A stretch of 24,317 bases of DNA from positions 1 to 24,317 of the IMG/VR virus record IMGVR_UViG_3300031989_000059; one strand, given 5' to 3'. Source of the stretch: a virus. The notes below the pieces were generated by a model, which made no database searches, had not been told where the DNA came from, and saw only the letters and a program-made list of their open reading frames with translations. Below are positions 1 to 24,317 of this stretch, piece after piece. Within the stretch, counting starts at the first letter, position 1. Each line of letters begins with the position of its first letter. Made by a program: the position numbers and the translations under genes.

Positions 1-72
1 GCCGTCCGCCGCGTCGCTGCCATCGGGCAGCGGCCCGGTGCCGAGCACAACAAGGGAGGAAATCGTCGACAC
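1..72 (-). CDS. Start of a small phage virion-region ORF, cut by the window edge
   Basis: A GTG codon 5 nt after the stop of the preceding capsid-region gene opens a frame that stays open for 24 codons to the window edge. It reads Val-Ser-Thr-Ile-Ser-Ser-Leu-Val-Val-Leu-Gly. Small proteins with this kind of hydrophobic beginning commonly follow the capsid genes in alphaproteobacterial HK97-type prophages; that is from general recall. There is no strong ribosome-binding site, so it probably relies on coupling to the upstream gene. Function unknown. Confidence 0.5.
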   Translation of the reverse strand, partial: MSTISSLVVLGTGPLPDGSDAADG

Positions 73-77
73 GGCCG

Positions 78-479
78 TCAGTTCGGAAGGCTCAGGGTGA
101 AGGCGGTGATCGTGATCGACTGACCGACGTTGACCGCCACCGCGTCGAGCGTGATGTCGCCGCCGCCGCCGGTAAGCGTGACACTGCCGCGCAGCGCTGG
201 CGTCCCATCGCTTCGACAGATCTCGAAATGGCCAATCGTGCCTGCGGCGTCAGCCGAGGGATCCTGCCAAAGACCGGTCAGTGCCTTCGCGCCGTTCGCG
301 GCCGCCAGCATCCAGTCCGTTGGCAGCTGCATCGTGGCGATCACGGTGCCGGTGGGAGCCGCCTCGACATTTGCAGGCGCAGGCCCGGACCTGAGCCGCA
401 GCAAAGGGCTTTGTCCGACGGCCGCCTCGATCGCGTCGAGCATGGCATTGCGGACGAACAGGGCAATCAGGATCGCCAT
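78..479 (-). CDS. Conserved small virion-associated protein downstream of the capsid gene
   Basis: This 133-aa protein begins MAILIALFVRNAM, with a strong GAGGAGG ribosome-binding site about 7 nt upstream; longer in-frame readings lack one. The body is rich in Thr, Gly, Ala and short beta-type stretches, with a glycine run (TGGGGD) near residue 112 and a C-terminus of alternating hydrophobic residues. It resembles a widespread uncharacterised family of phage proteins encoded just after HK97-type major capsid genes. Place and composition suggest a head decoration, fibre-like or head-tail protein, but no catalytic or diagnostic motif is visible. It follows the 54-aa gene by one base and belongs to the late morphogenesis operon. 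Confidence 0.8.
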   Translation of the reverse strand: MAILIALFVRNAMLDAIEAAVGQSPLLRLRSGPAPANVEAAPTGTVIATMQLPTDWMLAAANGAKALTGLWQDPSADAAGTIGHFEICRSDGTPALRGSVTLTGGGGDITLDAVAVNVGQSITITAFTLSLPN

Positions 480-480
480 G

Positions 481-645
481 TCAGGCCTCCTCGCCAGACT
501 GCTTCGCGAGCGCGGCCGCAACGGCCTCGGCATCGGCAACAGTCGGGTCATTCAGCTCGCACATCGTGGCGGGCGTGGCGGCAGCGGGCACAGCCTGCGC
601 CTCCTCATCATGTCCAGCCGCTGCAGCCGTCTTGGTATTGGCCAT
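481..645 (-). CDS. Small acidic Ala-rich protein in the capsid operon
   Basis: This 54-aa ORF starts with ATG preceded by GGGAGAAGACCC, a good ribosome-binding site. It ends one base before the ATG of the next gene, an arrangement typical of coupled phage late genes. The protein is mostly Ala, Glu, Asp and Pro with one cysteine, and is probably partly disordered or helical. No family is recognised. Small acidic proteins in this place can be head-assembly or head-tail factors, but nothing in the sequence proves this. Confidence 0.7.
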   Translation of the reverse strand: MANTKTAAAAGHDEEAQAVPAAATPATMCELNDPTVADAEAVAAALAKQSGEEA

Positions 646-668
646 GGGTCTTCTCCCTTCGAAATTGA

Positions 669-699
669 TTGGGGGGGCGACTGCGCGTCACCCCCCCCT
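669..699 (-). terminator. GC-rich stem-loop after the major capsid gene
   Basis: Read on the minus strand, a G7 run, a U and GAC pair with GUC, G and a C7 run around a 5-nt loop (GCGCA), giving an 11-bp stem. The single imperfect pair is a G-U wobble in minus-strand RNA but a C-A mismatch in plus-strand RNA, consistent with a role in the capsid-operon transcript. No real U-tract follows (AATCAATTT), so it may be a weak terminator or an mRNA-protecting 3' hairpin that keeps capsid message abundant. Confidence 0.5.
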
Positions 700-724
700 C
701 TGATTGTCGTGCCGGCGCGCTGCA

Positions 725-1999
725 TTACGCGGCGGCGATGCGCAGCGCCTTCATGGCATCGGGGTTCTTGACCCCGCCGCCGACCCGCTTGGTCGTGTAG
801 AAGTGGACGAACGGCTTGTTGGTATACGGATCGCGGAGGATCCGGACGCCAATGCGGTCGACCACCAGATAGGTCTCGGCCATGTCGCCATAGATGATCG
901 GCACGGCATTGGCGGCGAGCGCCGGCATGGCGGGCAGCTCGCGCACCGGCTCACCGTTCAGCGTGGCCGGCTGCCCGACCGCGAAGGCCGGCTGCCACAG
1001 ATAGTTGTTCTGCCCGTCCTTCAGCTTGCGCACGGCGGTCGTGGTGCCGCGGTTCATGTAGAAGGCCGCATTGCCGGCATATTCGGAGGGCAGTTCGCCG
1101 ACCAGGTTCAGGATGCCGTCGCCGGTCAGCGCGGCGGCCGCGCCCGACGGCACCGCCGCGATCGCGCCGAACGGGTGACGGGCGGCATTGGCACCGCCGG
1201 TGACGTAGGTCAGCAGGCCATGCGGCTTGTTCGTCCCGTCGCCGGACAGGAAGGCGATCCCCTCCTGACGCTCAAACTCGACGGAGACTTCGCTGGCAAG
1301 CCATGCCGCGATATCGACTTCGGCATCATCGATCAGCCCCTGCGATGCCGCGGGGTTGGCATACAGCTCGCCGAGCGGCCAGGACAGGCTCTGCAGCCCG
1401 GGCGTGGCCGTGGCCGGCCGCCCCGCCTGCTCGCCGACCCAGCCGGAGCCGGTGTTCCGATCCGAAAACACCTTGGAGAAACCCGCGCCGCTGATCACCT
1501 GCACGCTGGCATATTGCCGCACCGCCGAAACCTGCTTCAGGCGGCCCGCAACGGTGCGGTCCCATTCGACCGGGGCCAGATAGCCGCCTTCCCCGTCCGT
1601 TTTGGTGGCCGCCGCCCGCACCTGTTCCAGCCGCTGGGATTCGACGCCGCGCTTGAAATAGGCTTCGAATTCCGCCGAATATTCAGGATCGCGCGGCTGC
1701 GGGACATCGGATCCGTTCAGCTTCAGGGCGGCCAGCCCCCGGTTCAGCTCGTCAAGCCGCGACTGCATGTCGCTCACGGCAGAGTTGATGCGGTCGACCT
1801 TTTCGTCGACGACGACATCGGCCTTCTTGGCCATCTGTTCGGCGTGCGCGGTCTTGAATTCCTCGAATGCCGCCTGAATCGCGACGATCATCGACTTCGG
1901 GTCGTTCGCATCCGCCCGGGGGCGGGCGTGGACCGCGCGCGGGACAGTCGTAAGAGCAGCGGCCGCGCCGAGCAGCGCGACCTTCGAAAGATTGTGCAT
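725..1999 (-). CDS. HK97-type major capsid protein
   Basis: A 424-aa phage capsid protein of the HK97 fold (Phage_capsid family), which forms the icosahedral head shell. The N-terminal ~100 residues are helical and charged like the scaffolding delta domain (around residues 34-100). The conserved body follows, including GYLAPVEW, a GWVGE segment, the E-loop/P-domain region, and the PIIYGDMAETYLVVDR and VHFYTTKRVGG stretches near the C-terminus that are typical of the family. The ATG has an AGGAG site 7 nt upstream. It lies just after the prohead protease and portal genes, the standard HK97 order. An oddity is the first ~30 residues, which are hydrophobic and alanine-rich and look like a signal peptide; they should be removed with the delta domain on maturation. 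Confidence 0.96.
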   Translation of the reverse strand: MHNLSKVALLGAAAALTTVPRAVHARPRADANDPKSMIVAIQAAFEEFKTAHAEQMAKKADVVVDEKVDRINSAVSDMQSRLDELNRGLAALKLNGSDVPQPRDPEYSAEFEAYFKRGVESQRLEQVRAAATKTDGEGGYLAPVEWDRTVAGRLKQVSAVRQYASVQVISGAGFSKVFSDRNTGSGWVGEQAGRPATATPGLQSLSWPLGELYANPAASQGLIDDAEVDIAAWLASEVSVEFERQEGIAFLSGDGTNKPHGLLTYVTGGANAARHPFGAIAAVPSGAAAALTGDGILNLVGELPSEYAGNAAFYMNRGTTTAVRKLKDGQNNYLWQPAFAVGQPATLNGEPVRELPAMPALAANAVPIIYGDMAETYLVVDRIGVRILRDPYTNKPFVHFYTTKRVGGGVKNPDAMKALRIAAA

Positions 2000-2008
2000 G
2001 GCAAACTC

Positions 2009-2893
2009 CTAGGTTCGGAGAGAGGAAAGGAAGCTGGCGAGTGCGGTCGTCAGCTCCGGGTCGCCGTCAGCGCCGGGCGTGACGGCAGTCTGGGCAGCGC
2101 CGGGCGTGCCCTTGATCTTGTTGATCCGCGCGCGGGCCTCGCTGCGGGTGCATCCGCTCGCCACGAGCGTGAGCTCCATGGCCCGCACATCGTTCACCGC
2201 ACGGGCGGAGGCGGCTGCATCGTCATCGAGCCGCGTTTCGTCCGAAGGCAGCAGCGCATCGGCAAAGCCGCGCTCGATCGCCAGGCTGCCGGACATGAAG
2301 GTCTCGGCATCCATCCATTTCGCGATGTCCTTGGCATCCTGCCGCGTGCGGGCGGCATAGAGGTCGACCATCGCGGTATCGAACGGCGCCAGCCAATCAG
2401 CCGTTTCGGCCATGTCATGGCGGTTGCCGATCGCCATCACCCAGCAATTGTGGATCATGATGAACGACGCAGCGCCGATCTGGATGGTGTCGCCGGCCAT
2501 CGCGATCACGGAAGCGGCTGACGCCGCCATGCCCATCACCTTGACCGTGATCGGCTGCGGATGCTCGCGCAACACGTTGTAGATCGCGATGCCTTCGAAC
2601 ATGTCGCCGCCGGGGCTGTTGATCTGGATCTCCACGGGACGGTCGCCGATCGCGCGCAGCTGGGCGGCGACGCCCTTCGCCGTGATCCCCCCGCCGGTCC
2701 AGAAATCCTCGCCGACCACGTCGAACATCGTGATGATGTTGTCGCCGCGCTCGAGCGCCGCCGGCCGCACGGCCGCCGCATCGGCGGCCCATCGGTCGAG
2801 CACATCCGCCTTCGTAAAGGCCTGTGCGGCGGATGTCGCCGGTAGCGGCAGCGCACCTGGCCGGGCCATCGCGAAGACACGAGCGCTAACCAT
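2009..2893 (-). CDS. ClpP-type (S14) prohead maturation protease
   Basis: This 294-aa protein has a ClpP/crotonase-fold serine protease domain at about residues 50-220. The QINSPGGDMFEG stretch (90-101) is the conserved ClpP oxyanion region. The catalytic serine is Ser125 in GMAASAAS and the likely catalytic histidine is His148 in MIHN. A WMDAETFMSGSLAIERGFAD segment matches the end of the ClpP fold. Phage proteases of this type cut the delta domain from the major capsid protein during head maturation. The gene overlaps the portal stop by 8 nt and ends 10 nt before the capsid start codon, in the usual portal-protease-capsid order. The C-terminal 70 residues are variable and may be a scaffold-like or self-cleaved tail. 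Confidence 0.94.
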   Translation of the reverse strand: MVSARVFAMARPGALPLPATSAAQAFTKADVLDRWAADAAAVRPAALERGDNIITMFDVVGEDFWTGGGITAKGVAAQLRAIGDRPVEIQINSPGGDMFEGIAIYNVLREHPQPITVKVMGMAASAASVIAMAGDTIQIGAASFIMIHNCWVMAIGNRHDMAETADWLAPFDTAMVDLYAARTRQDAKDIAKWMDAETFMSGSLAIERGFADALLPSDETRLDDDAAASARAVNDVRAMELTLVASGCTRSEARARINKIKGTPGAAQTAVTPGADGDPELTTALASFLSSLRT

Positions 2894-4196
2894 TCTGCTT
2901 CTCCTCCAGAATCGTGGCGGCGCTCGTTCCCCGACGCGGCAGATCGTCGCCGCCGTCGAGGGGATTGAGGTCGAAATTGTCGCGCGCCTCGTTTTGCGTG
3001 ATCCAGGCCTCTCCGCCGCCGGAGCCGAGGGCCTTGGCCATGAATTCGGCCTGCTCCTTCATCGAGCCGCGCAGAAGCGCCCGCTCGTTGATCTTGGCGT
3101 AGAGCATCGACCCGTCCACGGCCTCCTGCTCGGCAGGCTCGAGCAGCCGCCAGATCGCCTCTTCCCAGATCACGAACCATGCGAGCAGGCAGTAGGTGAC
3201 GAAAAACAGCCCGAGCTGCTCGATGCCGCTACCCCAGCTCGTCTCGTCGAACATCAGCAGCGGCCGCGGGACACCGGTGAATCGGGCCATCTCTTCGGCT
3301 TCCTGCTTGCGCAGCTCGACCAGCTGCGCGTCGCGCGCGCTGGTCGCGAACGGCTTTGCAGTCAGGCCCTGCTCCAGCACCATCCAATCGCCGGCATTGT
3401 CGGCACCGGAATGGCGCTCGGCCAGGCTTTCGCGCAGGTTTTCGATCGCTTCATCGCCAAGGGCCTGCGCCGTTTCCAACGATCCGCCTGCCATGACGCC
3501 TTTGGACATCAGCTTGCCGACCGCGGCCTCGGCCTTCATGGCAATGCCAAGGGTGTCGGCCGCCACGTCGAGCAGGCTCACCCCGGTCACCCCGTCGAGG
3601 CTCAACGGCGCGCGAAAATGGAACAGGTCGCGCGGCAACAGCGTCGATGTGCCGCCGCCGGGCCGCCGGTATTCGAACGTCAGCCCGAATTCGGCCGAAA
3701 GTTTCGGTGTCACCGACTTTCGCGGCAGCGGCACCAGCTCACGGATCTGCCGCCCCGATCGGATGACGAGCGCATAGGCATTTCCGTCAAGCAGCGCGAC
3801 GAGCTGCATGTAGCTCTTGAACTCGCTCGGCGACTGAAAGTTGTTCGGCCTGCGGTGGAGCACCCGGTAGAGCGGGTGGTCCTTGGCCTTTTCCGTCTTG
3901 CCGTCAGCCTTTCGCCGGATCAGGTGGAGCGGCAGCATCCCGACCGATCCCGCGATCAGCGAGCAGGCACGAAAAAAGGTGGCATTGCGCAGCGCGGTCC
4001 GCGCGCTGATCGCAACGCCGGCGACATTCTCGCGCCCGCCGCGCATGAAATCGGCCAGCGCAGGGTCTTCCAGGCTGTGCGCCGTATAGGCTCTGACCAC
4101 CGGGCGAACGACGGTGTTCGGCGACGCAGCAGCTGGCGCTTCCGACCTGCGAAAGCCGGCCGCGCGCCTATACTGGTCAGGCGAGATGCCCCCCAT
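2886..4196 (-). CDS. HK97-type phage portal protein
   Basis: A 436-aa portal of the HK97 family (PF04860 type), the dodecameric ring at the head vertex through which DNA enters and leaves. Family features are the RNATFFRACSLIAGSVGMLPL helix near residues 70-90, the HPLYRVLHRRPN motif, the LLDGNAYA strand, FHFRAPLSLDG, and GVPRPLLMFDETSWGSGIEQ. The last is the conserved segment before the stem and crown helices. The ATG start has AGGAGGGCGA immediately upstream. A much longer open reading in the same frame exists but is only the shadow of the terminase gene. The start lies 8 nt after the terminase stop, and the gene overlaps the protease start by 8 nt. Confidence 0.95.
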   Translation of the reverse strand: MGGISPDQYRRAAGFRRSEAPAAASPNTVVRPVVRAYTAHSLEDPALADFMRGGRENVAGVAISARTALRNATFFRACSLIAGSVGMLPLHLIRRKADGKTEKAKDHPLYRVLHRRPNNFQSPSEFKSYMQLVALLDGNAYALVIRSGRQIRELVPLPRKSVTPKLSAEFGLTFEYRRPGGGTSTLLPRDLFHFRAPLSLDGVTGVSLLDVAADTLGIAMKAEAAVGKLMSKGVMAGGSLETAQALGDEAIENLRESLAERHSGADNAGDWMVLEQGLTAKPFATSARDAQLVELRKQEAEEMARFTGVPRPLLMFDETSWGSGIEQLGLFFVTYCLLAWFVIWEEAIWRLLEPAEQEAVDGSMLYAKINERALLRGSMKEQAEFMAKALGSGGGEAWITQNEARDNFDLNPLDGGDDLPRRGTSAATILEEKQNG

Positions 4197-4204
4197 TCGC
4201 CCTC

Positions 4205-6025
4205 CTAAATCCTGATGATGCCGCGCTTGGCGTAGACCGACTGTTTCGGCGGCTGCTCGTTCATGGCAGCAGCGCCGACCGCCATGGCGATCGTCACGAT
4301 CCCGTCGATCCGGCCTCGGGAGCGCCTCTTGTGGAACGCGCGGTTGCCCTGTCCGTCCTCGATCATGGCGGCATTGGCCGCGCAGCTGTAGGTCACAGGC
4401 GACGAGTCGATGACGATCTGACCGGCGAGGATAGTATCCTCGAGCTTCGTGATCGACTTCGGCATGCACAGCTGTTTGTCTTCGAACTTGACCCGGGTGC
4501 CCTGCCCATGCGCCACCAGCTTCAGGCCCTGCCCTTCCGGCTTGTCGGGGCCTTCGAAGCGCCACACCGGGAACCCGATCTCCTCGCATGCCTCCTCGAA
4601 GGCGGCGAGAAACGCGACGTCGAACGCAAGGAAGGCGACGTTGTGCTCCGCGCAAAGGTCGCGCACCCGCACGGCAACGTAGGTGAGGTCGATCACAGCG
4701 CCATCGACGGCGGTCAGGTGGCCGTCGGCCACCCAATCCTCGTAAGGTGCGTTGTCGCGCTTGGCGCGGTCGGCCAACCCTTCCTTCGTCGTCCAATACC
4801 AGGTCTTGACGGCATGCTCGACGGGTGCGCCGGGCCGCGCGGTCACCCAGTCGGCCGACAATGCCGTCAAATCGTTCTTCCGCGACAGGTCGAGGCTGAG
4901 ATAGCAGCGCGTGCCGCGCAGCGCCTGGTCGTCAACCTCGCCCTGGACCGCCGCCCAGGCCTCCTCGGCAATCCAGAAATCAGCCGCGCCGGCGGGGATC
5001 CCGAAATAGAGGCGCTTGACCGAGCTGGCGGTGGAAATACGCGTCCGCGCCGTGTTCACCCGCTCGCGGATGTTCTCGATCGGAAAAGTCTCGCCCAGCG
5101 CCGGCATCGATTTCGGCCAACACGCCTCGTTCGTGAAGACCGTCTCGCGGTCGGCCTTGTCGACCCGGGCGATGAAAGCAAAGGCGGTGTCGTCTCTGAC
5201 CCGGCCCATCGCGATGTCCTGATAGAGATCGCTGTAGGAGGTGCCGACATGCTGGGTGGCCGCCGGGGTGTTGGTCCCCATGATCATGATGGCCGAGGTC
5301 GCCACCTTCGCGATCGCTTCTTCCCAGGTCTTCAGCGACGCGTCGGAGCGGAATTCATGTATCTCGTCGGCCAGCACCGCAGCAGGTCGCGGGCCGGACT
5401 GGCGCTCGCCGCCGGCCAGCGTCTTGAAGAACGATCCGGTCTCCGGATGCTCGATCTTCCAGGCATTGTCGCCTTCGCCGCGGATGACGACCTCGCCCAG
5501 CGCCTCAAGGCTCTCGCCCTCTTCGTAGCCCGGCACATCGGCCCGGCACATCGCGACCGCATCGCGAAACAGGACGTTCGCGGTCGCCTTGTCGTTGCCG
5601 AGCGCATAGACCTGCGCACGCTTCAGGCCATACCAGCCCATCATGTAGAGGCCGGCACCTGCCATGAGCGGGCTTTTCGCCTGCCCCTTGCCGGTCTCCA
5701 GCCAGGCAGACCGGAATCGCAGTCGGCCGGTGCTGGTCAGCCAGCCAAACAGGCTCCCCATGACGAAGGTATGCCACCCCAGCGGATAGAATGGCTGCCC
5801 CGCCGCCGGCCCATCGGTCACCTGAAACACCGAGGGCAAAAAGTTCAGCGCGTGCGCTGCCGCATCGGGCCGCCAGTAGAGACCACGCCGCTCACCGTCC
5901 CTGATGTCGCGCAGGTGCCGCTCGCATTGCCCGGCGACCAGCTCGCCAACCACCAGCTTGCCGGCGACGGCCGCCTCCGCCCAGGCCGTCGTCGGGTCTT
6001 CCGCCGAAAGGAACGGATTAGCCAC
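4205..6025 (-). CDS. Phage terminase large subunit
   Basis: A 606-aa packaging motor (Terminase_1, HK97/YmfN-like). The N-terminal ATPase has an atypical Walker-A-like segment, ETGKGQAKSP, near residues 110-119 and a Walker B with catalytic acid, AVLADE, at 216-221; motif III is around MIMGTNTPA. The C-terminal RNase H-like nuclease shows LDLSRKND (Asp379 and neighbouring acid) and GRIDGIVT near residue 575, acidic positions expected to hold metal for DNA cutting. The enzyme drives ATP-dependent DNA translocation into the prohead and cuts concatemers. It starts with GTG and overlaps the small-subunit stop by 8 nt, indicating coupling. HNH nuclease and small subunit upstream complete a standard packaging module. 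Confidence 0.96.
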   Translation of the reverse strand: MANPFLSAEDPTTAWAEAAVAGKLVVGELVAGQCERHLRDIRDGERRGLYWRPDAAAHALNFLPSVFQVTDGPAAGQPFYPLGWHTFVMGSLFGWLTSTGRLRFRSAWLETGKGQAKSPLMAGAGLYMMGWYGLKRAQVYALGNDKATANVLFRDAVAMCRADVPGYEEGESLEALGEVVIRGEGDNAWKIEHPETGSFFKTLAGGERQSGPRPAAVLADEIHEFRSDASLKTWEEAIAKVATSAIMIMGTNTPAATQHVGTSYSDLYQDIAMGRVRDDTAFAFIARVDKADRETVFTNEACWPKSMPALGETFPIENIRERVNTARTRISTASSVKRLYFGIPAGAADFWIAEEAWAAVQGEVDDQALRGTRCYLSLDLSRKNDLTALSADWVTARPGAPVEHAVKTWYWTTKEGLADRAKRDNAPYEDWVADGHLTAVDGAVIDLTYVAVRVRDLCAEHNVAFLAFDVAFLAAFEEACEEIGFPVWRFEGPDKPEGQGLKLVAHGQGTRVKFEDKQLCMPKSITKLEDTILAGQIVIDSSPVTYSCAANAAMIEDGQGNRAFHKRRSRGRIDGIVTIAMAVGAAAMNEQPPKQSVYAKRGIIRI

Positions 6026-6467
6026 GGCGCGCCCCCTTCAGATAGCTGTCGGCACCGGTCGTGCGGCGGACCTTCTTCTCGACCTTGCCGCCGGCGGCCC
6101 GGTCGCGCGGCGAGATGCAGAGTTCTTTCTCGAGCGCCTGTGCCTGAGAGGCGGCGTTCGACATGGTCGTCCACCATGGATTGTAGGTCGGCACGCCCGT
6201 CTTCTTGGCCTTCATAACCGGGCCGGACTTCAGGACTTCGCGCGCCGAAATGTCGAAGGTCACATAGGCGACGACCAGCCGCTTGATTGAGTGACCGTTT
6301 GCGACGGCCAGCTTGTCGGCCGACCGCAACTCGCTGATGATCGAAGCCCAATATTCCGATGCAGCGGCACGATCGGCGGCGCGACCAAAGATGCCATGCC
6401 ATTTCGGCTCGGGCGGCACGCCATCGCCACCCCCGATCTCGACCAGCTCGGCCAATCTGCCCTCCAA
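6018..6467 (-). CDS. Phage terminase small subunit, P27 type
   Basis: This 149-aa protein probably recognises the packaging site and recruits the large subunit. Features of the P27/Terminase_4 family are the W-x(6-8)-L helical start (EYWASIISELRSADKL), the central NPWWTTMSNAASQAQALEKELCISPRDRA segment, and a basic C-terminus. The TTG start is chosen because a strong GGGGGAGGG site lies 8 nt upstream; no ATG in frame gives a comparable length. The stop overlaps the large-subunit start by 8 nt. The identification rests on the conserved C-terminal pattern and on gene order, since the N-terminus is divergent. Confidence 0.87.
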   Translation of the reverse strand: MEGRLAELVEIGGGDGVPPEPKWHGIFGRAADRAAASEYWASIISELRSADKLAVANGHSIKRLVVAYVTFDISAREVLKSGPVMKAKKTGVPTYNPWWTTMSNAASQAQALEKELCISPRDRAAGGKVEKKVRRTTGADSYLKGARRG

Positions 6468-6489
6468 GGTCGAAACCCTCCCCCCTCAA

Positions 6490-6566
6490 AATCTACTCGC
6501 GGTGCAAATGCAGGGCGGGGTCCGGTCAGGGGGGGGAGCGCCCCAGACTTTACCCCCGGGGGGTGG
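6490..6566. other. Candidate cos/packaging-site region
   Basis: The 99-bp non-coding gap between the HNH nuclease and small terminase genes contains a run of G8 (about 6530-6537) and a C5-G6 block (6553-6563) that forms an almost perfect palindrome. Two GGTCAG copies lie on either side. In HK97-like phages the cohesive-end site commonly lies in exactly this place, next to the HNH and small terminase genes. This is inference from position and symmetry; no cut site can be read from the sequence. Confidence 0.35.
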
Positions 6567-6911
6567 TCAGCCTCTCCGCGCGTTCCAAGGATGGGCCGGA
6601 TCGATGGGACGGCCGGAAACGTCGGTCCCGCGCACGATGCCAGACCGCTCGGCCGCCTGGATCGCGCCATCATGGTGCGGCTTGCAGACCGCCTCCCAGT
6701 TGGACCGCGACCAGAACAGCGCCTGATCGCCCCGGTGCGGCACGCGGTGATTGACTACGGTTGCCGGCTCTGTCCGGCCCATGCTGGCGCACCGTTCGCA
6801 CAGCGGATTTGCCTCGAGAAAGCGCAGGCGCTCCCTCTGCCACTTCGCGCCATAGCCACGCTCGGCCGTCGTGCGCTTGTCATCGCGCCAGCTCGGTCGA
6901 CGCGCGGGCAT
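6567..6911 (-). CDS. HNH endonuclease of the packaging module
   Basis: This 114-aa protein has a complete HNH fold. It has zinc-binding Cys38 and Cys41 (LCERC), the first motif His55 in VVNHRVPHRGD, Asn71 in SNWEAVC with Cys76, and His79-His80 in KPHHD. Phage HNH proteins next to terminase genes nick or cut DNA together with the large terminase and are needed for specific cos cleavage in HK97-like phages (established for that family). The ATG follows the methyltransferase stop by three bases. The first 20 residues are basic and may contact DNA. The usual length for this family is 100-120 aa. Confidence 0.92.
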   Translation of the reverse strand: MPARRPSWRDDKRTTAERGYGAKWQRERLRFLEANPLCERCASMGRTEPATVVNHRVPHRGDQALFWSRSNWEAVCKPHHDGAIQAAERSGIVRGTDVSGRPIDPAHPWNARRG

Positions 6912-6914
6912 GCC

Positions 6915-7709
6915 TTAATTCCCCGGCCCGGTGATGATCAGCTCGCGGGCTGCGGTCGGCTCCCCGCTTACCCGATAGGTCACGCCAACCTCGTCGATCG
7001 CGAAGGCGCTGAAAGCCGCCCGTGCGATCGGATGATCGTTGATCGACAGGATGAAGCGGCCCTTCAGACCACCGAGGATCGCGGCGATGCGATCGAAGTC
7101 GGCTGGCCCGAACACGCCTGCACCATAGTCGCCCTCGCAGCCGACATACGGCGGGTCGAGGTAGAACAGCGCGCCCGGCCGGTCGTAGCGTCGGATCAGA
7201 TCCGCATAGGGCAGCTGCTCGATCACCACCGAGGCCAGCCGCTCATGCGCAGCCTCAAGGATCGGGACCAGCTTCGTCAGGTCGAACCGGGCGGCACTGG
7301 TCCGGCTGATGCCGAAGTTCTGCCCCACGATCTTGCCGCCGAACGCAGTGCGCTGAAGGTAGAGGAAGCGTCCGGCACGCTCCAGATCGGTCAGGGTGGC
7401 CGGATCGGTCTTCTGCAGCCGCTCGAACTCGGCCCGGCTCGTCACCTGCCATTTCAGGAAGTCGAGGAACGCCTGATAGTGGCGCTGGAGGATCCGGAAC
7501 AGATTGGCGACATCGGCCGAGACGTCGTTGACCACCTCGACCTTGGGCCGGCGATCGCGCCGGAAGAACACGCCGCCCATGCCGACGAACGGCTCGGCAT
7601 ACAGGTCGTGCGGGGTAGCGCCGATCAGATCGACCAGGCGCTTCGACAGGTTGCGCTTTCCCCCGAGATAGGCGGCCGGCGGGCGAACAGGGGCAACGGG
7701 GGTCAGCAT
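6915..7709 (-). CDS. D12-class DNA adenine-N6 methyltransferase
   Basis: A 264-aa Dam-like enzyme that transfers a methyl group from S-adenosylmethionine to adenine in DNA. The visible motifs are YLGGK at residues 14-18 (motif X), AEPFVGMGG at 38-46 (motif I, SAM binding), NDVSADVANLF (acidic motif II region) and the catalytic DPPY at 185-188 (motif IV). Order and spacing match the D12/MethyltransfD12 family. No endonuclease is adjacent, so it looks like an orphan phage methyltransferase that could protect phage DNA from host restriction or mark packaging DNA. The recognition site cannot be told from sequence. The start lacks a clear ribosome-binding site. Length is close to E. coli Dam (278 aa). 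Confidence 0.92.
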   Translation of the reverse strand: MLTPVAPVRPPAAYLGGKRNLSKRLVDLIGATPHDLYAEPFVGMGGVFFRRDRRPKVEVVNDVSADVANLFRILQRHYQAFLDFLKWQVTSRAEFERLQKTDPATLTDLERAGRFLYLQRTAFGGKIVGQNFGISRTSAARFDLTKLVPILEAAHERLASVVIEQLPYADLIRRYDRPGALFYLDPPYVGCEGDYGAGVFGPADFDRIAAILGGLKGRFILSINDHPIARAAFSAFAIDEVGVTYRVSGEPTAARELIITGPGN

Positions 7710-7740
7710 TCGGTGGGCAGGCTCTTTTCGTTGGGCCGGG

Positions 7741-8322
7741 CTAGGCGGCCGGGGTGGAGATCGTGGCCGCAGAGGCGGCATGAAGGGGCGAAACGAAAAA
7801 CTCGTCGGTCTGCTTGGGCGCGAACCCGAGGGCGCGCAGCGTCGGCACCTGACCGTCAGCCTCACTCTCAGCCGGGCCGGCCTCGTCCTGGGCGTCGATC
7901 GTCCGCAGGATCGCCGGCTTGTCGAGCGTGTAGCTGATCTTGGTGAGCTGCTCGCCATAGGCGGTGGCGCGCAATGCCACCGCAGCCTCGGCATCCTTGG
8001 CGTATTGGTGGGTGAGCTTGGGCGGCGTCAGGCGCAGCCCGATCTGGCACCCGCCAAGCTCGATCGAGCGGGCCTTGCCACCGGTCATCTCCGGCTCGGC
8101 CACCGCCCACCATGCCGACAGCTGCCGGAAAATCTCCTTCATCCGCGCCTCAATCGCCACAATCTGCTGGTCGGCAGCGGTGTTCACCGCCGCGATCTCG
8201 GCCTCGCGCTGAGCGTTGATCGCCGCCATCCGGGCATCGAGGCCGGCATATTCACCGAGCAGCGTGACGGCTTCGTCGGTGGTCTGGGGCGCGCGCTGGG
8301 CGACGGTGCGGCGGCGGGCCAT
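7741..8322 (-). CDS. gam: Mu Gam-like host-nuclease inhibitor
   Basis: This 193-aa protein matches the phage Mu Gam family. It has a long helical, charged N-terminus (about residues 25-70, with repeated Ala/Glu/Arg heptads), then a conserved core with KARSIELGGCQIGLRLTPP and ISYTLDKPAILRT. Mu Gam is a Ku-like protein that binds double-stranded DNA ends and blocks exonucleases such as RecBCD; this is established for the family. The C-terminal ~35 residues are variable. The start codon overlaps the stop of the preceding 49-aa gene (TGATG), so translation is probably coupled. Its place just upstream of a DNA methyltransferase suggests a small block protecting phage DNA. Confidence 0.88.
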   Translation of the reverse strand: MARRRTVAQRAPQTTDEAVTLLGEYAGLDARMAAINAQREAEIAAVNTAADQQIVAIEARMKEIFRQLSAWWAVAEPEMTGGKARSIELGGCQIGLRLTPPKLTHQYAKDAEAAVALRATAYGEQLTKISYTLDKPAILRTIDAQDEAGPAESEADGQVPTLRALGFAPKQTDEFFVSPLHAASAATISTPAA

Positions 8323-8471
8323 CAGCGCGCGGCCTGCGCGCTGCCGGCTGCCGCCCGCGCAGCCGTCAGCTCGTTCAGCACCTGCTCCAGCCAGGCCGGA
8401 GAGACTGCCGCATGGCGTCCTTCCGCCCGGGCGGTCTCGATGGCGCGCTTGATGTCATGCAGCTGGATCAT
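8322..8471 (-). CDS. Small helical phage protein upstream of gam
   Basis: A 49-aa ORF beginning MIQLHDIKRAIETAR. Its stop overlaps the ATG of gam by one base, and it starts 3 nt after the stop of the preceding gene, so it sits in the same coupled string. The protein is Ala/Arg-rich and predicted helical, with no cysteines and no membrane segment. Function unknown; reality is supported by tight packing rather than recognisable homology. Confidence 0.62.
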   Translation of the reverse strand: MIQLHDIKRAIETARAEGRHAAVSPAWLEQVLNELTAARAAAGSAQAAR

Positions 8472-8474
8472 GGA

Positions 8475-8753
8475 TCACCAGATGGCTCGCCCGCCGATAT
8501 GGCGGAGCGGTGGGTGGACGGCGGCACCGGTGCCGCGAAAGACTGCGCGGATCCGCGCAGCGATGCTTTCAGCACGATCGACATGGGCCTCGTGGATCGC
8601 CTGGCTGGCCGCGCCCTGGTCGACATCGGCAATCAGGAGGTCGAGCTCGTCGCTCAGCTGGCGCAGCTCGTCGGCCGGTTTTCGCCGCCGCTCCTGGAGA
8701 CCGGGCAGGTGACGTGGAGCGGCGGCGATGGAGGCCAGTTTGTGATCGCGCAT
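8475..8753 (-). CDS. Small basic helical phage protein, first gene of the late-side block
   Basis: This 92-aa protein starts MRDHKLASIAAAP. An excellent GGAGG site 7-8 nt upstream fixes this start over a longer in-frame reading. A central helical stretch, PADELRQLSDELDLLIADVDQG, looks amphipathic and could dimerise; the rest is basic. No family is recognised. It lies directly after a strong intrinsic-terminator hairpin, so its expression, and perhaps that of everything downstream, depends on reading through or starting within that hairpin. Confidence 0.65.
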   Translation of the reverse strand: MRDHKLASIAAAPRHLPGLQERRRKPADELRQLSDELDLLIADVDQGAASQAIHEAHVDRAESIAARIRAVFRGTGAAVHPPLRHIGGRAIW

Positions 8754-8771
8754 GCGCGGACCTCCAGAACC

Positions 8772-8808
8772 GGAAAAGCCCGCCGGCCTGGGGGGGCCGA
8801 CGGGCTCA
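8772..8808 (-). terminator. Strong intrinsic terminator/attenuator before the late-side block
   Basis: On the minus strand GCCCGTCGGCC (8795-8805) pairs with GGCCGGCGGGC (8778-8788) around a C-rich loop, an 11-bp stem with one G-U pair. It is followed at once by TTTT. The T-run ends about 10 nt before the GGAGG site of the gene starting at 8753, leaving no room for a separate promoter between the two. It therefore acts on transcripts entering from the right and could be the target of an antiterminator. Confidence 0.75.
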
Positions 8809-8835
8809 TGACGCAGCTGTCGCGGGGTCGTTTTG

Positions 8836-8869
8836 CCCGCTTGCGTGACCGGATTGCAGCGGGTTTTTT
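8836..8869 (+). terminator. Plus-strand intrinsic terminator facing the left operon
   Basis: On the plus strand CCCGCTTGC (8836-8844) pairs with GCAGCGGG with one bulged base, and six T residues follow (8864-8869). On the minus strand the stem is followed by CAAAA, so it works only for rightward RNA. No rightward gene precedes it. It would stop antisense transcription coming from the late region before it enters the regulatory genes. Confidence 0.5.
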
Positions 8870-8881
8870 GACAAGGGGCAA

Positions 8882-9604
8882 CTAGCCCAGCAGTCGGGCA
8901 TGCGCCTCGATCAGGTCTTCCCGCCGCACGCTGCGGATCGCATGCTCCAGCGCGTCGCTCCACAGATCGAGCGCGGCGATCAGCCCGGCGCGCAGGCGCG
9001 ACACGGACATGCGATGCCGCCGCGCCACCGCGACTAGCCCGCAATCGGCGACGATCAGCTCCAGCAGGGCGGCAATGGGCACCGCCGCGCTGATCGCGCG
9101 CCGCCACCGCGTATAGGCCATTTCGGCCCGCACCATGGTCAGGCGCTCGAAAAAGGCCCCGTCGCCGGCGCGCTGGCTGTCCACCCGTGTCTCGAGGCTG
9201 GCGGTGCGGACATTCACGTCGGCTGCGATGCGCTCGACGATCGCGGCGATGTCGGCCGCCGCCTGCAGCTGCTCGGCGTCGATCGCGCCCGACCGGTAAA
9301 GCCGCGCGATCGTGCCGTCGCGCAGCCTGGCCGCCTTGTCATGCGTCTCCGGCGTGCCCTGCCGATGGCCCCACGCCTCGCGCAGCGCCAGCGCGGCCTC
9401 GATCGCCGGGGCCAGCTGCACCGGGATGCGGCGCTTGCCACGCCCCTTGCCCACGCGTCGCGCCGGCGGCCGGGGCTTGCCGAGGATCAGGTGATCGATC
9501 CGCTGCTGCTCTTCGGGCCGCGGATCAGGATAGGTGTCCGCGGCGGCCCGGGAACGGTCGCTGCCGCCTGCGCGGCGGTGCGTTGGATCAGCTCGGATTG
9601 TCAT
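8882..9604 (-). CDS. Putative DNA-binding phage protein with C-terminal helix-turn-helix-like end
   Basis: This 240-aa protein begins MTIRADPTHRR, starting inside the end of the preceding gene (17-nt overlap) after GAGGCAGGGG. The first ~80 residues are basic and proline-rich, probably flexible. Residues 85-240 are helical. The end, ADCGLVAVARRHRMSVSRLR and LIAALDLW, resembles a helix-turn-helix, with an overall pattern recalling the alphaproteobacterial DUF6456 group (recall only). Paired with the LexA-type winged-helix protein before it, it may form a two-gene regulatory or replication-initiation unit. No enzymatic motif is seen. It is the last gene before a terminator. Confidence 0.7.
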   Translation of the reverse strand: MTIRADPTHRRAGGSDRSRAAADTYPDPRPEEQQRIDHLILGKPRPPARRVGKGRGKRRIPVQLAPAIEAALALREAWGHRQGTPETHDKAARLRDGTIARLYRSGAIDAEQLQAAADIAAIVERIAADVNVRTASLETRVDSQRAGDGAFFERLTMVRAEMAYTRWRRAISAAVPIAALLELIVADCGLVAVARRHRMSVSRLRAGLIAALDLWSDALEHAIRSVRREDLIEAHARLLG

Positions 9605-10040
9605 TTGCCCCTGCCTCGGTCTCGACAATTGGCTGATAGTCGAGATCGGGCTCGGCCGAGAGCGGGAGATATGACAAGGGCAGCGCCGCCGCGATGCGCA
9701 CCGCGCCGGCCTGCCCCGCCTGCCCCGCCTGCCCCGCCAGATCGGCCTGGTCGCATGGCGGATGCTGGCGCAGCCGCAGCACCGCATCTGCAACGCTGAT
9801 CTCGTCCCGGCGGTCAGGCAGCCGAATGCCGCGCGTTTGCCCGGGCACCACCAGGATCAGCCGCTCGCGCGCCAGCGCCTCGACCAGCTCGCGCGCCCGC
9901 TGACGCGTCGCACCCAGCGCTGCGCCGATCTCGCTATGGCTGGGGCTGCATCCCCAGCGGGCGAAATACTGCTTGATGAAGTCGAGGGCTGCGATCTTGC
10001 GGCTGCGCATCTGGGCCGACACCCGGAAAGTGGACGCCAT
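9588..10040 (-). CDS. LexA-type winged-helix DNA-binding protein without protease domain
   Basis: In this 150-aa protein, residues 10-75 match the LexA N-terminal DNA-binding domain. The pattern is a first helix (IAALDFIKQYFARWG), the phrase CSPSHSEIGAALGATRQRARELVEALARERLI, and a wing ending in RGIRL. The C-terminal S24 peptidase of LexA or CI is absent. The second half is a linker with three GQA repeats encoded by a 9-bp tandem repeat, then an acidic tail. It probably binds DNA as a regulator, but unlike LexA could not self-cleave on DNA damage. The ATG follows a G5A site. Its end overlaps the next gene. Confidence 0.85.
   Translation of the reverse strand: MASTFRVSAQMRSRKIAALDFIKQYFARWGCSPSHSEIGAALGATRQRARELVEALARERLILVVPGQTRGIRLPDRRDEISVADAVLRLRQHPPCDQADLAGQAGQAGQAGAVRIAAALPLSYLPLSAEPDLDYQPIVETEAGANDNPS
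9711..9737. repeat. Three tandem copies of a 9-bp unit in coding sequence
   Basis: CTGCCCCGC occurs three times head to tail within the LexA-type gene and encodes the repeated Gly-Gln-Ala in the linker after the winged helix. Because the unit is a multiple of three, slippage would change linker length without breaking the frame. Confidence 0.9.
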
Positions 10041-10044
10041 TTTC

Positions 10045-10095
10045 GATCCCCCGGTTGAGGGTGGAACATAGCCGAAACACGTAAATATTGAAGGG
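10045..10095 (-). promoter_or_regulatory. AT-richer gap with possible promoter for the LexA-type gene
   Basis: The 74-bp gap between the endonuclease stop and the LexA-type start is noticeably AT-richer than its surroundings. It contains on the minus strand TTCAAT, 16 bp, TATGTT, a weak match to sigma-70 boxes. A separate promoter here would let the two regulatory genes be expressed apart from the R-M pair. The match is poor and unproven. Confidence 0.3.
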
Positions 10096-10114
10096 TGTCG
10101 GTGATTTTCGGGAT

Positions 10115-10876
10115 TCAGCTGGCGCGTGTCAGCCGGCGGCTCTCCTCGTCGAACTCGTAGAAGTCCGGGTTACGGTTCGCGACCAGCCTCAGCAGATCGT
10201 CGAGCAGATCATCCAGCTTCACCGGTTCATCCGGCTTCCCCACTCGAAAAGCCTTGACCACCGATTGTTCAGGCGATGCCTCGACCAGCAGGATGTAAAA
10301 TCGCTCGAACTGCTCGTCCCGATCATGCGGATCATTCCGCCCGTCGAAAAGCTGCAATCGCTGATGCGCGTTGATGAATGTCGAACGGCGCTTCGTAGAC
10401 CCGTCCGCGCTGGTCTTGTTGTCCGTCGCCGCGCCAGAATCGAGAAAGAACAGCCCTGCCAGCACTGCATAGGGGAAACGCCGGTGCAGCGTGACGGCCT
10501 CGATCAGCATGTCGCCGCGCCGGTTCGTGAGGTTCTTCTGGAAATTTTTGGTTTTCGGGTCGCGAAAGTTGATCGTCTTCACGGATATGCCGAGCAACAG
10601 GCCCGAGACTTCGGTCGCCCACGTCACATCCACCTTCTTCGCGCCGATCCCGCCCGCCATCCGGCGCTCCGCACCCGATCCGCCGACTTCGCCGGGTTCT
10701 GCGGGCCGCGCTTCCGCACACCCCCGCTTGCGAAGCTCGGCACCAATCGCAACGGCCACCGCCGCCGACATCTCCTCGCTATAGCGCTTTTTCGCCTCTC
10801 GATCGCTGTCGACCGGCTTGGGCCGCAGACTGCGCAGCGCGGCATCAAGGCGGCGTTCAAACGGTGACACGTTCAC
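10115..10876 (-). CDS. Type II restriction endonuclease (family unassigned)
   Basis: A 253-aa protein encoded directly after, and overlapping by 20 nt, a type II adenine methyltransferase gene, the usual place for the cognate endonuclease. The core at residues 81-150 holds KVDVTWAT, GLLLGISVKT, then FQKNLTNRRGD and FPYAVLAGLFFLD. This could be a PD-(D/E)xK fold, with Asp83 and Lys100 at the expected spacing but Ser98 where Asp/Glu is usual. I recall similar proteins beside methyltransferases, but not their recognition sequence. GTG at 10876 is annotated; a second GTG at 10870, better placed behind AGAGG, could be the true start. It should cut unmethylated incoming DNA inside the lysogen. Confidence 0.8.
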   Translation of the reverse strand: MNVSPFERRLDAALRSLRPKPVDSDREAKKRYSEEMSAAVAVAIGAELRKRGCAEARPAEPGEVGGSGAERRMAGGIGAKKVDVTWATEVSGLLLGISVKTINFRDPKTKNFQKNLTNRRGDMLIEAVTLHRRFPYAVLAGLFFLDSGAATDNKTSADGSTKRRSTFINAHQRLQLFDGRNDPHDRDEQFERFYILLVEASPEQSVVKAFRVGKPDEPVKLDDLLDDLLRLVANRNPDFYEFDEESRRLTRAS

Positions 10877-12506
10877 CTCTCGCCCGGCTCACACGGCGCT
10901 GAAACAGATGCTCGCGCGCATCGCGAAGGGTTTTCAGCTGCCTCTTGCCAAGGCCACAATGCTTCACCAGCACCGCGCGGTCGATCAGCTCGATCGCGTC
11001 CTGGGTTTTTCCCGCGCGCAGCATCCGCCCGACCTGTGGCCGGATCGCCTCCAGATCGTCAGATGCGGCCGCGACGATCGCCGCCGACGGCACCGGCATC
11101 AGATCAGCTTCTTTCGGCTCATGCTTCAGCATGCCGCCGCCATAGGCCCGGCCGACCATCTCGCCACCCAGCAGCGATATCGTGTTCAGGCTGGCCAAGG
11201 GCAGCCATCCGCGCCCCAACTCGCGGACATCCTCGTTCAGCCGCACGCCATAGAGTGAATTGAGCACATGCGCCCGCGCGTCATTCGTCACCAGGCGGGC
11301 GCGGTCATGGTTCATGTAGGTGAAGAACAAATCTGGGCATTCGACCATCGGCACCCGCCACCAGGCGACCCGCTGGCGGCACTTGTAGCCCTGGTGCACG
11401 CCCTCACGCTCGCCCTCGGCAATATATGCACGGGCAGCAGCCGATGGCTTGTCGCCCGGGGCGAACAGGAAACACCGCTTCCCCTCGGCCGCAAGCTGTT
11501 CCCATGCCTCCTGCCCGAAAACCATCGCCTGCAGATGTTTCGACCCGGGGGGCGAGATCGGGAGCAACTCGCCGGTGCGCAGCCCGAGATGCTTCGCCTC
11601 GGCCCGCGTCAGCGTGAAGAACTTGTTGTTGCCAGTGACCGCGCCGAGATAGGTCTCGCCCCACCCCTCGATCAGGGTGGTAAACCGGGCATCGTCGACC
11701 AGCTCGGTATATTGGTCCAGCGCCTCGGCGGGCAGCAGCGCAGGCGTCCATTTCTGGTCGCCGGCAGGTGAATAGCCCACCCAGGAATCCGCCCCGATCT
11801 TTCTCAGATCATCAGGATTGCGGGCCTGGTAAACCTCGAATGCAGCGCAGCCGCCCCGCCCCTCGGCCAGCAGCAGAACGACCTCTTCCAGCACGTCCGG
11901 AAAAACCAGCTCGTCGAACAGCACCAGCTTCACCTTGGCGAAGCGCTGCAACAGGAACCGCCGAACTTCGGCCGCATAATTCACGGTCAGCAGCTCGGCC
12001 GGCAGCACCAGCCCCAGCCTGCCCTCGGGTGCCAGAAAATCGGACGCATGGATGGTGAAGGCCGCCCAGGAACTCGCAAGCCCCGTCAGGCGCACCCCCT
12101 GCGCCAGCGCTGCACGCAGGCTCTTTGCCCGGGCATCGCCAATGAACTGCTGATATCGAACAAACGGCGGATTTCCGACGACCGCGTCATAGCTTTGGCC
12201 AGGCGACGCATCGAAGAAATCGCCGACTTGGATCATGGCCCCGGCGCCGGCACCGTCCAGCCGCGCTTGCGCTTGCGCCGCCGATGGCGCGTGGATCTCG
12301 ACCCCGTTCAGCAATCCGTCGAGCCGACCACGCGCCCCCAGCGATCGCAGCCGCGCCGCCGCCGGCAACAGGAATGCAGCATCGCCGCATGACGGCTCAA
12401 GCACCCGGTCCGAACCGGATCTGATCGCCCAGTCCGTGATGAATCGCGCAAGGGCGGGCGGCGTAAAAAAAGCCCCTCTCGCCTTACGGATGGCCGGAGT
12501 GTCCAC
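10857..12506 (-). CDS. Type II DNA adenine-N6 methyltransferase, gamma class
   Basis: A 549-aa modification enzyme of the Eco57I/TaqI-like gamma class. Motif X is GAFFTPP at residues 11-17, motif I is VLEPSCGDAAFL at 35-46, and the catalytic motif IV is NPPF at 112-115. The C-terminal half (from about 230) is the target-recognition region, with WGETYLGAVTGNNKFFTL and an IAEGEREGVHQGYKCRQR segment typical of this class. The GTG start is chosen because GGGGAG lies 8 nt upstream; a longer reading from TTG lacks a site. It protects the lysogen's DNA from the overlapping endonuclease. A TTGACA promoter lies upstream, so the pair can be expressed in the prophage state. Confidence 0.93.
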   Translation of the reverse strand: MDTPAIRKARGAFFTPPALARFITDWAIRSGSDRVLEPSCGDAAFLLPAAARLRSLGARGRLDGLLNGVEIHAPSAAQAQARLDGAGAGAMIQVGDFFDASPGQSYDAVVGNPPFVRYQQFIGDARAKSLRAALAQGVRLTGLASSWAAFTIHASDFLAPEGRLGLVLPAELLTVNYAAEVRRFLLQRFAKVKLVLFDELVFPDVLEEVVLLLAEGRGGCAAFEVYQARNPDDLRKIGADSWVGYSPAGDQKWTPALLPAEALDQYTELVDDARFTTLIEGWGETYLGAVTGNNKFFTLTRAEAKHLGLRTGELLPISPPGSKHLQAMVFGQEAWEQLAAEGKRCFLFAPGDKPSAAARAYIAEGEREGVHQGYKCRQRVAWWRVPMVECPDLFFTYMNHDRARLVTNDARAHVLNSLYGVRLNEDVRELGRGWLPLASLNTISLLGGEMVGRAYGGGMLKHEPKEADLMPVPSAAIVAAASDDLEAIRPQVGRMLRAGKTQDAIELIDRAVLVKHCGLGKRQLKTLRDAREHLFQRRVSRARGERVTV

Positions 12507-12541
12507 GTCGCGCTCTCCCCTTTGCCGACTGAGACTTCGGC

Positions 12542-12569
12542 GGTCTACCGCACCGTCGATAGCTGTCAA
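12542..12569 (-). promoter_or_regulatory. Probable sigma-70 type promoter for the R-M operon
   Basis: On the minus strand, in the 99-bp gap before the methyltransferase start, TTGACA (12564-12569) is followed after 16 bp by TAGACC (12542-12547). The -35 box is perfect and the -10 is poor, which is common in alphaproteobacteria. The predicted start lies about 30 nt upstream of the GTG. It would drive methyltransferase then endonuclease as one message. Confidence 0.5.
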
Positions 12570-12605
12570 CAAAGCTGTGAAGAACCTTTGGGGACCATAC
12601 CACCA

Positions 12606-13427
12606 TCAAGCCCCGAACCGCTGCTTGGCGCGCGGCGACCATTGCTCCTCCCCGCGCCGCACCGGCTCGCCATCGCGGCCGACCGACAGGTCGGCTATGA
12701 TGGTAACCAGCATCGTATCCGCGGCGATGGCCCCTTCGAATGCGGCCTCCGTCAGCTCGTCGAGATGCTCGCGAATAGCGAGGCTCCACTGAAACTCGGA
12801 ACGGTGCTGGATGCCGTCGGCTGAGATCACCCCCTCGATGGCGCGCAGCAGGATGTTCTGCGACTGCTCGCTCGACACGAAGTATTTGAGCGAGGCGAAG
12901 AGCGTGTCTTCGTCGGGATCAAGGGCGGCCGCATATTCCAGTATCTCGTCCAGCGGCGGCTCGCCGCTCCAGTCCTTCTTGATCCACATCTCGTTGATGA
13001 AGCGGACGATCGGCAAATGCTCGCGCGGATCCCAATAGCCGTCGCAGCGCGCAATGAAGGCCAGCACATTCAGCCCGGCGCGCAGCACCCCTGCGCGCGA
13101 TCGCGTCAGCCCGAAATAAGGTCGGCCGGCAACCTTGCGGTCAACCACGAACCCGGCGAACCACCTTGCGTCGCCCAGCACCTCGCCCGTCTCCGGATCG
13201 ATGACCTCGCGGATCCGATCCAGGCGGAAGGCCCGGTATCCCCGCTCGCGATGGCACAAGGCTTCGATGCAGATGCTCGTCTCGCGCTGCACCTGACGCC
13301 GGCATTCGATCAGCCGGGTGGCGTCATCATCGCCGTAGAGAATGTGAATCATCCGTCCGGTGATGCTCTCACCGCTTGCTGCCGCCGCCTCGCTCATTGC
13401 CCCCCCAAGCCGCTCCGTGCGGGCCAT
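12606..13427 (-). CDS. WYL-TerB domain protein of the lysogeny cassette
   Basis: This 273-aa protein appears to fuse two domains. Residues of roughly 30-95 resemble a WYL domain, ending in the diagnostic pattern EALCHRERGYRAFRLDRI. Roughly 110-225 resembles TerB/DjlA-type helical domains, with two DG turns: AFIARCDGYWDPREHLPIVRFI and AIEGVISADGIQHRSEF. WYL domains sense ligands, often nucleic acid or nucleotide signals, in phage-defence regulators such as BrxR and CapW. TerB domains occur in membrane-stress and tellurite modules. No helix-turn-helix is seen, so it is not a typical WYL repressor. The start is uncertain: 13427 (AGGTGAT upstream) or 13397. It lies between the repressor operon and the R-M genes. 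Confidence 0.72.
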   Translation of the reverse strand: MARTERLGGAMSEAAAASGESITGRMIHILYGDDDATRLIECRRQVQRETSICIEALCHRERGYRAFRLDRIREVIDPETGEVLGDARWFAGFVVDRKVAGRPYFGLTRSRAGVLRAGLNVLAFIARCDGYWDPREHLPIVRFINEMWIKKDWSGEPPLDEILEYAAALDPDEDTLFASLKYFVSSEQSQNILLRAIEGVISADGIQHRSEFQWSLAIREHLDELTEAAFEGAIAADTMLVTIIADLSVGRDGEPVRRGEEQWSPRAKQRFGA

Positions 13428-13581
13428 GATGGCCCGATCACCTACCAACTTTGAGGTTGTCGCGGCCTCCGCACGGTCGCAAGCCGATCAGGGTCGCCTA
13501 AGCCGACAATCGCATCGGGTTTGGATCGATCTTTTGGTATGTAAATCGGCCATCGATCTGCGCGCCTTTAGGGCCGGCAGA

Positions 13582-14166
13582 TCAGCGGGCCTGTGGCGCA
13601 AAAGGATCTGCGGGCACGTGTCGTGAGCGACGCTCCTGCTGCGCCACGGTATCCTTCAGGTTTGCAACGCAATCACGCCCACTGGCGATCGCTGCGCCGC
13701 TGCGCGCAAGTGAAAACTGTTCGAGAACGGTCTGCCGATCGTCATCGATCTTCAGGAAAAAAGTGACGTCTGAACCCTTGATCAGTCGGTCTATATCGTC
13801 CTGCTCAACCGCGATCGTGAGGCTATTGTCTTCGAAAGAGATGGCTTTGTGGAGAAAGGCCTCGTCGGCCGCAAGCATGTAGACCTCACGCTCATCGCCT
13901 TTGCGCACCGACCAGCCACTGTTGCCGATCGTGATCAGGTGGCGAGGACCGGCATGCAACAGGATACGCAGCACCGAGGGCCGAGGCCCGTTGAGCTCAA
14001 CTTTGTGGACCGCACAGGCATTCTCGACCGGGCTGATCTCCCACGGTCCTATCGCGTTCGATCCGGCTGGCGCAGGCACCGCGGTCGCGATCAGCATAGC
14101 GGCAGCAAGCCGGTAAGCTACGCGTCGAAATGGCCGACAGCCGATTTCTGTCGATCGTTTTTTCAT
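13582..14166 (-). CDS. Exported protein translationally coupled to the phage repressor
   Basis: This 194-aa protein has a clear Sec signal peptide: a basic start (KKRS...RPFRRVAYR), a hydrophobic core LAAAMLIATAVPAPA, and a likely cut after APA near residue 34. The mature part, beginning near GPWEIS, has two cysteines that could form a disulfide (one early in NACAVH, one late in RDCVANL) and repeated beta-type segments. The pattern recalls uncharacterised periplasmic proteins of sphingomonads. Its ATG overlaps the repressor stop (ATGA), so it should be made whenever the repressor is, that is, in the lysogen. A superinfection-exclusion or lysogenic-conversion role is inferred from this position; no family function is recognised. 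Confidence 0.8.
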   Translation of the reverse strand: MKKRSTEIGCRPFRRVAYRLAAAMLIATAVPAPAGSNAIGPWEISPVENACAVHKVELNGPRPSVLRILLHAGPRHLITIGNSGWSVRKGDEREVYMLAADEAFLHKAISFEDNSLTIAVEQDDIDRLIKGSDVTFFLKIDDDRQTVLEQFSLARSGAAIASGRDCVANLKDTVAQQERRSRHVPADPFAPQAR

Positions 14167-14588
14167 TCGCCCGTTTCGAACTCGCGCAGGATCTGGCGTT
14201 GCAGGCGGCCGAGGCTGGCGGGCAGTTTGGCCGCCAGTGCGGCGGCGACTTCGGTGCGGCTCTTCAGCTCGACGGTCTCAAGCAGCTCCTCGAACATGCG
14301 CGCCAGCACCGGCTCGGTCGGAACCGCCACGGGCATCGACAGGACGCGGAACGATGTTCGGGCTGGCGGCGGCTCGGCCTCCGGGCTGGGGTCGTTAATT
14401 TCGCCCGTTAGATACTCCGGAGTGGTGCGAAGCTCGCGAGCGATCTGCAACAGATATGGCGACGACCGCACGTTACGTCGGATCATGCCGTTGATCGTCG
14501 ATTGCCGCGTCCCGATCCTGCGCGCGAGTTCCGACTGCGAGAGGCCCACCGCTCGCATTCGTTCCTCGATTCGCGCGCCTAACGACAT
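14163..14588 (-). CDS. Prophage repressor with XRE helix-turn-helix
   Basis: In this 141-aa protein, residues 3-60 form a lambda-type helix-turn-helix (GLSQSELARRIGTRQSTINGMIRR), followed by the XRE-typical phrase LLQIARELRTTPEYLTGE. The C-terminal half is helical, probably for oligomerisation, with no S24 peptidase Ser/Lys dyad, so it is not a self-cleaving repressor. It reads away from the Cro-like gene across a region with two palindromic operators. No ribosome-binding site precedes the ATG, and an operator ends only 10 nt upstream, so the maintenance message may be leaderless as in lambda PRM. The stop overlaps the exported-protein start. Confidence 0.88.
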   Translation of the reverse strand: MSLGARIEERMRAVGLSQSELARRIGTRQSTINGMIRRNVRSSPYLLQIARELRTTPEYLTGEINDPSPEAEPPPARTSFRVLSMPVAVPTEPVLARMFEELLETVELKSRTEVAAALAAKLPASLGRLQRQILREFETGE

Positions 14589-14597
14589 GTCGATGAG

Positions 14598-14617
14598 ACT
14601 AACGCGATCACGTTAGT
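14598..14617. promoter_or_regulatory. Operator 1: perfect palindrome CTAAC-N8-GTTAG
   Basis: ACTAACG (14598-14604) and CGTTAGT (14611-14617) are exact inverted repeats around 6 bp, directly upstream of the repressor ATG. It shares half-sites and spacing with the second palindrome 47 bp away. This is the expected binding site of the repressor and/or the Cro-like protein and would give autoregulation of the repressor gene. Confidence 0.82.
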
Positions 14618-14642
14618 AGGGAATCGCGCAGTTGAGGTTGAC

Positions 14643-14666
14643 GGCCTAACCCATCGGAGTTAGGCC
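14643..14666. promoter_or_regulatory. Operator 2: 24-bp palindrome with the same CTAAC-N8-GTTAG core
   Basis: GGCCTAAC (14643-14650) and GTTAGGCC (14659-14666) are exact inverted repeats around 8 bp. The right arm ends one base before the GTG start of the Cro-like gene, and the loop contains its GGAG site. A bound repressor would block the rightward operon; in RNA the same palindrome could also hide the ribosome-binding site. TTGACG just upstream (14638-14643) may be the -35 box of the rightward promoter. Confidence 0.82.
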
Positions 14667-14667
14667 A

Positions 14668-14937
14668 GTGACCATGTCGGCGATAGACCCAAGCGAATCT
14701 GCAGACCCAAGCGAATCTGCGCTCGAAGCAGCCATCCGGGTGGCCGGCTCTCAGTCCGCGCTCGGCCGCCTGATCGGCAAGCGTCAGTCCACGATCAACG
14801 GGTGGCTCCTTAGGAATCAGCGCATCCCGGCCGAGTTCGTCCTGAAGATTGAGGCGGCTACGGGCATTTCCCGGCACCGTCTGCGTCCCGACATCTACCC
14901 CATCGACCCGCAGCCCGACCTGGGTGCGAATCGCTGA
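14668..14937 (+). CDS. Cro/YdaS-type helix-turn-helix regulator
   Basis: In this 89-aa protein, residues 18-75 resemble the YdaS/Cro family: ALEAAIRVAGSQSALGRLIGKRQSTINGW is a compact helix-turn-helix, and IPAEFVLKIEAATGISRHRLRPDIYP is the family's usual ending. It faces the repressor gene and is the first rightward gene, the place of cro. The GTG at 14668 lies 8 nt after GGAG; an ATG two codons later is also possible. The N-terminus contains DPSESA twice, from an exact 17-18-bp tandem duplication. It probably competes at the CTAAC-N8-GTTAG sites to open lytic growth. Confidence 0.86.
   Translation: MTMSAIDPSESADPSESALEAAIRVAGSQSALGRLIGKRQSTINGWLLRNQRIPAEFVLKIEAATGISRHRLRPDIYPIDPQPDLGANR
14686..14721. 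repeat. 18-bp tandem duplication in the Cro-like gene
   Basis: GACCCAAGCGAATCTGC followed by one variable base occurs twice in a row (14686-14703 and 14704-14721), encoding the hexapeptide DPSESA twice. Near identity means a recent duplication; it lengthens the disordered N-terminus without changing the frame. Confidence 0.93.
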
Positions 14938-15052
14938 TGCGTCGCGCGTCATCATCCCCTTTGTCCCCGGCCCGGATCGCCGCCCCCGGCACGAACCATG
15001 CCATGGCCGGCAGCCCCGGTGTGACGCGATCGCGCCACCGGTCGACGGCAGA

Positions 15053-15370
15053 TCAGTCGCGATATGTCGCCTGGTCCAGCATGTCGCGATACCGCCTGAT
15101 GCGTTTGACATCATCGTCGTCGCCGCCGCGCAGCAACATGTTTTCCACTTCCGTGATGCGGTGCGCCAGCGCTTCCGGCTCGGCGGCGTTCATGTCGATC
15201 AGCGTCGGCAAGACCAGCAACTCCTCAATCAGCCGGCCAGTTTCTATCTTCGCAGACAGCAATTCTGGAAGCTCGCCATCTTTTTGGGCAGCATCCTCCA
15301 ACTGTTCTATTCGACGCTTCAGAGCTGCCAGTTCTTTTTTCAGATCGTTGATTGCGGCCGAATCGGTCAC
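15053..15370 (-). CDS. Small coiled-coil protein encoded against the rightward operon
   Basis: This 105-aa protein starts from GTG with GGAG 7 nt upstream; a longer ATG reading to 15406 has no good site. Residues 5-35 (INDLKKELAALKRRIEQLEDA) have leucine heptads of a coiled coil, followed by helical acidic segments ending RRYRDMLDQA. Plus-strand frames here are Ser/Arg-rich and look like shadows, which supports the minus-strand gene. It is the only minus-strand gene in the early region, convergent with the Cro-like gene, and may be an independently expressed accessory gene. No family recognised. Confidence 0.72.
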   Translation of the reverse strand: MTDSAAINDLKKELAALKRRIEQLEDAAQKDGELPELLSAKIETGRLIEELLVLPTLIDMNAAEPEALAHRITEVENMLLRGGDDDDVKRIRRYRDMLDQATYRD

Positions 15371-15415
15371 AGCAAAGCTCCATGGTGGTTGTGGTAGATC
15401 AACCATGGGCCGGAA

Positions 15416-15440
15416 GGGGGTGGGCGTCCAGCCCGCCCCC
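15416..15440 (+). other. Stem-loop in the leader of the rightward operon
   Basis: GGGGGTGGGC and GCCCGCCCCC pair fully around GTCCA with one G-U in plus-strand RNA (C-A mismatch in minus RNA). It lies 26 nt before the CII-type start codon and has no following T-run, so it is likelier a leader hairpin than a terminator. Confidence 0.45.
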
Positions 15441-15466
15441 GGAAGGACTGTTGCCGGAGCGCGGCA

Positions 15467-15955
15467 ATGACGAAGCGCCGCGCCCCCATCACCATCGAAA
15501 ACGCGCTGTTCCGCGTGCTGGGCGAGCTGGGTCTGGACCGCGCGGCCGAGGTGACGGGCCGGGAGGCGGGCTATCTGCGCTCGCTGTCCGATCCGGACAC
15601 GCGCTATGCGCTGACCGTCGCCGACGCGATCCGGCTCGATCTCGCCTATCGCGCGGAGCGCGAGGCGGCGGCCGGCCCGGTCTATCCGATCTACGAGGCC
15701 TATGGCCTGATCCTTGAGGCCACCGCGAAGGACCGCTTCGCCTCGGCCGAGGCGCTGCAGCGTCAGGCCGCCGCCGTCGTCCAGGAAGGGGGCGAGGCCG
15801 CCGCCGCGCTGATCCGCGCGTCGCTGCCCAACGCCACCCTTGAGGATCGCCGCGCCGCGCTGCGCGAACTGGAGCAGAGCATCGCCGCTGACACGGCGGC
15901 CATCCGCCTCTTGCAGGAAGGAGGGACCGATATGCTGCGCGAAGCCCCGGGCTGA
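15467..15955 (+). CDS. CII/CP76-type phage regulatory protein
   Basis: A 162-aa protein of the family annotated as phage regulatory protein CII (Phage_CP76). It begins TKRRAPITIENALFRVLGELGLDRAAEVTGRE. It has an N-terminal helix-turn-helix-like region (residues 10-50), the phrase RYALTVADAIRLDLAYR, and a helical C-terminal half with Ala-rich repeats. Relatives occur in early operons of alphaproteobacterial temperate phages and are thought to bind DNA to set lysis or lysogeny; activity here is not shown. GGAG lies about 9 nt before the ATG. It is the first gene of the operon that ends with the recombinase and is followed by a strong hairpin. Confidence 0.83.
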   Translation: MTKRRAPITIENALFRVLGELGLDRAAEVTGREAGYLRSLSDPDTRYALTVADAIRLDLAYRAEREAAAGPVYPIYEAYGLILEATAKDRFASAEALQRQAAAVVQEGGEAAAALIRASLPNATLEDRRAALRELEQSIAADTAAIRLLQEGGTDMLREAPG

Positions 15956-15994
15956 TCGCCCGAACGCATCGAGACTACCCCCGAGCGACGACTG

Positions 15995-16046
15995 CCACCT
16001 CCGGAGCTCTCCAGCTTCCCCCCGCTCCGGAGGCGGCCTTTCTGCG
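15995..16046 (+). terminator. Stem-loop with T-rich tail after the CII-type gene
   Basis: CCTCCGGAGC (15998-16007) and GCTCCGGAGG (16024-16033) are an exact 10-bp inverted repeat, extended by two more pairs after one mismatch. The loop is 16 nt and the stem is followed by CGGCCTTTCTGCGTCCTTTTG. It would act on rightward RNA only. The T-run is broken, so it may be a partial terminator that lowers expression of downstream genes. Confidence 0.55.
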
Positions 16047-16071
16047 TCCTTTTGTCAGGCGTGAACGGCTT

Positions 16072-16506
16072 ATGGACACCCCCACCCCCGGCCCCATCCT
16101 CACCCCCGGCGGCTATCTGCGCCTGCGGCGTCAGGCGGCAGGCATGTCGGTCGACGACGTGGCGTTCGCGCTCGAAACCGAACCCCATTGGCCGGCCATC
16201 GACCGCGCCCAATGGCTCTCCCTGATCGAGGTCGATGTTTATCCGGTGTCGCCCGGCACCGCGATTGCGCTGCACGCCTGCTTCGCTTTTGACCCGATGG
16301 TGCTTGATGCGCTGATCGCGCTTTTCCAGGGCCTCAATGTCACGCCGCCGCCTTTGTGCCGGCGCTGCGCCCTGCTGCTCAAACCGATTTCCCGGGCGGT
16401 CCCCGCCCGCGACCTGTGCTCCGCCTGCGCTGCAACGCGCGGGCGCTGTCCGTCGACGCCGGGAACATCCCGCCCGGTGTCGCCCGCCTCTCTGCCGGAG
16501 ACCTGA
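16072..16506 (+). CDS. Helix-turn-helix protein with C-terminal cysteine cluster
   Basis: In this 144-aa protein, residues 12-40 (GGYLRLRRQAAGMSVDDVAFAL) look like an XRE-type helix-turn-helix. Residues 95-120 hold paired cysteines, LCRRCALLL and LCSACAATRGRC, suggesting a zinc ribbon or knuckle. It resembles a family I recall from sphingomonad prophages, without known function. The last ~20 residues are Pro/Ser-rich. The stop is 2 nt before the next start codon. It is probably a DNA-binding regulator of the early operon. Confidence 0.75.
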   Translation: MDTPTPGPILTPGGYLRLRRQAAGMSVDDVAFALETEPHWPAIDRAQWLSLIEVDVYPVSPGTAIALHACFAFDPMVLDALIALFQGLNVTPPPLCRRCALLLKPISRAVPARDLCSACAATRGRCPSTPGTSRPVSPASLPET

Positions 16507-16508
16507 CC

Positions 16509-16769
16509 ATGCCGATCATGCCCCGCGCGCGCGCCCCCCAACCATCACCCGTTCGCTTCACCGCCTCCCCCGGCCGTGCTGTCCCGCGCGCCAGCCGGCG
16601 GGCGCGGCCGCCCGTCACCTGCACCTGTGCGGAGTGCACTGCGGCGCGCGACGGCGATATCGCCGGCGATCTCCGGGCCATCGGCTGGGGCCTCCTTGCC
16701 GGCGCGGCGGCGGCCATCGCCCTGCTTGCCGCGCAGTGGGCGCAGCTGGGCGCGGAGCTGGGCCGGTGA
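16509..16769 (+). CDS. Small membrane-anchored protein with CxCxxC motif
   Basis: An 86-aa protein starting MPIMPRARAPQ, with GGAG about 9 nt upstream inside the previous gene's end. The first 40 residues are basic and proline-rich; a CTCAEC motif (about residues 43-48) follows. One transmembrane helix, WGLLAGAAAAIALLAAQWA, lies near the C-terminus. The cysteine cluster would be on the N-terminal side, probably cytoplasmic. Function unknown. The stop overlaps the next small ORF by 4 nt (GTGA). Confidence 0.68.
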   Translation: MPIMPRARAPQPSPVRFTASPGRAVPRASRRARPPVTCTCAECTAARDGDIAGDLRAIGWGLLAGAAAAIALLAAQWAQLGAELGR

Positions 16770-16843
16770 GCGGCACCCGCGCCCCCATGATCGAGGGCGC
16801 GATGCGCGCCGTTATCGAGCAGACGGAGGTCAACCATGGCTGA
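16766..16843 (+). CDS. Possible 25-aa coupling ORF before the GapR homologue
   Basis: GTG overlapping the previous stop opens a frame ending in TGA that overlaps the next gene's first codons by 8 nt. It would bridge the only gap in an otherwise overlapping gene string, but it is too short to judge by composition. It may simply serve to couple translation. Confidence 0.33.
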
Positions 16844-17075
16844 CACGGTCGCGGCAGATCAGCTGCGCCTGTTCATCGAGCGTATCGAGCGGCTGGAAGA
16901 AGAGAAAAAGGGCATCGCCGACGATATCCGCGACGTTTTCGCCGAGGCCAAGGCCATGGGCTATGACGTCAAGACGATGCGGGCGATCGTGCGCCTGCGC
17001 CGAATGGAAAAGCAGGCGCGGCAGGAAGCCGACGCGCTGCTCGAAACCTATCGCAACGCGCTGGGGCTGGACTGA
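16836..17075 (+). CDS. GapR-type (DUF2312) nucleoid-associated protein
   Basis: A 79-aa protein that fits the full length of the GapR/DUF2312 family. It has a coiled-coil start ([48 protein letters not shown]) and the closing [15 protein letters not shown]. Caulobacter GapR forms a ring-like clamp on overtwisted DNA, aiding topoisomerases during replication and transcription; that is established for the cellular protein. The phage copy lacks the usual short N-terminal extension. It has a strong GGAGG site and overlaps the next gene by one base. It may help relieve supercoil stress in phage DNA or interfere with host GapR. Confidence 0.92.
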
Positions 17076-17248
17076 TGGTCGAGCGCCGCTCCGACCGTCG
17101 CCTGGCGGCCGACCTCTCAATGGCCGCACACCGCCGCCGGATGGAGGCCGAGGCCCGCCGCCGCGAGCGGCAGGCGCGCATCTTTGTCGCGGCCGCGATG
17201 CTCGTGCTGGCCACGCTGGTCGGCGCGCTGATGCTGAGGCTGCCATGA
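17075..17248 (+). CDS. Small single-pass membrane protein
   Basis: A 57-aa ORF whose ATG overlaps the previous stop (TGATG) and whose stop overlaps the next start (ATGA). The N-terminal half is very basic ([30 protein letters not shown]). The C-terminal half is one transmembrane segment (IFVAAAMLVLATLVGALML) that ends the protein. The layout suggests a tail-anchored membrane protein with a basic cytoplasmic face. Function unknown. Confidence 0.68.
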   Translation: MVERRSDRRLAADLSMAAHRRRMEAEARRRERQARIFVAAAMLVLATLVGALMLRLP

Positions 17249-17577
17249 GCGAGCTGTTCGATCCGATGGCGCTTGAGGCCGCTCTGCGCCCCTGCTGCTG
17301 CCCGGCATGCCGCGCCGACGGGCGGATGTTTCCGCACGATCCGGCGCAGCTGTCGTTCATCGAGGTGCCGGTGGCATCGGCCGCGTGCTGTGCCGATGGC
17401 AGCTCGGGGGAGCGCGCCGGAGTTCGCCCCCCTTCACCGTCCGACATACCGGCGGATCCCGCCGCCGATATGGGCAGCCCGCTGGCCGCCCCGCCGAAAG
17501 TCGCCACGCGGCCGAAAGCGGGACGCGCCACGGCGCGCCGTGCAACGTCCCCCAGGCCGGAGGCTCGACATGCCTAG
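17245..17577 (+). CDS. Small cysteine-rich protein upstream of the ParB-like gene
   Basis: A 110-aa protein with an unusual CCCPACRADGRMFPHD motif near residues 18-33, a second CC pair around residue 51, and a long Pro/Ala/Arg-rich, probably disordered tail. The cysteines could bind zinc. The ATG overlaps the previous stop and the end overlaps the ParB-like start by 8 nt. The tail frame has shadow-like composition, so the real conserved part may be only the first ~50 residues. No family recognised. Confidence 0.58.
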   Translation: MSELFDPMALEAALRPCCCPACRADGRMFPHDPAQLSFIEVPVASAACCADGSSGERAGVRPPSPSDIPADPAADMGSPLAAPPKVATRPKAGRATARRATSPRPEARHA

Positions 17578-19495
17578 CACGACCGTCACGATCGACAAGC
17601 TGGAGATCTCGCCGTTCAACGTCCGCTCGGACAAGCGCGACATCGATGCCACCTCTGCGCTGGAGGCATCGCTGCTGGCCGAGGGGCAGCTGCTGCCGCT
17701 GATCGTCCATCCGATGCTCGGCCGGCGCGACCGGTTCGGCGTGTTCGCCGGCGGGCGGCGGCTGCGCGCGTTCCGCCGGCTGATCGAGCGCGGAGCGCTG
17801 CCGGCAGATCACGGGATCGACGTCGTCGTTCGCGATCTCCCGCCGGGCAAGCTGATTGAGGTGTCGACGACCGAGAACCTGATCCGCCGCGATCTGCGGC
17901 CCTATGAAATCGCGGCCGCCGTGCTGGCCGCCCATGGCAAAGGCAGGACCGCAGACCAGATCGCCGAGGCACTGGGGCAGGAACTGCTCTGGGTGCGCCG
18001 GCAGCTGCGGCTGGCGCGGCTCGCGCCCGAAATCTTCGCGGCGTTCGCGGCCGGGGAACTGGATATGGACCAGGCGGCCGCCTACGCCGCCACCGAGGAT
18101 CATGACCTTCAGCTGGCCGTGTGGGCCGAGCTGAAGGGCCAGTCCTTCGCCACCGCGAGCGCCATCCGCTCACGGCTCAAGGTCGGCGATCATGAGCTGG
18201 ACCGGCTGCTCCGGTTCGTCGGTGCCGAGGTCTACCGCGACGCAGGCGGGCGATATGAGCTCGACCTGTTCTGCGCGGATCCGTTCCAGCGCGGCCGCGT
18301 GGTCGATGAAGGGGTGCTGCGCCAGCTGGCCGACACGGCCCTCGCCGCCTTTCGCGACGATGTGCGGCGGCGCTGCGGCCGCCCCGACATCCGCTTTGTC
18401 GTTCAGCCGCCGCGCAACGATTTTGGGACGGACTATACCTTGCGTATCGATGCCGGCGCTGACGGCGACGACTTCAGCCTGCCCGACGGCGAAGTCGTCG
18501 CACATGTGCAGCTGTCACGCGACTGCCGGCCGGAGGTCAGCTTCTGGTGGGCGAGCCGCGCAGCCAAGCATGGCAGGCGGGCGAGCGCGCCCGCCGACGC
18601 GCCGTCGCCGGCCCCGCAGGCGGCGCTCCACCCCGAACATGATGGCGGCACCGCGCGCCGGGCAGCCAATGCCGACCTGCGCGAGCGCGATGGCGTCTCG
18701 GCGGCGAGCGTGGAGATTTTTCGCACGGCCCGCCGCGCGGTGCTGCGCGCGCTGCTGATCTGGGACGCCGAAGGCGGGTTGCCGTCCGTCGCCCATGATC
18801 TGCTGGTGTGGGGGCAGCTGCGCATCGCCGATGGCCTGCCCGATACCGCGCGGCGCTTGGGCATGGTGGTCAGGCTCGGGGCATCGCCCGATCCGGCCGC
18901 GCACGACGCGATCCTTGCGGCCATGCCTGCCATCGAACTGTGGGACAGCGCGCTCCAGGAAGTGATGTCCCGCCCCGCCTTTGCGCTTGAGGACGACCAG
19001 GACGCCTTTCGCGCCTTCCGGTGTGAGAGCGCGCGGATCAAGCGCCTCGCCGCGGCGATTGTGGCAGGCCTGGCGCTTGAGCGGTCGCTCAACGCGGATG
19101 GCTATGCGGTGCCATTCCACAACGCGATCGCCGACGAATGCGACGCGGCCGGCGACAACGGCCATGTCGTGCGCAAGCTGTGGCACCCGGACGCGCGCTT
19201 TCTTGGCCTGCTGAACAGCCGGCAGCTGCTGTCCATTGCCGAGCCTTTTGCCCAGCCCGATGTGATCGCCCGCTGGGCGAAGCCTTACAAATCGGCGCGC
19301 GTGCCGGCCGAGCTGGCCCAGCTGCTCGCCGGCACCATGGACGGCGGCTATCTGTCGCCGGCTGCCGCCGTCGCGGCGCAGGCATGGGTGCATCCGCTCC
19401 TCGCATTCCCGGCCGGGACGGACGGGCCTGCTGTGGCGGACGCTGACGCCGGCATGGCGACAGGCGACGATGTGCTCGAAAGGGCCGGCGAATGA
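17570..19495 (+). CDS. Long ParB/KorB-type DNA-binding protein
   Basis: In this 641-aa protein, residues 1-115 are a ParB N-terminal domain. ISPFNVR is box I, AGGRRLRA (60-67) corresponds to the GERRxRA CTP-binding box, and TENLIRRDLRPYEIA (101-115) is the ENxxRxDLxPxE box. Residues 120-170 form the ParB helix-turn-helix (RTADQIAEALGQELLWVRRQLRLARL). The remaining ~450 residues have no recognised domain, making it about twice the usual length. No ParA partner is present, so plasmid-like partition is doubtful; phage relatives may regulate or spread on phage DNA. GGAGG precedes the ATG, and the stop overlaps the next start. Confidence 0.9.
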   Translation: MPSTTVTIDKLEISPFNVRSDKRDIDATSALEASLLAEGQLLPLIVHPMLGRRDRFGVFAGGRRLRAFRRLIERGALPADHGIDVVVRDLPPGKLIEVSTTENLIRRDLRPYEIAAAVLAAHGKGRTADQIAEALGQELLWVRRQLRLARLAPEIFAAFAAGELDMDQAAAYAATEDHDLQLAVWAELKGQSFATASAIRSRLKVGDHELDRLLRFVGAEVYRDAGGRYELDLFCADPFQRGRVVDEGVLRQLADTALAAFRDDVRRRCGRPDIRFVVQPPRNDFGTDYTLRIDAGADGDDFSLPDGEVVAHVQLSRDCRPEVSFWWASRAAKHGRRASAPADAPSPAPQAALHPEHDGGTARRAANADLRERDGVSAASVEIFRTARRAVLRALLIWDAEGGLPSVAHDLLVWGQLRIADGLPDTARRLGMVVRLGASPDPAAHDAILAAMPAIELWDSALQEVMSRPAFALEDDQDAFRAFRCESARIKRLAAAIVAGLALERSLNADGYAVPFHNAIADECDAAGDNGHVVRKLWHPDARFLGLLNSRQLLSIAEPFAQPDVIARWAKPYKSARVPAELAQLLAGTMDGGYLSPAAAVAAQAWVHPLLAFPAGTDGPAVADADAGMATGDDVLERAGE

Positions 19496-19761
19496 CGGCA
19501 CCGTCGATCCTGATCCAGTGGTCGGCGGATCATCGTGCCTGGGTCTGCACGCTGGTGCAGCCGCTCGACCCGCAATTCATCACTGGCCCGTCGAGCTGCG
19601 CCGGCCTCACCCCGGCGCAGGCGCTTGATCGCGTGCTTTCCGCCAGGCTGTTGGTGCTGACCGACCAGGCGCAGCCCGCGACGCTGATCGAGATCGCGCC
19701 GATCCACGAACCGACTGTGGCCGAAAAGGCCGCGATGGCGAACCCGGGGGGGCGGTGCTGA
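19492..19761 (+). CDS. Small hypothetical protein between ParB-like and recombinase genes
   Basis: An 89-aa ORF whose ATG overlaps the ParB-like stop by 4 nt (ATGA). The N-terminus, SILIQWSADHRAWVCTLVQP, looks like a small beta-sheet domain. ALDRVLSARLLVLT is helical, and the end is Ala/Glu-rich. No motif of known function. Tight coupling on both sides (TGATG to the following ORF) supports it as real. Confidence 0.65.
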   Translation: MTAPSILIQWSADHRAWVCTLVQPLDPQFITGPSSCAGLTPAQALDRVLSARLLVLTDQAQPATLIEIAPIHEPTVAEKAAMANPGGRC

Positions 19762-20027
19762 TGGATCCCCTGATCGCCGATCTCGTCCGGGCCATTGCTC
19801 GCGGCATGGCTGCCGCCGATGCTGCCCGCTCCATCATCGAATCCGGAGGTTCTCCGTGCAACGCTGCGCCATCTACGCCCGCTTCTCGACCGACATGCAG
19901 AACGAGCGGTCGGCCGAGGATCAGGTCCGCGACTGCCGTGCCCGAGCGGAGCGCGAGGGCTGGAGCGTCGTCGAAATCTACACGGACCTCGCAATCTCGG
20001 GCACCAGCAACCGGCGGCCGGGCCTGA
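19761..20027 (+). CDS. Possible short ORF overlapping the recombinase start out of frame
   Basis: An ATG in TGATG coupling with the previous gene begins DPLIADLVRAIARGMAAADAARSIIES, a plausible helical peptide of about 30 residues. The frame continues past the recombinase start for 170 nt with shadow-like composition (Pro/Ser/Arg/Thr). It could be a real small gene whose tail overlaps the recombinase, or a remnant that mainly delivers ribosomes to the recombinase start. At most the first third looks protein-like. Confidence 0.35.
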   Translation: MDPLIADLVRAIARGMAAADAARSIIESGGSPCNAAPSTPASRPTCRTSGRPRIRSATAVPERSARAGASSKSTRTSQSRAPATGGRA

Positions 20028-21484
20028 ACGCGCTGCTCGCAGATGCGGCCGGCGGCGCGTTCGACGTCTTGCTGGCCGAATCGCTCGACCGGATTTCGCG
20101 CAATCAGGCGGACATGGCCGCGATCTACCAGAAGCTCAGTTTCGCCGACATTCGGATCGAGACGCTCTCGGAAGCCCGGGTCGATGAGATCGTGCTGGGC
20201 TTCCGGGGCGCGATGTCGTCGCTCTATCTCAAGGATCTCGCCGACAAAATCCGGCGCGGGCACCGCGGGGCGCTGGCGCGCGGCCGGATCCCGGGCGGCC
20301 TCTGCTACGGCTATGACGTCGTGCATGGCCTGGACGAGCATGGGCAGCCGGTGCGCGGCCTGCGCCGGATCAACCCCGACCAGGCTGAAATCGTGCGCCG
20401 GGTGTTTCGCGAATATGCGGCCGGCCGATCGCCAAAGGCGATCGCGCACGACCTGAACCGCGAGGGCGTGCCGAGCGCGCGGGGCGGCGAGTGGCGATCA
20501 TCGACCATCGTCGGGAATCGCGCGCGGGGGCAGGGCCTGCTCCACAACCCGATCTATATCGGCCGTTACCTCTACAACCGCGTCACGATGAAGCGCGACC
20601 CGGAAACCCGCAACCGGGTGTCACGGCCGAACCCGTCGAGCGAGCGGCAATATCTTGAGGTGCCCGAGCTGCGGATCGTCGATGACGAGCTGTGGAATGC
20701 CGCGCAGGATGTGCGCCGCAACCTCGCCGCCCAGCCCCTGCCCCGCCGTATGCGGCCGCGCCACCTGTTCGCCGGGCTGCTGCGCTGCGGGGTCTGCGGC
20801 GGCAGCGTGACGGTGGTCACGCAGGACCGTCTGGGCTGCACGCGCCGGCGCGAGGCCGGCACCTGCAACAACGCGCAGAAGATCTCGGTCGGTGCGATGC
20901 AGGCACGGGTGCTGAGCGGGCTTGAACACCGGCTGCTGTCGCCCGATGCGGTGTCGCTTCTGGTGCGCGAATATCATCTTGAGCGTGATCGCCGGCAGCG
21001 CGACGAAACGCGCGCGCGCCGCGCGCTCGAGCGGAAGCTGCGTCAGGCGGAAGCGGCCGTCGACCGGCTGGTGGCCGCGATCGCGGCGGGCGGCTGCGAC
21101 TTCTCGGATGTGCGCGACGCACTGGCCGGCAAGACGGCCGAACGCGACCGGCTGCGCGCCGAGCTGGCCGAAGACGAGGCCGCGCCCGTGATCGCGCTTC
21201 AGCCGCAAATCGCCGACGCCTATCGACAGCGCGTGGCGGAACTGGTCGCGGCGATCGGCACGGGCGGCGAAATCGACGACGACACCCGGGCCGGCCTGCG
21301 CGCCCTGGTGCAACGCATCGAAATGCGGCCGGGTGCCGATGGCACTGCCGAGCTCGATGTTACCAGCTCGCTTGAGACCGCGATCGCAATGGCGACCGGC
21401 CGAGCAACGAAAAGAAGGGGGGCGTCGCTGACGCAAGTGATGGTAGCGGAGGAGGGACTCGAACCCCCGACACGCGGATTATGA
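19856..21484 (+). CDS. Large serine recombinase (phage integrase)
   Basis: A 542-aa integrase that inserts and excises the prophage. The resolvase domain carries the catalytic Ser11 in YARFSTD and the arginine motif LDRISR (77-82). The recombinase domain follows (about 145-290; GLCYGYDVV, INPDQAEIVRRVF, NPIYIGRYLYNR). Next is the zinc ribbon with Cys311, Cys314, Cys328 and Cys337, then a coiled coil (345-470). The GTG start has GGAGG 6 nt upstream. The last ~14 residues (ending EEGLEPPTRGL) are encoded by the 3' part of the tRNA-Met gene, so the reading frame runs through the attachment site. It is the final gene of the rightward operon, so excision can be tied to early expression. Confidence 0.96.
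   Translation: MQRCAIYARFSTDMQNERSAEDQVRDCRARAEREGWSVVEIYTDLAISGTSNRRPGLNALLADAAGGAFDVLLAESLDRISRNQADMAAIYQKLSFADIRIETLSEARVDEIVLGFRGAMSSLYLKDLADKIRRGHRGALARGRIPGGLCYGYDVVHGLDEHGQPVRGLRRINPDQAEIVRRVFREYAAGRSPKAIAHDLNREGVPSARGGEWRSSTIVGNRARGQGLLHNPIYIGRYLYNRVTMKRDPETRNRVSRPNPSSERQYLEVPELRIVDDELWNAAQDVRRNLAAQPLPRRMRPRHLFAGLLRCGVCGGSVTVVTQDRLGCTRRREAGTCNNAQKISVGAMQARVLSGLEHRLLSPDAVSLLVREYHLERDRRQRDETRARRALERKLRQAEAAVDRLVAAIAAGGCDFSDVRDALAGKTAERDRLRAELAEDEAAPVIALQPQIADAYRQRVAELVAAIGTGGEIDDDTRAGLRALVQRIEMRPGADGTAELDVTSSLETAIAMATGRATKRRGASLTQVMVAEEGLEPPTRGL
21441..21484. other. Inferred right attachment site within tRNA-Met
   Basis: The 3' half of the tRNA (CCA end to anticodon loop) is shared with the end of the recombinase reading frame. 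Integration into the 3' end of a tRNA usually leaves a copy of this segment at both prophage ends; the second copy would lie left of this window and is not seen. The core limits are approximate. Confidence 0.65.
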
Positions 21485-21517
21485 TTCCGCTGCTCTAACC
21501 AGCTGAGCTACTCCGCC
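21441..21517 (-). tRNA. tRNA-Met (CAT), elongator type
   Basis: The 77-nt gene on the minus strand begins GGCGGAGTAGCTCAGC and ends CTCCGCTACCA with CCA encoded. The acceptor stem, D arm (AGCTCAGCTGGTTAGAGC), anticodon stem GCGGA/TCCGC with loop ATCATAA (anticodon CAT), and T arm (GGTTCGAGTCC) are all intact. G-C at the acceptor end and the sequence pattern match alphaproteobacterial elongator tRNA-Met rather than the initiator. It remains whole after prophage insertion; the sequence beyond its 3' end is now of phage origin. Confidence 0.96.
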
Positions 21518-21535
21518 CCGTCTCGGCGAGGCGGC

Positions 21536-21564
21536 GCTATAGGCGGGCTGGCGCGCCCGGTCAA
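21536..21564 (-). promoter_or_regulatory. Promoter of tRNA-Met
   Basis: On the minus strand TTGACC (21559-21564) and TATAGC (21536-21541) are separated by exactly 17 bp, a strong sigma-70 type pair. The predicted start lies about 12 nt before the tRNA 5' end, so expression of the tRNA does not depend on the prophage. Confidence 0.82.
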
Positions 21565-21678
21565 CCGCCAGATCGCGCCAACTGGCAGTCGCCATGGCCT
21601 GCTTGACCGCAGGGCCGCGATCTTCTTTCTGGCACGGTGTCCCGGACAGGCCGGGCGGCGCGAGGGGAGCGGCGACAG

Positions 21679-22944
21679 GTGACCGATGCAGGTGTGGGCC
21701 GGGTGGTGATCGTGGGTGCGGGCCATGGCGGCGCGCAGGCGGCGATCATGCTTCGTCAGGCGGGCTTTGCCGGCGAGGTGACGGTGATCGGCGACGAGCC
21801 GGAGCTGCCCTATGAGCGGCCGCCGCTGTCCAAGGATTATCTGGCCGGGGACAAGCCGTTCGAGCGGCTGCTGATCCGCCCCGAACGCTTCTGGCAGGAA
21901 CGCAACGTCACGCTGCGGCCGGGCGAACGGGTGATCGCCATCGACGCCGAAGCGCACTGCGTGACGACCGATACGGGCATGGTGATCGGCTATGAACGGC
22001 TGATCTGGGCGGCAGGCGGGCGGCCGCGCGCCCTGCCCTGCCCCGGCGGCGACAGCGCCGATGTGCACTGCATCCGCACCCGCGCCGATGTCGACCGGCT
22101 GGTCGCGCGGCTGGGCGAGGCGGAGCGGATCGCCGTGATCGGCGGCGGCTATATCGGGCTGGAGGCGGCCGCAGTGCTGGTCAAGCTCGGCAAGCGGGTC
22201 AGCCTGTTCGAGGCGCAGGACCGGCTGCTCGCCCGCGTCGCCGGCCCGGCGCTGTCGGCCTTTTACGCCGATCAGCACCGCGCCCATGGCGTCGACCTGC
22301 ATCTGGGTGCCGGCGTGGCGGCGATCGAGACCGATCCGGCGAGTGGACGGATGACCGGCGTGCGCCTGACCGGCGCGGATGGCGCGCCGGGCGCGCTGAT
22401 CCACGCCGACATGGCGATTGTCGGCATCGGCATCGTGCCCGAGGTCGCACCGCTGCTCGCGGCCGGCGCTGACGGCGATGCCGGGGGCGTGATCGTCGAC
22501 GAACGCTGCCGCACCAGCCTGGCCGATATCTTTGCGATTGGCGACTGCGCGGTCGCCGCCAACCGCTTTGCCGGCGGCGCGCGCATCCGCGTCGAATCGG
22601 TCCAGAACGCCAATGATCAGGCCAATGTCGCCGCGCGCACCATCTGCGGCGAGGATGCCGTGTACGATGCCGTGCCCTGGTTCTGGTCGAACCAATATGA
22701 TCTGAAGCTGCAAACGGTCGGCCTGTCGCTCGGCCATGACGCGGCGGTGCTGCGCGGCGATCCGGCGTCGGCGAGCTTTTCGGTCGTCTATCTGAAGGCG
22801 GGCCGGGTGATCGCGCTCGACTGCGTCAACGCGACCAAGGATTATGTGCAGGGCCGCGCGCTCGTGCTCGCCGGGGCGCGGATCGATCCGGGCGATCTTG
22901 CCGATGCGTCGCGGCCGCTGAAGGAACTGCCGCAGGCCGGCTAA
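21679..22944 (+). CDS. FAD-dependent ferredoxin/putidaredoxin reductase-type oxidoreductase
   Basis: A 421-aa flavoprotein of the class that passes electrons from NAD(P)H to a small iron-sulfur protein serving cytochrome P450s or Rieske oxygenases. The FAD-binding [10 protein letters not shown] is at residues 9-18, the [11 protein letters not shown] phrase (45-55) is typical of putidaredoxin and rubredoxin reductases, the NAD-binding [14 protein letters not shown] lies at 151-164, and the second FAD contact, IFAIGDCA, near 280. The C-terminal domain has [16 protein letters not shown]. The GTG start follows GGGGAG by 9 nt. This is a host gene just outside the prophage; no ferredoxin or P450 gene is in view to tell its partner. 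Confidence 0.92.
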
Positions 22945-22950
22945 GCCCGG

Positions 22951-23478
22951 TCAGCCGCGCCCGGTGAAGCGGTAACTGCCAATCGCCTGCCACGGCCCGC
23001 CGCGCCACGCCCAGCTTGCCAGCCCGGCTATGTGCAGCGGCCGGGCAGTCACATCGGCCGACAGGGCGGTGAACAGCGCCTTTGCCGTGCGCGCCGTGAC
23101 GCCGTTCTGGATCGTGATGTGCGGCTGCCACCCCGCCCGGTCCTGCGCGCCGAGCAGGCCCGCCAGCCCGTCGGCGAGTTCGTCGCGGATCGCGGCCAGA
23201 TCGGCGCTGTGGACGCTGAGCGCGACCCCTGCCTCCAGCCGCATCACCCCGGCGATCCGCGCGCGCGGCGGTGCCCGTCCCGCCACGGCTGCACGCAGCC
23301 GCGTGGCCAGTTCCGGCCCGCTTGCCGGGGGCAGCTGGTGAAACAGCGTCAGATGCGCCGGCACATGGTTGCGCGCCGCCGGATAATGCGCCCGCCGCAG
23401 CGCATCGGCAAAGGCCTGATCGGCCGGGCCAAGAAGCGCGGTGACAATGATCGGCGCGGGCGTCAAACTGGCAGCCAC
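22951..23478 (-). CDS. 2H phosphoesterase, 2'-5' RNA ligase family
   Basis: In this 175-aa protein two H-x-T/S-type motifs, HLTLF (His42) and HITIQN (His120), are spaced as in the LigT/2H superfamily that acts on 2'-5' or cyclic phosphodiester bonds in RNA or nucleotides. The [20 protein letters not shown] stretch matches the family's usual first motif context. It is convergent with the FAD oxidoreductase gene, with only 6 bp between stops. The start is unsure: GTG at 23478 lacks a good ribosome-binding site. Substrate unknown. Confidence 0.85.
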
Positions 23479-23528
23479 AAGCCGGCGCGGCCCCGCCCGC
23501 GCGCCGCCACCGGATCAGGGAGACAGGA

Positions 23529-24194
23529 ATGATCGATTTTCACACCGCCGCCACCCCCAATGGCCACAAGGTTTCGATCATGCTCGAGGAATGCGGGCTT
23601 GAATATCGTCTGCATGTGATCGACCTGTCCTCTCAGGCGCAGAAACAGCCGGAGTTTCTGGCGATCAACCCCAATGGCCGGATCCCGGCGATTGTCGACA
23701 ATGGCTTTGCCGTGTTCGAATCGGGCGCGATCCTGCTCTATCTCGCCGAAAAGACCTGGCGTTTCCTGCCCGCCGACGCCGAAGGGCGCAGCCGCGCGGT
23801 GCAGTGGCTGATGTGGCAGATGGGCGGGCTTGGCCCGATGATGGGGCAGCTCAACGTCTTCAAACGCTATTTCCCCGAACATATCCCCGCCGCGATCGAG
23901 CGCTATGAGCGCGAAAGCTACCGGCTGTTCGGGGTGATGGAAACGCGGCTGTCTGACAGCCCGTATCTCGCGGGCGACGAATACAGCATCGCCGACATCG
24001 CTTGCTGGCCCTGGGTGCGCGCGCATGAATGGCCGGGCCTGACGCTGGCCAATCATCCGCGCCTTGCCGACTGGCTGGCGCGGATCGGCGAACGGCCGGC
24101 GGTGGTGCGCGGCATGCAGGTGCCGCCGCGCCCCGACATGAGCGGCGACGGCGCGCAGCGCTTTGTCGAGCGGGCGCGCACGATCCTGGCGTAA
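23529..24194 (+). CDS. Glutathione S-transferase, YfcG/YghU-like
   Basis: A 221-aa cytosolic GST. The N-terminal thioredoxin-fold domain has [13 protein letters not shown] (residues 9-21), [11 protein letters not shown] (around 48-58, with the cis-Pro loop that binds glutathione) and [13 protein letters not shown] (64-77). The C-terminal helical domain has [19 protein letters not shown]. The TPN motif in place of catalytic Tyr/Ser is the mark of the Nu class (E. coli YfcG, YghU), which has disulfide-bond reductase activity with glutathione. The ATG is preceded by AGGGAGACAGGA. It is divergent from the 2H phosphoesterase gene. Confidence 0.94.
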
Positions 24195-24240
24195 GGGGGG
24201 AGTTTGCGCCGCGGGTGTCGGCGCGGGAGTTTGTCTGTTG

Positions 24241-24292
24241 CGCGCCTCACGGCGCGGGGGCGGCGTTGTTTGTGGTGCGGCTCACGCCGCAC
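24241..24292. repeat. Pair of short palindromes with identical TCAC loops
   Basis: CGCGCC-TCAC-GGCGCG (24241-24256) and GTGCGGC-TCAC-GCCGCAC (24275-24292) are perfect hairpins of 6 and 7 bp with the same 4-nt loop, just after the GST gene. They resemble small REP-type intergenic repeats. Neither has a T-run, so they are not standard terminators. Confidence 0.5.
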
Positions 24293-24317
24293 GGGCGGCA
24301 CCGGCCCGCACCCCCAC

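What the first reader, a model, noticed from the sequence alone, without database searches (positions are those of the whole stretch)
13582..14588. Exported protein gene coupled to the prophage repressor
The ATG of a signal-peptide protein overlaps the repressor stop (ATGA). This makes it the gene most surely expressed in the lysogen. Periplasmic proteins made by prophages often block DNA entry of other phages or alter the host surface. No known exclusion family is recognised, so it may be an undescribed superinfection-exclusion or conversion factor.
Basis: inference. Interest (0 to 1): 0.7.

Follow-up and report, generated by a model that had tools for sequence, protein, structure and literature searches.

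The report
Prophage periplasmic IalB-fold cargo protein
A virus dormant in a sphingomonad bacterium makes, coupled to its own off-switch protein, a secreted protein from an undescribed family that recurs in other prophages and is sometimes fused to the TonB domain that drives outer-membrane gates, so it may alter or close the cell surface to other viruses, though no effect has been tested.

Summary
On the minus strand the repressor gene (14163-14588) and a 194-aa signal-peptide protein (13582-14166) overlap by ATGA. A divergent YdaS/Cro-type gene and two palindromes mark the genetic switch. No family library recognises the protein.

Sensitive searches show what it is: a diverged member of an unnamed Sphingomonadales periplasmic family (68 bits against a profile built without it; best of 5,000 shuffles 10). 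AlphaFold/Foldseek gives the IalB fold (Bartonella IalB, 3dtd, E=1e-4). One branch is a chromosomal operon gene. All six nearest relatives lie in phage or mobile-element contexts: a viral contig, three prophages, one gene beside a large serine integrase, and one plasmid-like element. Four of these six, and further relatives, carry a C-terminal TonB_C domain; the window protein does not.

It is therefore recurrent phage cargo placed where lysogenic expression is likely. In a sister prophage the same slot encodes an exported nuclease. A role at the envelope in lysogens (superinfection exclusion or conversion, perhaps through TonB-dependent receptors or DNA entry) is the best reading but untested. 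First-reader interpretation: partly supported.

The parts
13582..14166 (-). Exported 194-aa IalB-fold protein (subject of the finding), P0001
   Evidence: ORF; profile homology; fold
14065..14166 (-). Predicted signal peptide, residues 1-34 (cleavage-like APA|G)
   Evidence: Read from sequence; alignment shows family homology starting within and after this segment
13621..14058 (-). IalB-fold domain, residues about 37-182; conserved W42, C51, S86, A159, C166
13585..13617 (-). C-terminal tail VPADPFAPQAR (residues 184-194); in TonB_C-fused relatives the TonB_C domain follows this motif
14163..14588 (-). Prophage repressor (HTH_3, 141 aa)
14163..14166 (-). ATGA overlap of repressor stop and start of the exported protein
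14598..14617 (.). Operator-like palindrome
14643..14666 (.). Operator-like palindrome with 8-bp perfect arms
14674..14937 (+). Divergent Cro/YdaS-type regulator
12606..13427 (-). WYL-domain protein, next gene downstream on the same strand (154-bp gap)
10115..12572 (-). Restriction-modification-like pair: Eco57I-class N6 methyltransferase (10857-12572) and overlapping partner (10115-10876)
19856..21484 (+). Large serine recombinase whose 3' end runs into tRNA-Met (21441-21517 -): right end of the prophage

Best explanation
The gene is prophage cargo: a secreted, disulfide-type periplasmic protein with the IalB fold, translated from the repressor message by an ATGA overlap and so probably made while the prophage is silent. 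It belongs to an undescribed Sphingomonadales family whose phage-borne branch is often fused to a soluble (signal peptide, no inner-membrane anchor) TonB C-terminal domain. The most likely job is to act at the envelope of the lysogen, blocking another phage's use of an outer-membrane (TonB-dependent) receptor or the passage of its DNA through the periplasm. Shown here: coupling, family, fold, phage/mobile association, TonB_C fusions in relatives. Inferred: export, lysogenic expression, envelope target. Not shown: exclusion.
For: Coupling and switch. Family membership: profile built without it scores 68 bits vs 10.3 for the best of 5000 shuffles; full-length chromosomal relatives at 22-30%. Fold: top six Foldseek hits all IalB 3dtd, E 1e-4, TM 0.67 on target. 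Nearest six relatives by BLAST: L151 viral contig, among capsid and tail-region genes; G277 beside ParB- and ArdC-like genes; G713 next to a tape-measure gene; G173 inside an att-delimited prophage in tRNA-Asn; G647 beside a large serine integrase; G338 between terminase and a DUF3987 primase/helicase. G005 member is near tape-measure and neck genes. TonB_C fusions: PF03544 tested in L085/G005, L094 and a plasmid copy; by alignment in G338, G277, G647, G713. Repressor-linked slot holds other exported proteins in sister prophages: L082, and SNase PF00565 in L084. Precedents: Cor inactivates the TonB-dependent receptor FhuA (PMC11436027); SieA, gp15 and Ltp block DNA injection, and escape from gp15 and Ltp maps to tail tube/tape-measure genes (PMC10883804).
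Against: No expression or infection data. The window protein lacks TonB_C, so the TonB link is only by family. The family also has a resident chromosomal branch with no known link to phages. L151 carries it in the tail-gene region, where late rather than lysogenic expression is possible, and its copy is split by an apparent frameshift. The AlphaFold model used only two sequences (mean pLDDT 70), and the protein fails Pfam IalB.
Confidence: 0.4

Rival explanations
1. Lysogenic conversion without exclusion: the protein helps or changes the host envelope (outer-membrane stability, TonB-dependent nutrient or metal uptake, stress resistance), benefiting the lysogen but not acting on other phages.
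For: The family has a conserved chromosomal operon branch (family gene, small coiled-coil lipoprotein, exported ~240-aa protein) in Sphingomonas, so a cell-envelope role exists without phages; an IalB-domain protein (RgsG) is an essential periplasmic protein of Sinorhizobium polar growth (PMC7327166).
Against: The phage-borne branch is distinct from the chromosomal one and linked to mobile elements; similar slots hold an exported nuclease, which fits defence better than housekeeping.
Confidence: 0.35
2. Passenger: a host gene captured by the prophage, diverging with no selected function.
For: Atypical codon-position GC; no close homologue in any collection; the same gene is frameshifted in L151.
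Against: Intact full-length frame with the family's invariant residues (W42, C51, S86, C166) kept at about 25% identity; repeated presence in independent prophages.
Confidence: 0.15
3. A lytic-cycle protein (lysis, release or tail-related) that happens to sit beside the repressor here.
For: In L151 and G713 the family gene is directly beside a tape-measure-type gene, on the same strand.
Against: Position varies between prophages (beside the repressor here; near the att end in G173; between terminase and primase/helicase genes in G338), and here it is on the repressor message, which is expected to be low in lytic growth (inference).
Confidence: 0.08

Closest known systems
IalB family (PF06776; structure 3dtd)
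   Same: Same predicted fold; signal peptide; profile-profile match in the C-terminal SL.G..AA segment above 100 column shuffles (score 26.8 vs 17.5 at most).
   Different: No PF06776 hit at E<=1; family has its own cysteine pattern and, in relatives, a TonB_C fusion.
Chromosomal Sphingomonas operon protein (e.g. L087/G006, L091/G016, WP_347091520.1 'hypothetical protein')
   Same: Full-length homologue, 22-28% identity, same IPxDPFA tail.
   Different: Sits in a conserved three-gene operon on chromosomes or chromids, not in phages; forms its own group on the tree, with weak deep support.
'Energy transducer TonB' with soluble N-terminal domain (WP_243455979.1, plasmid p1 of Sphingosinicella)
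   Same: Its N-terminal domain is homologous.
   Different: The window protein has no TonB_C domain.
Cor of phi80/N15 and other prophage exclusion proteins (SieA, HK97 gp15, Ltp)
   Same: Small prophage-encoded envelope proteins; Cor targets a TonB-dependent receptor; gp15 and Ltp act on tape-measure-dependent DNA injection (PMC11436027, PMC10883804).
   Different: No PHROG or PADLOC match; different fold and export mode; effect on infection untested.

Membership tests
Unnamed Sphingomonadales periplasmic family (A1) | Full-length profile match, W/C/S/C pattern, DPFA tail | tested here: met
   68 bits with a profile lacking the query; best shuffle 10.3; alignment
Phage/mobile branch of that family | Nearest relatives lie in phages or mobile elements | tested here: met
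   Six of the six best hits with neighbour evidence; tree groups it with these but support is weak
IalB (PF06776) | Pfam gathering score | tested here: not met
   No hit at E<=1
IalB (PF06776) | IalB fold | tested here: met
   Foldseek top hits 3dtd, E 1.3e-4, probability 1.00; model pLDDT 70
TonB energy transducers | TonB_C domain | tested here: not met
   Absent in the window protein; present in relatives
Superinfection exclusion proteins | Expression alone blocks infection | not testable with these tools
   Needs a bench test
Superinfection exclusion proteins | Sequence match to a described exclusion family | tested here: not met
   PHROGs, PADLOC, NCBIfam, Pfam
Lysogeny-expressed prophage morons | Transcribed in the lysogen | not testable with these tools
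   Only the ATGA coupling to the repressor is seen

The most novel reading that the evidence does not exclude
Sphingomonadales phages carry an undescribed family of soluble IalB-fold proteins, many fused to a free TonB C-terminal domain, that protect lysogens by occupying TonB-dependent receptors (decoy TonB) or by obstructing tape-measure-guided DNA entry in the periplasm; the window protein is a minimal, repressor-coupled member.
Probability: 0.22. Interest if true: 0.75.

Novelty: new variant of a known kind. Interest (0 to 1): 0.5.

Why it matters
It gives an unnamed prophage gene a family, a fold and a set of relatives. It points to recurring phage-borne proteins that join an IalB-type domain to a TonB domain, which as far as the papers searched show has not been described. 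If they close TonB-dependent receptors or DNA entry, they would be a new route of superinfection exclusion in Sphingomonadales, a group rich in TonB-dependent receptors, and the paired natural forms (with and without TonB_C) make the hypothesis directly testable.

Tried and rejected
Single-sequence scans of viral, genome, plasmid and phage collections found nothing; only profile or whole-genome searches worked. A weak PDB sequence hit (uracil carboxylate decarboxylase, E 0.06) was dismissed as chance. The single-sequence AlphaFold model (pLDDT 55) was not used for fold search. A profile that included the TonB_C domain (A3) lit up nearly every genome through ordinary TonB proteins and was discarded for counting. 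One search was mis-addressed ('of' a locus id) and one structure job named a non-existent alignment. The viral structure library gave only weak partial matches. A terminator-like and promoter scan near the switch was at chance level. Literature searches for phage-encoded TonB proteins returned nothing relevant. A twin-arginine reading of the N-terminus (RRVAYR) was considered and set aside because relatives lack it.

Full report
What the window is. The record is a 24.3-kb IMG/VR virus contig carrying the right part of a prophage in a sphingomonad host: capsid, protease, portal and terminase genes at the left, a regulatory region near 14.6 kb, and a large serine recombinase (19856-21484) whose 3' end runs into tRNA-Met (21441-21517, minus). 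Beyond it lie bacterial genes (ferredoxin reductase, glutathione S-transferase). The best matches of the reductase are in Sphingomonadaceae (61-71% identity), so the host is a sphingomonad without a close sequenced relative in that collection.

The observation. On the minus strand, the repressor gene (14163-14588) ends in TGA that shares ATGA with the start of a 194-aa ORF (13582-14166). The repressor is an HTH_3 protein matching PHROG repressor families. It faces a YdaS/Cro-type gene (14674-14937) across an 85-bp gap holding two palindromes, 14598-14617 and 14643-14666. This is a standard lysis-lysogeny switch, and a gene coupled to the repressor is expected to be made in the lysogen (inference; no expression data). 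The ORF starts with a typical signal-peptide sequence with an APA|G site after residue 34. Its GC and third-position bias are lower than the rest, consistent with recent acquisition.

It is a real protein with a family. Pfam, PHROGs, NCBIfam and PADLOC give nothing, nor do direct searches of viral, genome, plasmid and phage collections. Searching sphingomonad genomes with the protein found full-length relatives at 22-30% identity. The alignment conserves W42, C51, S86, A159 and C166, the SGAAxA..C motif and an IPxDPFA tail. A profile built without the window protein scores this frame at 68 bits, against 10.3 for the best of 5000 shuffles, with no other window frame reported.

Fold. With only itself and its closest viral relative in the alignment, AlphaFold gives mean pLDDT 70 (mostly 75-88 in the core), a strand-rich domain with a C-terminal helix. 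Foldseek against the PDB returns six chains of one structure, Bartonella IalB 3dtd, as its first six hits (E 1.3e-4 to 1.1e-3, probability 1.00). A profile-profile comparison with 24 alphaproteobacterial IalB domains aligns 47 columns at the C-terminal SL.G..AA segment with score 26.8; 100 column-shuffled IalB profiles reach at most 17.5 and the reversed profile 9.6. The HHalign probability is low (24%), so sequence membership in PF06776 is not claimed; the fold is.

Two kinds of relatives. (a) A uniform chromosomal group in Sphingomonas sits in an operon: family gene, small coiled-coil lipoprotein (GCATKS...), exported ~240-aa protein. (b) A looser group contains the window protein. Its six best BLAST relatives are all in phage or mobile contexts: L151, a viral contig with a major capsid gene, where the gene lies in the tail region immediately before a 1704-aa tape-measure-like gene ('tape measure' here is my reading, PHROG lists that gene as unknown); G277 beside ParB-like and ArdC-like genes; G713 next to a tape-measure gene and near a phage helicase-type gene; G173 inside a prophage bounded by a 23-bp repeat at tRNA-Asn and an integrase, with terminase, tape-measure and neck genes; G647 beside a large serine integrase; G338 between a terminase and a DUF3987 primase/helicase. 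G005 is near tape-measure and neck genes, and a plasmid copy exists. The tree agrees but with weak deep support and long branches; the ranking is descriptive, as relatives are not independent samples.

TonB fusions. In G005, G338, G277, G647, G713 and the plasmid copy the same domain is followed, after the DPFA motif, by a TonB_C-type domain (Pfam-tested in G005, L094 and the plasmid copy; by alignment in the others). They begin with signal peptides and show no inner-membrane anchor by eye, unlike the membrane-anchored TonB described in PMC7014051. The window protein, L151 and G173 are stand-alone.

What sits in the same slot elsewhere. In prophage L084 the repressor (48% identical to this one) is followed by a TPR protein and an exported SNase-type nuclease (PF00565); in L082 a different exported protein follows the repressor. 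A relative of the L084 nuclease (phrog_18798) lies directly after the family gene in the G005 prophage. So envelope-acting proteins of unrelated families share these cargo slots.

Mechanism. The simplest account is a protein made in the lysogen, secreted, folded with a likely C51-C166 disulfide, and acting in the periplasm or at the outer membrane. The TonB_C fusions suggest interference at TonB-dependent receptors: a free TonB domain could occupy receptor plugs (inference). Precedent: Cor of phi80/N15 inactivates FhuA, a TonB-dependent receptor (PMC11436027). The placement beside tape-measure genes in several relatives, and precedents in which exclusion by gp15 or Ltp is escaped through tape-measure changes (PMC10883804), suggest instead a block to DNA entry. 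I cannot choose between these, nor exclude plain lysogenic conversion: the chromosomal branch shows the fold has a phage-independent role, and an IalB-domain protein is essential for polar growth in Sinorhizobium (PMC7327166).

Verdict. Observation confirmed; interpretation partly supported. The gain is a family, a fold, phage association and TonB fusions; function remains a hypothesis.

Noticed in passing
window 10115-12572 (-): Restriction-modification-like pair: Eco57I-class N6 methyltransferase plus overlapping 253-aa partner; both are conserved side by side (58% and 63% identity) on a Bradyrhizobium plasmid.
   Followed up: partly
window 12606-13427 (-): WYL-domain protein directly upstream of the methyltransferase pair and downstream of the exported protein; possible regulator of a defence module on the lysogenic strand.
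   Followed up: no
window 16836-17075 (+) and 17273-19495 (+): A GapR-like DNA-binding protein (PF10073, E 9e-35) and a 740-aa ParB-type protein; homologues occur in related prophages (ParB in L082 and L083, GapR in L083 and L084).
   Followed up: partly
L084 7305-7691 (+) and L136 8823-9242 (+): Exported SNase-type proteins (phrog_18798) as cargo: one behind a related repressor, one directly after a TonB_C-fused relative of the window protein.
   Followed up: partly
L151 9944-10500 (+): Closest relative of the window protein is split into two frames at a T-rich run; sequencing error or real frameshift not resolved.
   Followed up: partly
L132, L133, L139, L140, L153: Conserved chromosomal operon in Sphingomonas: family protein, small coiled-coil lipoprotein (GCATKS..REQIAPVSQR), exported ~240-aa protein, function unknown.
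   Followed up: partly
window 14685-14720: Perfect tandem 18-bp duplication (AGACCCAAGCGAATCTGC) inside the 5' end of the Cro/YdaS-type gene.
   Followed up: no
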